From assembly GCA_017624235.1 (NCBI GenBank), contig JAGANL010000051.1:1-64000 (forward strand): 64,000 nucleotides of DNA. The letters run 5' to 3'. Position 1 is the stretch's first letter. The number at the start of each line of letters is the position of its first letter. Position numbers and translations under genes: made by a program. The DNA comes from Lachnospiraceae bacterium. GTDB lineage: Bacteria; Bacillota; Clostridia; Lachnospirales; Lachnospiraceae. Below the pieces are notes generated by a model, which was given only the letters and a program-made list of their open reading frames with translations, made no database searches and was not told where the DNA came from. Positions 1 through 64,000 of the stretch are shown here, one piece after another.

Positions 1-135
1 AAAGTATTTACAACTCCTCCTCCCGTGCTTTGTAGTGTAGCTTCTTGCAAACAATTTTACAGCACAACGTAGAGAGTTGAAACACTTTCATTACTATTTG
101 TGCCGCCAGCCTAAGGCGGCGGAATGGAGATTTTT

Positions 136-807
136 ATGAAAAAATATTTTGAAATTTTATCCCAATGCCCTTTATTTGATGGCATTGAGCAAGAGGATTT
201 GGACACTATGATAGAGTGCCTGAATGGCAAGACAATAAAGGTTTCGAAGGGAACTCCTGTATTTCTGGAGGGAGATTCCGTCCGTTTTGTCGGTGTTGTG
301 CTCTCAGGCACAGCGCAGGTAATCCGGGAAGATTATTATGGTAATCGAAGTGTCATGACCGTCCTGCAGCCCGGCGAATTGTTTGCAGAAGTATTTTCCT
401 GTGCCGGATTTGAAACCATGCCTGTGAGCGTTATTGCACTCACAGACAGCGAGGTGCTTCTTCTGGATTGCCGGCATGTATTTGCATCCTGCTCCAATTC
501 CTGCCATTTCCACAGCCTGTTGATGAAGAATCTACTGCAAGAGATGGCACAGAAAAATTTGGCACTGACTCAGAAAATCCGATATATGTCGCAAAAGACG
601 ACGAAAGAAAAATTGATAGCTTACCTTGCGGATCAGGCAAAAAAGCAAGGAAGCAGTGAATTTGTAATTCCTTATAACAGACAATCGCTGGCAGATTATT
701 TAGGGGTAGAGCGCAGTGCCATGTCTGCCGAAATCAGCAAATTGAAAAAATCCGGTCAGATTGATTCACGGGGTTCCTGGTTTTGTTTAAAAACATCCAC
801 CAAATAG
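136..807 (+). CDS. Crp/Fnr family transcriptional regulator
   Basis: One-component regulator of the Crp/Fnr superfamily, acting on DNA in the cytoplasm. Residues about 10-125 form the cyclic-nucleotide-binding-like beta barrel (the stretch around GTPVFLEGDSVRFVGVVLSG is typical). Residues about 145-220 form the winged helix, with SLADYLGVERSAMSAEISKL as the recognition unit. No Fnr-type N-terminal Cys cluster is visible, so the effector is unknown. The ATG at 136 is preferred over the in-frame ATG at 124 because GGAG lies six bases before it. A small hairpin (GCCGCC/GGCGGC, 102-120) precedes the gene. Positions 1-100 hold nothing I can name. A strong promoter for the downstream RNA begins four bases after the stop codon. 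Family is certain, target genes unknown. Confidence 0.9.
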   Translation: MKKYFEILSQCPLFDGIEQEDLDTMIECLNGKTIKVSKGTPVFLEGDSVRFVGVVLSGTAQVIREDYYGNRSVMTVLQPGELFAEVFSCAGFETMPVSVIALTDSEVLLLDCRHVFASCSNSCHFHSLLMKNLLQEMAQKNLALTQKIRYMSQKTTKEKLIAYLADQAKKQGSSEFVIPYNRQSLADYLGVERSAMSAEISKLKKSGQIDSRGSWFCLKTSTK

Positions 808-810
808 CAT

Positions 811-838
811 TTGACAAAGAATGACACTCTGCTATAAT
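811..838 (+). promoter_or_regulatory. Promoter of the antitoxin RNA
   Basis: TTGACA at 811-816 and TATAAT at 833-838 are both perfect sigma-A hexamers with a 16-bp spacer. No open reading frame follows; transcription would start near 845 and reach the terminator at 892-933, giving an RNA of about 90 bases. Confidence 0.75.
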
Positions 839-844
839 AAAAAC

Positions 845-934
845 ATAGAGAGGCACTACCGATAGACGGTTAGGCCACAACATCAGTACGCAAAAATAAT
901 CGCCTAGTTGTCGAGACCGAGGCGATTATTTTTG
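845..934 (+). ncRNA. Putative antisense antitoxin RNA of a type I toxin-antitoxin pair
   Basis: A short non-coding transcript predicted from the consensus promoter at 811-838 and the strong hairpin terminator at 892-933. Its 3' end is antisense to the last codons of the toxin gene on the other strand, because the two transcription units converge on one shared terminator. Its 5' part (AGAGGCACTACC, then ACGGTTAGGCC) resembles the 5' leader of the toxin message (AGAGGTATTACC, then GCGGTTAGTCC); the two RNAs therefore share a sequence there rather than being complementary. The layout follows plasmid-par/Fst and TxpA/RatA type loci. The antitoxin role is inferred from layout only. Confidence 0.6.
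892..933. terminator. Shared bidirectional terminator of the toxin and antitoxin RNAs
   Basis: Perfect 11-bp stem AATAATCGCCT / AGGCGATTATT (895-905 and 920-930), with an A run before it and a T run after it, so it works as an intrinsic terminator on both strands. The toxin stop codon (926-928) lies inside the stem. Confidence 0.8.
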
Positions 935-1021
935 TGATTTATTACTTCCGATTGAATATCCAAGTCCAAAAGCAGTAAGTACAAGACTCAGCACTGCAAT
1001 AAGCCCTTCTATTGTCATCAT
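926..1021 (-). CDS. Small hydrophobic type I toxin (holin-like toxin family)
   Basis: A 31-residue peptide: MMTIEGLIAVLSLVLTAFGL in the first twenty residues, then a short polar, basic tail (SNKSQK at its end). The middle, about residues 5-24, is one predicted membrane segment. This matches the build of the small holin-like or Fst/TxpA-type toxins that depolarise the host's own membrane when their antisense RNA is lost. AGAGGG lies about eight bases before the start. The long leader (roughly 120 bases) and the antisense RNA from the opposite strand fit type I control. Too short for standard gene calling. Identification rests on size, hydrophobicity and locus layout. Confidence 0.65.
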   Translation of the reverse strand: MMTIEGLIAVLSLVLTAFGLGYSIGSNKSQK

Positions 1022-1147
1022 ATAAGCATCCCTCTTTCGTACAAATTTCCGCTACTATTTACTCCGCAGATTTCTATATTAACAGAGGGTCACAGTCCCT
1101 CTGTAAAGGGACTAACCGCCTACCGTTATGGTAATACCTCTTTTATC

Positions 1148-1176
1148 ATTATAATAAGATTGAAATAGTAAATCAA
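1148..1176 (-). promoter_or_regulatory. Promoter of the toxin message
   Basis: Read on the minus strand: TTGATT (1171-1176), 17-bp spacer, TATAAT (1148-1153). The start of transcription near 1141 leaves a leader of about 120 bases containing a hairpin (GTCCCT/AGGGAC region, 1095-1120). Confidence 0.65.
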
Positions 1177-1193
1177 TGATTTTGTTCGGGATT

Positions 1194-1601
1194 TTATGTT
1201 TCTATATGCCGCAATTTCGTTCTTAATTGAAGAATCCTTGTTCTAATCTCCTTTATGATTTGCACAAACTCTTCATCCGATTTCCCTGTCGGATCATCCA
1301 GACCCCAATTATCATCAAAGGCTCTGCCGATGAAAGGACACCCTACATTGCATCCCATTGAGATTGCTATATCCGGTTCCGGAATATCGGAAATCAATTT
1401 TGAATATTGTGTCTTCTCCATCTCAATGCCATATAACTGCTTCATAATACGAACTGCATCCTGATTGATTTGTGGTTTTGTTTCTGTTCCCGCCGAATAA
1501 CTTTCAAACACATCTGAGGCCAAATGCTTTCCCAATGCCTCTGCAATTTGACTTCGACAGGAATTATGAACACAGATAAATGCTACTATTGGTTTTCTCA
1601 T
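1194..1601 (-). CDS. arsC: Arsenate reductase, low-molecular-weight phosphatase type
   Basis: Reduces arsenate to arsenite in the cytoplasm, normally with thioredoxin as electron donor. The 135-residue protein has the phosphatase loop CVHNSCRS at residues 10-17 (catalytic Cys10, Arg16), the Asp-Pro pair in LDDPTGK near residue 103, and a second redox pair in GCNVGC (Cys84, Cys88) that would form the disulfide relay seen in S. aureus ArsC. It is the last gene of the ArsR-controlled operon, directly behind a small thioredoxin that could recycle it. The next feature downstream is the convergent toxin-antitoxin locus. Some family members act on protein phosphotyrosine, but the extra Cys pair favours arsenate. 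Confidence 0.88.
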   Translation of the reverse strand: MRKPIVAFICVHNSCRSQIAEALGKHLASDVFESYSAGTETKPQINQDAVRIMKQLYGIEMEKTQYSKLISDIPEPDIAISMGCNVGCPFIGRAFDDNWGLDDPTGKSDEEFVQIIKEIRTRILQLRTKLRHIET

Positions 1602-1622
1602 AATACCAATTTTCCTCTCATC

Positions 1623-1967
1623 TTACTGGCAATCTTGACAAGAGACATGATACCCCAGTCCATGCAGTAATTTTTCTACATCTGCTGCCTTAAGTACCTT
1701 TCCCATAGAAACAACCTTCTCATTGACAACCAGCCCCGGCATACTCATAACACCGTATTCCATGACTTTCTCCAGATCGGTAATGTATTCCACCTCTACG
1801 GACAGCCCTGCATTTTTTACTGCTTTCTTTGTATTTTCGTATAACTCATGACAGGCCTTGCAGCCGGAGCCAAGTACCTTGATACTCGCCAACGTATCTC
1901 CAACATCATTACACGCACAGACAGGCTCCTGTTCCTCCTTTTTCTTTCCAAAATGAAATAATCCCAT
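1623..1967 (-). CDS. Small thioredoxin-like redox protein (TM0996/MTH895 type)
   Basis: A 114-residue protein with a single thioredoxin fold starting near residue 28. The active site is GCKAC within VLGSGCKACHELYENTKKAV, followed by the cis-Pro loop MSMPGLVVNEK. The first 25 residues are a charged, Cys-containing extension (HFGKKKEEQEPVCACND) and are not a signal peptide, so the protein is cytoplasmic. This family is regularly encoded beside YraQ/ArsP-type permeases and ArsR regulators, as here. A likely role is thiol supply to the permease or to the arsenate reductase encoded next. That role is inferred from the neighbourhood. Confidence 0.85.
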   Translation of the reverse strand: MGLFHFGKKKEEQEPVCACNDVGDTLASIKVLGSGCKACHELYENTKKAVKNAGLSVEVEYITDLEKVMEYGVMSMPGLVVNEKVVSMGKVLKAADVEKLLHGLGYHVSCQDCQ

Positions 1968-2026
1968 TTTTATGTCCTCCTTAAAATATATTTTTATTCA
2001 CATGTCATCCCGTTTTAAAGCCAATT

Positions 2027-3034
2027 CTATACCAACAAATACTGAAACGCATTAAAGAAATATCCAACGATGACAATTCCAATCGTGCAAATCGCAATAA
2101 AGATTCCTAACAGCTTCGGTTTCACTGCCTTCTTTAACATAATCATTGACGGAAGAGACAGTGTGGTAACACCCATCATAAAGGAAAGTACAACCCCTAA
2201 TCTTGCGCCCTTGGCAAGCAGAGCCTCCGCAATCGGAATACATCCAAATATATCTGCGTACATCGGTATTCCGGCAATTACAGCAATGATAACTCCAAAT
2301 GGATTTCCTGTACCCAATACCTTTACAATCATTTCTTCCGGTATCCAATTATGAATCAATGCACCTATGCCAACGCCAACAAGGACATACGGAGCTACCT
2401 TTTTTGCAGTCGAAACAACCTGCTCCCACGTATATTTCAGCCGTTCCTTTTGGGTAAGTTCTTCCTGCGGAACATCGATTGCTTTACCGTTTCGGATAAA
2501 TTCCTCAATCTGAGCTTCCAAGTGCATTTTTTGAATCAGCGTTCCGCCTGCAACTGCAATCACAAGACCAACAACCACATACACAACAGCTACTTTCCAT
2601 CCAAAGATACTCATTAGGAGCAGAAGCGAACCTAAATCTACCATAGGGGAAGATATGAGGAATGAAAAGGTGACACCTAACGATAGTCCCGCACTGGTAA
2701 AGCCAATGAATAATGGTATGGAGGAGCAGGAACAAAACGGGGTGACTGTACCAAGAAGTGCAGCTATGATATTCGCCCATATTCCTTTAAAGTTCCCTAA
2801 TATTTTTCTGGTTCTCTCCGGTGGAAAATAACTCTGAATATAGGAAATGAGCAAAATCAGGAAACCAAGTAAAATCATAATTTTGATGGTATCATAAATA
2901 AAAAACTGTACGCTTCCTCCTATCCTGCTACTCGTGTCCAGCCCGGCTGCTTCCAGACCACTGCTAATGAGCCTGCTTAACCATTTCATTCCTAAAATTT
3001 CATTTTGAAAAAAATCCCAGATATTTTTTAACAT
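2027..3034 (-). CDS. YraQ/ArsP-type permease (UPF0718/DUF318)
   Basis: Integral membrane permease with about eight predicted helices in two halves split by a charged cytoplasmic loop (residues about 175-205). The signature GTVTPFCSCSSIPLF lies near residue 100; its Cys-Ser-Cys is the motif of the DUF318 family, which includes the organoarsenical exporter ArsP. Together with arsR upstream and arsC downstream it most likely exports arsenite, methylated arsenicals or a related thiol-reactive compound. I start it at the ATG at 3034, seven bases after GAGGAG; a TTG five codons upstream is in frame but would put the Shine-Dalgarno inside the coding region. Substrate is inferred. Confidence 0.85.
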   Translation of the reverse strand: MLKNIWDFFQNEILGMKWLSRLISSGLEAAGLDTSSRIGGSVQFFIYDTIKIMILLGFLILLISYIQSYFPPERTRKILGNFKGIWANIIAALLGTVTPFCSCSSIPLFIGFTSAGLSLGVTFSFLISSPMVDLGSLLLLMSIFGWKVAVVYVVVGLVIAVAGGTLIQKMHLEAQIEEFIRNGKAIDVPQEELTQKERLKYTWEQVVSTAKKVAPYVLVGVGIGALIHNWIPEEMIVKVLGTGNPFGVIIAVIAGIPMYADIFGCIPIAEALLAKGARLGVVLSFMMGVTTLSLPSMIMLKKAVKPKLLGIFIAICTIGIVIVGYFFNAFQYLLV

Positions 3035-3123
3035 AATGACTCTCCTCAAACATTTACAAATTGAAATGTATCAATATCATATATGGAATAATAGTCGTGC
3101 TATAATTCGCACGACCTTCTCAC

Positions 3124-3340
3124 TTATTTCAGTTCATTTATCATTTCATCTGCAATCTCTGTTGCACACTTAATCAGCTTCGGACATTTCTCCCTTGCGA
3201 GCGCCGCCACCAAATTGTGTCGCGATTTTTAAGGCAAGTTCCTCATCTAAACCTGATTCTGTCGCAAAAGTGGTAATAACAGCTTGAGAACAATTGAAAT
3301 TATTACTAAAATATTTTTCCGCTTTATCTGCATGATTCAT
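3124..3340 (-). pseudogene. Broken C_GCAxxG_C_C family gene with internal deletion
   Basis: The reading frame starts at ATG 3340 (NHADKAEKYFSNNFNCSQAV), keeps the typical N-terminal half up to GGGARKGEM, and stops at 3170-3172 after 56 residues. The C-terminal piece of the same family (EKCPKLIKCATEIADEMI, ending in a stop at 3124-3126) continues in another frame. The middle of the protein with the GCAxxG core is missing, about 60-70 residues compared with the usual 140-150. This looks like a deletion with frameshift. Its start overlaps the end of arsR by 17 bp, so it was once a translationally coupled member of the operon. An intact paralogue lies at 10043-10504. Confidence 0.75.
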
Positions 3341-3635
3341 AATCGTTGTCCTCCGGTTTTGTATTTTTCATTAACTCATCCAAATAATTCAGTACACTTT
3401 CCAGTCCATCTTCCGAAAGAGAATAGTGCATCCACTTTCCTTCTTTTCTTCCCACGACAATTTCTGAGTCACATAAAATTTTCATGTGATGTGATAAGGT
3501 TGGTTGAGTAATCTGCATTTCGTCTAAGATTCTGCAGGCACACTTTTCTCCATTGCGCAACAGTTGTAAAATATGCAATCTGTTTTCATCACCAAGCGCC
3601 TTGAACATAGAAGCCATTCTTTTATTATCCATCAT
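3324..3635 (-). CDS. arsR: ArsR/SmtB family metalloregulator
   Basis: A 103-residue winged-helix repressor. Helix alpha3 carries NGEKCACRILDEMQITQPTL, in which the CAC pair sits where ArsR proteins bind arsenite or antimonite; QPTLSHHMKIL is the recognition helix and RKEGKWMHYSL the wing. It should repress its own operon and release DNA when its Cys residues bind metalloid. ATGATG start with GAGG seven to ten bases upstream. It is the first gene of the operon; a 51-bp near-palindrome directly upstream is the likely operator. The third Cys near the C-terminus (ESCR) may contribute to sensing. Confidence 0.92.
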   Translation of the reverse strand: MMDNKRMASMFKALGDENRLHILQLLRNGEKCACRILDEMQITQPTLSHHMKILCDSEIVVGRKEGKWMHYSLSEDGLESVLNYLDELMKNTKPEDNDYESCR

Positions 3636-3649
3636 TGCGTTACCTCACA

Positions 3650-3700
3650 TTGACAAACATCTATGTATCATACATTATCATATACATTGATGCTTGTCAA
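3650..3700 (-). promoter_or_regulatory. arsR operator and promoter
   Basis: Near-perfect 51-bp palindrome beginning TTGACAAACATC and ending GATGCTTGTCAA, with ATGTATCATACATT and its partner inside. On the minus strand TTGACA (3695-3700) followed by TAATGT about 17 bp later forms the promoter, so repressor binding would cover both hexamers. Confidence 0.7.
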
Positions 3701-3729
3701 TGTGTTTGCAAAAAATTTTCGCCACGCCT

Positions 3730-4620
3730 TCAATACGCAATCCTGAAATAATCAAGATATGCTTTATAGTGGTCCTGAGCCGTCAGACAGGTATCGATCA
3801 GATACCCCTTTTCGTTGCTCCATTCTTTCAGCCCGCGATAGTAGAACATTTTCAAGTTATCTTCGATGATGAACGGAACGACATGGTATTTCAGGCATTC
3901 CTTAAACATAATCAACCTGCCTACACGGCCGTTACCGTCCTGGAACGGATGGATTTTTTCAAACTGTACATGAAATTCCAGAATGTCTTCCAGCGTCTTT
4001 TCTGCTTTGCCATTATACTCCGCCAGTAATGCTTTCATCCGACCGACAACTTCTTCCGGCAGCACAGTATCCATACTGCCAACCTCATTCGGCAGCTTCT
4101 TATAGTCACCTACAGCGAACCACTCTTTTCTGGAATCACTGGTTCCATTTTTAAGAGTCAGATGCAACTCCTTGATGAACTTCTCCGACAATACATCTTT
4201 CGCATGATCAATAATCATATCAATGCAACGAAAATGGTTTGCCGTTTCAATCACATCATCCACATTGAGAACTTCATTCTCCACGCCAATAGTATTAGTT
4301 TCAAAAATATATCTGGTCTGGTCATGTGTCAGACGGCTTCCCTCGATATGGTTGGAATTGTATGTTAACTCAATCTGCGTTTTATGATAGATACCGCCGG
4401 AATATCGATTGGCCTTTTCTTCCCGCAAAATATCCCTTAACGTAACAGGCTGTTCCTTCTTTTTGTTGGAGCGCTCCGGTTTCTGCGCATTTTCAGGAAT
4501 ATTCCAGGTCTTTCCAATAAGAAAAGCACCTGAGACACGACCCTGAGCACAATAATTCCTTACGCTTCGTTCTGAAATATTCCACTTTTTCGCCATTTCA
4601 ATTACTGAAAGGTATCGCAT
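3730..4620 (-). CDS. Fic family protein with N-terminal helix-turn-helix
   Basis: Fic enzymes transfer AMP or other nucleotide groups to target proteins. The catalytic loop HPFQDGNGRVGR is complete (residues 224-235, His224). An inhibitory helix of class II type, SNHIEG (89-94), precedes the Fic core, so the enzyme is probably self-inhibited through Glu93. The first 45 residues are a MerR-like DNA-binding or dimerisation segment (MRYLSVIEMAKKWNISERSV), common in one bacterial Fic subgroup. Length 296 residues, apparently intact. It stands alone between the ars operon and a GNAT gene. No antitoxin gene is adjacent, consistent with an in-cis inhibitor. Target unknown. Confidence 0.9.
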   Translation of the reverse strand: MRYLSVIEMAKKWNISERSVRNYCAQGRVSGAFLIGKTWNIPENAQKPERSNKKKEQPVTLRDILREEKANRYSGGIYHKTQIELTYNSNHIEGSRLTHDQTRYIFETNTIGVENEVLNVDDVIETANHFRCIDMIIDHAKDVLSEKFIKELHLTLKNGTSDSRKEWFAVGDYKKLPNEVGSMDTVLPEEVVGRMKALLAEYNGKAEKTLEDILEFHVQFEKIHPFQDGNGRVGRLIMFKECLKYHVVPFIIEDNLKMFYYRGLKEWSNEKGYLIDTCLTAQDHYKAYLDYFRIAY

Positions 4621-4760
4621 CTGCTGTCCTCCGCTGATTCACAATCAAAATTCATATGGATTTACGTCTTTTTTCGCCTTATGTCGATGTCCACAAGCGC
4701 ACATCGCCACAAGGCTCATTATATCACATTATCGGCAACAAAATCTATGTTTTTCATCTA

Positions 4761-5261
4761 TTACCACACTTTATTGCCGTTTGCAAGCTCTTTTTCCATC
4801 ACTTCATAAACCAAAACCACCCCATTTTTAACAGGCCATTTTTCATGTTTCATAGTACGATATCCCCTCTGCTCATATAAATGGCTGGCAGGAAGTGACG
4901 CATCCAGCTGCACCGTATTGTACTTTGCTGCAATCTCATCCTCCAGGCATTGCATGATGAAGCTACCATAGCCCTTTCCCTGAAATTCAGGCAGCACATA
5001 AACTCTTGTAATATGATTGCCATCATGGCTCCCTGTTCCAACGATTTGATGATCCACTACTAAAATACCGGCATTTCCGGTTTCTATATCCTTTGCAATG
5101 TTCTCTCTGCTATGAAGTTCACAGAAAAAATCCACGACCTCTCCCGGATAGTATTTCGGATAAATTGTCCTGACTGTAATCTGCACAATGTCACAAACAC
5201 AATCTATATTCTCATCTGTCGCTTTTCTGTATTCCATTTTTGTTTCTGCCCTGTTTTGCAT
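4761..5261 (-). CDS. GNAT family N-acetyltransferase
   Basis: A 166-residue single-domain acetyltransferase. The acetyl-CoA loop is visible as VYVLPEFQGKGYGSFIMQCL (about residues 88-107, with the Q/RxxGxG/A signature), followed by LDASLPASHLYEQRGY, the usual alpha4 and beta6 region. Substrate cannot be told from sequence; similar proteins acetylate small amines or protein N-termini. The start at 5261 has GAGG eight bases upstream; an internal ATG eight codons later is the alternative. It lies 40 bp behind the CDF exporter and may be cotranscribed with it. No functional link is obvious. Confidence 0.85.
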   Translation of the reverse strand: MQNRAETKMEYRKATDENIDCVCDIVQITVRTIYPKYYPGEVVDFFCELHSRENIAKDIETGNAGILVVDHQIVGTGSHDGNHITRVYVLPEFQGKGYGSFIMQCLEDEIAAKYNTVQLDASLPASHLYEQRGYRTMKHEKWPVKNGVVLVYEVMEKELANGNKVW

Positions 5262-5301
5262 GATATGTGCCTCAGCTCATACTGATTTCTATTTAGTTTC
5301 C

Positions 5302-6219
5302 TCACTTTGCCGGATTTACATGAACCATGATATGTTTCACCTTAGGAAAATTCTGTTCAATATCATCATGCACAGCTTCTGCAATATTATGTGCTTCCTG
5401 CAAGGTACATGACGCATCTGCCTGAATTTCCACATCAACATAAATTTTATTACCAAAAATGCGTGTTTGAAGCAAGTCTATGCCCAACACATTCCCGTTG
5501 TTCATAACACACTCGTAAATCTGCTTTTCTGTATCTTCATCGCAGGAGTGATCTACCATCTTGTCCATGGCATCCTTAAAAATGTCAAAAGCAGCTTTTA
5601 CAATAAACACGAAAATGACCAGACTGGCAATAGAATCCATAATCGGAAATCCAAGTCTTGCTCCTCCGATTCCTATCAAAGCCCCTATGGAAGAAAAGGC
5701 ATCTGAACGATGATGCCACGCATCTGCCATTAAAGCACTGGAATCGATTTTCTTTGCATAGTATCTCGTATACCAGTACATTCCTTCCTTACTGACAATT
5801 GATACGATTGCTGCAATCAATGCTAAAATGCCCGGCACCTGCAAATCACTATAATTACCACGCAAAATATTTTTTAATGCGTCCATGCCAATTCCAATAC
5901 CTGTGATAAAAAGAACAATTGCCAGGATAATAGCTGCCACACATTCCAACCGTTCATGTCCATAAGGATGCTCCTTATCAGGCTTCTTTGCCGCCAGCTT
6001 AATACCAATCATCACCACGAAAGTACTGAATACATCGGATGCTGAATGGATAGCATCGCTAATCATCGCATTGGAATGTGCTGCGATTCCTGCCAAAAGC
6101 TTAACCACAGACAGCACCACGTTTCCCATAATGGTAATAAATGACACCCTGTTTGCTACCTTCTGAAAATCATTTTCTGTAGCATTGTTCTTCCCTGTTA
6201 TTGCTTTGGTTTTTTCCAT
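5302..6219 (-). CDS. Cation diffusion facilitator (CzcD-type) metal exporter
   Basis: Exports divalent metals in exchange for protons. Six transmembrane helices are predicted; helix II has SNAMISDAIHSASDV and helix V HHRSDAFSS, giving the His/Asp metal site of CDF proteins (ALMADAWHHRSDAF). The C-terminal cytoplasmic domain (about residues 210-305) has the ferredoxin-like metallochaperone fold and ends HIMVHVNPAK. The start at 6219 follows GGAGG by eight bases; an upstream TTG would place that site inside the gene. A NiCo-type riboswitch with its own terminator precedes it, which points to nickel or cobalt as the substrate. That fits a cell with a large cobalamin pathway that has to handle cobalt. 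Confidence 0.92.
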   Translation of the reverse strand: MEKTKAITGKNNATENDFQKVANRVSFITIMGNVVLSVVKLLAGIAAHSNAMISDAIHSASDVFSTFVVMIGIKLAAKKPDKEHPYGHERLECVAAIILAIVLFITGIGIGMDALKNILRGNYSDLQVPGILALIAAIVSIVSKEGMYWYTRYYAKKIDSSALMADAWHHRSDAFSSIGALIGIGGARLGFPIMDSIASLVIFVFIVKAAFDIFKDAMDKMVDHSCDEDTEKQIYECVMNNGNVLGIDLLQTRIFGNKIYVDVEIQADASCTLQEAHNIAEAVHDDIEQNFPKVKHIMVHVNPAK

Positions 6220-6307
6220 ATCAGTTACCTCCAATATTTTAAGATAGCTCTATGGCACTCAATATATATGGGAGTTTTAAATGAATTTCCTTTTGATAAA
6301 AAAGTAT

Positions 6308-6351
6308 AAAAAAACACCCACGAATCAGTATTAGCAACTACTGTCCCGTGG
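6308..6351 (-). terminator. Riboswitch-controlled terminator before the CDF exporter
   Basis: On the minus strand CCACG, CAGTA, then TACTG and CGTGG form an interrupted stem (6318-6351) followed by seven T residues. Its 5' strand is also the last part of the aptamer, so folding of the aptamer and of the terminator exclude each other. Confidence 0.8.
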
Positions 6352-6425
6352 ATGAAAGATACCACTGTCACTCATGTGACCCGACTCCATGACATTCTGT
6401 CACGGTCTGCTCAGTTTGTACTGTA
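6336..6425 (-). ncRNA. NiCo (czcD) riboswitch aptamer
   Basis: Read on the minus strand, the region holds the conserved NiCo blocks in order: AACTGAGCAG, then GTCGGG, a short GTCAC/GTGAC hairpin, CAGTGG, a second hairpin and CACGGGACAGT. The class binds cobalt or nickel cooperatively and turns on metal exporters; the next gene is a CDF exporter. The closing stem (ACTG...CAGT) and the downstream terminator fit the on-switch design. Recognised by motif only, without a covariance model. Confidence 0.82.
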
Positions 6426-6454
6426 GATTAATATGCAGTGCAAAGAGTTATTGT

Positions 6455-6483
6455 AGAGTATCATATGTGCTAATGTTTGTCAA
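6455..6483 (-). promoter_or_regulatory. Promoter for the riboswitch and CDF gene
   Basis: On the minus strand TTGACA (6478-6483) is followed after 17 bp by TACTCT (6455-6460). Transcription would start about 25 bp before the aptamer. Confidence 0.55.
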
Positions 6484-6517
6484 TGTTAAACTTTAAATTT
6501 AGATTCACTATGGACTC

Positions 6518-7099
6518 TCAATGAATCAATTTATCCAGATAGTCTTCCCATGGCTTAGTGGTTTTCACATTTTCCATACATGCAATGGACGCAATTCCCT
6601 GAACAGTCGACCATATCTTTATGAGCTCTATTTCCTTTTCTTCATCGCTCAGAGCAATCCCCTTCTCGCCTAAGTATCGAAAGAAGAGCTCTTTTAGTAA
6701 AAGATATGGAGGATAATCCTCTTCATGGATTTCCCCTGCCGTCAGATGCACTGTAATCTTTTGATTATAAAAAAGAAACTGATAATAATCCGGATGCTCC
6801 AGAAAGAACTTCACATAGCTTCTGCCCATTGCGACAATTGCTTTCTCTGCACTTTCATCCTTCACTTCATCCACGGAACGATATAAATACTCCGTAAAAC
6901 GCTCTGTAACGGACGCTTTTATGGCACTAAGCAATTCTTCCTTATCCTTAAAATGTGCATATGGAGCTGAATGAGATACCCCACAGGCTGCTGCAACCTT
7001 TCGCAGTGACAGACTCTGCTCCCCTTCTTCATTGATAATTCTTATTCCATGATCAATGAGCGCCTGCCTCAGGTTCCCATGATGATATTTATCTTCCAT
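6518..7099 (-). CDS. TetR/AcrR family transcriptional regulator
   Basis: A 193-residue repressor. The N-terminal helix-turn-helix is clear (SLRKVAAACGVSHSAPYAHF, residues about 30-49), and the C-terminal ligand domain includes SYVKFFLEHPDYYQFLFYNQ. It overlaps the upstream hydrolase gene by 11 bp, so both are translated from one message. A perfect 15-bp palindrome plus a weaker copy upstream of the hydrolase gene are its likely operators. The pair would thus be a self-repressed unit that responds to a small hydrophobic or lipid-like ligand. Ligand not known. Confidence 0.9.
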   Translation of the reverse strand: MEDKYHHGNLRQALIDHGIRIINEEGEQSLSLRKVAAACGVSHSAPYAHFKDKEELLSAIKASVTERFTEYLYRSVDEVKDESAEKAIVAMGRSYVKFFLEHPDYYQFLFYNQKITVHLTAGEIHEEDYPPYLLLKELFFRYLGEKGIALSDEEKEIELIKIWSTVQGIASIACMENVKTTKPWEDYLDKLIH

Positions 7100-8207
7100 A
7101 TTCCAACCTCTCCTGCTTGTTCTTGATTTCCTTCATAATCTCATAACTTTTCTCCGGCTGCTCCCACAGTGGACTATGAGCTGCATCTTCTATCAGATAA
7201 AAGCCTTTATCCGGCGCATCTATCCTGTTACAATATTCTTCTACCAATGGCCAGGGACAATTGTAATCATGATTTCCGCTCAAAAAGTACATTGGAATAT
7301 GAAATTTCAAATCATCCCTGCGATAATCTTTATTTTCCAATTCCTTATACAAAGTGGTAGTCCGATACATTTTCATTCCCCTGATATAATCGAATTTCTC
7401 CTTCACGGTGTAACAATGTGCCTTCAGGATAGGAATATCTATCCCCCAAAGCTCACTCTCATTCATGGTAGTCCCACCACCCGCTTCATGAAGAAGCATC
7501 ACATATTCGTACCAATCATGACAGACAACCTTTCCATTATCTCTTTTCTCTACCATCTTCTCCAGCTTCCTGAGTCTTCTGGAATCGTTTCGCTGTGTAA
7601 AGGTATCCTTCATAAATTCATAGATCAGCGTGTCATTGTCCTCTCCATCACAGATTACCTGTGCCATACCGATATAGGCATAATAGTGTTCTGGATATTT
7701 TTGGACGGTCTTAAGCGCAATATTGGTTCCACCGGAAAAAGCCATGATATATATCTTTTCTTTATGAAATCGTTCCTTCAAATACTCTGTAACAGCGACG
7801 GTATCAGAAATTAAAGTGTTTCGGTCAATGGTCGATGGATCAATATTTTCATCATAAACAATCCCCATTCCCCTGTAATCCCAGTAGCAGACTGTAAATT
7901 CATCTTCCAGATGTATATCCGGGTATTTTTCGTTCAAAAAGTAATCATCTGTTCCCGGACCGCTTGATACGAACAGCAGCACTGGATTATCCGGATTCTT
8001 TCCATTGATAAATAATCCGTTTTGTGCCCCATTGATATCCAGTTTGAGCTTCTCACTAATACTTCCCTCTAATGGATTGCCCTCATCATCCTTATATTCT
8101 CTGATTCGCCCTGTACTTACGATTACAAAATACAATAATACAACCATAACCAAGAAAACAAATCCAATCCATATTCCCATTAACATTCTGATTACCTTCT
8201 TTCTCAC
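7089..8207 (-). CDS. Membrane-anchored alpha/beta hydrolase
   Basis: A 372-residue hydrolase with one N-terminal transmembrane segment (residues about 8-31) and few preceding charges other than KK and R, so the catalytic domain is predicted outside the cell. The nucleophile elbow reads AFSGGTN (Ser preceded by Phe, a variant of GxSxG). The acid is likely in SGNHDYNCPW and the base His in DAAHSPLWEQP. The cap and overall order resemble proline iminopeptidase-like hydrolases. Start is GTG at 8207 with GGAGG nine bases upstream. It is encoded with the downstream TetR regulator. Substrate unknown; an ester, lactone or N-terminal peptide are possible. Confidence 0.8.
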   Translation of the reverse strand: MRKKVIRMLMGIWIGFVFLVMVVLLYFVIVSTGRIREYKDDEGNPLEGSISEKLKLDINGAQNGLFINGKNPDNPVLLFVSSGPGTDDYFLNEKYPDIHLEDEFTVCYWDYRGMGIVYDENIDPSTIDRNTLISDTVAVTEYLKERFHKEKIYIMAFSGGTNIALKTVQKYPEHYYAYIGMAQVICDGEDNDTLIYEFMKDTFTQRNDSRRLRKLEKMVEKRDNGKVVCHDWYEYVMLLHEAGGGTTMNESELWGIDIPILKAHCYTVKEKFDYIRGMKMYRTTTLYKELENKDYRRDDLKFHIPMYFLSGNHDYNCPWPLVEEYCNRIDAPDKGFYLIEDAAHSPLWEQPEKSYEIMKEIKNKQERLEYGR

Positions 8208-8244
8208 CTTTACAGACCTCCATAACTTTACTGTGTATATGTAT

Positions 8245-8297
8245 CTTTACACCGTCAAGTTTTATTTATTATAAATGTTAATCTTGACACTGTCAAG
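8245..8297 (-). promoter_or_regulatory. Promoter with two TetR-type operators
   Basis: The minus strand has TTGACA (8291-8296), a 17-bp spacer and TATAAT (8268-8273), a full consensus. The perfect palindrome CTTGACACTGTCAAG (8283-8297) covers the -35 box. A degenerate copy (8245-8259, CTTTACACCGTCAAG) lies 38 bp further downstream, past the -10 box. Both would be bound by the TetR protein of the operon. Confidence 0.75.
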
Positions 8298-8469
8298 TTT
8301 GTTGTAAATATGTTACCATGGTCAAAATTTACTGGAAACCTGAACAGTTATTTTATAAAAAGAAGTTGGTTATAATATGTTCTGACACCAGAAACGTACT
8401 TGCCATTTTAAATCATTGCATATACAATGCTTTTTAGTACATGAAAAAAAGCATGAAGGAGGATACCAT

Positions 8470-9696
8470 ATGACAGCAGAAAAATTATTGCAGGAAGCAG
8501 CAGACTTCCAGACACAGCTTATAGAAACAAGACATTACCTGCATACGCATCCCGGAACCGGTTTTGATATTCCGGAAACCGTTGCCTATGTCAGACAGGA
8601 GCTGACCAATATGGGCTACAGCCCAATCGAATGCGGCAAAGCGGGGCTGGTCGCACTGGCAGGCGGTAAAAAGCCCGGAAAGGTATTTCTAATCCGTGGA
8701 GACATGGACGCTCTTCCAATCACAGAAGAGGCCGACGTGGACTTTCGCTCTGCCAACGGAAAGATGCATGCCTGCGGTCATGATATGCACACGACGATGA
8801 TGTTAGGCGCCGCCAGGCTCTTAAAGGAGCATGAGGATGAAATTGAGGGAACGGTCAAGCTGATGTTTCAGCCTGCGGAAGAAATTTTTGAAGGCTCACA
8901 GGATATGATTGAAAATGGTGTTTTGAAAAATCCTGATGTCGATGCTGCTCTGATGATTCATGTCATGGCAGGACTTCCGGTTCCGGCAGGAACCGTCATT
9001 TCGTGCGATGGCGGTGTCAGTGCACCTGCCGCAGATTATTTTACCATCCGTATACAGGGAAAGGGCTGCCATGGCTCCATGCCCAACAACGGTGTTGATC
9101 CGATTACAGCCGCTGCACACATTATCACTGCCCTGCAGGAGATTCAGGCCAGGGAACTCGGACTTGACGAGGGTGCTGTCCTGACCATCGGTACCATACA
9201 GGCCGGCAACGCTGCCAATGTCATTCCCGATACGGCACAAATGGGCGGTACGATCCGTACCTACGACGAAAGCACCCGTTCTTTTTTAAAGGAACGTCTC
9301 ACAGACATTTCAAAGGGAATTGCTTCCGCTTTCCGTGCCGAGGCTGAGGTAACCTTCGGAAGCGGCTGTCCTACTCTGTTAAACGATAATGAGCTTGCCG
9401 TATGCACAGCCAAATATATCAAGGAGCTGCTTGGCCCCACAAAGGCATTTACTGCCGGCCAGCTGAATGCCATGTCCGGTGCCGGCAAAGCTCCTAAGAG
9501 CACCGGCTCAGAGGACTTTGCATATGTCAGCCAGGAGGTGCCTTCGATTATGTTTGCCCTGGCCGCAGGTCATCCCGATCAGGGCTACTGTTATCCGCAG
9601 CATCATCCCAAGGCAAAATTTGACGAATCTGTACTTCCGTCCGGCAGCGCAGTCTATGCTTATACCGCAATGCGCTGGCTGGAGGAACATAAATAA
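8470..9696 (+). CDS. M20D family amidohydrolase
   Basis: Zinc-dependent amidohydrolase of the HipO/IAL/YxeP kind, removing acyl groups from amino acids or small peptides. HACGHDMHTT (about 100-109) gives the Cys and His ligands, PAEEIFEGSQDMIENG the catalytic Glu pair, MIHVMAGLPVPAG the next His, and QHHPKAKFDESVLP the last His. The lid domain lies at about 185-300. The ATG at 8470 follows GGAGG by seven bases; longer in-frame starts upstream lack a site. At 408 residues it is full length. Transcribed alone on the plus strand. True substrate (N-acetyl-diaminopimelate, indole-acetyl or N-acyl amino acid) is not decided by sequence. Confidence 0.9.
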   Translation: MTAEKLLQEAADFQTQLIETRHYLHTHPGTGFDIPETVAYVRQELTNMGYSPIECGKAGLVALAGGKKPGKVFLIRGDMDALPITEEADVDFRSANGKMHACGHDMHTTMMLGAARLLKEHEDEIEGTVKLMFQPAEEIFEGSQDMIENGVLKNPDVDAALMIHVMAGLPVPAGTVISCDGGVSAPAADYFTIRIQGKGCHGSMPNNGVDPITAAAHIITALQEIQARELGLDEGAVLTIGTIQAGNAANVIPDTAQMGGTIRTYDESTRSFLKERLTDISKGIASAFRAEAEVTFGSGCPTLLNDNELAVCTAKYIKELLGPTKAFTAGQLNAMSGAGKAPKSTGSEDFAYVSQEVPSIMFALAAGHPDQGYCYPQHHPKAKFDESVLPSGSAVYAYTAMRWLEEHK

Positions 9697-9735
9697 TATA
9701 TTTTGTGACATCTACAAATAAAGCAGGTCTGACCA

Positions 9736-9922
9736 TCATGGCCAGACCTCTTCGTCCATAAACCCATAATACCGATAAGCCTCCTTCATAATATCTCTCG
9801 GAGAACCGGTCTGCCCTGTGCTGTTCCCCATTCGTTCCTCTTACTCTGGATCCAAACAATACTACCTTCTCCGGACTATATCTTTGTGCAATCTGTGCAA
9901 TTTGCAAATATACCTGTTTCAT
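9736..9922 (-). pseudogene. Remnant of a MNT-type nucleotidyltransferase gene
   Basis: The first 30 residues (MKQVYLQIAQIAQRYSPEKV, then VVLFGSRVRGTN) match the start of minimal nucleotidyltransferases, with the GS[R]xRG core of the active site. After GTNGEQ the frame is lost. Another frame then gives SPRDIMKEAYRYYGF and MDEEVWP before a stop at 9736-9738. The aspartates that complete the catalytic triad are gone. Such genes often belong to HEPN/MNT toxin-antitoxin pairs; no HEPN partner is found nearby. The remaining bases up to 10042 hold no gene. A GC-rich hairpin (AGGTCTG/CAGACCT) lies at 9725-9749. Confidence 0.6.
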
Positions 9923-10042
9923 ATTTATGCTTCCCATATTTATTTCCCCACCACTCCACTAATCCGTATCCTTTTTCAAGACTGCATGGAATACACTCAA
10001 AACACACAAAAGCAGACACCCCAAAAAGGCATCTGCTCTTTT

Positions 10043-10504
10043 TTACATAAAATCATCCAATAACAGCTCTTCTTCTATGACCTTCGCCGCAGCTGCCACC
10101 ATACGGCTGCACGGGCGGCTTGCATAATATTCCGCAGTACGCGCCGCAGGCTTTGCACTCTCTTCCCGCTGATCCAGTCCAAGCAGTTCTCTGCATAGGA
10201 TACTGCCCATCTCTTCCTTCAAACGGTCGCTCATAGTACGAACCTTCTCATACGCAGCGGTCTTTCCCGCTTCGTCTGATGGATCGGTAAAGCCCTGCTT
10301 TAAGCCGGTCAGCATCGCCATGGCACTGACCACGCCGCATACCTCCCGCATCCTGCCGATTCCGGCGCTCAACGGCCCTGACAGCTTAAGAGCTGTTTCC
10401 CGGTCTATTCCGAACAGATCCGCATACGTCGTAAAAACAGCCTGACAGCATCCATATCCGCTCTCGAACAGCTTTACCGCCTCTTCAATCCGACTCTGCA
10501 TCAT
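10043..10504 (-). CDS. C_GCAxxG_C_C family protein
   Basis: A 153-residue helical protein of the putative redox-active C_GCAxxG_C_C family. The conserved cysteines are in [10 protein letters not shown] (Cys19, Cys20), [10 protein letters not shown] (Cys56, in a VCGVVSAM variant of the GCAxxG core), the SILCRELLG stretch and RPCSRMV near the C-terminus. Function of the family is not established; it is often near metal or redox genes. Its start overlaps the stop codon of the SEC-C gene by four bases (ATGA), so translation is coupled. An inactivated family member sits in the ars operon at 3124-3340. Confidence 0.85.
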
Positions 10505-11007
10505 GCGTTTTTACCACAGCATTTCTTATACTTCTTGCCGCTTCCGCACGGGCACGGATCATTCGGATATACCTTCTGTCCCTTGACAATCGTAGTAGAA
10601 GATTTCTGTTCCTTATACAGTGCCTTTTTGGTATCTGCATCAAAAATCTCATCCCATTCCGGCAGATTATAAAGCCAGTCAGCCTCTGCAGCTACCATAT
10701 TCTTATACAAAAGAGCCTTGTCAAAGCCAAGGTTTACATTCGTATCCTCTTCCATCTCTTCAATCGGATTGGCTTCCTTTAAGCTGTCGTTAATACCATC
10801 CAGAAATCCGGTCATGGTCATGATATCCACACCGTATTTTTCAGCCAGTTCTTTGACTGTTCCGGTCACTACTTCATCCGGATTCTTTAAAAGCTCTGCG
10901 TAAATATCTCTTTCCTTCTGGAAGTATGCTGTCCAGAGTCTCTGTAAATCTCCTTTATTGGCTTTCTCAGAATAAGCCATATCTCTCCACTGCTCTAATA
11001 ATGCCAT
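10501..11007 (-). CDS. SEC-C motif protein
   Basis: A 168-residue cytoplasmic protein. The last 20 residues are a SEC-C zinc-binding motif ([18 protein letters not shown]), as found at the end of SecA. Residues 1-130 are alpha-helical and acidic, without a motif I recognise beyond similarity to other SEC-C proteins of Clostridia. It is the first gene of a two-gene unit with the C_GCAxxG protein. Zinc binding is certain from the motif; the process served (secretion, proteostasis or RNA binding) is not. Confidence 0.85.
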
Positions 11008-11077
11008 AATACTTGTCCATCCTTATCTGTATAAATACTTGTACATAATTTTTGCACATCTATCAGTAAGTATATAC

Positions 11078-11129
11078 TAAAAAAAGCGGAAAGTCCAGTA
11101 CCGATGTTGGCTTTTCCTGCCGGACTTCC
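11078..11129 (-). terminator. Intrinsic terminator after the MATE gene
   Basis: On the minus strand GGAAGTCC pairs with GGACTTTCC across a loop of about 27 bases, followed by GC and seven T residues. It ends the MATE transcription unit just before the SEC-C gene. Confidence 0.75.
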
Positions 11130-11142
11130 ATTCTTCCCCCCG

Positions 11143-12540
11143 CTACGTTTCCTCCATCAGATTATCCCTTGTAATGTTATTGAGCCACTTTCCGCTTCGA
11201 TACCTCTTAATGACCCACGGCCACTTGACAAATTCATCCGTGCAGAGCAGGAAATAGACCCATAATACCGGCAGCTTGAAGACAAAGGCTGCCAGAAATC
11301 CGAGCGGCACCGCATAGCACCACATATCAATCGTATCACAGATCATACCGAATTTGCTGTCTCCCCCTGCCCGGAATACACCGGCTATGAGGGTGGTATT
11401 CACCGCCGCTCCCATTACATAATAGGAATTGATAAGCAGCATATACTTCAGATAATGCCTTGCCGTGTCGGAAACGGAGGCAAACCGCAGCACAAAGGGC
11501 ATGGCAATCAGAATCAATATTCCTCCCAGTAGTCCGCTTGCCACGGTCAGCTTCATGATGTGGGAAGCATACCGTCTGGCATCCTCCAGCCTGTTTTCTC
11601 CGATTACATTGCCGAGCAGAATGCCTCCTGCGCTGGCCACTCCAAAGCACAGAATCGTACCGAAGTTACGCACTACGACCACAAAGGAATTGGCCGCAAC
11701 CACATCGTTGCCCAAATGTCCCAAAATCACGGAATAGGTGGAAAAAGCCACTCCCCAGGAAACATCATTTAACAGCGCAGGAAGGGAAAGCCTTACGAAA
11801 TCCCGGAACAGCAGTTTATTTTTGAAAAACATATACGACAGCTTCAATTTCAAATCCTGACTGCGGAAGGATACGATAAAACAGCCTATCAGTTCTGTAA
11901 GCCTGGACAGGGAGGTTGCCAGTGCCACACCGGCCACTCCCATTTTGGGCGCACCAAAGAGTCCGAAGATAAATACCGCATTCAGCAGAATATTCAACCC
12001 AAAGGCCATGGCATTTAACGCGGTACTGATCACCACTCTTCCCATGCTTCGAAGCACTGACAGGTATATTTCTGTCAATCCCCAGCACAAATAGCTGACG
12101 CTTAGAATCCGCAGATAAACCGCGCCCAGCGAAACCAGCTCCTCATCTGCGGTAAAGACCTGCATCATGCCTTCGGGAATGAAAACGGCTGCTGCCGCAA
12201 ACAGGACAGAAACCACGACCGAGAAGCGCAGTGCAATCCCCTCCACCACCCGGATGGCATAGAAATCCTTTTTTCCATAATATTGTGCACAGAGCATGGT
12301 AGCCCCCGTCCCAAGCCCATAATAGACCATGAACAGAATGCTGGCATACTGCGCCGCCAGGGAAACCGCCGAAATGGAAGACTGTCCCACATAGTTTAAC
12401 ATCACCACATCCGCAGAGTTGACCGCCGCACTGAGCAGATTCTGCAGCACGATCGGCACCACCAGCTTCATAATTTTTTGATAAAAATTCTTTTTCTCAG
12501 TATAACTTTCGTTTTTCCGGTCCATACTATTACTAATCAT
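11143..12540 (-). CDS. MATE family efflux transporter
   Basis: A 465-residue multidrug and toxin extrusion protein with twelve predicted helices in two related halves. The first half begins at KLVVPIVLQNLLSAAVNSAD and the second at FVRLSLPALLNDVSWGVAFS, the two pseudo-symmetric starts of the family. Exports organic cations or peptides by sodium or proton exchange. It lies directly downstream of the cobalamin operon terminator and has its own terminator at 11078-11129. Substrate not predictable. Confidence 0.9.
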   Translation of the reverse strand: MISNSMDRKNESYTEKKNFYQKIMKLVVPIVLQNLLSAAVNSADVVMLNYVGQSSISAVSLAAQYASILFMVYYGLGTGATMLCAQYYGKKDFYAIRVVEGIALRFSVVVSVLFAAAAVFIPEGMMQVFTADEELVSLGAVYLRILSVSYLCWGLTEIYLSVLRSMGRVVISTALNAMAFGLNILLNAVFIFGLFGAPKMGVAGVALATSLSRLTELIGCFIVSFRSQDLKLKLSYMFFKNKLLFRDFVRLSLPALLNDVSWGVAFSTYSVILGHLGNDVVAANSFVVVVRNFGTILCFGVASAGGILLGNVIGENRLEDARRYASHIMKLTVASGLLGGILILIAMPFVLRFASVSDTARHYLKYMLLINSYYVMGAAVNTTLIAGVFRAGGDSKFGMICDTIDMWCYAVPLGFLAAFVFKLPVLWVYFLLCTDEFVKWPWVIKRYRSGKWLNNITRDNLMEET

Positions 12541-12603
12541 TGGAACCCCCTCCTTTGATTATTCTTACAAAAGAGGAAAAATAATACTTATCCTCCCTTA
12601 TAA

Positions 12604-12639
12604 AGCCTCCGTAAATGCAAAGGCGTATTTACGGGGGCC
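12604..12639 (-). terminator. Terminator of the cobalamin operon
   Basis: On the minus strand GCC-CC-CGTAAAT and ATTTACG-GA-GGC pair into a long stem, then a short TTTATA run. It lies 16 bp past the last gene of the cobalamin operon. Confidence 0.65.
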
Positions 12640-12654
12640 TTCCTTATGCACTTT

Positions 12655-12897
12655 TCACGCCTGCCCCTTTAGCAGCCTGATCACCGTGTCATAATTCTCC
12701 GGCTGATGGGGGAAGGTACAATCCGTACAGATTTTAATCCGTCTCCCCTCCCGCTCCATGTATCGGGGCTTCCCCGGACAATGTTCCCTGCCATACAGCG
12801 GACAATAGCAGAACAGACAGTTAAAATCCTCTAATCCCTTATGACAGGGAAAATATTGACACTCTTTGTTTTCAAAAAAACGACTGGAATTTTTCAC
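12655..12897 (-). CDS. Cysteine-rich small domain protein of the cobalamin operon
   Basis: An 80-residue protein with nine Cys and several His, arranged as CQYFPCHKG, FNCLFCYCPLYGREHCPG and KICTDCTFPH. This is the Cys-rich small domain (zinc ribbon-like) that recurs next to cbiA and cobD-type genes in Clostridia. It likely binds zinc or an iron-sulfur cluster. It is the last gene of the cobalamin operon, six bases after cbiA. A role in cobalt delivery or as a partner of the amidating enzyme has been guessed at only from context. Confidence 0.85.
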   Translation of the reverse strand: MKNSSRFFENKECQYFPCHKGLEDFNCLFCYCPLYGREHCPGKPRYMEREGRRIKICTDCTFPHQPENYDTVIRLLKGQA

Positions 12898-12903
12898 GCT
12901 TTC

Positions 12904-14349
12904 CTACTCCGTTCCTTTCTGATATTTTGCGGCCTTTTCCACAAACGCTTTTGCAAAGCTTGGATTGGAAGGATAATAAAGGTGCGGAAAGCCCAGACAA
13001 TAGTTTTCTCCTTCTATCATACAGGAATAGCTCCTTTCTGTCACGGGTTTCCTGGCAAGACAGTCTTCTCCGTTGTCCGTACTGTCAAAATAGTGGAACT
13101 CATGTCCGCGAATGTGTTCGCCACGCGGCAGAAAGAAGCTTTGCTTTTCTTCCAATTCCATATAGCCAAAGCGTACCAGCTTCCCCGTATCGGCACAGAC
13201 ACCCGTAAGCACACCCGCCATTGGGTGTTCTGTCCCCTCCCTGTCCCGAATCGCAGAATGAAGATACATGAAGCCTCCGCACTCTGCCACCACCGGCATG
13301 CCCTGACTGACAGCCTGTTTTATGGCTTTGCGCATCTGAAGATTGCGACTCAGCTCTTCTGCGTACAGCTCCGGGTAGCCTCCTCCGAGCAACAGGGCAT
13401 GGCAGCGCTCCGGCAATGCCTGATCATGGAGAGGCGAAAAAAAGTCCAGCCTTGCTCCATATTCCTGCAGAAGACGCAGATTGTCCTCATAATAAAAGCA
13501 AAAGGCTTCATCCCTTGCAACTGCAATGACAGGAGCATCCTTTTTTCCCGCTCTGTCCATTTCCATACAGCACGTCTTCCATCCCTGAGTCGTTTCCGTG
13601 TCATATGCTGTGCCGGACGATATGCCGGCTTTTCGGTCGCTTCCTCCTGCCAACGCTTCTGCCTGTTCGGCTGTCTGACAGATTTTCTCCAGGGAAACGG
13701 TTTTTACAAACTCCTGTGCCGCATTCTGTAGTTTTTTTTGGATATCCTTACGTTCATTCGGCAGCACCAGTCCCAAATGCCTGCTTTCCAAAACCATATC
13801 CTTACGCTCCGGGAAATAACCAAACACCTTAATCTGCAACTCTTCTTCGATTAAAGGCCTGATTCTGTCATAATAAGCCCCGGACATCCGGTTCAGCAGC
13901 ACTCCCCGAATCAGCTGCTCCGTGTCATATGCCAAAAAGCCGGCAATCATGGGTATGACGGATCGTCCCATTCCCTTTGCATCCACCACCAGCATAATCG
14001 GGGTTTTCGTTACCTTAGCCAGATGATAGGAGGAGCCTTCCTCCCTGGTTCCTCCCAGTCCGTCAAAGAGCCCCATGACCCCCTCCAGCACGACAAATTC
14101 CTCGTCTGTCCGGTTTTTCAAAAAAAGTTCCCTCGTCTGCTCTTCTCCAGTAAAGAAGGTATCCAGATTCTTAGCCGGAATCCCAAGCACCCTTTCATGA
14201 AACATGGGATCGATATAATCCGGTCCGCATTTATAAGAAACGACCTGCATCCCGTTATTTTTCAGGCTCTGCAGCAAAACACAGGTAATCGTCGTCTTGC
14301 CACTTCCGCTTTTGGGTGCGGCAACCATAATTCGCCTCATCTTCTTCAT
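12904..14349 (-). CDS. cbiA: Cobyrinate a,c-diamide synthase
   Basis: ATP- and glutamine-dependent amidation of carboxylates a and c of cob(II)yrinate. The N-terminal half is a dethiobiotin synthetase-like P-loop domain (VAAPKSGSGKTT, residues 9-20). The C-terminal half is a class I glutamine amidotransferase with the nucleophile in VVAECGGFMYLH and the catalytic His in IRGHEFHYF. Length 481 residues, slightly longer than average because of an insert around residue 240-260. Located between the CbiJET fusion and the Cys-rich gene, with 14 and 6 bp gaps. Confidence 0.95.
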   Translation of the reverse strand: MKKMRRIMVAAPKSGSGKTTITCVLLQSLKNNGMQVVSYKCGPDYIDPMFHERVLGIPAKNLDTFFTGEEQTRELFLKNRTDEEFVVLEGVMGLFDGLGGTREEGSSYHLAKVTKTPIMLVVDAKGMGRSVIPMIAGFLAYDTEQLIRGVLLNRMSGAYYDRIRPLIEEELQIKVFGYFPERKDMVLESRHLGLVLPNERKDIQKKLQNAAQEFVKTVSLEKICQTAEQAEALAGGSDRKAGISSGTAYDTETTQGWKTCCMEMDRAGKKDAPVIAVARDEAFCFYYEDNLRLLQEYGARLDFFSPLHDQALPERCHALLLGGGYPELYAEELSRNLQMRKAIKQAVSQGMPVVAECGGFMYLHSAIRDREGTEHPMAGVLTGVCADTGKLVRFGYMELEEKQSFFLPRGEHIRGHEFHYFDSTDNGEDCLARKPVTERSYSCMIEGENYCLGFPHLYYPSNPSFAKAFVEKAAKYQKGTE

Positions 14350-14363
14350 AATCCTTTTGCCCC

Positions 14364-16424
14364 TTACGCACAGAAAAAGTCAAAGGTACAGATCCACACC
14401 GGATTTTCAGCCTGCATCAGATGATACCGTCCCGCTCCTCTTGCCCGGTTTACCTGCAGCTGAATGATATCCACGTTTTTTACAGGATACAGCGATAGGA
14501 TCTCCCGTATTTCAGAAATAGTCTCCAGACTGACGGCATGGATGGCGATACGCATTTCCGGATTGATCTGATACAGGACTGACAGAATTTCCCTTAACCT
14601 TCCTCCGCTTCCTCCAATCAGGGCATGCGTCGCTGCCGGCAGTTCGGTCAGCCCTTCCGGTGCCTTTGTCTCTTTTACTGTAATATTTTCCAGCCCAAAC
14701 CTTTTTTGATTTTTTGCAATCAGAGAAACCGCTTCTTTCTTCTGTTCTATGGCATAGACCTGTATCTCATGGCTAAGCCCTGCGATTTCCACTGCCATCG
14801 AACCGGTTCCGCTGCCGATGTCGTAAACCACCGCGCCCGGATACAGCTTCATTTTACAAATACTGACCTCACGTACCTCTTCCTTGGTCATCGGCACCTG
14901 ATCCCTGATAAATGCTTCATCGGCCAGGCCGTGTGTCAACATCCTTCCGACTGCCTGAGGATTATGAATCAAGCAGGTATATAAGCCTTCCTCCTTCAAT
15001 GCACAGCATTCCTCCGGTGTCAGCCTTTTAATCTGCTGGTCTGCATAGGAAAGCTGATAGCCTGCTGTAATCTCACATTCCGTCAGCCCGGCTTCTGTCA
15101 AAAGCCTTCCCAGCCGATTAACATCCCTTACACCGGACATTAACAGAAACGTCTTTCGCTCCTCCCTGATTCTGCGGGCAAGATTGCAAAGCTCCTTTCC
15201 ATGAATGCTCCAAACGGCCGCATCCTCATAGCTTTCCCCGATGCAGGAGGCCAGATAGGCAACGGAAGAAATGCCGGGAAGGATGCGTAAGGATGCCTTG
15301 AGCCGTCCGGCCTCTGTTTCTTCCCTCAAAGCCTGATACAAGGCCCCACAGCCGCTGTAAAAACCGGTGTCACCAGAAAAAAGGATGACCACCCTCACCT
15401 GTTCCAGCAAAGGATGTGTCTTCCAAAGCTCCTGCAAATACGGAATAATCTGTCCGGCCCGATAAAACGGCTTCTTTTCCAGTCTGGGAGTATACGGTGC
15501 AAGCATCCGTTCTGCTCCAAGCAGAATGTCAGCTTCCTCGATTGCATGCTGCACTTCCCCGGTCAGACTGCTCTTTTGTCCCATGCCGACTCCTGCAAGC
15601 GTAATCTGCAGCCTGCTGTCTGACGGAATCTTTCGTCCGAAAAGCTGTTCCAGCTTACCGCATACTTCCCCAAAGGAATCTCCTTCCTCCTGCCCGGGCT
15701 GTCCTATGACAAAGACCGGAATCCCGGCCCGCTCTGCCGCCTCCAGCTTTTCCTGATACCCGCCTGCCATCCCGCTCTGCTTCGTCACAAGACAGGAAAT
15801 TCCATATTGTTCGATCAGCGCCTCATTCAGCTTCACGGAAAACGGCCCCTGCATGGCAATGACCTGCTTTCCTTTGAGTCTCTGCTCCATACAGACCGAA
15901 AGACTCTCCATACCGGGAAGCACCCGTACATAAAGCCTGCTCTTTACCTCCTCCGACACACAATATGCCGCCAGCTCCTTGCTGCCCACCGTCAGCAGAA
16001 TGTTTCCTTCTGTCTCCTTCAGCGCCATGGCACACGCCTGATTGGATTCAAAATACCGCACTCCTCCATCCGCTTTCTCTGCACCCATCTCTCTCTTTAA
16101 GCGCAGACAGGAAACCTTCGTCTCGAATTCGTTTTCTCTCAAACGATTGATTTCCTCTACCGCTTCCCGGATATTTCTTGTCACCACCTCGGCATACGGA
16201 TGTGTGGCATCCACTACAGCTTCAAAATTTCCCTTTTGAATAAAATCCTTCATTTCCTCCCGGTTCATCCTCCCGCGATGCACGTTTCTAAGCGGATGCT
16301 CCTTTAATACAAGCTCTCCGTATTCCGTCGCAACGCAGACCGTATGTGCCATTCCTGCTGCCGCCAGACATTCCGACAGCCTTCTTCCTTCAGTTGTCCC
16401 TGCAAAGATCAGTATGTTCCTCAA
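14364..16424 (-). CDS. Trifunctional CbiJ-CbiE-CbiT fusion
   Basis: One 686-residue protein joins three steps of the anaerobic corrin pathway. Residues 1-255 are cobalt-precorrin-6A reductase (CbiJ/CobK: ILIFAGTTEGRRLSECL at the start, VDATHPYAEVV). Residues about 268-480 are the C5-methyltransferase CbiE (LAGVGMGQKSSLTG, ILFSGDTGFYSG). Residues about 490-675 are the C15-methyltransferase and decarboxylase CbiT (VYDIGSGTGSMAVEIA, the SAM-binding loop). CbiET fusions are common; adding CbiJ is less so. Start is TTG at 16424 with AGAGGG seven bases upstream. The first codons overlap the end of cbiH by 35 bp. Confidence 0.93.
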   Translation of the reverse strand: MRNILIFAGTTEGRRLSECLAAAGMAHTVCVATEYGELVLKEHPLRNVHRGRMNREEMKDFIQKGNFEAVVDATHPYAEVVTRNIREAVEEINRLRENEFETKVSCLRLKREMGAEKADGGVRYFESNQACAMALKETEGNILLTVGSKELAAYCVSEEVKSRLYVRVLPGMESLSVCMEQRLKGKQVIAMQGPFSVKLNEALIEQYGISCLVTKQSGMAGGYQEKLEAAERAGIPVFVIGQPGQEEGDSFGEVCGKLEQLFGRKIPSDSRLQITLAGVGMGQKSSLTGEVQHAIEEADILLGAERMLAPYTPRLEKKPFYRAGQIIPYLQELWKTHPLLEQVRVVILFSGDTGFYSGCGALYQALREETEAGRLKASLRILPGISSVAYLASCIGESYEDAAVWSIHGKELCNLARRIREERKTFLLMSGVRDVNRLGRLLTEAGLTECEITAGYQLSYADQQIKRLTPEECCALKEEGLYTCLIHNPQAVGRMLTHGLADEAFIRDQVPMTKEEVREVSICKMKLYPGAVVYDIGSGTGSMAVEIAGLSHEIQVYAIEQKKEAVSLIAKNQKRFGLENITVKETKAPEGLTELPAATHALIGGSGGRLREILSVLYQINPEMRIAIHAVSLETISEIREILSLYPVKNVDIIQLQVNRARGAGRYHLMQAENPVWICTFDFFCA

Positions 16425-17154
16425 CTTGATACCCTCTCTTCGTAATCAGCCTGCCATCTGTGATTTCAGAGCCTGCATTTCCGATAAAAACTGTTGTAAA
16501 CATGTTGACTTCCCTGTCCCGCAATTCCTTTAAGGTACAGGTCACAGCCTTCGTTCCTTCCCGGCCGATATTTTCCACATAGCCACAGGCCCGTTCTCCT
16601 TCCAGAAAGCGTAGTAAAATATCACAGGCTCGTTTCAGATAATCCTTCCGTTTATGGCTGGACGGATTATAAATAGCAATTGCAAAATCCCCCTCTGCTG
16701 CCGCAATCAATCTCTTTTCAATTTTCTCCCAGGGGGTCAGAAGGTCACTTAAGCTGATAACACAGAAATCATGATTTAACGGCGCCCCAAGGACTGCTGC
16801 TCCGCTGCATGCCGCCGTAATGCCCGGCAGCACGACAAGCTCCGTCTCCGGGTGTTTCTTCCCTATCTCGTACATGAGGGATGCCATTCCATAAATGCCT
16901 GCATCCCCGCTGCAGATAAGAGAAACCCGCTTGCCCTTTGCTGCCTCTGTAAAGCAAAGCTCACACCGCTCCTTCTCCTGACGCATGGGAGTGGACAGCA
17001 TTTTCTTCCCCTGGAACCGTTCTCCCAGCAGGTTTAAATAGACCGTATAGCCGATGATGACATCCGACTGCTCTAAAGCCTGTAACGCCTCCCCCGTCAT
17101 CATGCTTTCCCTTCCCGGTCCCATACCGATGATATATATCTTATGCTTTTTCAA
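16390..17154 (-). CDS. cbiH: Cobalt-precorrin-3 C17-methyltransferase
   Basis: Ring-contracting methyltransferase of the anaerobic B12 pathway. The 254-residue protein has the tetrapyrrole methylase fold: IYIIGMGPGRESMMTGEA at the start, VSLICSGDAGIYGMASL (the SAM GDPxxY-like loop) near residue 70, and AIYNPSSHKRKDYL near residue 160, which is diagnostic for CbiH/CobJ. Starts with TTG at 17154. Its 5' end overlaps the end of cbiG by 14 bp and its 3' end overlaps the CbiJET gene. Confidence 0.95.
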   Translation of the reverse strand: MKKHKIYIIGMGPGRESMMTGEALQALEQSDVIIGYTVYLNLLGERFQGKKMLSTPMRQEKERCELCFTEAAKGKRVSLICSGDAGIYGMASLMYEIGKKHPETELVVLPGITAACSGAAVLGAPLNHDFCVISLSDLLTPWEKIEKRLIAAAEGDFAIAIYNPSSHKRKDYLKRACDILLRFLEGERACGYVENIGREGTKAVTCTLKELRDREVNMFTTVFIGNAGSEITDGRLITKRGYQVEEHTDLCRDN

Positions 17155-18262
17155 AATCTACCTTCCATTCCTTTCTGGCAATCGCAATCGTTATGCCATC
17201 CTCCGCATGCTTGCCATACACAAGCACTCCGTCCGGCCCTGCTGCCTTTAACGCTGCCCGCTCGCACACATTGTCTATCCCGACCTGCTCTTTCACAAAA
17301 TCCGACCCCTGGAACGCTCCCCTGACACCCTGTAATTCCTCCGCCGTATAGGTCAGAAACGGAAGCTTCTCCTTCCGGCTCCACGCCAGAAGTCCCGGTT
17401 CGTCTCTTTTTACATCAATCGAGGCAAGCGCTGCTGCCTGCATCACCGAAATCCCTTCCTGTTCCAAAGTCCGACAGATCAGAGCTTCTATTTTTGCGGC
17501 CTCCTTCCCTCTTCTGCACCCCATTCCGATGATATATTCCCTGGGCTTTAACAAAAGAGCCGTATCAAATTCCCGGTTTTCAGAAGTAATCACCACATCC
17601 ACCCGCTTTGCAGGCGGATAAGCCGTCATTTGGATGCCCTCCGGCAGCTTACCATCCTTCTCGCAATGCCCGGTTTCCACAGACACCGTAAGGCTCTGTC
17701 CGGCCAGTACTCTGGAGGATACTTTGGCAATTCCATCCGGATTCACAATCGAAAGTCCGTTTTTCTTTGCAAACAAATCTACGGCAAAGGCCCCGTTTAC
17801 GTCCGTTGCCGTCGTAATGACCGGTTCCGCCCCGGTGCTTCCGGCAATCCAGAGAGCCAGCTCATTGGCCCCTCCCACATGTCCGGACAAAATAGGAATC
17901 ACATATTGCCCCTTTTCATCCATCACAAGCACCGGACTATCGTGCAGCTTATCCGTCACATGGGGTGCGATTGCCCGAACGGCAATGCCGCAGGCCCCGA
18001 TAAAGAGAAGCGCGTTTTTCTGCTCCATCTGCTCCCCGGCCCATACCCCGATTCTTTCCGGGACAACCGAAACCTTCTGCTCCGTCCGACCGTTCGCGCC
18101 GGTCTTTTCCCCATAGTCTGCACATTTGGTAAACAGACGTACCGCTTTCGGATACCTCCCGTTTCCGTTTCCCGTTTTCTGAAGCTTTTCTTCTATTTTT
18201 TCAGAAAGTTTTACGGAAAGCCGTATTCCGTTTTCCGTAAAGCTGATGATGCTTAAATCCAT
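17141..18262 (-). CDS. cbiG: Cobalt-precorrin-5A hydrolase
   Basis: Opens the delta-lactone and releases acetaldehyde, the step that allows C1 methylation. Residues about 70-230 carry the CbiG core (GACGIAVRAIAPHVTDKL, then PILSGHVGGANELALWIAG). Residues about 235-370 are the separate C-terminal CbiG domain (YIIGMGCRRGKEAAKIEAL) shared with CobE. At 373 residues it is the usual two-domain form. It lies six bases behind cbiF and overlaps cbiH. Confidence 0.94.
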   Translation of the reverse strand: MDLSIISFTENGIRLSVKLSEKIEEKLQKTGNGNGRYPKAVRLFTKCADYGEKTGANGRTEQKVSVVPERIGVWAGEQMEQKNALLFIGACGIAVRAIAPHVTDKLHDSPVLVMDEKGQYVIPILSGHVGGANELALWIAGSTGAEPVITTATDVNGAFAVDLFAKKNGLSIVNPDGIAKVSSRVLAGQSLTVSVETGHCEKDGKLPEGIQMTAYPPAKRVDVVITSENREFDTALLLKPREYIIGMGCRRGKEAAKIEALICRTLEQEGISVMQAAALASIDVKRDEPGLLAWSRKEKLPFLTYTAEELQGVRGAFQGSDFVKEQVGIDNVCERAALKAAGPDGVLVYGKHAEDGITIAIARKEWKVDFEKA

Positions 18263-18267
18263 ATTCG

Positions 18268-19029
18268 CTACTCTTCCTTTGCCCGGCGAAATTCTGTGGA
18301 AAAATCGGCTGCGTACAATCTGGATTTCTGATAATGCTGATGGGTGAGCACATCTCCGACCAGTACCAGCGCCGTTTTGGTAATACCATGCTCTGCCGCC
18401 GTTGTACAGAGTGTTTCAATCGTACAGAGATAGGCCTCTTCCTCCGGCCATGTCGCCTTATAGACCAGTGCCGCCGGTGTATGCCTGTCATATCCCCCGG
18501 CTGTCAGCCTCTCACTCAGCTCCTTCAGCATCCCGGTACTCAGATAGATTGCCATGGATGCCTGATGTGCCGCAAAGCTCTCTATGCTTTCCTTTTCCGG
18601 CACCTTCGTTCTTCCTTCCATCCTTGTAATAATCAGGGATTGGGAAATTCCGGGCAGAGTATATTCCAGATTCAGGGATGCCGCTGCCCCAAAGCAGGCA
18701 CTGACGCCCGGACAGCTCTCATAGGAAATTCCCAGCCTGTCCAGTTCATCCATCTGCTCTCTCACGGCTCCGTAAATGCTCGGTTCCCCCGTATGGAGCC
18801 TGACCACAGTCTTCCCTGCCGTTTCCGCCTGCTGCATGATCTCCAATACCTCCTCCAGGGTCAGCCTTGCACTGTCATGCAGCTCACAATCCTTTCCGGC
18901 ATAGCCTAACAGCTCCGGATTCACCAGTGAGCCTGCATATATAATCACATCCGCCTTCTGTAACAGCCGCATCCCGCGAACCGTTATCAAATCTACTGCC
19001 CCTGTTCCTGCTCCAACAAAGTAAACCAA
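18268..19029 (-). CDS. cbiF: Cobalt-precorrin-4 C11-methyltransferase
   Basis: SAM-dependent methyltransferase of 253 residues. VYFVGAGTGAVDLITVRG at the N-terminus, VVRLHTGEPSIYGAVREQ (SAM loop) and ESCPGVSACFGAAASL are typical of CbiF/CobM. Start is TTG at 19029 with a strong GGAGG six bases upstream, so the TTG call is well supported. It overlaps the end of cbiD by 37 bp. Acts in the cytoplasm after CbiH and before CbiG. Confidence 0.95.
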   Translation of the reverse strand: MVYFVGAGTGAVDLITVRGMRLLQKADVIIYAGSLVNPELLGYAGKDCELHDSARLTLEEVLEIMQQAETAGKTVVRLHTGEPSIYGAVREQMDELDRLGISYESCPGVSACFGAAASLNLEYTLPGISQSLIITRMEGRTKVPEKESIESFAAHQASMAIYLSTGMLKELSERLTAGGYDRHTPAALVYKATWPEEEAYLCTIETLCTTAAEHGITKTALVLVGDVLTHQHYQKSRLYAADFSTEFRRAKEE

Positions 19030-20099
19030 TCTGCCGCCTCCTTACTTTTTGCCAGTTCTCCAAATTCATTTGCATATAAGATACAGTCCACCTGAAGCCT
19101 TCCTCCGGCACGCTTTTCCAGATAATAACATATGCGTTCCACCGTATATTCCATAACGGGCTGTAACTTTCCGCATTCCTCCAGAATATGCACCGCTTCC
19201 TCTGTCGTGACACAGGCAAACAGCCTGCGGATTCGTTCCGAGTCTGCGTGCTCTCTTAAGGCAAAAGCAGCCAACAGCTCCATTCTGCAGTCTGCTTCCT
19301 TCGAGTGGGTATTCATAATGCCGCCTGCCACCTTGATGAGCTTCCCGATGTGTCCGGTCAAAAGCAGCCTGGAAAAACCAAGCTCTACCGCCATATCGAC
19401 TGTCTCTCCGATAAAATTACTGCATTTTATACTCCTGTCCAAATCATAGCCATAGGTTCTTTTCATAAAATCCTGGCCATAATTGCCGGGAGAAACCGCC
19501 GCGTAGGAAAAGCCCTGTGCCCGCCTTTGGTTCAGCTCCACCCGAATCGTATCCAAAATCGCCTGACTGCTCATCGGCTCTACGATTCCGCTTGTCCCCA
19601 GAATCGAAATGCCGCCCACAATTCCGAGTCTGGGATTGAAGGTCTGTGCGGCCAGCCGTTCTCCCTCCGGCACGAAAATTTCCACCTTTAAGCCGCCCTG
19701 ATAATCCACCAGTCCGCAGACCTGCCGAACCTCCCTCTCAATCATCTGTCTTGGAATATGATTGATAGCCGCATTTCCGACAGGCTGGTCAAGCCCCGGC
19801 TTCGTCACTCTGCCGACTCCGATTCCGCCTTCCACCTCGAACCCCTGTCTGCCTCCATAGGAAACCTTCGCATAAATGAGTGTTCCGGTCGTAATATCCG
19901 GGTCATCCCCGCCATCCTTCTTCACGGCACAGCTCACCTCGGCTTCGGTGCGGTGAATGTCCAAAAGCTGCGCCGTATAAGCGATTCCCTTTGGTGTCTC
20001 TATGGTAATCTCTGCTTTTCTTCTGCCTGTCAGAAGCATATAAGCGGCTGCCTTTGCCGCTGCTGCCGCACAGCTTCCCGTGGTAAATCCATATCGCAT
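18993..20099 (-). CDS. cbiD: Cobalt-precorrin-5B C1-methyltransferase
   Basis: Methylates C1 of the contracted ring with SAM. The N-terminal signature YGFTTGSCAAAAAKAAAYM and the central NFIGETVDMAVELGFSRLLL and GHIGKLIKVAGGIMNTHS segments are diagnostic. I start it at the ATG at 20099, which has GGAGGG about eight bases upstream. An ATG six codons earlier lacks any site. Between this gene and cbiC 35 bp are untranslated. Length 368 residues, normal for the family. Confidence 0.95.
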   Translation of the reverse strand: MRYGFTTGSCAAAAAKAAAYMLLTGRRKAEITIETPKGIAYTAQLLDIHRTEAEVSCAVKKDGGDDPDITTGTLIYAKVSYGGRQGFEVEGGIGVGRVTKPGLDQPVGNAAINHIPRQMIEREVRQVCGLVDYQGGLKVEIFVPEGERLAAQTFNPRLGIVGGISILGTSGIVEPMSSQAILDTIRVELNQRRAQGFSYAAVSPGNYGQDFMKRTYGYDLDRSIKCSNFIGETVDMAVELGFSRLLLTGHIGKLIKVAGGIMNTHSKEADCRMELLAAFALREHADSERIRRLFACVTTEEAVHILEECGKLQPVMEYTVERICYYLEKRAGGRLQVDCILYANEFGELAKSKEAADWFTLLEQEQGQ

Positions 20100-20134
20100 C
20101 CTTACACCCTCCCGCATGCTGTGTCTCCCGCCGC

Positions 20135-20788
20135 CTATCGTGTCAGCTCATACAACAAGGCATTGCATATCGCTGCTGCCACATTGCTTCCGCCCTTTCT
20201 GCCGCGGTTGATGATATAGGGAACCTCCGTTTTTAAAATCAGTTCCTTGGAAGCCTCCACGTTGACGAAGCCTACCGGAACCCCTATGATAAATGCCGGA
20301 CGCCAGTCCTCCTCCTGCATCATTTCCGAAATCCTGATCAGCGCAGTCGGTGCATTTCCGATGGCAAAAATCACCGGCTTTTCTATGCTTCTGGCCCTTT
20401 CCATGCTGACCGCTGCCCTGGTGATGCCGCGCTCCCCTGCCAGTCTGGCCACCTCTGCATCGGCCATAAAGCAATGCACCTCTCCTCCCAGACGTGCCAG
20501 TGCCTTCTTATTGATACCGGCCATTGCCATATTGGTATCCGTAACAATATCAGCTCCCCTGAAAAGAAGCTCCCTGGCAATCGCCGGGGCATTCTCGGAA
20601 TAGGTCATGGTATCCGCATATTCAAAATCCGCACTGGTATGGATGACCCGCTTCGTAATCATCTCCTCTTCTGCTGGAAGGATGATCCCCCTCCTTTGCA
20701 GTTCCTCCGAAATCATTTCAAAGCTCCTCTTTTCAATCTCTTCCGGTTTCAAATGCTCTATTTTGCTCATCCGCTCCACTCTATCCAT
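20135..20788 (-). CDS. cbiC: Cobalt-precorrin-8 methylmutase
   Basis: Moves the methyl group from C11 to C12 to give cobyrinate. The catalytic His is in VIHTSADFEYADTM (about residue 50). Further family blocks are VTDTNMAMAGINKKAL and IGVPVGFVNVEASKE, which bind the corrin. 217 residues with a short N-terminal extension; ATG at 20788 overlaps the stop of cobD by eight bases, and a second ATG six codons in has its own GGAG, so either may be used. Confidence 0.95.
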   Translation of the reverse strand: MDRVERMSKIEHLKPEEIEKRSFEMISEELQRRGIILPAEEEMITKRVIHTSADFEYADTMTYSENAPAIARELLFRGADIVTDTNMAMAGINKKALARLGGEVHCFMADAEVARLAGERGITRAAVSMERARSIEKPVIFAIGNAPTALIRISEMMQEEDWRPAFIIGVPVGFVNVEASKELILKTEVPYIINRGRKGGSNVAAAICNALLYELTR

Positions 20789-21812
20789 AGATTTCTCCCA
20801 TCTCCTTCAGTAACGTCTCATTTTCCGCCCGGCCTTTGACCGCAATCCGATAGAAGCCCTTTGACAATCCCCTGAAATTCTCACAGTCCCGGATCAGGAT
20901 TCCTCTTTTCAGCAAGTCCGCATACCAATCCTGTTTGCTGTATACCAAAAGGAAATTTGCCTCCCCTTCAAAGACAGTCATTCCATACTGCTTCAGCCCA
21001 TCCGCCAGAAACTGCCGTTCCTTTCGGATATACTCTGCCGTTTTACGAAGAAACTCTTCCTGCTTTGCGCAAGCCGCTCCAGCCGCCTGCGCAAAGCCGG
21101 AAACGTTCCACTCCGGGAGCTGTCTTTGCAGCTTACCAAGAAGCTGTCTGTTGCTGCAGACCAGATACCCCAGCCTCACCCCCGGAATGGAAAAGCTTTT
21201 GGTAAAGGCTCTGACCAGAATCAGATTGTCAAATGCTCCGATGTCACCCAGCATGGAAACATCTCCACTGCAAAACTCGATAAAGCACTCGTCCAACAGA
21301 ATGACGATTCCCCGGTCTCTACAATGAATGCACAGGGCTTTTAACATGTCTCCCGGAATCACCTTCCCGGTCGGATTGTTCGGATTGGCCAGAAACAGCA
21401 GCCCCACGTCCTCTGTCAAAAGAGAAAAAAGATCTTCCCGCGGGCAGAAGCCCTCTTCTTCTCTTGTCTCATAATAAAGGATTTCTCCGTCCACTGCTCC
21501 TGCCGCATACTCGTATCCATAAAACGACGGCACCAGAATCACGGTCTTTTCCGGCCGGATTGCATGGACGGCAGCCAGAAAAAGCTCCGATGCCCCGTTT
21601 CCAAACAGCAGAAATTGTTCCGGTACATCCAGCATACCGCTGACTGCTTTCTTTAACCTCCGGGCCGTGATATCCGGGTATCTGCTGCAGTTCTTCACGG
21701 CCTCATGCAAAGCGGCTTCTACGTCCTCCGGCATGCCCAGAGGATTGATATTCACAGAAAAATCGATTTTCACCCGATTCCGGTAGACATCTCCGCCATG
21801 AATCCCTTCCAT
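20781..21812 (-). CDS. cobD: L-threonine-O-3-phosphate decarboxylase (CobD type)
   Basis: PLP enzyme of the class I/II aminotransferase fold that makes (R)-1-amino-2-propanol phosphate, the linker of the nucleotide loop. HGGDVYRNRVKIDFSVNINP at the N-terminus is characteristic of CobD/HisC-like enzymes in B12 operons. LANPNNPTGK binds the cofactor; the Schiff-base Lys is in RAFTKSFSIPGVRLGY. 343 residues. It lies between cbiB and cbiC, whose products act on its product and on the corrin ring. A second, similar enzyme is encoded at 55561-56673 outside the operon. Confidence 0.9.
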   Translation of the reverse strand: MEGIHGGDVYRNRVKIDFSVNINPLGMPEDVEAALHEAVKNCSRYPDITARRLKKAVSGMLDVPEQFLLFGNGASELFLAAVHAIRPEKTVILVPSFYGYEYAAGAVDGEILYYETREEEGFCPREDLFSLLTEDVGLLFLANPNNPTGKVIPGDMLKALCIHCRDRGIVILLDECFIEFCSGDVSMLGDIGAFDNLILVRAFTKSFSIPGVRLGYLVCSNRQLLGKLQRQLPEWNVSGFAQAAGAACAKQEEFLRKTAEYIRKERQFLADGLKQYGMTVFEGEANFLLVYSKQDWYADLLKRGILIRDCENFRGLSKGFYRIAVKGRAENETLLKEMGEIYG

Positions 21813-21861
21813 TCCGACAACCTAACCTTTCCGATGCGGCCTATTCCTTTGCCGTACCTTT

Positions 21862-22839
21862 CTATCCCTTATAAAACAGCAGTAAAAGCATCAGACATAA
21901 GCCCTCACTCAGCCATGCGGTCAGATACATCAGGCGGTTCGTACGCCGGATGTCTTCCGCTTCTGCCTTACGCAGAGCATCCCCAATATGAGGCTTCTTT
22001 ACCACCCTGCCAAAATAACGGGCATCTCCCGCAAGCTGAATCCCCAATGCCCCGGCGCATACCGATTCCGTTTGCGCGGAATTGGGGCTGGCATGCTTCC
22101 TGTGATCCCTACGGTAGATGTAAAAAGCTCTCTTCCCCGAAAAGTCTTTCCCTCCCAGAAAGGATACCGCAATCATCAAATATGCACTGATTCTGGACGG
22201 AAGGAAATTCACAAAATCATCCAGTCTTGCTGCAGCCCTGCCAAAATGCAGATATTTGTCATTCTTATATCCAATCATGGAATCCATCGTATTGATTGCT
22301 TTATACAAAAAACCCAATACAGGTCCTCCCAATGCCGTATAAAGCATCGGAGCAATCACCCCGTCCGAGGTATTCTCTGCCACGGTTTCGACCGCTGCCC
22401 TTATGACCCCTTCCTCATCCAGACATTCCGTATCCCTTCCGACGATATAAGAAACCGCCATTCTGGCTTCCTCCAGCGTTCCCTCCCGAAGGGCTCTGTA
22501 GACCTTCATACTTTCTACCCGCAGACATTTTGCCGCCAGAATCTGATAGGTCATGACGGTTTCCACAGCCACTCCCACACAGGGATGTAGCTGATAAGTA
22601 AGAAACAGCATAAGCCAGACCGTCAGAAGCGTACTGACACATACGATACCTGCCAGTATCCTGCCCTGCCAAAGCTCCCTTTTCTCATTTTTCTCCTGTC
22701 CTGCATCCCTGAGACCTTTTTCCAGCCTTGCGATCAAACCTCCCATCAGCCGGATGGGATGCGGCAGCCAGACGGGATCACCACACAAAAGATCCAATAC
22801 AAAGCCTGCCAAAAATGCTACGATATGATAGCTCATCAT
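21862..22839 (-). CDS. cbiB: Adenosylcobinamide-phosphate synthase
   Basis: Integral membrane enzyme that attaches aminopropanol phosphate to adenosylcobyric acid. It has four to five predicted helices. Hallmarks: DLLCGDPVWLPHPIRLMG at the N-terminus, YIVGRDTECLDEEGVIRA and ENTSDGVIAPMLYTALGGPV in the middle. The C-terminal part with DARYFGRVVKKPHIGD is also standard. 325 residues. Flanked by cobC and cobD. Confidence 0.95.
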   Translation of the reverse strand: MMSYHIVAFLAGFVLDLLCGDPVWLPHPIRLMGGLIARLEKGLRDAGQEKNEKRELWQGRILAGIVCVSTLLTVWLMLFLTYQLHPCVGVAVETVMTYQILAAKCLRVESMKVYRALREGTLEEARMAVSYIVGRDTECLDEEGVIRAAVETVAENTSDGVIAPMLYTALGGPVLGFLYKAINTMDSMIGYKNDKYLHFGRAAARLDDFVNFLPSRISAYLMIAVSFLGGKDFSGKRAFYIYRRDHRKHASPNSAQTESVCAGALGIQLAGDARYFGRVVKKPHIGDALRKAEAEDIRRTNRLMYLTAWLSEGLCLMLLLLFYKG

Positions 22840-22860
22840 GTCAAAAAACTCCCTTTTTCA

Positions 22861-23493
22861 CTACAGCCTTTCGATATCCGTCAGATATATGCCGTCTTCC
22901 GAGCAAAAGCCGGTACAAAGATACCCCCTTGCATTTGCAGCCTGATAATCAAAATAATCTCCGCCGCCATACCGGCTTAACAGCGCCATAATCGTACCGC
23001 CATGCACAATCATTCCCAGGGTTTCCTGTAGCTTGTCCCCCTTCTGCCTTCGCTCTGTCTCCCGGATGCAATCCAGCATCCTTTGAAACCCTTTTTCACA
23101 GCGTAAGATAAACGCTTCTCTGCTCTCTCCCTCCGGGAACGGGCACGTGCCACCACAATCAATCCATGCCTGATACCGCGTATCCCCTGAAAGCTCCCTG
23201 TAATTCTTCCCTTCAAATGCTCCGAAATCCATCTCCGTCCATTCTTCCACCAGAACGGGCTGCCTGTTCGGATAAAGGATTTCTGCTGTCTGTATACACC
23301 GCTTCATAGGGCTTACAAACAGGTGATCCACTGGAGGATAATACTGCTCCCGTTGGTATTGAAGCAATTCCTCTCTTCCCTTTTCGCAAAGTCCTTCATC
23401 CGTTTTTCCCAGATATCGATGCTCCAGATTGGACTTTGCAGCTCCATGTCGTATCATCACAATTGTTATTTTATTCTCTGACCGATTCCGCAT
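22861..23493 (-). CDS. cobC: Histidine phosphatase, probable alpha-ribazole phosphatase
   Basis: A 210-residue member of the phosphoglycerate mutase-like branch. The phosphorylated His is in VMIRHGAAKSNLEHRYLG (RHG motif), and the second His is in MIVHGGTIMALL. In a cobalamin operon this family removes the phosphate of alpha-ribazole-5'-phosphate or adenosylcobalamin-5'-phosphate. Its 5' end overlaps the CobU-like gene by 28 bp. Confidence 0.85.
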   Translation of the reverse strand: MRNRSENKITIVMIRHGAAKSNLEHRYLGKTDEGLCEKGREELLQYQREQYYPPVDHLFVSPMKRCIQTAEILYPNRQPVLVEEWTEMDFGAFEGKNYRELSGDTRYQAWIDCGGTCPFPEGESREAFILRCEKGFQRMLDCIRETERRQKGDKLQETLGMIVHGGTIMALLSRYGGGDYFDYQAANARGYLCTGFCSEDGIYLTDIERL

Positions 23494-23849
23494 ATCACAC
23501 GCTCTACCTCTTCCGCCTGTTTTGCAAGCTCCACCAGGATTCTTCCTGTCCGCTCCCGGTATTCTCTCTCAAATGCCTCCATCGGTACGATACCGTTCCC
23601 GATTTCATCACTGATGACCACACAGTCCTGACACCGATTCAAAAACAGTTGTATTTCTTTTTCCGGGCATCCACCATTTTTCATACGTTCCTTCACCCAG
23701 TTATGAAAGTGATTCATAACAACTGTTTTTCCCTGCTCTTCTGTATGCTCCGGTATTTCACCGTCATAGATTTGACAGGCTTCCCGGCCGTATTTTTGCA
23801 GCACATAGTCTAATTTTCCCTGCGCGTATCCGCCAAGCACCAGTTTCAT
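23466..23849 (-). CDS. CobU-like protein, second short copy
   Basis: A 127-residue protein related to CobU. It keeps the C-terminal guanylyltransferase-like block VVISDEIGNGIVPMEAFERE and ends in VICGIGQRIK. Its P-loop is degenerate: GGYAQGKLDY has Leu where Ser or Thr should follow GK. Full CobU has about 180 residues, so the middle is shortened. Start at 23849 with AAGGAG upstream; a longer frame lacks a site. It lies between cobS and cobC and complements the other CobU at 24654-25190, which has a perfect P-loop. It may be a helper or regulatory subunit, or a decaying duplicate. Confidence 0.75.
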   Translation of the reverse strand: MKLVLGGYAQGKLDYVLQKYGREACQIYDGEIPEHTEEQGKTVVMNHFHNWVKERMKNGGCPEKEIQLFLNRCQDCVVISDEIGNGIVPMEAFEREYRERTGRILVELAKQAEEVERVICGIGQRIK

Positions 23850-23860
23850 TCTTTTTCTCC

Positions 23861-24631
23861 TTATCTGCAAAAAAGTATGTCCATAGCTGCTGCTGCTGCC
23901 AGCATGCCAGCTTCACAAAGCAGTACAAAACAGCCCGCGGTATCTCCCGTAATTCCGCCAAGCTCCTTTTTGGAGCGGTAATAATACCAGCCAAAGGTGC
24001 CAAAGGCAGCCGCCACAATAGCTACACCTCCCCAAACGGACTGAAACAGCATAAAGAGGATACAGCCTGCCCCCTGCACGTACAGAAGAGCTTTGACCCG
24101 TTTCTTCTGCGACCTGTCTGCGAACAGATAAAGCATTCCTTCTTTTTTGGCAGCCGGAAAGGACACAACGCTGATTCCGCTTAAGCAGCGTGCCAAAAAG
24201 AAGCCTCCACAGGCGATTCGCAAAAGCCTTTCATCCCGGATTTCCGAAAAGAATCCCAGATAGAGCAGTCCATACACAGCAAACATAATCACCGCAAAGG
24301 CTCCGATATGGGAATCCTTTAGAATTTCCAGTTTCCGTTCTCTCGGCTGATAGGAATGAAACGCATCCATCGTGTCCAGAAAGCCATCTGCATGAAACCC
24401 TCCGGTCAGAATCAGTGGAATGGCAGCTCCAATCACAGTATAGCATATTTCCCCGATCAAAAACCTTCTGCACAAAAAGTTCCACACATAAATGCCAATA
24501 CCAATGACCGCCCCTACCCAGGGAAAAAAGCAGAGCATATATCGCATATCCTCTTCCTTCCACTCAAATTGGGGAACCGGAATTTTGGAATAGATCGAAA
24601 ATGCAATCACAAGCGATTTTAAAATATACAT
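23861..24631 (-). CDS. cobS: Adenosylcobinamide-GDP ribazoletransferase
   Basis: Membrane enzyme that joins adenosylcobinamide-GDP and alpha-ribazole (phosphate). Several predicted helices; the acidic motif GGFHADGFLDTMDAFHS (about residue 68) and GAFAVIMFAVYGLLYLGFF are family hallmarks. 256 residues, full length. Encoded between cobU and the CobU-like gene, with 22- and 11-bp gaps. Confidence 0.95.
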   Translation of the reverse strand: MYILKSLVIAFSIYSKIPVPQFEWKEEDMRYMLCFFPWVGAVIGIGIYVWNFLCRRFLIGEICYTVIGAAIPLILTGGFHADGFLDTMDAFHSYQPRERKLEILKDSHIGAFAVIMFAVYGLLYLGFFSEIRDERLLRIACGGFFLARCLSGISVVSFPAAKKEGMLYLFADRSQKKRVKALLYVQGAGCILFMLFQSVWGGVAIVAAAFGTFGWYYYRSKKELGGITGDTAGCFVLLCEAGMLAAAAAMDILFCR

Positions 24632-24653
24632 TGTTGTACTGCCCCTTTCTCCC

Positions 24654-25190
24654 TCAGACTGCCTGAATGGTCACCGGAATACCTGCCACAACCTCGATTA
24701 CTTCATCCGCCAGAGCAGCAAGCTCTACATTCAGCCGTCCCATGGTATGGATGTACCTCATCGTAGCCTCCTCATAGCTTCTGCCATCCTCAAAGACATT
24801 GTTACTGACGACCACAAGATGTACCAGCTCTTCCTTCAGCACAGAAATCCCCTTCAGAATCTCTTCCACCACCTCTGCTTCCTCTCTCTGCCCTGACCTG
24901 GAAAACATCTCATTGGCGGTCAGATTTCCGATACATTCTAACAGCGCCGTTTTTTCTCCTGCCGCCATTTTCAGAACTGCATTCTGAATTTCCGTCGGCT
25001 GTTCGATGGTAGTAAATCCCTTATCCTTTCTCAGCCTGCGGTGTCTTTCCACCTTTCTTTGTCCTTCCTCATCATAGACCTGCATCGTTGCCAGATAATA
25101 CTTTCTTCTTCCCTCTGCCCGAGAAAGCAGATAGCTCTCTGCAAATGCCGACTTTCCACTCCCGCTTCCTCCATAAATCAATGTCATCAT
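24654..25190 (-). CDS. cobU: Adenosylcobinamide kinase / phosphate guanylyltransferase
   Basis: Phosphorylates adenosylcobinamide and transfers GMP. The P-loop is perfect (LIYGGSGSGKSAFAES, residues 4-19); KYYLATMQVYDEEGQRKVER carries the residues around the GMP-accepting His (HRRLR). The region that in classical CobU reads NEVGxGIVP is here NNVFEDGRSYEEATMRYIHT, so the guanylyltransferase-side motif is altered. 178 residues. The start overlaps the stop of cobT by four bases (ATGA). Confidence 0.88.
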   Translation of the reverse strand: MMTLIYGGSGSGKSAFAESYLLSRAEGRRKYYLATMQVYDEEGQRKVERHRRLRKDKGFTTIEQPTEIQNAVLKMAAGEKTALLECIGNLTANEMFSRSGQREEAEVVEEILKGISVLKEELVHLVVVSNNVFEDGRSYEEATMRYIHTMGRLNVELAALADEVIEVVAGIPVTIQAV

Positions 25191-26290
25191 CGTGCTGTAA
25201 ACCTCTCATACTGTTCCACCTGAATGTCCAAAAAGGTGGAGCTGTCCTGATAAACAGAAAGCGCCATTTCCAACAGGGCCAACATCATAACAGCTCCTGT
25301 GCCTTCTCCTAATGCCATTCTTCCATCAATCACGGGCTCTAAGCCCAACTCTGCAGCCAGTTTCTCTGCGGCCGGCTCCTTTCCCTTATGGGACGGAAGC
25401 AGATATGCCCTTGTGCCAGGCACCAGCCTTTCTGCCAAAAGCGCCGCTGCCATGCTGATGACACCGTCCAGCACAATCGGGACATGAAACAAAGCCCCGC
25501 CGATACAGACACCGGTCAGTCCTGCAATATCCAGTCCGCCAACGGTTCTCAGAATTTCAAACGCATCTGCCCCCTTCAGTGCATATCTTTCGATTGCTTC
25601 TGCGATAATCTGCTGCTTGTGTAAAAGCTTCTCATCATTCAGGCCAGCCCCTCTTCCGGTAACTTCCGATGCCTCGCAGCCCAAAAGCGCCGCTGCGACC
25701 GCACTGCTTGTTGTGGTATTGCCTATCCCCATCTCCCCTGTTGCAAGAATCCGATATCCCTGCCCCTTGCAGGCAGACACCATTTCGACTCCGGTAAAGA
25801 TGGCTGCGAGCACTTCCTCCTCCGTCATGGCAGGTTCTTTTCTGAAATTTCTCGTCCCGCAGCGAACCTTTTGGGAAAGCACTCCCGGTATTTTTTCCTT
25901 CTGCCGGATTCCGATATCCACGGGGATGGTATCAGCTCCGATTGCCTCCGCCATTTTTCCCACCGAGGATCTCTGATTTCCCATGTTTTTTGCGACTGCC
26001 GCAGTGACCTCCTGACCGGACTGGCTGATGCCTTCCTCCACAATTCCATTATCGGCGCACATAATAATGACCGCCTTTTTGGAAATGTCTATCCGGTCTG
26101 TTCCCTGAATGGCCCCGATTTGTGCCGTTAACGTCTCAAACCGCCCCATCCCGTCAATCGGCTTTGCTACATGATCCCAGCACGTCAAAACCTTTTGATA
26201 AATTTCTGGGTCCGGCGCATGTACCGTAAGCTTCTCCAATTCCTCTTTTGTATAGTCTCTATTCCAAATGGGCTTCTCTGAGCATTCCAT
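25187..26290 (-). CDS. cobT: Nicotinate-nucleotide-dimethylbenzimidazole phosphoribosyltransferase
   Basis: Makes alpha-ribazole phosphate (or an analogue) for the lower ligand. Diagnostic blocks: [38 protein letters not shown] and [18 protein letters not shown], with the catalytic Glu in [16 protein letters not shown] near the C-terminus. The ATG at 26290 has GGAGGAG six to seven bases upstream; the frame is open a further 66 codons, but that part is antisense noise over cobQ. 367 residues. The 5' end overlaps cobQ by 32 bp. The dimethylbenzimidazole synthesis genes are not in the window. Confidence 0.95.
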
Positions 26291-27737
26291 AAATCTCCTC
26301 CATGTTAAGATACTTTCTAAGCGTATCTGCCAGCCGGTCATATTGCTTTTCTTTAAAGCTCCGGTAATCCTCCACTTCACCCTTTTGCATACGGATTCCC
26401 TTTTGTTCTGCCAAAGTCCGCACCACTGTGGCCGCAATGCTTCCCCTGTCAAAGATTCCGTGGATATAGGTTCCATATACCATGCCATGACAACCGGACA
26501 CGATTTCCCGCATTTCTGTTCCCTCGCTTACCGCTTCCGTCTCTCCCATATGGATTTCATAGCCTTGATATGCTAAGCCGGAAAGCTCCCGGAAAGCTCC
26601 CTCCAGCTCATGCAGACAGCCTTCCGTCTGCCTTCGCACCTTTTCCTTTTTCAGTCTGGTACAAACAGGAAGCAGCCCCATTCCCCGAAGACTTCCCCCC
26701 TCTTCTACCCCATCCGGGTCCGAAATCCATTCCCCCAGCATCTGATATCCTCCGCAAATACCGAACACCGGTATTTGCTGCGCAAATTTCTTTACGGCGT
26801 TCTCCAGTCCAGTCTGCCGCATCCATTTCAGATCGCCCATGGTATTTTTGCTTCCGGGCAGCAAAATCAAATCCGGCCGGTGCAGCTCCCCTACAGAGTC
26901 CACATAGCGTACCGATACCTCCTGCATCTGCTCAAAGACATTGAAATCCGTAAAATTGGATATTCTGGGATAACGGATTACCGCTATATCGATGCATTTC
27001 TGTGCCTTCCGGTCGAAGCGTTCCGTCAGACTGTCCTCATCCTCCAGCCGTACTTCCATATATGGTACTATACCGGTTACAGGAACCTGCCCCTTTTCCT
27101 CCAGCATGGCAATACCGGAATACAGAATAGACGCATCTCCCCGGAATTTATTGATGATCAACCCCTTCACTCTTGCCCTTTCTTCCTCCGTAAGCAGCAT
27201 CAGGGTTCCCAAAAGCTGTGCAAATACACCGCCTCTGTCAATATCTCCCACCAGAAGCACCGGAGCATCCACCAGCTCTGCCAGTCCCATATTCACAATA
27301 TCATTTTCCCGCAGATTGATTTCTGCCGGACTCCCTGCCCCTTCTATCACAATGATATCCGCATATTCCTCCAGTCTCCGAAAAGACTTTTTAATGTCCG
27401 GGATGAGTTTCTTTTTATAGGCAAAATAATCCCTGGCGCTCATATTACCTAACACTTCTCCATGGACAATGACCTGGGAGCCGGTATGGTCTGTAGGCTT
27501 TAACAGAATCGGATTCATACAGACCATCGGCCTGATGCCTGCCGCCTCTGCCTGCATGACCTGTGCTCTCCCCATTTCCAGACCTTCCTCTGTGATATAA
27601 GAGTTTAATGCCATATTCTGTGACTTAAACGGTGCCACCCGATAACCGTCCTGCCGAAAGATTCTGCAAAGCCCTGCTGTCAGGAAGCTCTTTCCTGCAT
27701 TGGACATTGTCCCCTGAATCATAATTACCTTTGCCAT
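26259..27737 (-). CDS. cobQ: Cobyric acid synthase
   Basis: Amidates the b, d, e and g side chains of adenosylcobyrinate a,c-diamide. The P-loop-like N-terminal domain starts [31 protein letters not shown] follows near residue 125. The glutaminase half has the nucleophile in [12 protein letters not shown] and the catalytic His near [10 protein letters not shown] use the ATG at 27737, matching the family N-terminus and preceded by AGGG. An ATG at 27788 overlaps the upstream stop codon (ATGA) and would add 17 residues; coupling makes it a real alternative. Confidence 0.94.
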
Positions 27738-27784
27738 CTGATACCCTGTCCTTCCTGTTCTTTCCATCTGAGTCAGGATTATGT

Positions 27785-28885
27785 TCATATGATTTCCACG
27801 TTCTTTCCTGTCTCCCTTGCATAAGCAAGCAGCTCTTCATTTGCCTTCTCCAGACTCCCGAAGGTTCTTTTGCAACATATGACCTTTTGACAGCTATCCA
27901 TCTTTTCTCTGGCCTCCATAAGCAACGTCTCCCGGATGGGTTCAAAGCCTTCCGCTTTGATCACCCCTGCCGCCAGTGCCCGCGCTGCCGGATAATCCAG
28001 ATCATTTTCAAACAGAATCCCCGTAAGAAAGGCCCTTCCCTGCCTCTGGAGTCTGCGATAAACCTTTCTTCCGGTTCCGCCGCCTGCTATGACAAAGATG
28101 TCGGCCCTTCCTGCCGGAGCCTCCAATTCCATGCTGTCATTTTCCTCATCAAAGCTGCCTGCCCCTATGTCAAAAAGTGACCGGATATAACCCGGTTTAA
28201 AAATATCTTCCGGTTTACCGAACCGTTCCACATATTCCCCTTTTACACACAAAATCCGGTCTGAAATCCGCTCTGCCAGCTCCAGCTCATGCAGCGACAT
28301 AATCACCGTAAGTCCCTTTTTCCTTCTAAGCTCCTGCAGAACAGATAAAAACTCCAGTTTATATTTCACATCCAGGAAGGAAGTCGGCTCATCCAGAAGA
28401 ATCATTTCCGGCTCCTGACAGATGGCTCTGGCGAGCATCACTCTCTGTCTCTGTCCGTCACTGATCTTCGTAAAGTCCCGATTTTTTATACCGGATACAT
28501 GCACCAGCTCCATGGCTTCCCCCACGATAGCATAATCCTCTTTTGATAAAATACCGAATCTTCCGGTATACGGATATCGGCCTGTCGCAACCACATCCTC
28601 GCAGGTCATGAGCTCCGTCCTCAATTTTTCGGTAAAGACTACTGCCATTCTCTGGGAAATTTCTTTCCCTGACATTTGTGTCATATCCTTTTGTTCCAGA
28701 TATACGTTACCACCCATCAGCTGAAGCTGCCCTGCAATACTCTTTAGAATGGTTGATTTTCCGGCCCCGTTTGGGCCGATAAGCGTGAGGATTTCTCCTT
28801 TTTCCAGTCCAATCTCAATATCCCGGATCAGCGGCTTTGCCTGATAGCCGACGCTCAGCTGCTTCGTTTTAAAATAATACCTCAT
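27785..28885 (-). CDS. btuD: Corrinoid ABC transporter ATPase with extra C-terminal domain
   Basis: Residues 1-250 are an ABC ATPase of the iron-siderophore/B12 class: [15 protein letters not shown] (Walker A), [15 protein letters not shown] (signature, Asp in place of the second Gly) and [12 protein letters not shown] (Walker B). Residues about 255-366 are an additional alpha/beta domain starting [18 protein letters not shown], with a glycine-rich loop, and including [13 protein letters not shown] and [13 protein letters not shown] do not know this domain's function; it may bind a nucleotide or corrinoid. Start at 28885 (TAATG overlap with btuC). Drives uptake with the BtuC and BtuF proteins encoded upstream. 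Confidence 0.9.
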
Positions 28886-29907
28886 TACGCTACCCTCTCC
28901 TTTTTGCGCTCTGCCATCACCCACAGGACAACGGGCGCTCCGAAAATGGCTGTCACCGTACTGATGCTCAGCTCGGTCGGTGCAAGCAAACATCTTGCCA
29001 GCAAATCACAGAACAGACAGAAAGCACTTCCTCCCAGAAAACAGGCCGGTATCATCCAGATAGGCTCCGTTGTTCCAAGAAGCTTCTTGACTAAGTGAGG
29101 CGTTGCAATTCCGACAAAGGAAACTGGGCCTGCAAAGGCAACGATACAGGCTGATAAAATGCTGGACAAAACAACAAGCCCTATCCGCAGAAGCCGGATA
29201 TTGACTCCCAGATTTTGTGCATAGGCTTCTCCGAGCTGATAGGCTCCCAGCGGCTTTGACAACAGAAAGACAACCGCAAAGGCTGCAGCAACCACTACTG
29301 CCATGACCTCCACATTCTCCCAGGTCATGCCGGAAAAGCTTCCCTGCGACCAGTTATGGAGATTGACAATTTGCTCATCCTCTGCAAAGGTTACGACCAG
29401 CTCTGTAACGGCCGAACAGATATACCCAATCATCACGCCACTGACCACCAGCATCGACATACGACTCACCCTGCGTGACAAAAGCAGTACAAAGCCCATC
29501 GACAGCATAGCGCCGACAAACGCCGCAAGAATCATGGAGGCCGAAGTGACCCTGACTGCCTTTCCCGCCAAAAAGACCATCACAAGCGCCACAACCATCT
29601 TGGCCCCCGAAGAAATACCCAGAACAAACGGCCCGGCAATCGGATTGTGAAAAAAGGTCTGCAGCAGATACCCCGCCAGTGCCAGCGCACCACCCAGTAT
29701 CAGAACCGCTGCCGCCCTCGGAAGCCTGATATCCCATAATATTCTTGCCGCTGTCCCATTTCTTTCCTGATTCCCAAGTGTCCGTAACATATCGGGCAAT
29801 GTAATCTTTACGCTTCCAATGCAGATATTCAGAGCCAAAAGGACAAGCACACCGGCTCCTAACAAAACAAAGGCTGCCATATATCTGTATTTTCTGTTTC
29901 TCTGCAT
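28885..29907 (-). CDS. btuC: Corrinoid ABC transporter permease (FecCD family)
   Basis: A 340-residue membrane subunit with about ten helices. Family motifs: LPRAAAVLILGGALALAGYL, GPFVLGISSGAKM and FAGPVSFVGIATPHLVKKL near the end, the last contacting the ATPase. It lies 21 bp after btuF and overlaps btuD (TAATG). Together they would import cobalamin, cobinamide or another corrinoid; location in the B12 operon behind a B12 riboswitch supports this over an iron siderophore. Confidence 0.93.
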   Translation of the reverse strand: MQRNRKYRYMAAFVLLGAGVLVLLALNICIGSVKITLPDMLRTLGNQERNGTAARILWDIRLPRAAAVLILGGALALAGYLLQTFFHNPIAGPFVLGISSGAKMVVALVMVFLAGKAVRVTSASMILAAFVGAMLSMGFVLLLSRRVSRMSMLVVSGVMIGYICSAVTELVVTFAEDEQIVNLHNWSQGSFSGMTWENVEVMAVVVAAAFAVVFLLSKPLGAYQLGEAYAQNLGVNIRLLRIGLVVLSSILSACIVAFAGPVSFVGIATPHLVKKLLGTTEPIWMIPACFLGGSAFCLFCDLLARCLLAPTELSISTVTAIFGAPVVLWVMAERKKERVA

Positions 29908-29928
29908 ATGAATCCTGCTACCTCTCTT

Positions 29929-31092
29929 TTACTTTAAACGGAAAAGATAGTGCATCTGCTCTTCCCCTTCTCCCAAAAACATGGCATTCATATCTTCCAG
30001 CAAATAGCCGATGGACAACGACTGCTGATACATATCGTTTGTCGTACACCAGACATTTCCTTCCTTCACTGCCTTAAAATCCGAAAGCAGACCGCATTTG
30101 GAAAGCAGCTCTTCCACACTGGACACGCCACCGTCGATGGAACTGTTATAAATTAAAAAATCCGCATCCTTTGCTCCCTGATAGAACTCTTCCACCTGCA
30201 TATTCATCGTAGAACGCTTTCCGGAAGGATCACCCAGATTTGCAAAAATATAGTGTCCTCCTGCAAGCTCCAGCATTTTCGGAACGTAATCCGAAGACTG
30301 CCGCACCTGCACCAGACCGTTTGAGGTAATGAAAAAGAAAGCCGCCGTCTGATCCGTCCTTTTCTCTGCTGTCACCCTGTTTAAAATTGCTGCCTGTTCC
30401 TCAAAGACCCTTCCGGCTTCTGCTTCCTTTCCAAGCAATGCCCCGAAAAATTTGATCCATTCCACTCTGCCGAGAGGATGCGACTCATAGCTGGAATATT
30501 CAATCATGACCGGAATGCCGAAATCCTCCAGCTTTTCGATTACCTCCGGTGCATGGGTGACCATCGTATTTTCTATGGCAAGCGTACAGTTTTTCGAGAC
30601 AATCAGCTCATAATCAGGCTTATTATACTTGCCCGCATAAAGAATATCGCCGCTCTCCATAGCCTCTCTGGCCGCTTCGATATACCAGCCCTCTTCCTTC
30701 TGTCCGGAAAGCGCAATCGCATCCATTCCGTCCAATGCACTGAACATATCCATCACCGAAGAAGCGACCAGATAAAGCTGTTCCACCGGGCGCTTTAACA
30801 CCACGATTCCATCCTCCAGAGGCTCCGGTATCTCCCTTCCTTCCGGTACGACCAGAAACTGCGCTCCATCCATGGTAGTGGTCAGCATCGTATAGCCACC
30901 CTCATAATAATCCACTTTAAAATTCTCTGCATACTGCAGTTCCATGCTCCTTTCATAAACAAGCCCCTGGCTTTCCGACTCTTCCTCAGATACGGATGCA
31001 GAACCGGAAGAAGGACTGCCGCAGCTATTCAGCCAGAACAGTCCTGTCAAGAGCAGACATCCTATTATGATTGCCTTTTTTCTTCCAAGCAT
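29929..31092 (-). CDS. btuF: Corrinoid ABC transporter substrate-binding lipoprotein
   Basis: A 387-residue periplasmic-binding-protein-like lipoprotein (class III, helical-backbone type). The signal peptide ends in the lipobox LNSC (Cys24), followed by a Ser/Glu-rich linker. The two lobes carry EGREIPEPLEDGIVVL, ALSGQKEEGWYI and HPLGRVEWIKFF. It would capture a corrinoid at the cell surface and hand it to BtuC. Third gene of the operon after the chelatase and the NEAT-like lipoprotein, both also surface proteins. Confidence 0.9.
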   Translation of the reverse strand: MLGRKKAIIIGCLLLTGLFWLNSCGSPSSGSASVSEEESESQGLVYERSMELQYAENFKVDYYEGGYTMLTTTMDGAQFLVVPEGREIPEPLEDGIVVLKRPVEQLYLVASSVMDMFSALDGMDAIALSGQKEEGWYIEAAREAMESGDILYAGKYNKPDYELIVSKNCTLAIENTMVTHAPEVIEKLEDFGIPVMIEYSSYESHPLGRVEWIKFFGALLGKEAEAGRVFEEQAAILNRVTAEKRTDQTAAFFFITSNGLVQVRQSSDYVPKMLELAGGHYIFANLGDPSGKRSTMNMQVEEFYQGAKDADFLIYNSSIDGGVSSVEELLSKCGLLSDFKAVKEGNVWCTTNDMYQQSLSIGYLLEDMNAMFLGEGEEQMHYLFRLK

Positions 31093-31104
31093 TTTCTATA
31101 CCTC

Positions 31105-32052
31105 TTATTCCAAAGGCTTCAGCGTATCCGAATGAAACGTAAGGGTATATTCAATTTCATGGGGTGTACTCATAGCCACCGTATCACCAATGACCGTCAT
31201 CGGCTCATCCAATACCGAAACCGGAATTTCAAATACCGAATTTCCCTCTGTATTGACCGGAAGATATTTTTCTCCCTCTACAACCATATAATCATAGTTC
31301 GGACTACTCCACTGTATGGCTGCAGTCATGCTTTCTCCTGCTACGGTAATCGTTGCCGGAGACAGAATTTTTGCTTTTCCGCTCCCTCCCTCAAAGGTCA
31401 GTTCTACGGTATAATCGCCATCTGCCAGCTCTATGCTGCCTTTGCTCTGTGTCTCCTCCTTCACAGGCTCCGGGTTTAAAACACTCACCTTATGGTCATA
31501 CCAGATTCCCTTTTTCCCAATCAGTGCCAGATCAAACTCTTCCTCCAGCACAGGAACAGGCACATCAAATCCATTGACCTCCTCCGTCATACCATCATGG
31601 TAGGTAACGGTATCTACAGTCGGCATGAGCAGACTGGCGCCTTCCTTTTGGGCATCCTCGGCCAGTCCGGGATAAAGATTTAAAATATTTTTGGAAGTGA
31701 GGGAAATATGAATCGTCATTTCCCCACTTTTTACCGTCAGCGTTCCCTTGCCCTCGCAGGCTTCATTCACATGGAACATTCCACTGTCTGTACGAAACTC
31801 TGCCGTATAGATTCCATCCGGCAGCCTTAACCCTTTTGCTACTTCTGTTTTGTCTTCCATTACTTCTGTTTTATCTTCTGTTTCCATTTCTGCATCCGTT
31901 TCGGAAGCAGTTTCCTCCGCCTTGGCATCGGCTATCTCTATTGCAGGAGCAGCTGTCTCTGTCTCCCGCATGCTGTCTTTGTCTGCACAGCCTCCAAGCA
32001 GGGTACAGGCAAGCAGCATACTGCATATCATATTGATTCTCTTTTTCATCAT
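31105..32052 (-). CDS. Lipoprotein with two NEAT-like domains
   Basis: A 315-residue surface lipoprotein (lipobox LGGC, Cys22), then an acidic Thr/Glu-rich linker to about residue 72. Two similar beta-rich repeats follow: about 74-190 (LPDGIYTAEFRTDSG ... WYDHKVSV) and about 205-310 (LADGDYTVELTFEGG ... HEIEYTLTF). The DGxYT start, the xxxSPATITVAGE strand and the final H-x-I-x-Y strand recall NEAT domains, which bind haem in Gram-positive iron-uptake systems. The YxxxY haem-ligand motif is not obvious, so the ligand may be another tetrapyrrole or a corrinoid. Encoded between the surface CbiK and BtuF. Assignment by pattern only. Confidence 0.65.
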   Translation of the reverse strand: MMKKRINMICSMLLACTLLGGCADKDSMRETETAAPAIEIADAKAEETASETDAEMETEDKTEVMEDKTEVAKGLRLPDGIYTAEFRTDSGMFHVNEACEGKGTLTVKSGEMTIHISLTSKNILNLYPGLAEDAQKEGASLLMPTVDTVTYHDGMTEEVNGFDVPVPVLEEEFDLALIGKKGIWYDHKVSVLNPEPVKEETQSKGSIELADGDYTVELTFEGGSGKAKILSPATITVAGESMTAAIQWSSPNYDYMVVEGEKYLPVNTEGNSVFEIPVSVLDEPMTVIGDTVAMSTPHEIEYTLTFHSDTLKPLE

Positions 32053-32069
32053 AATCCTCTACACATTCC

Positions 32070-33332
32070 TTATTCTTTCATGACACTTCTGGTATGATCC
32101 ACATAAATTTTCTGAATGGCATCGATTGCACCCAGCCCGGAAATCTGTGCTTCCACACTCTCAAATCTGCCGGATGCCTGAAACATACTGAGCCAGGAAT
32201 CCTCATCCTCGCCTGCCATATCGTTGTTAGCATGATCTCCCGCCACAACCATTAACGGACGGAGAATAACTTTAGTATAACCGGCCTCTGCTGCCGCATC
32301 CATCACCGCCTCACAGGAAGTCTCCTCCGGCTCTCCTTCCACGGTTCCAATCAGCACGTTCCCGTATCCAAGCTCATCCATCTGAGTCTGCATCTGGCTA
32401 TAGGAAACCCTGGCCGTATGAGAAGTACCGTGTCCCATAAAGACAAACACTACACCGTCCTCCTTTGCCGCCTCCAGACTGTCATAGCCTGCATCCTTTA
32501 CCGCTTCTGCAGTAATTGCTTTAGCCACAGCTTCCTTATCCGCATTGATGACGGAAGCATCTGCACCAACCTCACCAAGCAACGGTTCGGCAACCTTCAC
32601 ACTCTCAAACTGATTCCGATATCCCTCTACCGCTTCCATCAGCTCGTCATACTCTGCACCATGCATCAGGTGAGTCGGCTGTACCACCAGATTCTTCACC
32701 CCGTTTTTCACTGCACGTTCCAATGCCTGATCCATATTGTCAATACATTCACCATCTCTGGCCTGCACATGATTGATGATAATCTGCGCCGTAAATGCCC
32801 TTCTGACAGACCAGTCAGGATATGCTGCCTGCAGGGCATCCTCGATACCCTTGATATCTGCCACACGACTGTCATTGAAGGAGGTTCCAAAGCTCACTAC
32901 GAGAATCTCGTTTTCTCCGATATCGTCCTGATTACGCGGATCATCCTTAGAAGCATCTCCGGTATCCCTGCCAAAATAATCCGGATCAGCATTCTGACCT
33001 GCCACCAGCTCTTTCTGGGCATCTGTCAGTGCATCCCAGGCATCCTTTGCTCTTTTGCACTGCTCATCCGTTTCTGCTGTCCTTTTCTGCACATAGATGG
33101 AATCAATCAAGGCTGCCACCTCATCGGCGGCCTTCTGATCTGCATCCTCCTCTGTTCCTTCCTCTGTTCCTGAAGCCTCTGCCTCCTCCACAGTCCCGCT
33201 GCTGTTGTCCGCAGCTTCTTCTGTCTCTGTCTGCAAAGCCGCATCCGTCTGCTTGTCTGCACAGCCCGTAAGCGCCATGGAACAGGTCATGACAGCCATC
33301 ATGAAAACACTCAGTACCTTCTTTTTCTTCAT
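32070..33332 (-). CDS. cbiK: Surface-anchored sirohydrochlorin cobaltochelatase (CbiK type)
   Basis: First gene of the cobalamin operon. Residues 1-24 are a lipoprotein signal peptide ending LTGC (Cys24). Then comes an acidic linker to about 70, a short helical module (about 70-112) containing DALTDAQKELV, and the chelatase from about 140. CbiK landmarks are ILVVSFGTSFNDSR, QPTHLMHGAEYDEL (His221, His224), FMGHGTSHTARVSY (His301, His305) and VVAGDHANNDMAGEDED (His367), so both metal-binding His are kept. CbiK inserts cobalt into sirohydrochlorin and is cytoplasmic in most bacteria. An exported form is known in Desulfovibrio (periplasmic), but a Gram-positive lipoprotein form is odd, since its substrate is made inside the cell. 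Confidence 0.88.
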   Translation of the reverse strand: MKKKKVLSVFMMAVMTCSMALTGCADKQTDAALQTETEEAADNSSGTVEEAEASGTEEGTEEDADQKAADEVAALIDSIYVQKRTAETDEQCKRAKDAWDALTDAQKELVAGQNADPDYFGRDTGDASKDDPRNQDDIGENEILVVSFGTSFNDSRVADIKGIEDALQAAYPDWSVRRAFTAQIIINHVQARDGECIDNMDQALERAVKNGVKNLVVQPTHLMHGAEYDELMEAVEGYRNQFESVKVAEPLLGEVGADASVINADKEAVAKAITAEAVKDAGYDSLEAAKEDGVVFVFMGHGTSHTARVSYSQMQTQMDELGYGNVLIGTVEGEPEETSCEAVMDAAAEAGYTKVILRPLMVVAGDHANNDMAGEDEDSWLSMFQASGRFESVEAQISGLGAIDAIQKIYVDHTRSVMKE

Positions 33333-33448
33333 CTCAAATCTCCTCTTTTCTCCCTGCCTTTTCCGGCATGGTCATAGTGGCGCACCGGCAGCAGCTTTAC
33401 GTCTCCAAAGGCACCCTGCTGGCTGCGCATACTGCTTTCTTAGAAAGC

Positions 33449-33469
33449 AAAAAAGCCCTTTTTCAGGGC
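33449..33469 (-). terminator. Leader terminator of the cobalamin operon
   Basis: On the minus strand GCCCT-GAAAA-AGGGC is followed by six T residues, about 115 bp before the cbiK start and about 110 bp after the B12 box. It is the probable expression platform, formed when the riboswitch binds its ligand. A second small hairpin (TGCTTTC/GAAAGCA) follows it. Confidence 0.75.
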
Positions 33470-33579
33470 ATTCATAAAAGGGCGCACAAATAGTATAAGA
33501 AAAGAGACCTTACGGCAAAACTTTTATTATATATTGTTCGCGACCAGTTACTCGTGGCCCGGGGAATCATCCCCGCTCC

Positions 33580-33750
33580 TTCTGCAGGCAGGTCTCCTGA
33601 CTCATAGATCTTCATATCAGACTGTCTTCCCGATTGCTCAGTGACATCATAGCCTGATACTCCCTAAATACAGTGACGAGTTCGTACAGGATTTTCACCT
33701 GTTTCCCTTTTCACCGAACCGGATATATTCCGTTCGACACCTACAGCGGC
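33580..33750 (-). ncRNA. Cobalamin riboswitch
   Basis: On the minus strand, the B12 box reads GAGTCAGGAGACCTGCC (33587-33603). Upstream come the other conserved blocks: GGTGTCGAACGG, AAAAGGGAAACAGGTGAAA with ATCCTGTACG, and TCGTCACTGTATTTAGGGAG. A GC-rich hairpin (CGGGGATGATTCCCCGG, about 33555-33572) just downstream may take part in the usual loop-loop contact. It controls the whole downstream operon by ligand-dependent termination; high B12 should switch the 21 genes off. Confidence 0.93.
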
Positions 33751-33779
33751 AGATTTTCAGTCTCTGCATGACTAGCAAC

Positions 33780-33808
33780 ACTTTATCATACTTATTTCTA
33801 AAATGCAA
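33780..33808 (-). promoter_or_regulatory. Promoter of the cobalamin operon
   Basis: On the minus strand TTGCAT (33803-33808), 17 bp, TAAAGT (33780-33785), preceded by TATGA. It starts transcription about 25-35 bp before the riboswitch core and is the only promoter I can see for the 21-gene operon. Confidence 0.6.
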
Positions 33809-33859
33809 TATGACGACTGGCATGGGCTGAACTGCTATAAGGTTTTGAAAAAGGCAAGA

Positions 33860-33895
33860 AAAACCCCGGTTTTACATATGATAACCGGGGTTTTT
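33860..33895. terminator. Terminator after nagB
   Basis: AAAAACCCCGG and CCGGGGTTTTT pair on both strands around an AT-rich loop, with flanking A and T runs. It ends the PTS-nagB operon and protects against read-through in either direction. Confidence 0.85.
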
Positions 33896-33915
33896 CATTA
33901 TTACATACTTTACTT

Positions 33916-34647
33916 TTATTGCGGAATCAATGCCAACGCATCCTCATCTGCTACAATGCTTACATCATTGTGCATCTGTAAGATGGATGCAGGAACCTGC
34001 GGTGTAACCGGTCCGAAGAACGCATCGTGTAAAATCTGCGCTTTATCCTTACCGCTTACTACCATCAGAATCTTCTTAGCCTGCATAATCGTCTTGGTTC
34101 CCATCGTATATGCCTGCTTCGGCACATCATCCAGAGATGCAAAGAATCTCTGATTTGCCTTCATGGTCTTTTCTGTCAGATCCACACAGTGCGTTTCTGT
34201 TTCAAAAGCCAGTCCGGGCTCATTGAAGCCAATATGTCCATTATGTCCGAGTCCCAGAAGCTGCAGATCTATTCCTCCCAGGGAATGGATAATATGATTG
34301 TAATCATCACATGCCTTTTTGGAGTCCGGTTCCATGCCGTCCGGCAGATAAGTCCTGCTCAAATCGATATTCACATGTTTGAACAGATTGTCATGCATAA
34401 AATAGTAATAGCTCTGTTCATTGTCTCTTGGCAGTCCCTTGTATTCATCCAGATTGACCGTAGTCACATCAGAAAAATCCAAATCTCCCTTTCTGTACCA
34501 CTCTACCAGCTGCTCATAAGTTCCTATCGGTGTAGAACCTGTCGCAAGACCTAACACGCAGTTCGGTTTCATGATAATCTGTGCAGAAATAATATTGGCT
34601 GCCTTCCGGCTCATATCCTTATAATCTTTTGCTCTGTATATTCTCAT
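33916..34647 (-). CDS. nagB: Glucosamine-6-phosphate deaminase
   Basis: Converts glucosamine-6-phosphate to fructose-6-phosphate and ammonia. 243 residues; LGLATGSTPIGTYEQLVEWY binds the sugar phosphate, VTTVNLDEYKGL has the catalytic Asp, and GLGHNGHIGFNEPG (about 131-144) carries the His of the active site. It is the last gene of the licT-crr-nagE operon, so sugar entering by the PTS would go straight to glycolysis. nagA (deacetylase) is not in the window; it may lie elsewhere, or the PTS sugar may be glucosamine. Confidence 0.96.
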   Translation of the reverse strand: MRIYRAKDYKDMSRKAANIISAQIIMKPNCVLGLATGSTPIGTYEQLVEWYRKGDLDFSDVTTVNLDEYKGLPRDNEQSYYYFMHDNLFKHVNIDLSRTYLPDGMEPDSKKACDDYNHIIHSLGGIDLQLLGLGHNGHIGFNEPGLAFETETHCVDLTEKTMKANQRFFASLDDVPKQAYTMGTKTIMQAKKILMVVSGKDKAQILHDAFFGPVTPQVPASILQMHNDVSIVADEDALALIPQ

Positions 34648-34746
34648 TTTATCAGCTATACTCCTTCTAAAACGGGCAGAAGGAATTAAATTCCTTCCAC
34701 CCTTCCTGCTAGGATTCCAAAAACATGGTTCTGAAAATCAAAGTTC

Positions 34747-36189
34747 TTATTTCAACATCTTCTTCATTTCATCTGCTACGAACTGAACCTTCGTTCCAAC
34801 AATAACCTGAACGGAAGTCTTGCTCGGACGAATGATACCGGAGATGCCTGCAGATTTAATTTTCTTCTCATCTACTGCAGTATAATCCTTTACTTCCAAA
34901 CGAAGTCTTGTAATACAGTTATCCAGAGATTTGACGTTCTCTTTGCCGCCAAGACCTTCCAGAACGATCTTGGCTACTGTAGTAAAGTCGTTGTTTGCAA
35001 GCTGTACATTCATTTCTTCATCTGTGATTTCATCATCCTCACGTCCCGGAGTCTTCAGATCGAACTTGGTGATAACAACGCGGAACAATGCGTAATAAAT
35101 TACTGCAAATACCAAACCAACCGGAATGATGATCCACGGATTCTGAGCCATCGGAGCCTTGAAGCTGAGTACCCAGTCAACCAGACCAGCAGAGAAGTTG
35201 AAACCGCTTCTTACCGGTAAGTAATAGCAGATCAGTGCGGAAATACCTGTCAGACCTGCATGTAATACATACAGACCAGGAGCTAAGAACATGAATGCAA
35301 ATTCAAGCGGCTCTGTAACACCCGTAAAGAAGGAGGATAATGCGCCTGCAAATAATACACCAGCTGCAATTTTTTTCTTCTTATCCTTTGCGGTGTGGAA
35401 CATAGCTAATGCACCTGCCGGAAGACCGAACATCATAACCGGGAAGAAGCCTGTCATGTACATACCAGTCTGTCCCAGCACACCTTCGCCGGACCAGAAG
35501 TTTCCGAGGTCGTTGATGCCTGCTACATCAAACCAGAATACGGAGTTCAATGCGTGGTGCAGACCAAACGGAATCAGAAGTCTGTTCAAGAAAGCATAAA
35601 TAGCTGCGCCGATACCGCCTGTAGCTACGATTGCTTCACCGAAGGAAACGAGTCCGCCGTAAATAACCGGCCAGATAAAGAACATAATAAGTGCTGCAAT
35701 AATGGAGCAGCCTGCTGTTACGATAGCAACACATCTCTTACCGCTGAAGAAAGATAATGCGTCCGGAAGCTTTGTTCCTTTGAACTTATTGTAGCAGGTT
35801 GCACCGATCAGACCAGCAACGATACCGGTAAACTGTGTCTGGATTTTGGAGAATGCTGCCGGAACCTCTGACACGTCGCAGCCCTTAAAGAATGCAACTG
35901 CACCAGGTGCAAGCAGTGTAGTAATGGTCAGCCAGGAAACGAGTCCTGCCAGACCGGAAGTACCGTCGTTGTCATCCGACATACCAACGCCGACACCAAT
36001 AGCAAACAGAATTGCCATATTATCGATCAGGGCACCGCCTGCCTTTAACAGGAAAGCTGCAACTACGTTATTTGCGCCCCAGCCTGTAGGATCGATCCAA
36101 TAACCGATACCCATCAGGATACTTGCAACCGGAAGACACGCAACCGGAAGCATCAAAGATTTTCCAAGTTTCTGTAAGTATTTCATCAT
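34747..36189 (-). CDS. PTS EIICB permease, glucose/N-acetylglucosamine type
   Basis: A 480-residue sugar phosphotransferase permease. Residues 1-380 are EIIC with about ten helices (MLPVACLPVASILMGIGYW near the start, GLHHALNSVFWFDVAGI near 210, typical of the NagE branch). Residues about 400-480 are EIIB with the phosphorylated Cys in SLDNCITRLRLEVKD. EIIA is encoded separately upstream. The nagB gene downstream makes N-acetylglucosamine or glucosamine the likely substrate rather than glucose. Confidence 0.93.
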   Translation of the reverse strand: MMKYLQKLGKSLMLPVACLPVASILMGIGYWIDPTGWGANNVVAAFLLKAGGALIDNMAILFAIGVGVGMSDDNDGTSGLAGLVSWLTITTLLAPGAVAFFKGCDVSEVPAAFSKIQTQFTGIVAGLIGATCYNKFKGTKLPDALSFFSGKRCVAIVTAGCSIIAALIMFFIWPVIYGGLVSFGEAIVATGGIGAAIYAFLNRLLIPFGLHHALNSVFWFDVAGINDLGNFWSGEGVLGQTGMYMTGFFPVMMFGLPAGALAMFHTAKDKKKKIAAGVLFAGALSSFFTGVTEPLEFAFMFLAPGLYVLHAGLTGISALICYYLPVRSGFNFSAGLVDWVLSFKAPMAQNPWIIIPVGLVFAVIYYALFRVVITKFDLKTPGREDDEITDEEMNVQLANNDFTTVAKIVLEGLGGKENVKSLDNCITRLRLEVKDYTAVDEKKIKSAGISGIIRPSKTSVQVIVGTKVQFVADEMKKMLK

Positions 36190-36260
36190 AATTACTTACT
36201 CCTTTCTTCTCCCTATATTTTATCATTCCCTATGGGATACCCCCTTATGAAGGAGGGATG

Positions 36261-36316
36261 AAGACCCTGCCCTAGCTACAGGGCCTTCTATATCTTCAAG
36301 AGACAGCGCTGTCTCT
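36261..36316 (-). other. Hairpins between crr and the EIICB gene
   Basis: Two structures lie in the 190-bp gap. One is a perfect 18-bp palindrome, AGAGACAGCGCTGTCTCT (36299-36316); the other is a GC-rich hairpin built on GGCCCTG and CAGGGTC (36261-36287) without a clear T run. They may set the relative amounts of EIIA and EIICB by processing or partial termination. No RAT-like site is seen here. Confidence 0.5.
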
Positions 36317-36380
36317 CAAATGCAACTTCGTTCAGGCACACAGCCTGCATCCAGAAACCTTCCAAACATCGAAAGCCCTT

Positions 36381-36869
36381 TTATACCTGAATACGTATTA
36401 CGGTATCTCCGGCTGCAACCGTCTTTCCGGTTTCACCCTCTACCTCCTTATAATCACCCGTGTTGCAGATGACCATTGGAGTTATGATGTCATATTTTTC
36501 TCCGATTTTAACAAGATCCGCTTCAATCAGGAGATCACCCTTCTTTACCTCCTGTCCCTCTTCCACATGCTTTGTAAATCCGTCCCCGTTCAGCTCCACG
36601 GTTTCCAGACCCACATGAATCAGAATTTCCACTCCCTCCGTAGTCGTAACCGCTACCGCATGGCCGGTTGGAAATACGGTTGTTACCGTACCGTCGGCTG
36701 GCGCCTTGATCAACCCGTTCGCCGGGCGGATTGCAATGCCCTTTCCTAATATTTCTTCTCCAAAAGTCGGATCGTTCACCGCGCTAATCGGCACACATTC
36801 GCCCTCTACAGGCGCTCCGATCTCCATGACCTTTGCTCCGTTTCCAAACAGCTTATCCAAGAATCCCAT
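36381..36869 (-). CDS. PTS EIIA, glucose type
   Basis: A soluble 162-residue phosphocarrier. Residues 20-150 form the EIIA-Glc beta barrel (GKGIAIRPANGLIKAPADGT), with the active His in EILIHVGLETVELNG (about residue 90) and the partner His in PTGHAVAVTT. It takes phosphate from HPr and passes it to the EIIB domain of the downstream permease. It begins two bases after the antiterminator gene ends. Confidence 0.94.
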   Translation of the reverse strand: MGFLDKLFGNGAKVMEIGAPVEGECVPISAVNDPTFGEEILGKGIAIRPANGLIKAPADGTVTTVFPTGHAVAVTTTEGVEILIHVGLETVELNGDGFTKHVEEGQEVKKGDLLIEADLVKIGEKYDIITPMVICNTGDYKEVEGETGKTVAAGDTVIRIQV

Positions 36870-36870
36870 C

Positions 36871-37719
36871 CTACAAATCCTTCCTTTCTGTATTCTCTCT
36901 TAGTCTCTTGATATCCAGCGTCAGATAGATTACCTCATCCGGATACATCTCGCACTGGTATTCTTCCCACAATATCTGTTTGACCTTTCTGGCCTGTTCA
37001 TATTCCTCTTTGTAATTTTCCACCACAAACTCTGCCAGCTTCGGGTCCTCCACCGTCCTGCGCGTTCCGAACATCACACGATGTACCAGAAACTTCAGAT
37101 TGGTCAGGAACAATCTGCTCTCATATTCCCCGTCCTCCGGCATCCAGGACTCTGCCTTCAGCATATCCATCAGCTTCTGAAGCGCTGTAATCATTCGGAA
37201 GGAGTCACTGACCTTCATATTCAGCTCCGCATTGACAATGTGATTTGCAATGGAAGCCGCTTCCTCCTCCGGCAGCCGGATTCCGGTCTTCTTCTCAATC
37301 AAATCGAGTGCATGTCTGCCGATGGCATATTCACTCTGATAAAAGTACTGGATTTCATTGGTCAGGGCATTGCGGAAAAATGTACCTTCCTTCCGGTAGC
37401 GGTTAATCGCAAAATTGATATGATCCGTCAGAGTAATATAAATATTCTGGTTTAGCGGCATGCTCAGACTGGACTTGGCAAATGCGATAATTTCATTACA
37501 TACCTGAATATGCTCTAACGGAAGCCCTCTCAGCAGTTCCTTGAACTTCTCCAGCGATTCCTCGCTTTCCATACGGTATATTTTTTCAATCTTGCTTTCG
37601 TCTACTGTCTGCCCGGGCTTTTTGCCAAAGCCGATACCGCATCCGGTGATAATTTCTTCCTTTCCGTCACGGCACAGAACCGTTAAGACATTGTTATTGA
37701 TAATTCTCTGAATTTTCAT
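36871..37719 (-). CDS. BglG/LicT family transcriptional antiterminator
   Basis: Binds a ribonucleic antiterminator hairpin in its own leader and prevents early termination. Residues 1-55 are the RNA-binding CAT domain (MKIQRIINNNVLTVL, then GCGIGFGKKPGQ). PRD1 (about 65-170; conserved His in LTDHINFAI and EYAIGRHALDLI) and PRD2 (about 175-280; the expected second His is seen near FLVHRVMF) are phosphorylated by the PTS, so activity follows the sugar supply. A matching RAT site is at 37810-37838. First gene of the PTS-nagB operon. Confidence 0.94.
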   Translation of the reverse strand: MKIQRIINNNVLTVLCRDGKEEIITGCGIGFGKKPGQTVDESKIEKIYRMESEESLEKFKELLRGLPLEHIQVCNEIIAFAKSSLSMPLNQNIYITLTDHINFAINRYRKEGTFFRNALTNEIQYFYQSEYAIGRHALDLIEKKTGIRLPEEEAASIANHIVNAELNMKVSDSFRMITALQKLMDMLKAESWMPEDGEYESRLFLTNLKFLVHRVMFGTRRTVEDPKLAEFVVENYKEEYEQARKVKQILWEEYQCEMYPDEVIYLTLDIKRLRENTERKDL

Positions 37720-37752
37720 AACCTACACTTTTCTACCCTTTTTCTGAAAATG

Positions 37753-37838
37753 AAAAAGACCAGATCTTATAAATCAACCATACCTCTATATGATTAACTT
37801 ATAAAACTTGGTCTTGCCTGCCTTACCAGTCACAATCC
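37753..37838 (-). promoter_or_regulatory. RAT site overlapping a leader terminator
   Basis: On the minus strand 37810-37838 (GGATTGTGACTGGTAAGGCA, then GGCAAGACC) is a 29-nt ribonucleic antiterminator target, nearly matching the LicT/SacT class. Its 3' end, AAGACCA, is also the 5' strand of a terminator closed by TGGTCTTTTT (37753-37815). Binding of the antiterminator would lock the RAT hairpin and let polymerase into the operon. Confidence 0.88.
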
Positions 37839-37881
37839 AAAACACAAACCCTCTTCGTGCGGTCACCTTTAAGTTATTCTT

Positions 37882-37910
37882 ATTGTAACAACTGCCAAAG
37901 ATAAAGTCAA
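37882..37910 (-). promoter_or_regulatory. Promoter of the PTS-nagB operon
   Basis: On the minus strand TTGACT (37905-37910), 17 bp, TACAAT (37882-37887). Transcription begins about 35 bp before the RAT site. Confidence 0.75.
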
Positions 37911-37972
37911 TACTTTTTGTTGAATTTGTATGTTTTCACGTTTTTTGTTTCTTCTCTTTGTTATAATTGTAC

Positions 37973-38000
37973 AAAAAGGAGTGGCTTAAAGCGCCACTCC
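37973..38000 (-). terminator. Terminator overlapping the end of the HAD gene
   Basis: On the minus strand GGAGTGGC and GCCACTCC pair, followed by TTTTTG. The stop codon of the HAD gene (37986-37988) lies in the loop. Confidence 0.8.
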
Positions 38001-38591
38001 CAGCTTTTTCAATTCCTCTTCAGCCTGTTCTTTTGTCGTGAATAAAATCGTCTGTATGCCAAAGGCAGCCGCTCCATCCAGATTCTGCTGCAAGTCATCC
38101 AAAAAGACGCACTCCTCCGGTACCAGAGCATTCTGTGCAATCAGGCGCTCATAAATTTCCGGCATCGGCTTGATGACCTTTTCCCGATAGGACAGGATTC
38201 CTCCGTCCGTATAGGGCAGAAAATCCATGGCATCCGAACAGTCCTCCAAAACCTTCTGCGAAAAATTGGAGAGCACAAGCACCTGATATCCTCCCGCATG
38301 AAGCTTTTTCATCCACGGAATCGCATAATCCCGTTTCGTCACCAGACCCCTTGCATTTTCAAATACCCTGTCAATCACCTCTGCAATTTCCGGATCATTT
38401 TCCCTGAACAGAGCAAGCACCTCTTCGGTAGAAAGCACACCCCGGTCAAATTCGTTCCAATCCTCATTCAACACCGATGCCTGACTCAACCGGTCAAAAA
38501 TCTCCGGCTCCAAATCAAACTGCTCAAAAAAACCTCTCCAATTATAATCCACCAGCACATTTCCAATATCAAAAATAACCGTTTTTATCAT
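37986..38591 (-). CDS. HAD-superfamily hydrolase (YihX-like)
   Basis: A 201-residue cytoplasmic phosphatase of HAD subfamily IA. Motif I is VIFDIGNVLVDY (Asp8), motif II LVLSNFS, motif III the Lys in REKVIKPMPEIYE, motif IV ECVFLDDLQQN. The DIGNVLVD form is that of YihX-type alpha-D-glucose-1-phosphate phosphatases and relatives. Start at 38591, about ten bases after GGGAGG; the frame is open ten more codons into the LysR gene. Its 5' end overlaps that gene by 23 bp, so they are probably cotranscribed. Exact substrate not known. Confidence 0.88.
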   Translation of the reverse strand: MIKTVIFDIGNVLVDYNWRGFFEQFDLEPEIFDRLSQASVLNEDWNEFDRGVLSTEEVLALFRENDPEIAEVIDRVFENARGLVTKRDYAIPWMKKLHAGGYQVLVLSNFSQKVLEDCSDAMDFLPYTDGGILSYREKVIKPMPEIYERLIAQNALVPEECVFLDDLQQNLDGAAAFGIQTILFTTKEQAEEELKKLGVAL

Positions 38592-39504
38592 CTGTCTGTT
38601 CCTCCCTCTGCTTTCCCGCATCCTGCCTGATCAGATCAAGCAATGCCCCTGCAGCCGCCGACTGCGGATTTTTTCCGGCCCTGACCACACAAAATTTTCT
38701 TTTGGGAATAATCTGATTGAAACGAAGCTCAAATAACTGCCCGGAATCAATATACTCCTGCGCAAAATCCCTTACAATGCTTCCCACTCCCAGATTGCGC
38801 AGAGCAAACTGTACAATCATATCACTGGTAGCCAGTTCAAATTCCGGATGAAGCACTACGCCATGCTCTGCCAGAAAACCATCCATATAGCTTCGGGTAC
38901 TCGTCTTCTTTTCCAGCGATATGATGGGAAGCTTCTCTAACTCTGCCAGATCCAGCATCCTGTTTTTGTAGGGAATGAAGCGTCTTCCGGCCACAAAGAT
39001 ATCCTCAATCTCACGCACCTCGTTCTGCTCAATATCCATGCCGACCTCAAACGGCGTACTTACCACTCCAAAGTCAATCTGCCCGTTTCTAAGACGCTCC
39101 AGTGTTTCCGGGGTCGGTGCATTCGACACCATGACCTTGATCCCCGGATACTTCTCATGAAACTGCTCCAAGAAGGGAAGCAGATAAAACTGCAGCGTCA
39201 TATCGCTGGCTCCGATCCGAATCTCTCCCAGCTCCATATTCTTTAGCTGCCTGAGCATCCGCTCTCCCAGCTCCATCTGCTCATAGCCCTTAGATACATA
39301 GGAAAAAAGCAGCTCTCCTTCCTTGGTAAGCTGCACTCCTTTTGACCTGCGCGCAAACAACCGGACACCAAGCTGTGCCTCCAGCTGCCTGATCGACTGG
39401 CTGACCGCAGGTTGGGAAATAGCAAGTTCCCTGGCTGCTCCGGTCAGACCACCGCATCTTGCCGCATAATAAAACACCTTGTAATATTCCAGATTGACCG
39501 TCAT
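38569..39504 (-). CDS. LysR family transcriptional regulator
   Basis: A 311-residue LysR-type regulator. The N-terminal winged helix is classical (GLTGAARELAISQPAVSQSI, about residues 19-38). The C-terminal effector domain (about 90-295) begins GEIRIGASDMTLQFYLLPFL. It shares one base with the stop codon of the upstream yitT-type gene and overlaps the HAD gene downstream, so the three form a unit. Effector unknown; regulators of this kind often control amino-acid or carbon metabolism. Confidence 0.92.
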   Translation of the reverse strand: MTVNLEYYKVFYYAARCGGLTGAARELAISQPAVSQSIRQLEAQLGVRLFARRSKGVQLTKEGELLFSYVSKGYEQMELGERMLRQLKNMELGEIRIGASDMTLQFYLLPFLEQFHEKYPGIKVMVSNAPTPETLERLRNGQIDFGVVSTPFEVGMDIEQNEVREIEDIFVAGRRFIPYKNRMLDLAELEKLPIISLEKKTSTRSYMDGFLAEHGVVLHPEFELATSDMIVQFALRNLGVGSIVRDFAQEYIDSGQLFELRFNQIIPKRKFCVVRAGKNPQSAAAGALLDLIRQDAGKQREEQTDDKNGYF

Positions 39505-40364
39505 CAGTTAAACCCCCGGAAGCCCTTGCCGATAATTTCGCTGCTGTTCGTAATCATAATGAAGGACAATGGCTGTGTCCTCTTTACATAGTTGCGCAGC
39601 CTGACTGCCTGACTCCGTTTCATGACCGTCAGAATAATGGTCTTATCCTGATGCGAGTAGGCTCCCTGCGCTTTATAGACCGTGGCGCTTCGCTGCAGCT
39701 CATGTGTGATAAAATCGCAGATCGGCTTCGGATCATCACAGATAATTGTAAAATATTTGCTCAGGTTGATATTCTCAATCACGCCGTCAATCACCAAAGA
39801 CTTAGCCATCAGCCCGCACAGGGAAAAAAGACCTGTCTGCGCATCGAAAATAAAACAGGCCGCCACCACGATCCCAAGATCCACAAGCAACAGCGCCGTC
39901 CCAATATTGACGCTCGTATATTTTTTCAGAATCATGGCGATAATATCCGTTCCTCCCCCGGAAGCCTCCATATCAAACAGGATGGCAGAACTGAAGGCCG
40001 GAAGCACAATGGCATAAATCAACTCCAGAACCGGTTCCGCAGTCAGCGGCTTCGTCATCGGGAAAAGCCACTCCATCGCGCTTAATCCCACGGAGGTCAG
40101 TACGCTGACATAAACGGTCCTGATACCAAAGCCCTTGCCCAGAAACAAAAATCCAATCACCAGAAGCGCCATGTTGATGATAAACGTATATGCACTTGGA
40201 GAGAGCGGAAACACCGCCGCCAGAATCACGGCAATACCAGTCACACCTCCAAACGAAAAATGGTTCGGGAATTTAAAGACATAAACACCCACTACCAATA
40301 TCAGCGTAGCAAAGGTCAAGATCCCATACTGCTTGATCGTGGAAATGATTTTCTGACGGTCCAT
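39504..40364 (-). CDS. YitT family membrane protein
   Basis: A 286-residue protein with about five to six N-terminal transmembrane helices (DUF161; FPNHFSFGGVTGIAVIL and FDMEASGGGTDIIAMIL are typical). A C-terminal cytoplasmic DUF2179 domain follows (about 210-280; DDPKPICDFITHELQRSATV). The family is widespread in Firmicutes and has no firm function; transport of an organic acid or ion has been considered. It lies 15 bp behind purA on the same strand. Confidence 0.9.
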   Translation of the reverse strand: MDRQKIISTIKQYGILTFATLILVVGVYVFKFPNHFSFGGVTGIAVILAAVFPLSPSAYTFIINMALLVIGFLFLGKGFGIRTVYVSVLTSVGLSAMEWLFPMTKPLTAEPVLELIYAIVLPAFSSAILFDMEASGGGTDIIAMILKKYTSVNIGTALLLVDLGIVVAACFIFDAQTGLFSLCGLMAKSLVIDGVIENINLSKYFTIICDDPKPICDFITHELQRSATVYKAQGAYSHQDKTIILTVMKRSQAVRLRNYVKRTQPLSFIMITNSSEIIGKGFRGFN

Positions 40365-40379
40365 CCTTCTTCCTCCTGC

Positions 40380-41672
40380 TTATTTCTGTAACGGACTCTT
40401 TCTGTATATGATATCATCTCTTCCCGGTCCATTGCTGACCATGGTAATCGGATATCCAATCTGCTCCTCAATAAACTCGACATACTTTCTGCAGTTTTCC
40501 GGTAAATCTTCATACTTTTTAATACCGCGGATATCGCACTTCCAGCCCGGAAGAGTCGTCAGAACCGGCTTTGCCTTCTCTAACAGGTGTGTAACCGGAA
40601 ATTCGGTCGTTACCTCTCCGTCGATTTCATAGCCTGTGCAGACCGGAATCTCATCCAGATAGCCCAGTACATCCAATACCGTGAATGCCACATCGGTCGT
40701 GCCCTGCATACGGCAGCCATACTTGGAAGCCACACAGTCAAACCAGCCCATACGTCTCGGACGTCCTGTCGTTGCGCCGAACTCACCGCCATCGCCACCG
40801 CGTACCCGCAGCTCCTGTGCTTCGTCGCCAAAGATTTCAGATACGAATGCACCTGCTCCTACTGCGGAAGAATATGCCTTGCAGACTGTTACGATCTGTT
40901 TGATTTCATAGGGTGCAATGCCTGCTCCGATTGCGCCATAGGCTGCCAGCGTGGAAGAAGAGGTTACCATCGGATAGATACCGTGATCCGGGTCCTTTAA
41001 TGTACCGAGCTGTCCCTCTAATAAAACAGTTTTACCCTCTTTCAGCGCTTTATCCAAAAACAGGGATACATCACAGACATAAGGCGCTATCATATCGCGA
41101 TACTCATGCAATGTCTCCAGCAATTCCTTCGGATCAATTAACGGCTTGTGATACAGATGCTCCAGAAGGACATTTTTCATCTCACAGATTCTGACTACCT
41201 TTTCCTGTAGCAGCTCTTCATCAAAAAGCTCACTGACCTGAAAACCGATTTTAGCATATTTATCAGAATAAAACGGAGCGATACCCGATTTGGTTGAGCC
41301 GAAGGATTTTCCGCCAAGCCTCTCCTCCTCATACTGATCAAATAAAATATGATATGGCATCACCATCTGCGCACGGTCCGAAACCAGTATCCTGGGCATC
41401 GGAACATTACGTTCCGTAATGGATTTGATCTCGTTAAAAAGTACCGGAATATTCAAAGCCACGCCATTTCCAATCACGCTGGTGGTATGTCCGTAGAATA
41501 CACCGGAAGGCAGGGTATGAAGTGCAAATTTTCCATAATCATTGACAATCGTGTGTCCTGCATTGGCACCACCCTGGAAACGTACAATGATATCGGCTTC
41601 CTTCGCCAACATATCCGTAATCTTACCCTTTCCTTCGTCACCCCAGTTTGCTCCAACTACTGCTTTCACCAT
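40380..41672 (-). CDS. purA: Adenylosuccinate synthase
   Basis: GTP-dependent first step from IMP to AMP. The family start KAVVGANWGDEGKGKITDML places the beginning at ATG 41672, giving 430 residues, the usual size; GGAG lies about eleven bases upstream. Further marks are FQGGANAGHTIV (IMP and Asp binding), GSTKSGIAPFYSDKYAK and EFGATTGRPRRMGWFD. Together with the purC-purF-purB genes upstream it covers parts of purine synthesis. A terminator lies in its leader (see 41715-41745). Confidence 0.97.
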   Translation of the reverse strand: MVKAVVGANWGDEGKGKITDMLAKEADIIVRFQGGANAGHTIVNDYGKFALHTLPSGVFYGHTTSVIGNGVALNIPVLFNEIKSITERNVPMPRILVSDRAQMVMPYHILFDQYEEERLGGKSFGSTKSGIAPFYSDKYAKIGFQVSELFDEELLQEKVVRICEMKNVLLEHLYHKPLIDPKELLETLHEYRDMIAPYVCDVSLFLDKALKEGKTVLLEGQLGTLKDPDHGIYPMVTSSSTLAAYGAIGAGIAPYEIKQIVTVCKAYSSAVGAGAFVSEIFGDEAQELRVRGGDGGEFGATTGRPRRMGWFDCVASKYGCRMQGTTDVAFTVLDVLGYLDEIPVCTGYEIDGEVTTEFPVTHLLEKAKPVLTTLPGWKCDIRGIKKYEDLPENCRKYVEFIEEQIGYPITMVSNGPGRDDIIYRKSPLQK

Positions 41673-41714
41673 ATCTAATACTGCTCCTTTCAAATAAACC
41701 ATTGCGAATGTGCA

Positions 41715-41745
41715 TAAAAAGGACGGGTGTAAAAAACCCGTCCTT
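41715..41745 (-). terminator. Intrinsic terminator in the purA leader
   Basis: On the minus strand AAGGACGGGT and ACCCGTCCTT form a 10-bp stem with a T-rich loop and a following TTTTT. It stands between purB and purA and downstream of the apparent purA promoter, so it may either end the purC-F-B message or attenuate purA. Confidence 0.8.
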
Positions 41746-41765
41746 CCTCTGTCTTTTACTTTATG

Positions 41766-41794
41766 ATTATACACGATAATGTCACATAAGTAAA
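41766..41794 (-). promoter_or_regulatory. Probable purA promoter
   Basis: On the minus strand TTTACT (41789-41794), 17 bp, TATAAT (41766-41771). Transcription would start near 41758, only about a dozen bases before the terminator stem. Confidence 0.6.
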
Positions 41795-41841
41795 ATCAAT
41801 ATATATTATAACTGGTATTACTTTCCCTTATATCAAGGATG

Positions 41842-43293
41842 TTAGACATTAATTTCTGCCTTGACACCCAACAGTTCCCTGTTTTCCTCCAGAATCGGGC
41901 GTACCACGTTCTGTAAAAAGGCATCTACCTGCTCCTTAGAGCGTCCTACATATTTGGCAGGGTCCATGGTCTTCTGCAGATCCTCAAGCGTCATATTGAA
42001 AGCCGGGTCTGCCGCAATCAGCTCTAACAGATTGTTTTCCTTGCCCTCCACCTTGACATTGCGTCCTGCTTCCATGGAAAGCTCACGGATGCGCTCATGC
42101 AACTCCTGACGGTTACCGCCCATCTTTACGGCATCCATCATGATATTTTCCGTTGCCATAAATGGAAGCTCGCTTCTGAGCCGTTTCTCGATGACCTTCG
42201 GATATACGACCAGACCATCCACCACGTTCAGGCACAGATCCAGAATACCGTCAATGGCAAGGAAGGCTTCCGGAATAGACAGACGCTTATTGGCAGAATC
42301 ATCCAGAGTACGCTCAAACCACTGTGTGGCAGAGGTAATGGCCGGGTTCAGGGCATCGATCATCACATAGCGAGACAAAGAGGCAATACGCTCGCTGCGC
42401 ATCGGATTTCTCTTGTATGCCATGGCAGAGGAACCAATCTGACTCTTTTCAAACGGCTCTTCCACTTCCTTTAAATGCTGCAGCAGACGGATGTCATTGG
42501 ACATCTTATGCGCACTGGCAGCAATCCCTGCCAGTACATTGGCCACTCTGGTGTCCACCTTGCGGGAATAGGTCTGTCCTGATACCGGATAGCATTTTTC
42601 AAAGCCCATCTTCTTTGCAATCATCGGATCAATCTTATCAATCGTCTCCTGATCCCCGTCAAACAGTTCCAGGAAGGAAGCCTGTGTTCCGGTCGTTCCT
42701 TTGGAGCCAAGCAGCTTCATGCTGCCGAGTACATGCTCCAGATCCTCCAGATCCAGACAAAATTCCTGCAGCCACAGGGTAGCTCTTTTTCCTACGGTCG
42801 TAGGCTGTGCCGGCTGGAAATGCGTAAAGGCCAGAGTCGGCTGTGCCTTGTATTTTTCCGCAAAATCAGCCAGCTCTTTCATGACGTTCACCAATTTCTT
42901 CTTTACCAGCTTCAGGCCTTCGGTCATGATGATAATATCTGTGTTGTCACCGACATAACAGCTGGTCGCTCCCAGATGGATAATGCCGGCTGCCTTCGGG
43001 CACTGCTGTCCATAGGCATAGACATGGCTCATCACGTCATGACGCACTTCCTTCTCCCTTGCCTTGGCCACATCGTAGTTGATATCCTCCGCATGCGCCT
43101 TCAGCTCATCAATCTGCTCCTGTGTGATGACAGGCTTGCCGTTCTGGGACAGTCCCAGTTCCATCTCCGTTTCAGCCAGTGCAATCCAAAGCTTTCTCCA
43201 AGTACGGAACTTCATGTCCGGTGAAAAAATATACTGCATTTCCTTACTGGCATAACGCTCGGATAAGGGGCTTAAGTATCTGTCTGTACTCAT
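41842..43293 (-). CDS. purB: Adenylosuccinate lyase
   Basis: Releases fumarate from SAICAR and from adenylosuccinate. The family signature SSAMAYKRNPMRSERI (about residue 290) contains the catalytic loop; HDVMSHVYAYGQQCP and HLGATSCYVGDNTDI (His of the active site) are also clear. 483 residues, the longer clostridial/eukaryote-like type rather than the 430-residue Bacillus type. Lies 17 bp after purF. Confidence 0.96.
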   Translation of the reverse strand: MSTDRYLSPLSERYASKEMQYIFSPDMKFRTWRKLWIALAETEMELGLSQNGKPVITQEQIDELKAHAEDINYDVAKAREKEVRHDVMSHVYAYGQQCPKAAGIIHLGATSCYVGDNTDIIIMTEGLKLVKKKLVNVMKELADFAEKYKAQPTLAFTHFQPAQPTTVGKRATLWLQEFCLDLEDLEHVLGSMKLLGSKGTTGTQASFLELFDGDQETIDKIDPMIAKKMGFEKCYPVSGQTYSRKVDTRVANVLAGIAASAHKMSNDIRLLQHLKEVEEPFEKSQIGSSAMAYKRNPMRSERIASLSRYVMIDALNPAITSATQWFERTLDDSANKRLSIPEAFLAIDGILDLCLNVVDGLVVYPKVIEKRLRSELPFMATENIMMDAVKMGGNRQELHERIRELSMEAGRNVKVEGKENNLLELIAADPAFNMTLEDLQKTMDPAKYVGRSKEQVDAFLQNVVRPILEENRELLGVKAEINV

Positions 43294-43310
43294 TCTCTCT
43301 TTTTCCTCTC

Positions 43311-44759
43311 TTATTTATCAAACTCTCCGCGGATATCCTCTACCGGAGGATCCAACGGATAGGTTCCGGTAAAGCAGCCCTTACAGATACCCAGCTGACC
43401 CACCATCTCTTCCAGTCTCTCGATACGAAGATAGCCTAAGGAATCAGCTCCGATTATCTGACGAATCTCCTCCACGGAACGATTATATGCAATTAACTGG
43501 TCTCTGGCCGGAACATCCGTGCCGAAATAGCAGGGCCACAAAAACGGCGGAGAACTGACCCTCATATGCACTTCCTTTGCCCCCGCTTCTCTGAGCATAT
43601 GCACGATGCGGTCCGAAGTCGTACCGCGGACTATGGAGTCATCAATGATAATGACCCGTTTGCCTGCTACCGCCTCCCGCAGGGCATTCAGCTTCACCTG
43701 AACACTGCTCTCACGATTCTTCTGCTTCGGCTTGATAAAGGTACGTCCCACATAGGCATTTTTGACAAATGCCGTACCATACGGAATGCCGGAGGCTAAC
43801 GAATATCCGAGTGCAGCCACGTTACCGGATTCCGGTACACCAACTACGATATCGGCATCCACCGGTGAATCCTGTGCCAGAAATTTTCCTGCCAGGATTC
43901 TGGAATTATAAACGCTGATACCATCAATATAACTGTCCGGTCTTGCAAAATAGATGTACTCAAAAATACATCTGGCCTCCTGTGCCTTCGGCAGACACAT
44001 GCTGGTATCGGATTCAATCCCCTTTTCCGGTGAAATCGTCACAATCTCTCCCGGCAGGACATCACGTACAAACTCCGCACCTACCGTATCCAGCGCACAG
44101 GTCTCTGATGCTATGATATAGGCATTATCCCGCTTTCCAATACAAAGCGGTTTAAATCCAAACGGATCACGGGCGCCGATCAGCTTGCGCGGTGACATCA
44201 CAATCAGGGAATACGCTCCTTTGATCTTAAGCATTGCACGCTTAACCGCCTCTTCTACCGTGCCGACATTCAGACGTTCTCTTGCAATATGATAGGCAAT
44301 GACCTCCGAATCGATCGTCGTCTGGAAAATCGCCCCGGTCTGCTCCAGTTCTCTTCTTAGCTCCGGCGTATTGATCAGGTTACCGTTATGTGCCAGTCCA
44401 AGCGTACCCTTGACATAATTCAGTACCAGGGGCTGGGCATTTTCTCTGGTGGAGCTTCCTGCCGTAGAATAGCGCACATGCCCTACGCCGATGTCTCCCT
44501 TCAGCTTCTCCAAGGTCTCCGGGGTAAAGGCCTCATTCAACAGTCCCATATCCTTATAGCTTAATACCTTACCCTTCGGCCCGTTCGTATCACTGACTGC
44601 AATACCACAGCTTTCCTGTCCTCTGTGCTGCAATGCAAACAGTCCGTAATAAATCGTGGAAGCCACGTCGCCGCCGTCAAAATCATAGATGCCGAAAACT
44701 CCGCATTCCTCTTTCAGCTTGTCCTGTTCTTCTGTCTGTACATAGATGTTTTCTTTCAT
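43311..44759 (-). CDS. purF: Amidophosphoribosyltransferase
   Basis: Commits PRPP to purine synthesis. A propeptide of about 18 residues precedes the catalytic Cys in EECGVFGIYDFDGGD, as in the self-processed Bacillus enzyme. The glutaminase half (ALQHRGQESCGIAV, GLAHNGNL) is followed by the PRPP-binding half with the signature KRVIIIDDSIVRGTTSDRIV. Cys residues near the C-terminus (LGICKGCFTGTYP and upstream WPCYFG) could hold the 4Fe-4S cluster of this type. 482 residues. Second gene of the purC-F-B unit. Confidence 0.96.
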   Translation of the reverse strand: MKENIYVQTEEQDKLKEECGVFGIYDFDGGDVASTIYYGLFALQHRGQESCGIAVSDTNGPKGKVLSYKDMGLLNEAFTPETLEKLKGDIGVGHVRYSTAGSSTRENAQPLVLNYVKGTLGLAHNGNLINTPELRRELEQTGAIFQTTIDSEVIAYHIARERLNVGTVEEAVKRAMLKIKGAYSLIVMSPRKLIGARDPFGFKPLCIGKRDNAYIIASETCALDTVGAEFVRDVLPGEIVTISPEKGIESDTSMCLPKAQEARCIFEYIYFARPDSYIDGISVYNSRILAGKFLAQDSPVDADIVVGVPESGNVAALGYSLASGIPYGTAFVKNAYVGRTFIKPKQKNRESSVQVKLNALREAVAGKRVIIIDDSIVRGTTSDRIVHMLREAGAKEVHMRVSSPPFLWPCYFGTDVPARDQLIAYNRSVEEIRQIIGADSLGYLRIERLEEMVGQLGICKGCFTGTYPLDPPVEDIRGEFDK

Positions 44760-44845
44760 TCTGTTCCTCCGCTGTAGCTGCTGTCAAACCCCGGTCAGTC
44801 ATCTGCCGACCGGCCGGGAGCCAAAATGTAAATTCAGCCAGCCTC

Positions 44846-45550
44846 TTATAAGCCAAGACGCTTGAATACCTCGTTGTAAGCTTCTTCCACATTTCCGAGA
44901 TCTCTGCGGAAACGATCCTTATCCAGCTTCTCATTCGTATTGACATCCCACAGTCTGCAGGTATCCGGGCTGGTCTCATCTGCCAGAATAATCTGTCCAT
45001 GGTAACGTCCAAATTCAATCTTAAAGTCAATCAGCTTGATATCAGCCTGTAAGAAATATGCCTTGAGTACCTCATTTACCTTAAAAGCATATTTTTTAAT
45101 CGTCTCAATCTCCTCCCAGGTAGCCAGTCCGAGAGCTACTGCGAAATAGCTGTTGATCAGGGGATCGCCCAATTCATCGTTCTTATAACTGAATTCGATA
45201 GTCGGCTCTTTAAAATCGGTTCCTTCCGGCACACCAAGTCTCTTGGAAAAGCTTCCGGCTGCCACATTACGGATAATGACCTCAAGCGGAACGATCTCTA
45301 CCTTCTTGACAGCAGTTTCCCTGTCGCTTAACTCCTCTACCAGATGAGTCGGCACTCCTTCCTTTTCCAGAAGCTTAAATACATGGTTGGTCATTCGGTT
45401 GTTCACAACACCCTTTCCTACGATGGTGCCCTTCTTCAATCCGTTAAATGCGGTCGCATCATCTTTATAATCCACGATCAGGACATCCGGATCATCCGTT
45501 GTATAAACCTTTTTTGCCTTGCCTTCATAAAGTAAATCCAGTTTTTTCAT
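44846..45550 (-). CDS. purC: SAICAR synthase
   Basis: Joins aspartate to CAIR with ATP. The start at 45550 fits the family N-terminus [20 protein letters not shown]; the frame runs 35 codons further without function. Core motifs: [39 protein letters not shown] and SPDTCRLWD. 234 residues, standard. First gene of the purC-purF-purB unit. The 86-bp gap to purF holds a GC-rich hairpin (CCGGTC/GACCGG). Confidence 0.96.
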
Positions 45551-45643
45551 TGTTTTCTCACCCTGTACCTTTCTTATTCTGTTCCTGTGTGTCCATGCCA
45601 TAAGGCTTCTGACACCGGGCGCAATGCGCCGTAATTCAACAGT

Positions 45644-45672
45644 AGTATATCGCACAACTCTTTCAAAATCAA
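45644..45672 (-). promoter_or_regulatory. Promoter of purC-purF-purB
   Basis: On the minus strand TTGATT (45667-45672), 17 bp, TATACT (45644-45649). The leader of about 85 bases holds a perfect GGCGCAATGCGCC palindrome (45619-45631). The promoter starts only 17 bp outside the palindromic element at 45689-46010. No purine riboswitch is seen. Confidence 0.65.
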
Positions 45673-45688
45673 TACGAAACTCAAGCGA

Positions 45689-46010
45689 AATACCTGTAGG
45701 AATAACAGTTCACCCCGCGCCAGTTTCAGCCCGCGCCACCCCGGCCGACTGTTGAAATTCCAATACGACATACGAACTGGTGTTTTCTAAATAGAGCAAC
45801 TAAATTCTGTATAGCCGACCGGGCCGGATTCCATGCGCATCCATGCGCAGCGAATCCTGAAATCGGCATCCGTGCCGATTTCTCCCTTAGGATTTAAATG
45901 CTCTATTAAGAAAACACACAGCCCGTCTGTATGTATTGGAATTTCAACAGTCGGCCGGGGTAGCGCGGTCTGAAACTGGCGCGGGGTGAACTGTCGCCTG
46001 TACAGGTATT
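45689..46010 (-). repeat. Large palindromic element, copy 1 (3'-UTR structured element)
   Basis: Two inverted arms of about 117 bp (45689-45805 and 45894-46010), about 85 percent identical, enclose an 88-bp centre. Read on the minus strand the centre folds into two hairpins: AAATCGGCA-CGGA-TGCCGATTT and a longer one, GGATTC...TGCGCA-TGGA-TGCGCA...GAATCC. The arms contain GTTTTCTTAATAGAGC paired with GCTCTATTTAGAAAAC, with one conserved T-T mismatch. The element begins 16 bp after the stop codon of the ABC ATPase gene (46026) in sense orientation and ends before the purC promoter. No reading frame or T-run terminator is present. A relative with the same plan is at 56685-56976. Confidence 0.85.
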
Positions 46011-46025
46011 TGCTGCTGTAACATG

Positions 46026-46784
46026 CTATCCCTGAAATTTTCCGATAAAATCTCTCACTCTTTCGTTGTCACAGGAAAAAATCTCCTCCGGTGTCCCCTG
46101 TGCCTGAATGACTCCCTGCTCCATGAAGATGATGCGGTCTGAAAGCTCTTTTGCAAACTGCATCTCATGGGTCACGATAATCATGGTCATGTGTTCGGCG
46201 GCAAGCTCCTTGATGACCTTTAAGACCTCTCCCGTCAGCTCCGGGTCCAATGCCGAGGTCGGTTCATCAAAAAACAGAACCTTGGGCTGCAGGGCCAGCG
46301 CCCTTGCAATGGACACCCTCTGCTGCTGTCCGCCGGAAAGCTGATACGGGTAGGCATCCCTTTTGTCGGCAAGCCCCAGCTTTGCAAGCAGCGCTTCCGC
46401 TCTTTCCTTCGCTTCCTTTACCGGAACCTTATCCACGCTGACCGGAGCGTCGATGATATTTTTCAAAACCGTATAATGCGGGAACAGATTAAAGTTCTGA
46501 AAGACCAGACCGAACTGTCTGTGAATCTGCTTCATCTCGTTCTTTGAAGCATAGACACATTTTCCGTTTTCCTCCCAGGCTGCTTTTTTCCCCAGATAGG
46601 ACAGGCTCCCTCCGTCCATCCTGTCCAGCATGGTTGCACAACGGAGCAGGGTGGATTTCCCCGAACCGGAAGGGCCGATGATCGACACCACCTCTCCCTT
46701 TCTGACCGAAAGAGAAATGTCCTTCAATACCGAAAGTCCGTCAAAGCTTTTTTTCATATGACTGATTTCTACGTATTCTTCCAC
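46026..46784 (-). CDS. Polar amino acid ABC transporter ATPase (GlnQ type)
   Basis: A 252-residue ATPase. Walker A is [16 protein letters not shown], the signature [15 protein letters not shown], Walker [15 protein letters not shown], and the switch His is in IIVTHEMQF. It powers the permease and lipoprotein encoded directly upstream (11 and 31 bp gaps). This subfamily imports glutamine, arginine, cystine or similar amino acids. Last gene of its operon, with the large palindromic element starting 16 bp past the stop codon. Confidence 0.94.
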
Positions 46785-46795
46785 GTCTCCGCCTC

Positions 46796-47446
46796 CTATC
46801 TGAAATAACTCATTTTCTTCTCCAGCCGCTCCATGATCATAGCTACGACCAGATTGAAAATATAGTAGAATGCACCTGCTGCCATCAGCGGCATCACACT
46901 GGATTCCTTGGCTGCAATCTGTTTAGCCACCGTAAACATCTCTGTCACCGCCAGCACGAAGGCCAGAGAGGTATCTTTGACCAGCGTAATGGTTTCATTC
47001 GTCACAGGCGGCAGAATGCGCTTGATCACCTGCGGCAGAATAATCTTGAAAAAGGTCTGCACACGGTTATAGCCCAACACCCTGGCCGCCTCATACTGTC
47101 CCACCGGAATCGATTCGATTCCTGCACGGTAAATTTCCGCAAAATAGGCCGCATAATTCAATACAAAAGCCAGTATGACCGCTGTAAAACGATAACCGGA
47201 ACTGATCTTAATGCCAAAAACATAAAATGGTGCAAAGTATACCACGATAAGCTGCAGCATAAGCGGCGTACCGCGCATCAGCGATATGTAAATTTTTGTA
47301 ACAAGCCGAAGCGGCGCATTCGCCGACATCCTCCCAAAAGATAGAATCAGACCGAGCGGAAGCGAAAAAAGAAGTGTCAGTACGAAAACCTCCGTACTGA
47401 CCACCATTCCCTTTGCAAGCTCCGCTACCATCGTTGCAATACTCAT
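46796..47446 (-). CDS. Polar amino acid ABC transporter permease
   Basis: A 216-residue permease of the HisM/GlnP type with about five helices. [19 protein letters not shown] (His/Glu/Gln/Arg permease signature) and the ATPase-contact loop [20 protein letters not shown] are clear. It may act as a homodimer since only one permease gene is present. Located between the binding protein and the ATPase. Confidence 0.94.
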
Positions 47447-47476
47447 CGTGATAACCCCTTGCCTTTCTTTTTCACA

Positions 47477-48352
47477 CTATTTGCCGAGACATACACAGTC
47501 TGTCACACCATAGTCCGCGTATTTTTCTGCAATCTCCATAAAGGTTCCGTCCTCTACCATTTCTAACAGCGTACTCTCTACTGCATCCTTCAAGGTATCA
47601 TTTCCCTTTAAGAAGCCGATCGCATACTGCTCGCTGGACAGATAATCCTCCAGAATGACAAACTGTCCTTCCCCTCTCTGTCCAATCTGGTAATTAGCCA
47701 CACCAATATCCATAGCCACTGCATCGATGGCACCGGCTTCCAGATCCATGAATGCCGTGTTGTAATCCGCATACTGCACCAGATCCGCAAAGGATGCTGC
47801 CAGATCCAGATTTTCCTGATTTTCTTCATCCTCCAATGCTGCAAGCGCTGAAGATTCCTTCTGCACTCCTACGATTTTGCCTGCCAGATCTGCCTTTCCG
47901 GCAATACCGGAATCTGCACCGACTACAAAGACCTGACTGTTATCCACATAAGGAATCGACCAGGTATAATCCTCTTCCCGTCCGTTCACTGTAAAACCGT
48001 TCCAGATACAGTCGATTGCTCCGGAAGAAAGCTCCATATCCTTTGCATCCCAGTCGATCGGCTGCTTCACAAGCTCCCAGCCCTGACGATTGCATACCTC
48101 CTGTGCCAGATCCAGATCGAAGCCTACATACTCTCCATTGTCATCCCGAAAACCATACGGCGGAAACTCTGCATCAAACCCCACGGTAAAGGAAGTTCTT
48201 TCTCCTTCATCTGCTGTCTCTGCCGTCTCTTCTGCCGTCGTTTCTGCTGCCGCTTCTGTCTCTGCGGGAGCCGCTGTCTCCTTGCTGCCACATCCGGTCA
48301 TGGCAAATACCATCATCGCTGCTGCCATTACTGTCAACATTCTTCTTTTCAT
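47477..48352 (-). CDS. Amino acid ABC transporter substrate-binding lipoprotein
   Basis: Class 3 solute-binding protein of 291 residues. Signal peptide MKRRMLTVMAAAMMVFAMTG ends before Cys21 of the lipobox; an Ala/Glu/Thr-rich linker runs to about 50. The binding fold shows FTVGFDAEFPPYGFRDDNGE and GFDLDLAQEVCNRQGW, then the Asp-Gly pairs of lobe II. Start 48352 with a strong GGAGG site; an ATG nine codons upstream is less likely. First gene of a three-gene transport operon. Confidence 0.94.
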   Translation of the reverse strand: MKRRMLTVMAAAMMVFAMTGCGSKETAAPAETEAAAETTAEETAETADEGERTSFTVGFDAEFPPYGFRDDNGEYVGFDLDLAQEVCNRQGWELVKQPIDWDAKDMELSSGAIDCIWNGFTVNGREEDYTWSIPYVDNSQVFVVGADSGIAGKADLAGKIVGVQKESSALAALEDEENQENLDLAASFADLVQYADYNTAFMDLEAGAIDAVAMDIGVANYQIGQRGEGQFVILEDYLSSEQYAIGFLKGNDTLKDAVESTLLEMVEDGTFMEIAEKYADYGVTDCVCLGK

Positions 48353-48409
48353 AATCGTATCCTCCTCTTTTTTGCGCACTTTACCACACTAAACTATGAG
48401 CACGCTCCT

Positions 48410-48439
48410 ATGGTAACACGCTAAAGCGGAGCTTGTCAA
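48410..48439 (-). promoter_or_regulatory. Promoter of the amino acid transporter operon
   Basis: On the minus strand TTGACA (48434-48439), 18 bp, TACCAT (48410-48415). The -35 box shares bases with the stop codon of the upstream four-gene operon. Confidence 0.55.
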
Positions 48440-49611
48440 TTATCATATTCCGAAACAAGGGCAAGAATTTCCCTGGCATACTGGGGATAGTCCTGCACCA
48501 GTGTCTTGATTTCATCTCGTGCATGGTCAGCCAGCTCCCTGTTATATTCCATCTGCTTACGCAGCTTCTGCCTGCGCACGATAAAGCTGTGACGGATTTC
48601 CACCATTTCCTTATTATCGATAATCGCGATGGTCTGATGCAGCCAGATATCGGGATCCTTGATTCTGAGTCTGCGAAGCTGCTTTACCAGCTCCGTCTGG
48701 TAATAATCCAGCTCTGCTCCCGTCTGCCTGTATTTTTCCCTCTCTTTTACCTCCTTTTCATACTGCTCCCACAGCTTTTCCAGCTCTTCGCTGCCGGAAA
48801 CCTTATATTTCATACAAAGATAGTCTAACAGATTCGTGTTATTGACATAGCGTATCTTCACCTTATTCTGCAGCTGAATCAGCTTGTTCAGAAGGCGGCT
48901 TACTCTCTCCGACTCCCGCACAGCCTCCGTATGCCGGATATATAACAGCGTAATCGTAACCGCTGCTACTGCCGCAATCAAAATATATCCAATCTGCGTA
49001 TCCATATGAAAGCCCACCTGCAAAATCAACATCATAAGCATTCCCACGATCAGGGCTGCCACACAGATGCCGGCCATGCCTTTGGTATTTTCCACAGCAG
49101 CATGCAGTTCTGCCTTCCGGTACAGATAAGCATGCTTTTCACCATCCAGCCTGCGAAGGTCCTGACGGATCAGCTCCTGATACGCTTCCGCTTCCGTCAG
49201 CTTCTTTCTGGCCTCTTCCATTTCCGGCTCGATCTGCTCCATCTGTCGGAACTTTTCATCGCTCATTCGGCCCGATTTTCTCAGATATTTTTCCCGATCC
49301 TCCTCCAGCGTGGAAATCGCTCTGGCATTGGCATTCAGACGCTCTCTTTCCTCTTCCGGTAAGGCCTCGATCTCTTCCATATCAGTCAGATACGCGGTAG
49401 CCTGGTTATATTCGCCGGACAGACTTTCCACATTCTGCAAAGCCTCTTTCATCTGCTCCAGACAGCCCCGGACATAGCGCATACGCTCTGTCTCGTCGGT
49501 AAAGTCCACCTCTTCCCGTTCTAATACCTCCTCTTCCTCTATCTCCGGTTCCTCAAAAAGAGGATCCTCATTTCTCATTTTCCGTCTCCACCAGTTGCGT
49601 AAAAATCCCAT
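48436..49611 (-). CDS. Two-TM coiled-coil protein of the Hsp70-like operon
   Basis: A 391-residue protein I cannot name. The N-terminal 50 residues are very acidic (EEPEIEEEEVLEREE). Residues about 50-175 are charged heptad-like helix, probably coiled coil. Two adjacent transmembrane helices lie at about 178-200 (GICVAALIVGMLMMLILQVG) and 207-225 (IGYILIAAVAAVTITLLYI) with a very short turn. Residues 230-390 are again charged helix. Both long helical parts would thus face the cytoplasm, giving a membrane-bound rod or scaffold. Last gene of a four-gene unit, 15 bp after the TPR gene. Likely the membrane anchor of that system. Confidence 0.75.
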   Translation of the reverse strand: MGFLRNWWRRKMRNEDPLFEEPEIEEEEVLEREEVDFTDETERMRYVRGCLEQMKEALQNVESLSGEYNQATAYLTDMEEIEALPEEERERLNANARAISTLEEDREKYLRKSGRMSDEKFRQMEQIEPEMEEARKKLTEAEAYQELIRQDLRRLDGEKHAYLYRKAELHAAVENTKGMAGICVAALIVGMLMMLILQVGFHMDTQIGYILIAAVAAVTITLLYIRHTEAVRESERVSRLLNKLIQLQNKVKIRYVNNTNLLDYLCMKYKVSGSEELEKLWEQYEKEVKEREKYRQTGAELDYYQTELVKQLRRLRIKDPDIWLHQTIAIIDNKEMVEIRHSFIVRRQKLRKQMEYNRELADHARDEIKTLVQDYPQYAREILALVSEYDN

Positions 49612-49626
49612 GCTCTGCTCCTTCTG

Positions 49627-50454
49627 CTACATCATATTCTTTCGGTAACTTTCCTTTAATCCGGCGATCGCTGCCCCCATATTTTCATAATAATCCCTGC
49701 TGTTTCCGTTCTGCCTGTTTCGGATGATCCGGTTCCATTCCTCTCCGGTCCGGCTGGCAGGCCACTGGCTCCTTGCCTGTGCATACCGCTTTTCCAACTC
49801 CATCAAAGCTTCCGTATATTCCGGCCTTTCGGACACCTTCCGCACATATTCCTCCTCCGGCAGCTCCATGCGAAGCGCCGCAAGATATGCTTCGATTTCA
49901 TCCCTTTCTCCTGATTTTTCATACACCCCTAAGAAGAGCTCCGCTGCCTTATGAAACTGCTGCATTCCAGCGAAGGCCACTCCCATATTATGCTGAATCC
50001 GCAAACAAAGCGGCTCTCCATCCTCTAACTGCTCAAGCAGCGTCTCATACTCCCGAAGTGCTTCCGTATACCGGCCGTTCTGCACCAGATAATCCGCATG
50101 CACCTTTTTTCTTTCACTGCCGCTTAAACCGGCATTCTTTTCCAAAAGCTCCTCCACTGATCGGATCTCTTCCGGTGTACAGTATGCCGTTTCCCAAAGC
50201 AGTGTCCTGATAAAATCAGCCAGGGAGCAGCCGGATCTTAACATTCCCTGCAAAGTCTTTGCCAAGGTCTCTAGCTCACATTCCTTTTTCAGCCAGTCCG
50301 TCAGCTTCTTATCCAGAAAATCCTCATCCAGCAGATAGGCATTCCGGCAGATCAAAAAGCAAAGCTCTTCCACCGAATAAGCCTGTAACCCGATTTTTTC
50401 TATCCTGTAAGGCTGCTCAGCCTGTTTTCCCATACAAAGTAAAACTCTGCTCAT
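49627..50454 (-). CDS. TPR-like helical protein of the Hsp70-like operon
   Basis: A 275-residue soluble protein without a known name. Residues 1-110 form a helical domain (starting MSRVLLCMGKQAEQPYRIEK). Residues about 112-185 look like two tetratricopeptide units (HADYLVQNGRYTEALREYET, then HNMGVAFAGMQQFHKAAELF). The C-terminal part is basic and helical. TPR units usually bind other proteins, and here an Hsp70-like ATPase and a much larger repeat protein are encoded upstream. It lies 35 bp after the former and 15 bp before the two-TM gene. Function unknown. Confidence 0.7.
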   Translation of the reverse strand: MSRVLLCMGKQAEQPYRIEKIGLQAYSVEELCFLICRNAYLLDEDFLDKKLTDWLKKECELETLAKTLQGMLRSGCSLADFIRTLLWETAYCTPEEIRSVEELLEKNAGLSGSERKKVHADYLVQNGRYTEALREYETLLEQLEDGEPLCLRIQHNMGVAFAGMQQFHKAAELFLGVYEKSGERDEIEAYLAALRMELPEEEYVRKVSERPEYTEALMELEKRYAQARSQWPASRTGEEWNRIIRNRQNGNSRDYYENMGAAIAGLKESYRKNMM

Positions 50455-50489
50455 CTCTCACGCATGCTCCTTCCCCAGCTACAGGCACT

Positions 50490-51791
50490 CTATATTTCAA
50501 ACTCCTCCTGCCATATCTGGTGTGTGGCAGGAACAATCTCCCCAAACCCCAGATCCTCTGCCCGAATCCGTATTCGGTTTTCCAAAACCGGTTCAAACAT
50601 AAGCAGGAGTCTGGTCGTTGCCCTCTCCCTTCTGGGCAGCCCCTCCAGAACGATTTCCACACTCTTTGGATTTCCCCCCGTAAGCGGTGTGACCAGAATG
50701 TCAAAGCTGTTCCCGCTCTCCAGAATCACCTCACATTCCTTACGCACCTCAAACCAGTTATAGCCGGCATCCAGCAGAGCAAAATAGACCTCTTCTCCTC
50801 TGCGGAACATGCGCATGCCAATATTGGCCTTCAGCTTTTCCTTTCCGAGGAAAACATATTGTTTCTCTATATCACTCTCAGAAAGCTTTTCCCTTGCCCC
50901 ATAACAGGCGCCTTTGCTGTAGAGATTATTTCCCTGAAAGACGCGCCTGTTGCGGCAGAGCTTTTTCAGGGATTCCCGGCACCAGCCTCCGTCAAAGCCC
51001 TCTCCGATCAAAAAGGCCGTCGATACGATTCTTCCCTGTGTCCACTCTTCTACCACCTGTTCAAACTGCCTGTCCCATTCCTGATAATGTTCAGCCTCTT
51101 CCGCATTATATTCTGTGCTTCTGATAAAATACGGGTATTCTCCGGTCTCCATAAATGCCACCATAGGCGTCGTATGCCGGTTGCACTCCAGACGGTATGC
51201 CGTCATGCTGCTGCCCGAAAAATCAAACAATGCTGCCTGATGCTGCCACAGCTCCTTTGGCTGATGCACCATATAATGATAGAAGCTTTCCGTATGGCTC
51301 TGAAAGAAAACCTGACTGTTTTTCAAAGACAATGCCGCAGCTGCCTGGGAAAGCACCTCCAGCATCCTCTGATCCAGTTCCTTTACCGTAATCATAAAGA
51401 CTGCAATCTGATCCGGGTGCACGATCAGATTGAGCAGGGCAAGGCTCCTTTTCATAAAAAGCGCCAGAACTGCCACTGCATCAAAGCTCTCCTCACCGAC
51501 CTTCACCTCTTCTCCGGCAATCGCTTTGGAAAGCAGTCCCGTTACGAGAATCCCCTCCCCGGCCTCTGCGGTCTTTAATGCCTCTTTACCATAAAACCAC
51601 TGGTTGACCTCATTTCGTTTGCACAACGCAGTCGGAATATTATAAAGCTGTGATCCGGTCACCACCGAAACCGTCTCCGGCTCCCTGGCCTCAGACGAAA
51701 AAAAGCTGATCTGTGCATATTCATCGTTCAGGTCATACCCGACTGCTACCCTATTCTTTTTTCCCAAAAAATCCTTTTTCTCAAGCTGCAT
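50490..51791 (-). CDS. Hsp70/actin-like (ASKHA) ATPase, probable DUF5716 protein
   Basis: A 433-residue protein that has the full set of Hsp70-type nucleotide-site motifs in order: phosphate-1 loop VAVGYDLNDEYAQISF (15-30), IPTALCKR (52-59) as at the start of the Hsp70 lobe, phosphate-2 loop FDFSGSSMTAYRL (189-201), adenosine loop LIGEGFDGGW (261-270) and SKGACYGA (292-299), like the KGAA element of DnaK. Residues about 310-433 are a beta-rich C-terminal domain, shorter than a DnaK substrate domain. I recall this family as Pfam DUF5716 in Lachnospiraceae; that link is from memory. It is encoded 40 bp after the 1205-residue partner. Role unknown: chaperone-like or cytoskeletal. Confidence 0.75.
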   Translation of the reverse strand: MQLEKKDFLGKKNRVAVGYDLNDEYAQISFFSSEAREPETVSVVTGSQLYNIPTALCKRNEVNQWFYGKEALKTAEAGEGILVTGLLSKAIAGEEVKVGEESFDAVAVLALFMKRSLALLNLIVHPDQIAVFMITVKELDQRMLEVLSQAAAALSLKNSQVFFQSHTESFYHYMVHQPKELWQHQAALFDFSGSSMTAYRLECNRHTTPMVAFMETGEYPYFIRSTEYNAEEAEHYQEWDRQFEQVVEEWTQGRIVSTAFLIGEGFDGGWCRESLKKLCRNRRVFQGNNLYSKGACYGAREKLSESDIEKQYVFLGKEKLKANIGMRMFRRGEEVYFALLDAGYNWFEVRKECEVILESGNSFDILVTPLTGGNPKSVEIVLEGLPRRERATTRLLLMFEPVLENRIRIRAEDLGFGEIVPATHQIWQEEFEI

Positions 51792-51831
51792 CTGTCTGTC
51801 CCGCTTTTCTCATCCTAAACATTTCGCTCTG

Positions 51832-54800
51832 CTATTTCAGGTAAAACAGCTTCTGCACCATATAGGCCGTCTCCTCATATTCCCTCAGAAGTCCGTCCAC
51901 CGTATCATAGTCCTGAAGCATCCATGCTGTCACAATGTCATTGAGCACACCGTATCTGGTATTTTCCTGTTCTCTTCCCATTTCATTGTTCGTCAGTGTC
52001 CCGCTGGAGGTGAGCACGGACTTTCCATCGGTTTCCTCCGAAATGTAATACTGCAGCTTCTCTCCAAAGAACAGAATGAACTGCCGTACAAAAATGCCTC
52101 CATACATATGCTGCATTTCTTCGGTACAGTACTGCGGTTCTTCACCATCCTCCTTCTCAATCAGATAGTGGATGACCACACGGCTTTCCGGACGTGCACA
52201 GTATTCCAGAAAGGTCTTATCCTGAAATTCATCCAGTCTTCCACCCATCCGGTCAAATTTCCGAAAGAATGGAAAATAGATACCCTGTTTTACAAATTCG
52301 TTTCCAAATTCCCGGACGGCACGCAGTCTCACCTCCTGCTGCGCCGCTGCCTGTTCCTGCGTCTTCCCGTTTTCCGGACCGTTGAGAGCCTCTTCCTCCG
52401 ACAGATACTTTAACCATGCCGCTTTGACCACAAAGGGAAGCGTCTCCCCCTGCATATACATCCTCTCGATCAGCTCCCAGGCAAACGGCTCCATGACCTT
52501 ATCCTTTACAAAATACTCAAAGGACAGATAAGAAAGAAATGCCAGAGCGATATCCGTCCGTGGGGTACGCGCTACATAGGATTCAAAAATCTGTACGCTC
52601 TCCCCTACATAGCTGTCCGTATAGAGAAGCTGCATCAAAAGCCTCTCCTCCAGAGCATAGGTTTCCACCTCGAAATTCTTTGCCGCTTTCCAGATATCAC
52701 GCATCTGTTTGATTGTGCCTTCAAAATGCGCCACCAGATACTTCAAAATTTCCTCATTATACTTGCCCCGCTGGAACGCATAATAAACGACATTCGTAAA
52801 CCGTTCATCCTCGCAGTATTCTCCTGAGCTTAAAACCCTGCTGCATAAGCGAACAATCGTCTTGGGATCCAGCCCGGCCGTTCCATACTCTTCCAGCCAT
52901 TCCAACGCCTTTCCGTACATCTCCCGGATGACCATATACCGTACGATGGAAGCGCGCTGTATCTGACCAAGCCCCTCCGGCTTCAGCTCCTGCAGCAAAA
53001 GCTCCATCTGGATTTCCTTATCCTGATCAAAATAATACTTTAGCAGCATACCCGCCACCTCCAGGCGACACTCTTTCTCCACCTCTTCGGAGGCCTCAAT
53101 TCTGGCAGCCCGTGCCACATTCGTCTCATCCACACCTGCGGCATGTCTGCTGCTTAAGCAAAGATACAGATCCAGATTCAGATCATCTGACACATACTGT
53201 ACTGCCTCCCTCATGACAGAACGGTTTGCAAACATCCGTTCCACCCGGAAGCTGCGGCCTGCCACATAACGTCTGCCGCCTGCATCCTGAAGGCATAGCT
53301 TCTCTTCCTCCCCATAAAGCGGAAGATATGCTTTTTTATCTATGACCGGAAAAATCTCCTCTTCCTTCTTTCGTGCATACCGAACCACTACCGAACGGAT
53401 ATCCTCATCCTCCACCTGTACACAGCAGCAGAAGGCTGCATAGACACAATCCGCTGCCTGTTCCTTCCGAATCTGGTCATTCACGACATTCTGATACAGA
53501 TATACCAGATTCCGATTGATTCTCCTATTGGAAAACTGGATACGCACAAAACGCTCAATGTCAGCCCGGTAGGTCTGATACATCTCCGGCTGATCCTCCT
53601 TATGCCTTACGACATAGGCATACAAAAAAGCATTGTGCTCATAATCCAATGTGCTGCGGTAGGCAAAATACATCAACACCATACGCGGAATCTCTCCGCT
53701 GTAATCCTCCGGCACCGACATCATATAATATTCGTACAGCCGCATAATGCGCAAGCCCTTTTTCACAGCCAGCTCATACCATGAAAAATATTCAGCTCCG
53801 GTACAGCTTCCCTTAATCAAAAGCGTACAGATGGCCTGCAGTGTTTCGCTGTCTCCGGTCTTCTTATAGCAGGCCTTTAAAATATCATACAATGGCGCTG
53901 AAAACTGCTTCGTCCGGTTTACCAGATAATGGATCTGTCCGACCACATCCTCGGTCAGTATATCATTCCGGGCGGCAAACAGCAGAATCTGTATTTCAAA
54001 ATCCTTCAGCCGTATGAGCAGCATCGGATTGCTCTCCACTAAATGTAAAGCTTCAATATAAAAGACCGGGCTGTAGCACCCCTGATAGAAAAGCTCCTCT
54101 AGGAACATCCACTTTCTCGACGAACTGCGCTCAAAGCCCTCTTCCAGATACAGAAGCAGCCATGCGATACGCCACTTTCCCGGATTCGACCGGTAGATCG
54201 CACGAATTTCCCTCGTTATCTGATCTGCATACTGCGCATCCTGACTGACCAGAGAGTTCAGATACAGATAATAGCAATACAGGGAGTCCTTATCCTCCCC
54301 TTCACTGTAATATTTTAAGAACGGCTCCACACGGCTTAACAGCCACTTTGCCTCATTATAGCGTTCCTTTGTCACAAGCAGCTGTACCTTGAACAGATGC
54401 CCCGCCACATTACGGCTGTCCACTGAAATCCATTCCTCGATAATCCGCTCCGATTCCTCCATCCAGGTCGCTTCACTGATCTTACGCATCCGATAAGCCA
54501 GATAGTATTGCATCAATTGGATGTTTAAATGCTTTTTGTGCATACGGATACGCTTCACCTGAGAACGCCCGCTGTTCTGAACCGTAATCGGCACACGGAT
54601 TTCCTGATAGGCATTATAAAAGCGGATGCTGCCGTAATTGTTACCGGCGTGCAGACCCTCCGCATGAATATAAAAGGCACATTTACAGACATTCCCTAAA
54701 AAATCGTCATCGGTCAAGACATCCTTTTCCAGAGACAGAAAATCCCCGTCCACCTGTGCATTCAGTCTGGTATAGCCCCAACCGTTTCTGGTCACCTGAA

Positions 54801-55449
54801 GAAGCTCTGCCGTCACCCCGGCCATGTCACGATAGACCAGCTCTTCCTTTTCCACAAGATATTCCACCGGCTGCTTTTTATGGATTTCCAACAAAAATTC
54901 TTCCACATTCTGCTCATTTGCCTCTCCTGCACAAAGCAGGCGGTACGCTTCCCTGTACTGCCTGTCATTTCCCCGAAAGATACCCGGAAACTGTGGACTG
55001 TAAAAAAGCCTGACCGCCTCTTCCCAGTTCGTCTTTGCCAGATTGGCAAAGTGGAACAGGTTCTTGATATCGCCCATACTGCTGCTCATTTTGAAATATT
55101 CTACATTGACCACGTATGGAAGAGAATACTCGCCCTGATTGGAAATGACCTCAAGCTCTCCCTGTAATACCTCGCCCTCATCCATGCCGCATCCGTCAAA
55201 GGTATAAAAAATCTCTGCTTCATGCTCATCAAAAGTAGACGTATCACATACCATCCGGTTCTGATGCGACAGGATCGTGCCCCGGATTTCCCTCTTTTCA
55301 GACGAACGTATCGAGAAGCTCCCCCGGTATACCTCGTCCTTTTTGATATTCAGTTCCAGCCTTGGACATGAAAATTCGAGGGTTCCCGGCTCATAACAGA
55401 AATCCCCGTCCAAATATTCCCTGATTACCTTGTCCAAAACCCTCACCAC
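51832..55449 (-). CDS. Large Ig-like and helical-repeat protein, probable DUF5717
   Basis: A 1205-residue protein, first gene of the four-gene unit. Residues 1-120 and about 205-300 are beta-rich, Ig-like modules (YRGSFSIRSSEKREIRGTIL; later NYGSIRFYNAYQEIRVPITV). From about 310 to the end it consists of pairs of amphipathic helices, TPR/HAT-like and degenerate, e.g. SVDSRNVAGHLFKVQLLVTK. No signal peptide or transmembrane segment is seen, so it is cytoplasmic. I recall this architecture as DUF5717 from Lachnospiraceae genomes, always near the Hsp70-like gene; not checked. A scaffold or client-binding partner of the ATPase is the simplest reading. Upstream lies a divergent PLP enzyme gene. 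Confidence 0.72.
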   Translation of the reverse strand: MVRVLDKVIREYLDGDFCYEPGTLEFSCPRLELNIKKDEVYRGSFSIRSSEKREIRGTILSHQNRMVCDTSTFDEHEAEIFYTFDGCGMDEGEVLQGELEVISNQGEYSLPYVVNVEYFKMSSSMGDIKNLFHFANLAKTNWEEAVRLFYSPQFPGIFRGNDRQYREAYRLLCAGEANEQNVEEFLLEIHKKQPVEYLVEKEELVYRDMAGVTAELLQVTRNGWGYTRLNAQVDGDFLSLEKDVLTDDDFLGNVCKCAFYIHAEGLHAGNNYGSIRFYNAYQEIRVPITVQNSGRSQVKRIRMHKKHLNIQLMQYYLAYRMRKISEATWMEESERIIEEWISVDSRNVAGHLFKVQLLVTKERYNEAKWLLSRVEPFLKYYSEGEDKDSLYCYYLYLNSLVSQDAQYADQITREIRAIYRSNPGKWRIAWLLLYLEEGFERSSSRKWMFLEELFYQGCYSPVFYIEALHLVESNPMLLIRLKDFEIQILLFAARNDILTEDVVGQIHYLVNRTKQFSAPLYDILKACYKKTGDSETLQAICTLLIKGSCTGAEYFSWYELAVKKGLRIMRLYEYYMMSVPEDYSGEIPRMVLMYFAYRSTLDYEHNAFLYAYVVRHKEDQPEMYQTYRADIERFVRIQFSNRRINRNLVYLYQNVVNDQIRKEQAADCVYAAFCCCVQVEDEDIRSVVVRYARKKEEEIFPVIDKKAYLPLYGEEEKLCLQDAGGRRYVAGRSFRVERMFANRSVMREAVQYVSDDLNLDLYLCLSSRHAAGVDETNVARAARIEASEEVEKECRLEVAGMLLKYYFDQDKEIQMELLLQELKPEGLGQIQRASIVRYMVIREMYGKALEWLEEYGTAGLDPKTIVRLCSRVLSSGEYCEDERFTNVVYYAFQRGKYNEEILKYLVAHFEGTIKQMRDIWKAAKNFEVETYALEERLLMQLLYTDSYVGESVQIFESYVARTPRTDIALAFLSYLSFEYFVKDKVMEPFAWELIERMYMQGETLPFVVKAAWLKYLSEEEALNGPENGKTQEQAAAQQEVRLRAVREFGNEFVKQGIYFPFFRKFDRMGGRLDEFQDKTFLEYCARPESRVVIHYLIEKEDGEEPQYCTEEMQHMYGGIFVRQFILFFGEKLQYYISEETDGKSVLTSSGTLTNNEMGREQENTRYGVLNDIVTAWMLQDYDTVDGLLREYEETAYMVQKLFYLK

Positions 55450-55459
55450 GCTTTTCTTC

Positions 55460-55488
55460 TTGTTTTCTGCACTGTCTTTTCATATAAT
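55460..55488 (+). promoter_or_regulatory. Promoter of the PLP enzyme gene
   Basis: TTGTTT (55460-55465), 17 bp, TATAAT (55483-55488), about 75 bp before the start codon. The 90-bp divergent region must also hold the promoter of the four-gene operon; TTGCCT with TATGAA on the minus strand is a weak candidate. Confidence 0.55.
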
Positions 55489-55560
55489 AAGATAAAAATT
55501 CAGGCAAAATAGATTTGACCATATTATATCATTATCTGACACATGAACGCAAGGAAAGGA

Positions 55561-56673
55561 ATGAAACTTCGTATGATACAGCACAAGGAACATTTTCACG
55601 GAAGTGATTTGGAAAAGATTGAGAAGGTTTATGGCATCAGAAGGGAGGAGATTGTCAGTTTTTCCGCCAATGTCAATCCACTTGGAATCTGTCCCCGGAT
55701 GAAGGAGGCGCTTTCCTCCCATCTGGATGTCGTCACCTCCTACCCGGATCGGGAATATACCGCTCTCAGGCAGGCGATTGCCTCCTATTGCGGCACAGAT
55801 GCCTCCTATGTCATGGTAGGCAACGGCTCCACAGAGCTGATTTCCCTTTTTATCAAAAGCAGGCACCCCAGACAGGCTCTGATTCTGGCTCCTACCTATT
55901 CGGAATATGAACGCGAGATTGGGTTAAGCGGCGGTACATGCCACTACTTTACTCTGCATGCAGACAATGGATTTGCTTTGAATATCGATGCTTTAACAGA
56001 AGAGCTTACGGCCAAGCAGATTGATCTGCTCATTCTGTGTAATCCGAACAACCCTACCTCAACTGCTCTGACCAAAGAAGTGATGGAATCCATCCTGGCT
56101 TATGCACAGTCTCACGGCATCGGTGTCATCGTGGATGAAACCTACTGTGAGTTTACACCGGATGTGGAAGCATACAGCGCCATTTCTCTGGTGCCTTCCT
56201 ATTCGTGTCTGGTAGTTCTGCGCGGCGTTTCCAAATTCTTCGCCTCCCCCGGACTGCGCCTGGGCTATGCGGTGACAAGCGATGAAGGGCTCTTGTCCTA
56301 TATTCGTGAGCATAAGGATCCCTGGACCATCAATTCTCTTGCCGATCTGGCCGGACAGGTCATGTTCACGGACACCGAATACATCCAGGGCGTGCGCTCC
56401 CTCATCCAGACCGAACGCACCCGGGTCTGCGAACGTCTTCGTGCCATTCCCGGACTGACGGTATTTGAACCCTATGCCAATTTCGTGCTGCTGCGTATTG
56501 ACCGACCCGCCCGAAATGCCGCCCAGCTTTTCGATGCCGCCATCCGTCAAAAAATGATGATCCGTGACTGCTCCACCTTTCCCGGACTGACCGAACAATA
56601 CTTCCGCCTCTGCTTTATGCTGCCCGAAGACAATGACAGACTGCTTACCCTGATAGAAGAATTTTTTGCCTGA
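55561..56673 (+). CDS. PLP-dependent aminotransferase, CobD/HisC-like
   Basis: Class I/II aminotransferase fold, 370 residues from the ATG at 55561 (AAGGA five bases upstream; an ATG six codons earlier is open too). HFHGSDLEKIEKVYGI and VSFSANVNPLGI resemble threonine-phosphate decarboxylase. LILCNPNNPTSTAL binds cofactor, IVDETYCEFTP has the Asp, and the Schiff-base Lys is in LRGVSKFFASPGLRLGY. It could be a second CobD, a histidinol-phosphate aminotransferase or a related decarboxylase; the sequence alone does not settle this. Its stop is 12 bp before the second palindromic element. Confidence 0.85.
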   Translation: MKLRMIQHKEHFHGSDLEKIEKVYGIRREEIVSFSANVNPLGICPRMKEALSSHLDVVTSYPDREYTALRQAIASYCGTDASYVMVGNGSTELISLFIKSRHPRQALILAPTYSEYEREIGLSGGTCHYFTLHADNGFALNIDALTEELTAKQIDLLILCNPNNPTSTALTKEVMESILAYAQSHGIGVIVDETYCEFTPDVEAYSAISLVPSYSCLVVLRGVSKFFASPGLRLGYAVTSDEGLLSYIREHKDPWTINSLADLAGQVMFTDTEYIQGVRSLIQTERTRVCERLRAIPGLTVFEPYANFVLLRIDRPARNAAQLFDAAIRQKMMIRDCSTFPGLTEQYFRLCFMLPEDNDRLLTLIEEFFA

Positions 56674-56684
56674 CATCTCAGCCA

Positions 56685-56976
56685 GATATTGCGCCAGCGC
56701 CAGCCGCCGCCCTCGCCGGACAGACCCCGCTGCAAAAATTCCGGGCCATGCATAGGGACTGCGCGTTTTCTTAATGGAGCTTTCAAAAAACCAGGGAAAA
56801 ATCGGCAAGGAGGCCGATTTTAGGCTTCCCTATGCAAGGAGGCACATGGAAGCCGCCCCGACCTCCTGTCAATACCCCAATGCTCCATTTAGAAAACCTC
56901 AGTCCGTATGCCGGCCCGGAATTTTTGCAGCGGGGTCTGTCCGGCGAGGGCGGCGGCTGGCGCTGGCGCAATATCT
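56685..56976 (+). repeat. Large palindromic element, copy 2 (3'-UTR structured element)
   Basis: Arms of about 96 bp (56685-56780 and 56881-56976) are inverted; the outer 63 bp are perfectly complementary. The 100-bp centre folds into AAATCGGC-AAGGAG-GCCGATTT and GGCTTC...TGC-AAGGAG-GCA...GAAGCC. The inner arm parts read GTTTTCTTAATGGAGC and GCTCCATTTAGAAAAC, the same motif as copy 1 with a paired change. It begins 12 bp after the stop of the PLP enzyme gene in sense orientation, and the next promoter starts 20 bp after it. It holds no credible gene and no T-run. Arms are very GC-rich compared with the surroundings. Confidence 0.88.
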
Positions 56977-56995
56977 TCCTCTCGTAAAAAAGTAC

Positions 56996-57046
56996 TTGAC
57001 ATTTTTCTCTTTTGTCGTATTATTGTATTAAGCACTTGTTACAATA
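56996..57046 (+). promoter_or_regulatory. Promoter and operator of the GntR-ABC operon
   Basis: TTGACA (56996-57001), 16 bp, TATTAT (57018-57023). The inverted repeat TATTGTA (57021-57027) and TACAATA (57040-57046), 12 bp apart, overlaps the -10 box and start point and is a good operator for the GntR protein encoded next. Confidence 0.7.
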
Positions 57047-57067
57047 GCACAAGAAAGGAGCGATGAA

Positions 57068-57436
57068 ATGGCATGGACACTTGATTCAGACAGACCTATT
57101 TACCTTCAGTTGGTAGAAATAATCCAGATGCGTATCGTATCCGGTATCTACAAAGCCGGAGACCGTCTTCCCAGTGTACGGGAGCTTGCCACCGAGGCAG
57201 GGGTAAATCCCAATACGATGCAGAAGGCCTTCGCAGAGCTGGAACGCAGTGGACTGATTTTCACACAACGCACCAGCGGTAGAACCGTTACCGAAAACAC
57301 CGAATTGATTTTCTCAATTCGCGAATCGCTGGCAAGAGAACAGTTAATGCAGTTCTTCTCCAAAATGAAGGAGCTTGGCTATGAACAGACAGAAATAACT
57401 GCCCTGATCAATCAGGCAGCTGAGGAGGGAAAATAA
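57068..57436 (+). CDS. GntR family regulator, YtrA subfamily
   Basis: A short, 122-residue GntR regulator. Residues 10-75 are the winged helix (PIYLQLVEIIQMRIVSGIYK, then LPSVRELATEAGVNPNTMQK). Residues 76-122 form a helical dimerisation tail typical of YtrA, with no ligand domain. Such proteins repress the ABC transporter genes that follow, often in response to cell-wall antibiotics. The ABC gene starts four bases after the stop codon. GAAAGGAG lies before the ATG. Confidence 0.92.
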   Translation: MAWTLDSDRPIYLQLVEIIQMRIVSGIYKAGDRLPSVRELATEAGVNPNTMQKAFAELERSGLIFTQRTSGRTVTENTELIFSIRESLAREQLMQFFSKMKELGYEQTEITALINQAAEEGK

Positions 57437-57440
57437 ATAA

Positions 57441-58142
57441 ATGAATCCATTGGTAGAAATTAAGGGATTATCCAAATGTTATGAAGGGAAAAAAATGGCG
57501 CTCGACAATTTGAACCTGACCCTGCCGAGAGGCCGCATCATCGGTCTGTTGGGACCTAACGGCAGCGGTAAAACGACGCTGATCAAGCTGATGACCGGAC
57601 TGCTTACACCCACCTCCGGCAGCATTACCGTAAACGGTACGCCAATCGGTATTTTCACCAAAAGCCGTATCGCTTATCTGCCGGAACGCACCTATCTGCA
57701 AAGCAATATGAAGGTGAATGACATGATTGAGTTCTTTACGGAATTCTATCCTGACTTCCGCAAGGAAAAGGCCTATGAAATGCTGAACGCTCTGGGTATC
57801 GAACCAAAGGCTTCCTTAAAAACGCTTTCCAAAGGCACGAAGGAAAAGGTACAGCTGATTCTTGTCATGAGCCGGGATGCGGATCTCTATATACTCGATG
57901 AGCCGATTGCCGGTGTAGACCCGGCTGCCAGAGATTACATCCTGCGCACCATCATCAGCAATTACAATGAAAATGCCACCGTACTGCTTTCCACACATTT
58001 GATTACCGATATTGAAAGCATACTGGATGAGGTTGTTTTCATCCGTTACGGACAGCTTGTCCTTTACAATTCCGTGGATAACATCCGTGAGCATTTCGGC
58101 AAATCCATCGACGCATATTTCAGGGAGGTATTCGCATGTTAG
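57441..58142 (+). CDS. ABC transporter ATPase (BcrA/YtrB type)
   Basis: A 233-residue ATPase. Walker A LLGPNGSGKTTLIKLM, a variant signature LSKGTKEKVQLIL in place of LSGGQ, Walker B DLYILDEPIAGVDP, and the switch His in LLSTHLITD. Works with the six-helix protein of the next gene, whose start lies within its last codons (7-bp overlap). Transporters of this type, under YtrA-like regulators, handle lantibiotics, bacitracin-like compounds or cell-wall precursors. Confidence 0.92.
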   Translation: MNPLVEIKGLSKCYEGKKMALDNLNLTLPRGRIIGLLGPNGSGKTTLIKLMTGLLTPTSGSITVNGTPIGIFTKSRIAYLPERTYLQSNMKVNDMIEFFTEFYPDFRKEKAYEMLNALGIEPKASLKTLSKGTKEKVQLILVMSRDADLYILDEPIAGVDPAARDYILRTIISNYNENATVLLSTHLITDIESILDEVVFIRYGQLVLYNSVDNIREHFGKSIDAYFREVFAC

Positions 58143-58957
58143 GAAAATTAACCAAATTTGAATTTCGCGCCGTCAATAAGGTTCTCCTTTTGATCAACGC
58201 CTTCACAGTGCTGTTGACCCTTATTGGCTGCCTGACCTTTGCATCTCCCCTCTGGGATTTTGAATCAGCTTACACAGGCGTGCTGGCCATGTCCTCTATC
58301 CTGATCTATTATATCGCCATCATTGCAATCAGCCTTTTCTGCTGTGTCTATCTGGCGGTACGCTTTTATAAGAACCTGTATACGGATGAAGGCTACCTGA
58401 TGCATACGCTTCCCGTCACGCCAAGGGAACTGATTCTCTCCAAAACGATCGCTGCCTTCTGCTGGCTTTTGATTACCGGACTTTTAATCTGCTTCAGCGT
58501 TTGTGCGATTTTGGGAAGCGCATACTTAAAATTCGGTGTGGAGGAATTTGAGGATATCAGCAATGTATTTTTTGCGCTGAACGATTTCACAAAGGAAGTA
58601 TACGATATGTCCCTGACCGGCTTCTGCATTTTTATGATCGTGGCTATGGTGGTTGGAAGCTTCAGCAGCATCTTTATGATTTATGCTGCCATTTCCGTCG
58701 GTCAGCTGATGCACAAGCACAAGGTTCTGGGTTCCATCTGCTGCTATATCGGCTTTTATTTTATCCAGCAGACCTTATCCATGATTACCATGATTCCTTA
58801 CTGGGTCAAGATATTCACTCTGGATTTTCCAGAAGACGGCCTGGGCTCCTATATGAAATACCAGCTAACGATCAGCATCATTCTGTCAGCAGTTCTTGCC
58901 GTAATTTATTATATCATTACAGAATACATGATGAAAAAGAAGCTCAATCTGGATTAG
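58136..58957 (+). CDS. ABC transporter membrane protein
   Basis: A 273-residue membrane protein with six predicted helices (about 19-42, 55-80, 105-135, 165-190, 197-220, 243-265). LPVTPRELILSKTIAAFCWL is a common ABC-2-type motif before helix III. It has no known substrate motif. It ends one base before the convergent SpoIID-like gene, so there is no room for an ordinary terminator. Confidence 0.85.
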   Translation: MLGKLTKFEFRAVNKVLLLINAFTVLLTLIGCLTFASPLWDFESAYTGVLAMSSILIYYIAIIAISLFCCVYLAVRFYKNLYTDEGYLMHTLPVTPRELILSKTIAAFCWLLITGLLICFSVCAILGSAYLKFGVEEFEDISNVFFALNDFTKEVYDMSLTGFCIFMIVAMVVGSFSSIFMIYAAISVGQLMHKHKVLGSICCYIGFYFIQQTLSMITMIPYWVKIFTLDFPEDGLGSYMKYQLTISIILSAVLAVIYYIITEYMMKKKLNLD

Positions 58958-58958
58958 C

Positions 58959-60299
58959 TCACCCCGGCTCTGCGATTCTGGATACTCCCACAAAGATTTC
59001 CGAAATCTCATACCAGGTCGGATAATCCACCACACCGCTCTGCGGCAGATTAAAAATACTCTGAAAGGTGCGCACCGCTTCTTCTGTAGCTGGGCCAAAG
59101 ATGCCGTCGGCACTGACCCTTGGAATAGCAGGATAATCCTGCGCAATACGGTTTAACTGCTCCTGCATCTGCCGTACCTTCTGGCCGCTGGCCCCGATGG
59201 TCAGCTCATAACCCGGCCAGGAGGACGGAACACCTGAAATGGACTCGCTGCTGTTGATATACATATCATTGCCATAATAATAATGAATGATATCAATGGC
59301 AGAATAGCCCTGATCTGCCAAATTCTTAGAGCCCCACTGGCTCAATCCGTTGCAATCCACCCTCTGCCCATCACAATATGCTGTCAGAATCGGCTGTCTC
59401 ACCCCAGGTCTTGACAGGAAATTATTAAAAATCGTATCCACCAAATAATCAATATTCTCAAAAATATTGCGTCCGTAAATCCATTTCTGGTCAAATGCAG
59501 TAGAGCTTGTAATAGTAAAATTATAGCCCTGATTCCGGTACCATTCCGTATAAACCCTATTCAGAGTAAAGGACATGATTGCCAGAATATTGGCATAGAT
59601 AGCGCTTTCCGGCCAGGTTGCATAAATTTCAGAGGACGCTACATTCTTAATATAATCCCGGTAGCGAACATAATAATTCGGAGCGGAAGCATTGGTTGGG
59701 CTGCCATCATGCACGATGATATACTCCGGGATGACGACCCGACTCAATACGATCTCCCCACTTTCTGCTGCAGGCTTAATCTCTGCCTCCGGGAATTTAG
59801 CCGGATAAGTACCATATAAGGTATGCTCCGGGATGACAATTTCTTCTTCCTCTGTCGTTTCCTCTAACGGATTCATTTCAATCGGCTGAATGGCAATCAC
59901 ATTCGGCAGTACCTCAGTTCCTGAAATTTCCACCGTTTCATAGCCGGGAGCCTCGACCAGAATATTGTACTCTGCATACGGACGCACCTCCGATGGCTCC
60001 AGACTGTAGTCAATAGGCGGTGTCGGAAGCAGGATAGCCGCTGTTCTGCCGGATTCATCCGTTCTTAAAATTCCCATAATCTGTTCCGGGTCCTCCGTCT
60101 TTGAAATCGTCACGGTAGCCCCCTCAATCGGCACTATTCCTACATCTGTGGTAACGGTGAAGCGGAGTTTCCCTTCGTTTTCATATTGCGTTTCCTCCGG
60201 GAACGGCTCCGAAGGTGCAAACGGATACACCTGCTCCGGTGTCGGCTCCTGCTGCACCTGTAGCCTGCTTTCTTGTGAGAGATGATTCTGTATAGGCAT
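58959..60299 (-). CDS. SpoIID-like protein with peptidoglycan-binding domain
   Basis: A 446-residue protein. Residues about 45-150 form a carboxypeptidase-regulatory-like beta domain (VPIEGATVTISKTEDP, APGYETVEISGTEVLP). Residues 180-355 resemble the SpoIID/LytB core (VIPEYIIVHDGSPT, then YCDGQRVDCNGLSQWGSKNL and IIHYYYGNDMYI). Residues 365-440 are a PG_binding_1 domain (GQKVRQMQEQLNRIA, FGPATEEAVRTFQSIF). A cell-wall or spore-coat-related role is likely. No signal peptide is visible, so it may be loaded into the spore or leave by another route. Similar proteins are common in Lachnospiraceae; exact activity unknown. Confidence 0.8.
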   Translation of the reverse strand: MPIQNHLSQESRLQVQQEPTPEQVYPFAPSEPFPEETQYENEGKLRFTVTTDVGIVPIEGATVTISKTEDPEQIMGILRTDESGRTAAILLPTPPIDYSLEPSEVRPYAEYNILVEAPGYETVEISGTEVLPNVIAIQPIEMNPLEETTEEEEIVIPEHTLYGTYPAKFPEAEIKPAAESGEIVLSRVVIPEYIIVHDGSPTNASAPNYYVRYRDYIKNVASSEIYATWPESAIYANILAIMSFTLNRVYTEWYRNQGYNFTITSSTAFDQKWIYGRNIFENIDYLVDTIFNNFLSRPGVRQPILTAYCDGQRVDCNGLSQWGSKNLADQGYSAIDIIHYYYGNDMYINSSESISGVPSSWPGYELTIGASGQKVRQMQEQLNRIAQDYPAIPRVSADGIFGPATEEAVRTFQSIFNLPQSGVVDYPTWYEISEIFVGVSRIAEPG

Positions 60300-60360
60300 G
60301 AATTGACCTCATAGATAGTTCCTTATCAACAGAATATGCAAAAATCCATAAATAGTACAC

Positions 60361-60394
60361 AAAAAAGGAAGCCACATCAATCCAGGGCTTCCTT
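60361..60394 (-). terminator. Terminator after htpG
   Basis: On the minus strand GGAAGCC and GGCTTCC pair across a 12-base loop, followed by six T residues. It starts about 10 bp after the htpG stop codon. Confidence 0.85.
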
Positions 60395-60402
60395 TTCATA
60401 AC

Positions 60403-62526
60403 CTATTTTGCCAGCATCATCATAATGTCATTGCTGCGTGCAATAAATTTCGTCATAGCCTCCGGCTCAAGCGGTGCATGCTGAATCCTTGCCAGATCAT
60501 AGAGCTGCTCGCAGATGATTCCCACATTTTCGCCATCCTGATGCTCCAGTACATACTGCACCAGAGAGTTGTTTGCATTGAGCACTAACGTCTCTCCTTC
60601 CTTGCCGTACATACCCATATCCATACCCGGCATCGCATACATCTTCATCATATCCTGCATACGTCTGCTTTCCTCGGATAAGGTAATCATGGAAGAAATC
60701 TTCTTATTTTTCAGCTTTTCAAGCTTAATCTTGACATTGTCTTTCTTTAATGCCTTCTTAAAGAGCTTGCCGACTTCCTCAGTCTGCTTCTCCATCTCCT
60801 CAGCAGCCTTCTTGGAGGTCTTGGATTTGAACGTGTCTGTCAGATCCGCATCGATTCTCTGGAACTTGATGCCCTCATTTTTAGCCTCTAACTGGGAAAC
60901 AAACGGCTGGTCAATATTATGGGTCAGGAGAACCGCATCCATCTTCGCAGCCTTGAACATGTTGATGTACTGGCTCTGCTGCTGTTCATCCGTTACATAA
61001 TAGATGACCTTTTCCTTCTTTTCTTCCTCTTCCGCTTCTTCACCTTCTGCGGGCTCCGAAGCTTCCTCCACAACCTCAGCCTCTACCTTATTGCCTTCTT
61101 CATCCACTGCATTCTCATCCGCAGCATTCTCCGGCTTATCATCCGGATCAATCTTGTTGACCTCCAGGCATTCCGGAAGAGTCAGATATTTTCCGTCCAG
61201 ATTCTTGAACAGGATATAATCGGTCATCTTCTCACAGAACTTATCGTCCTTTAAGCAGCCGAATTTGATGAACGGGCTGATATCATCCCAGTATTTCTCA
61301 TATTCTTCCTTCTCGGTCTTGCACATACCGGACAGCTTATCGGCAACCTTCTTGGAAATATAATCGGAAATCTTCTTAACAAATCCATCGTTCTGCAGCG
61401 CGCGTCTGGAAACGTTGAGCGGCAGATCCGGACAGTCAATGACACCCTTCAACAGCATCAGAAATTCCGGGATAACTTCCTTGATATTATCAGCGATAAA
61501 CACCTGATTGTTATAAAGCTTAATCGTGCCTTCGATGGACTCATACTCCATATTGATCTTCGGGAAGTACAAAATACCCTTTAAGTTGAACGGATAGTCC
61601 ATATTCAGATGAATCCAGAACAGCGGCTCCTTGTAATCCATGAATACCTTGCGGTAAAAGTCCAGATAGTCCTCCTTTGTACATTCACTCGGATTTCTGG
61701 TCCAGAGCGGATTCGTATCATTTAACAGCTCCGGACGCTTCTGAATCTTTAACTTCTTCTCTTCCGGCTCCTTCGGTTCTGTCTCCGAGCCATCCTCTGC
61801 CTTCTCTGCTTCCTTTTTCTCCGGCTCGATTTCTTCAATGACCGTATCGGTCGGAAGCTTCTCGCTCTCTTTAATAATCTGTGTTTCCTTCGTATCAGCC
61901 TTGCTCAGATAGATTTCCGTCGGCATAAAGGAACAGTATTTTTTGATGACCTCACGTGCCTTGTATTCATTGCAGAACTCCAGACAGTCTTCATTTAAGA
62001 ACAAAGTAATTTTCGTGCCGACCTCTGCCTTGTCACCGTCTTCCATCTCAAATTCCGTTCCGCCGTCGCACTCCCAATGAACCGGCTGTGCTCCCTCTTT
62101 GTAGGAAAGCGTATCGATATGCACCTCATCGGCTACCATAAATGCGGAATAGAAGCCCAATCCGAAATGTCCGATAATCTGATCCTCGTTGGTCTTGTCC
62201 TTATATTTGCTGATAAAGTCCGTTGCACCGGAAAAAGCGATTTGATTGATATATTCCTCTACCTCATCCGCTGTCATACCAAGTCCGTTATCGATAAAGG
62301 TCAGGGTCTTTTTCTCAGGATTTACAATCACCTCTACCTTACCCTTATAGCCATCCGGCAGAGTATACTCTCCCATCATATCCAGTTTCTTCAATTTGGT
62401 AATCGCATCACAGCCATTGGAAATAAGCTCCCTGTAAAAAATATCATGGTCTGAATAGAGCCACTTTTTGATAATCGGGAAAATATTGTCGCTGTTGATG
62501 GATAAGCTGCCGCGTTTTGCTGCCAT
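60403..62526 (-). CDS. htpG: Hsp90-family chaperone HtpG
   Basis: A dimeric ATP-driven chaperone of 707 residues, longer than the usual 620-640. The ATP site is intact (YRELISNGCDAITKLKKL, FIDNGLGMTADEVEEYINQI, GHFGLGFYSAFMVADE). Two acidic inserts account for the length: about 220-262 (rich in Glu, Lys and Pro, in the place of the charged linker of eukaryotic Hsp90) and about 475-520 (Glu/Ala-rich). The C-terminus MMMLAK lacks MEEVD, so no TPR co-chaperone docking of the eukaryotic kind. A perfect CIRCE element upstream indicates HrcA control. Stands alone between two terminators. Confidence 0.96.
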   Translation of the reverse strand: MAAKRGSLSINSDNIFPIIKKWLYSDHDIFYRELISNGCDAITKLKKLDMMGEYTLPDGYKGKVEVIVNPEKKTLTFIDNGLGMTADEVEEYINQIAFSGATDFISKYKDKTNEDQIIGHFGLGFYSAFMVADEVHIDTLSYKEGAQPVHWECDGGTEFEMEDGDKAEVGTKITLFLNEDCLEFCNEYKAREVIKKYCSFMPTEIYLSKADTKETQIIKESEKLPTDTVIEEIEPEKKEAEKAEDGSETEPKEPEEKKLKIQKRPELLNDTNPLWTRNPSECTKEDYLDFYRKVFMDYKEPLFWIHLNMDYPFNLKGILYFPKINMEYESIEGTIKLYNNQVFIADNIKEVIPEFLMLLKGVIDCPDLPLNVSRRALQNDGFVKKISDYISKKVADKLSGMCKTEKEEYEKYWDDISPFIKFGCLKDDKFCEKMTDYILFKNLDGKYLTLPECLEVNKIDPDDKPENAADENAVDEEGNKVEAEVVEEASEPAEGEEAEEEEKKEKVIYYVTDEQQQSQYINMFKAAKMDAVLLTHNIDQPFVSQLEAKNEGIKFQRIDADLTDTFKSKTSKKAAEEMEKQTEEVGKLFKKALKKDNVKIKLEKLKNKKISSMITLSEESRRMQDMMKMYAMPGMDMGMYGKEGETLVLNANNSLVQYVLEHQDGENVGIICEQLYDLARIQHAPLEPEAMTKFIARSNDIMMMLAK

Positions 62527-62587
62527 AAAATATCACATTCCTTTCACTCATAAATCTTACTTTTTTAAATTAATCTCTTAATTTGAA

Positions 62588-62650
62588 AGTTTAATCCCTG
62601 TTGCGTAAGAAGTCAAGACAAAATTAGCACTCATTTTAGTTGAGTGCTAA
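62588..62650 (-). promoter_or_regulatory. CIRCE element and promoter of htpG
   Basis: A perfect CIRCE inverted repeat, TTAGCACTC-N9-GAGTGCTAA, is at 62624-62650. The best promoter on the minus strand is TTGACT (62611-62616), 17 bp, TAAACT (62588-62593), so CIRCE lies just upstream of the -35 box rather than at the start point where HrcA usually binds. A second promoter overlapping CIRCE cannot be excluded. Confidence 0.88.
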
Positions 62651-62662
62651 CAATCCTCTTTC

Positions 62663-62708
62663 AAAAATTCCAAAAACGCCGCATTTTCAGGCATCTTCGG
62701 AATTTTCC
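62663..62708 (-). terminator. Possible terminator after the foldase gene
   Basis: On the minus strand AAAATTCC and GGAATTTT pair around a loop that itself can fold (GCC/GGC); T residues follow. Weak because the stem is AT-rich. Confidence 0.45.
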
Positions 62709-62724
62709 ACGATTTCTAAAATTT

Positions 62725-63816
62725 TTATAAACCCCTGACCTCCTTGCTGAAACGATCACCAATCACCTCATTATAAACGTCAAAAAAATCGGAGGTCTGT
62801 ATATCCGGATTCTCCAGAAAGGTAACAGAATCCCAGAGTGTCTGATTCAGATTCCTGTTGAGTCCCCGCACAAAATCATTATATTCCTGTCCAAACACTT
62901 CCTTCTTGCGCTGCTCCACAATTTTGATCTTATTGGCATCCGTTTCCTCTCTGTTAAAGGTATTCAGACATTTGATGATATGATAGCCGTATTCGCTTTC
63001 CACGATGCCGCTGATCTCATTGGTGCCGAGATTGAAGGCCGCCTCCTCAAAGGCCTGGTCCATTTCTCCCTTTCCAAAGGAATACTGGCTCTTGCTGTCC
63101 TCATTATATTCCGTTACCAGTGTATCAAAATCCTCTCCCTCCTTCAGCTTCTGCAAGACCTCCTGCGCTCTGCCATACGCTTCCTTTCTGGTCTGCTCGG
63201 TATAGGGCACTCGTTCTCCCTTCCCATTCAGAGAGTAGGTTTTGATCAGAATATGCTCCACCGTAATGGTACGTGCTTCATCATCGCTGATTTCCGGGTT
63301 GATATCCTTGATAATATAATAGTAGACCTTCTCTGCCAGAGCATATTCCCGGTAAAGCTGCTCTATCGTCTCCTGAGTGACCTGCATGCCTTCTGTTTCT
63401 GCTCCATTCAGCGAAGCGAAGTAACGCTCTGCTGCCTCCTTCACCGCTGCCTCATCCTCTTCACCAAGCTCCACGCCATGCTCCTTTGCCAGCAGATTCA
63501 TCGACTTGATCTGAGCAACCCTGGCAAGCACCCTGTCCTTCACATTCTCTTCCAGCGTAACCCCCTCCAGATCCGTCTGCCAGATTTGAGAGCCGTACAC
63601 CTGTTCATACTGATTCTGTGTATTGGTCAGATATACCATGATTTCCGGCACCGTACAGGATTCGCTGTCAATGCGGAATACCTCATCCTTCTCAAAGCCC
63701 GTTGTCAGGACCACTCTGGTCGAAGCATCTCCTCCCTGCTTTCCACAGCCGGTACACAAAATCGTCAGCAAGATGAGCAGACAAACTGCCCTGCTCCTTT
63801 TCATACGTATTTTCAT
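62725..63816 (-). CDS. PrsA-like peptidyl-prolyl isomerase lipoprotein
   Basis: An extracytoplasmic foldase of 363 residues. Signal peptide with lipobox CTGC (Cys24), a SurA/PrsA-like N-terminal helical domain (about 45-170) and a parvulin-type rotamase domain (about 178-300; VEHILIKTYSLNGKGERV, then EDFDTLVTEYNEDSKSQYSF, FEEAAFNLGTNEISGIVESE and YGYHIIKCL). A helical tail follows. It helps secreted proteins fold outside the membrane. Located between sbcC and htpG without obvious operon structure. Confidence 0.88.
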   Translation of the reverse strand: MKIRMKRSRAVCLLILLTILCTGCGKQGGDASTRVVLTTGFEKDEVFRIDSESCTVPEIMVYLTNTQNQYEQVYGSQIWQTDLEGVTLEENVKDRVLARVAQIKSMNLLAKEHGVELGEEDEAAVKEAAERYFASLNGAETEGMQVTQETIEQLYREYALAEKVYYYIIKDINPEISDDEARTITVEHILIKTYSLNGKGERVPYTEQTRKEAYGRAQEVLQKLKEGEDFDTLVTEYNEDSKSQYSFGKGEMDQAFEEAAFNLGTNEISGIVESEYGYHIIKCLNTFNREETDANKIKIVEQRKKEVFGQEYNDFVRGLNRNLNQTLWDSVTFLENPDIQTSDFFDVYNEVIGDRFSKEVRGL

Positions 63817-63839
63817 TGATATGACCCTATTCCTTTCTA

Positions 63840-64000
63840 TTACAAAACCCTGACAAAGCTTCCATGGTTTGTCTTCTCCACCACAATCTGATCTGCAATC
63901 CTCTCCCTCAGCTCCGGTACATGGGAAATGATACCGACCATCTTATCCCTGCCTACCAGTCCGGCCAGCACCGCACAGGCCTGATCCAGAGACTCTGCAT
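63840..64000 (-). CDS. sbcC: Exonuclease subunit SbcC, C-terminal end (partial)
   Basis: Only the last 53 residues are in the window; the gene continues past 64000. They read ESLDQACAVLAGLVGRDK, then VGIISHVPELRERIADQI and VVEKTNHGSFVRVL. ESLD is the D-loop region after Walker B, and ISHVPELRERI is the switch His segment, both characteristic of SbcC/Rad50-type ATPases. SbcC with SbcD cleaves hairpin and palindromic DNA, which is worth noting beside two large palindromes, but this is coincidence as far as can be seen. Confidence 0.85.
   Translation of the reverse strand, partial: AESLDQACAVLAGLVGRDKMVGIISHVPELRERIADQIVVEKTNHGSFVRVL

Follow-up and report, generated by a model that had tools for sequence, protein, structure and literature searches.

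The hairpin element at positions 56684-56976 of the window, by which we mean the whole 64,000-nucleotide stretch of Lachnospiraceae DNA that was analysed, is probably one of the scattered copies of a palindromic DNA repeat of mobile type. Its apex is the Rfam family TwoAYGGAY (RF01731) and is predicted to bind CsrA, and its arms appear to be held in pairing by a process acting on DNA. This reading starts from the observations that the element has many copies, is patchily distributed among relatives, is missing from the corresponding sites of a genome of the same genus, occurs in both orientations, and carries arms that have diverged between copies and yet remain self-complementary.

Architecture of the element and identity of its core

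The window holds two copies. In copy 2, two arms of 64 nt each, on the plus strand at 56684..56747 and 56913..56976, are perfectly (100%) complementary and flank a 165-nt core, which matched the TwoAYGGAY model from position 1 to 168 of 168 (56749..56912, plus strand; 68.1 bits, E 2.9e-9). Within the core, a helix is formed by GTTTTCTTAATGGAGC (56765..56780, plus) and GCTCCATTTAGAAAAC (56882..56897, plus), in which T56772 and T56890 make a T-T mismatch; both sides were identified from the sequence and are kept in the consensus of 36 copies from the same genome (G000). Above it stand apex hairpin 1 (56798..56821, plus; hexaloop AAGGAG at 56807-56812) and apex hairpin 2 (56823..56854, plus; hexaloop AAGGAG at 56836-56841), the loops of which are conserved among the 36 copies. 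The predicted RNA fold of 56684-56976 has an energy of -225.1 kcal/mol, as compared with a shuffle mean of -107.5 (sd 5.4), and the minimum-energy structure contains the second hairpin only, with hairpin 1 displaced by other pairing. Copy 1 lies on the minus strand, with its core at 45767..45931 (92 bits, E 1e-14, model 1-168 of 168) between a 5' arm at 45933..46011 and a 3' arm at 45688..45766, each of 79 nt and 90% complementary to one another.

The open reading frame upstream of copy 2 encodes a class I/II aminotransferase of 376 aa (55543..56673, plus; PF00155, E 1.2e-52), and the one downstream a GntR-family regulator of 122 aa (57068..57436, plus; PF00392, E 7.2e-16). An earlier note on this DNA had described an order of parts common to both copies, paired differences between them, a conserved T-T mismatch and AAGGAG in both loops of copy 2, and all of these were found in the sequence. 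It had also placed copy 2 shortly before a promoter, in agreement with a promoter-like TTGACA-16-TATTAT at 56996-57023, 19 bases 3' of the element. The distance of 12-16 bp that it gave from stop codon to element does not hold for copy 2, where the gap is 10 bases because the upstream stop codon ends at 56673; for copy 1 it depends on the arm call, being 14 bases with the 79-nt arm and 11 with a longer one. No terminator-like site was found in 56600-57120. Elsewhere in the window, on the minus strand, a cobalamin riboswitch (33570-33759; RF00174, 111 bits) and a NiCo riboswitch (6339-6424; RF02683, 71.9 bits) were recognized.

Both window cores score above the RF01731 gathering cut-off of 43 and cover the full model. 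The two hexaloop hairpins are present in copy 2, where both loops fit ANGGAN and not the strict AYGGAY. A table in PMC2864571 lists the family, with occurrences in human gut, gamma-Proteobacteria and Clostridiales, as probably an RNA and as one that is not cis-regulatory; its Rfam label is Cis-reg.

Copy number and distribution

The G000 assembly (2.33 Mb, 80% complete) contains 37 RF01731 matches, 36 of them above the cut-off. Together with 40 relatives, the family was detected in 6 of 41 genomes and in none of the other 35, with at least 37 copies in G000, 2 in G001, 20 in G005, 7 in G009, 18 in G023 and 2 in G024. In a survey of 392 genomes of the order, with at most seven candidates scored per genome, 34 carried TwoAYGGAY, 32 of these above the family cut-off. 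Copy numbers in both surveys are lower bounds, because stricter filters lose weak matches; in two genomes assembled in one and two contigs, 49 and 25 copies were counted. Full-length matches also occur in Lachnospiraceae assemblies (L118, L137). Carriage by phages or plasmids was considered and rejected, as the copy 1 core had no match in the phage and plasmid collections; the one pattern searched in viral contigs likewise gave no exact match.

Arms diverge between copies and remain complementary within them

Thirty-five G000 copies have arms of 48-81 nt. Between copies, arm identity averages 58%, against 49% after shuffling and 79% for the cores, whereas the two arms of one copy are 92% identical, a figure in which an offset of the register by one base is scored as an error. 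The additional copies thus keep the pairing that the earlier note had reported for two (of the arm columns in the 35 copies, 2179 are Watson-Crick, 98 mismatched and 42 gapped). In other genomes the shortest arms measure about 26 nt and the longest at least 300 nt, where the search stopped, and mismatches and gaps are usually more frequent. Arm extension at random places never scored above 7 in 207 trials, a value exceeded by 61 of 62 copies from 24 genomes.

Two genomes, G181 and G387, share an element at the same place (969 nt alignable, 83%), and here change in situ could be followed. Both sides were altered in 29 of 301 comparable pairs, as compared with 8.0 expected if the sides changed independently, and 20 of the 29 double changes went from one Watson-Crick pair to another; one-sided losses produced G.U in 8 cases, A.C in 10 and other mismatches in 19. 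A second orthologous pair, G265/G406, had both sides changed in 12 (4.8 expected), with only one clean double change, a point against our reading. Such concerted change in place is what one would see if each arm served as a template for the other. Template switching is a process of this kind, acting on DNA, in which a perfect stem is restored and both partners of a pair change in a single step (PMC8794818). That paper describes such upkeep of hairpins for RNA genes, and we propose it here for a dispersed repeat.

Mismatches show no preference for the RNA strand

RNA pairing accepts G.U and rejects A.C, and on the opposite DNA strand the two are swapped. In the arms of 80 copies (six of 86, with arms shorter than 20 nt, were dropped) the G.U:A.C ratio was 145:135, by genome 48:40 in G000, 26:26 in G005, 38:23 in G023 and 14:29 in G009. 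A further 62 copies from 24 genomes, a sample that leaves aside six of the 34 positive genomes, gave 209:199, and the two sets sum to 354:334. These counts come from equal-penalty scoring, as an arm scoring that favoured G.U had returned 50:28, and they may include random mismatches added to both classes where arm extension overran the true arm end. In the cores of 148 copies, evaluated copy by copy at positions flanked by Watson-Crick pairs common to the folds of both strands, the ratio was 29:41, and in the apex hairpins alone 11:14.

Because the tRNA control (18 tRNAs; G.U 4, A.C 0) and the riboswitch control were too small, the comparison was made with terminator-like hairpins of the same DNA, restricted to those in which a single pair departs from Watson-Crick. 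Among 43 such hairpins that pair was G.U in 24, A.C in 7 and another mismatch in 12, and the contrast with this control was significant for the arms (Fisher P 0.005), the core (0.001) and the apex hairpins (0.014). Two results count against our reading: the arms of G023 lean to G.U, and an alignment-based core test in four genomes, restricted to pairs common to the alignment folds of both strands and with three truncated copies left out, leaned to G.U by 38:22. The strength of the contrast is therefore uncertain, since the control is small and this earlier core test pointed the other way. Overall, no RNA-strand filtering of mismatches is visible, and because neither arms nor cores show a preference for G.U above A.C, in contrast to the control hairpins, copying at the DNA level can explain the paired changes.

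Empty sites in a related genome

The 16-kb stretch that holds both window copies aligns to a single contig of G001, a genome of the same genus, and the element is absent from both sites; the two copies that G001 does possess sit on another contig. In place of copy 1, G001 carries some 50 bases, among them a terminator-like hairpin, and in place of copy 2 some 26 bases. Both flanks also align without the element at L034, L004 and L023, and L008 was judged empty from BLAST segments, its alignment being poor. Of the nine sites compared, G001 lacks the element at six, five judged by alignment and one by BLAST segments, and L014, L033 and L025 gave no call. At L004, the native terminator-like hairpin of the gene persists downstream of the insert. 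We infer that G000 gained these copies rather than G001 losing them.

Like MITEs, the element is scattered in many copies that end in inverted repeats (arms on 35 of the 37 G000 matches). Target-site duplication shows weakly, which counts against our reading: flanking direct repeats of at least 7 bases accompany 4 of 35 G000 copies, as compared with 2.6% of mismatched pairs, in one of three window sizes; three other genomes showed no excess (3 of 41 vs 3.4% by chance). A common neighbour gene was rejected, since no family recurs among 305 neighbouring proteins. In G345 (L252-L256) the elements often form divergent pairs, the first on the minus and the second on the plus strand, and the 0.3-1.5 kb between them is non-coding and contains repeats of its own; divergent pairs were also seen in G009, G327, G404 and G398. 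An autonomous partner between the G345 pairs was rejected as well, the stretches examined having no ORF longer than 131 aa. A mover enzyme was thus found neither among the 305 neighbours nor between the G345 pairs, which counts against our reading, and the element is presumably non-autonomous.

Placement relative to genes and replication

The earlier note had proposed a fixed sense placement after stop codons, to be tabulated genome-wide, and this tabulation contradicts it. A stop codon lies within 60 nt upstream of 11 of the 37 G000 copies in sense and of 10 in the opposite orientation, with 16 showing neither; across six genomes (86 copies) the figures are 19 sense, 21 antisense, 1 both and 45 neither. 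An element bound to gene ends in sense orientation was rejected on these counts. Altogether 21 of 37 copies face a stop within 60 nt. Random points between genes do so in 32% of cases (P 0.0017), a share that rises to 46% when every intergenic gap is given equal weight (P 0.14), so that nearness to stops is at most a modest excess. With respect to replication, 45 of 79 copies lie on the lagging and 34 on the leading strand (P 0.26). In G398, leaving out three copies near the origin and assuming a terminus near 1.7 Mb, 30 vs 16 copies are co-oriented with replication (P 0.054).

As a separate observation, clustered copies of the element occur beside sequences resembling ParB (parS) sites, TGTTTCACGTGAAACA. 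Four exact sites surround three tandem copies in G398 (L262, G398:C1:3437000-3440500), two are present in G023 (L056, G023:C2:29802-32962) and two in G327 (L237, G327:C7:612104-613368), and 915 kb of other DNA contained none, with up to two mismatches allowed. The clusters may reflect a preference for the origin region, or element and TGTTTCACGTGAAACA may have been duplicated together.

Apex loops and the distribution of CsrA

The apex loops follow the pattern C-ANGGAN-G, in which the A and the GGA are nearly invariant and the N positions vary. Among 36 aligned G000 copies, hexaloop 1 begins with A in all 36, continues with C in 18, A in 12, T in 4 and G in 2, has each letter of GGA in all 36, and ends with T in 34 and G in 2. 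In hexaloop 2, A is present in 35, G in 35, G in 34 and A in 35, with mixed letters at the second and last positions; the exceptions are one copy without the loop and one with GAA. Both loops are thus kept in 34 of 36. At least one CANGGANG occurs in 137 of 148 copies from 30 genomes and in 4% of shuffles. In the same genomes, with two of the 148 copies dropped, GGA is present in both apex loops of 101 of 146 copies, in one loop of 40 and in none of 5. The copies short of two GGA loops count against our reading, as do two of the seven copies of G009, which lack GGA in either loop.

This pattern is the one recognised by RsmE, which contacts the A and the GGA of ANGGAN and tolerates variation at N (PMC7652899), and CsrA binding by TwoAYGGAY has already been proposed on motif grounds (PMC4333381). 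A CsrA gene was detected in all 34 element-bearing genomes and in 225 of 392 overall (P 2e-9 by genome, genomes not being independent, and 5e-5 by genus); in the smaller set the counts are 6 of 6 element-bearing vs 26 of 41 genomes (P 0.05). Flagellin is likewise found in 34 of 34 element-bearing genomes (242 of 392 overall), and the link to CsrA is therefore not separable from motility. In G000, the assembly of which is incomplete, the only CsrA found is a divergent form (58.7 bits, 124-aa frame). This CsrA-like protein is encoded at L272 (G000:C18, about 125576-125725), and similar second CsrA copies, with frames of about 100-130 aa, were seen in G001, G009, G002 and G017. What is new on the CsrA side is the co-occurrence of element and protein, the binding idea itself being that of PMC4333381.

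Separately, an exact hairpin, AAATCGGCANGGANGCCGATTT, is multicopy in Pseudomonas, Billgrantia/Halomonas, termite Treponema and Doudnabacteria (L114-L187, 74 stretches). Four of 18 scanned loci match RF01731, two of these (Pseudomonas) only partially. A second GGA hairpin adjoins many of the loci, and only this second hairpin counts as independent, because the pattern itself required the first loop. Possibly, these are unrelated repeats that have CsrA-type loops in common.

The selection apparent at the apex suggests a hairpin recognised by a protein, plausibly as an RNA bound by CsrA, to judge from the loop letters. The earlier note had argued for selection on RNA structure from paired changes and placement. 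Part of this stands, in that the apex loops look selected; the paired changes and the placement are not evidence for it, because no RNA-strand bias is visible and both orientations are found near stops. Half of the stop-adjacent copies are antisense and would not display their loops by read-through, which counts against our reading; and since the loops are intact in both orientations, their upkeep is independent of read-through from the neighbouring gene. This leaves two options, transcription of the copies independent of their neighbours or a part played by the loops in propagating the element.

Discussion

We favour the interpretation of the element as a mobile-type palindromic repeat with a CsrA-binding apex. 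A process acting on DNA would keep the arms complementary, the simplest candidate being template switching from one arm to the other while the DNA is replicated, and paired changes would then arise without selection on RNA. Once the sense strand is transcribed, the two apex hairpins would bind a CsrA dimer, as predicted in print (PMC4333381). A stop-adjacent copy such as copy 2 would give the mRNA of the upstream gene a CsrA-binding stem-loop at its 3' end, and together the copies could titrate CsrA.

The core matches TwoAYGGAY over its full length; where the literature consulted presents an RNA, we find the tip of a longer palindrome in the DNA, dispersed in up to 49 copies per genome, the arms of which start at about 26 nt and reach 300 nt or more. 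ERIC, RUP, RPE and the Yersinia palindromic sequence, as characterised in PMC2229807, are similarly short, non-coding, intergenic, multicopy and palindromic, without a transposase of their own, and for ERIC co-transcription of the copies and effects on mRNA stability are described (PMC2229807). In comparison with that description, the arms of the present element are longer, have diverged almost to randomness between copies and yet pair within each, and are joined to a conserved apex in which two loops show GGA. With the CsrA-sequestering RNAs of the CsrB/RsmZ type, the element has in common paired hairpin hexaloops with GGA in an ANGGAN context (PMC7652899, PMC3791407), but it exists as many dispersed copies in both orientations rather than as one sRNA gene, and its binding of CsrA is a prediction. 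The palindrome, the dispersal and the DNA-level pairing of TwoAYGGAY were not found in the literature searched.

In REP and attC sites a single-stranded DNA hairpin is read by a protein, and loops kept in both orientations, pairing at the DNA level and dispersal (37 copies in G000, up to 49 elsewhere) would all be expected if a transposase or other DNA-binding protein read the single-stranded loops here as well, with no function in RNA. We regard this as rather unlikely, given how closely the loop letters match the CsrA contact pattern, the unbiased replication strand, the absence of an associated enzyme among the neighbour proteins and in the G345 between-pair stretches, and the co-occurrence with CsrA in 34 of 34 genomes, confounded though it is.

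That TwoAYGGAY is a conventional structured RNA, either an sRNA or a 3'-UTR structure, with its helices including the arms selected for RNA pairing, appears improbable. Strong covariation between copies, the extreme fold stability of copy 2, the invariant loop letters, the one core test that leaned to G.U and the slight replication co-orientation in G398 are what such an RNA would lead one to expect; however, neither the arms nor the per-copy core test shows the G.U excess of the 24:7 control, orientation to genes is unbiased, a genome may hold up to 49 copies, and the arms are nearly unalignable between copies. Long hairpins that replace intrinsic terminators or form a gene-end barrier are hardly tenable: although 21 of 37 copies face a stop at a distance of 60 nt or less and G001 has a terminator-like hairpin in place of copy 1, no terminator-like site was found around copy 2, the native terminator persists at L004, 16 of 37 copies have no close facing stop, and the enrichment near stops varies with the null model.

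Returning to the palindromic repeat with a predicted CsrA-binding apex, a broader scenario can be offered tentatively. TwoAYGGAY may be a selfish palindromic repeat that spreads CsrA-binding hairpins in motile gut Clostridia, forming a distributed sponge of up to about 50 copies that rewires the post-transcriptional regulon, with covariation from arm template switching having led to its filing as an RNA.

Covariation usually ranks above all other evidence that an RNA structure is functional, and here is a covarying Rfam family whose pairing is blind to the RNA strand and whose copies, found in both orientations, are those of a dispersed palindromic repeat of DNA. Counting G.U vs A.C is a simple way to separate the two cases and could be applied to other families. 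If the CsrA step is true, a mobile repeat carries the binding sites of a global regulator into many transcripts.
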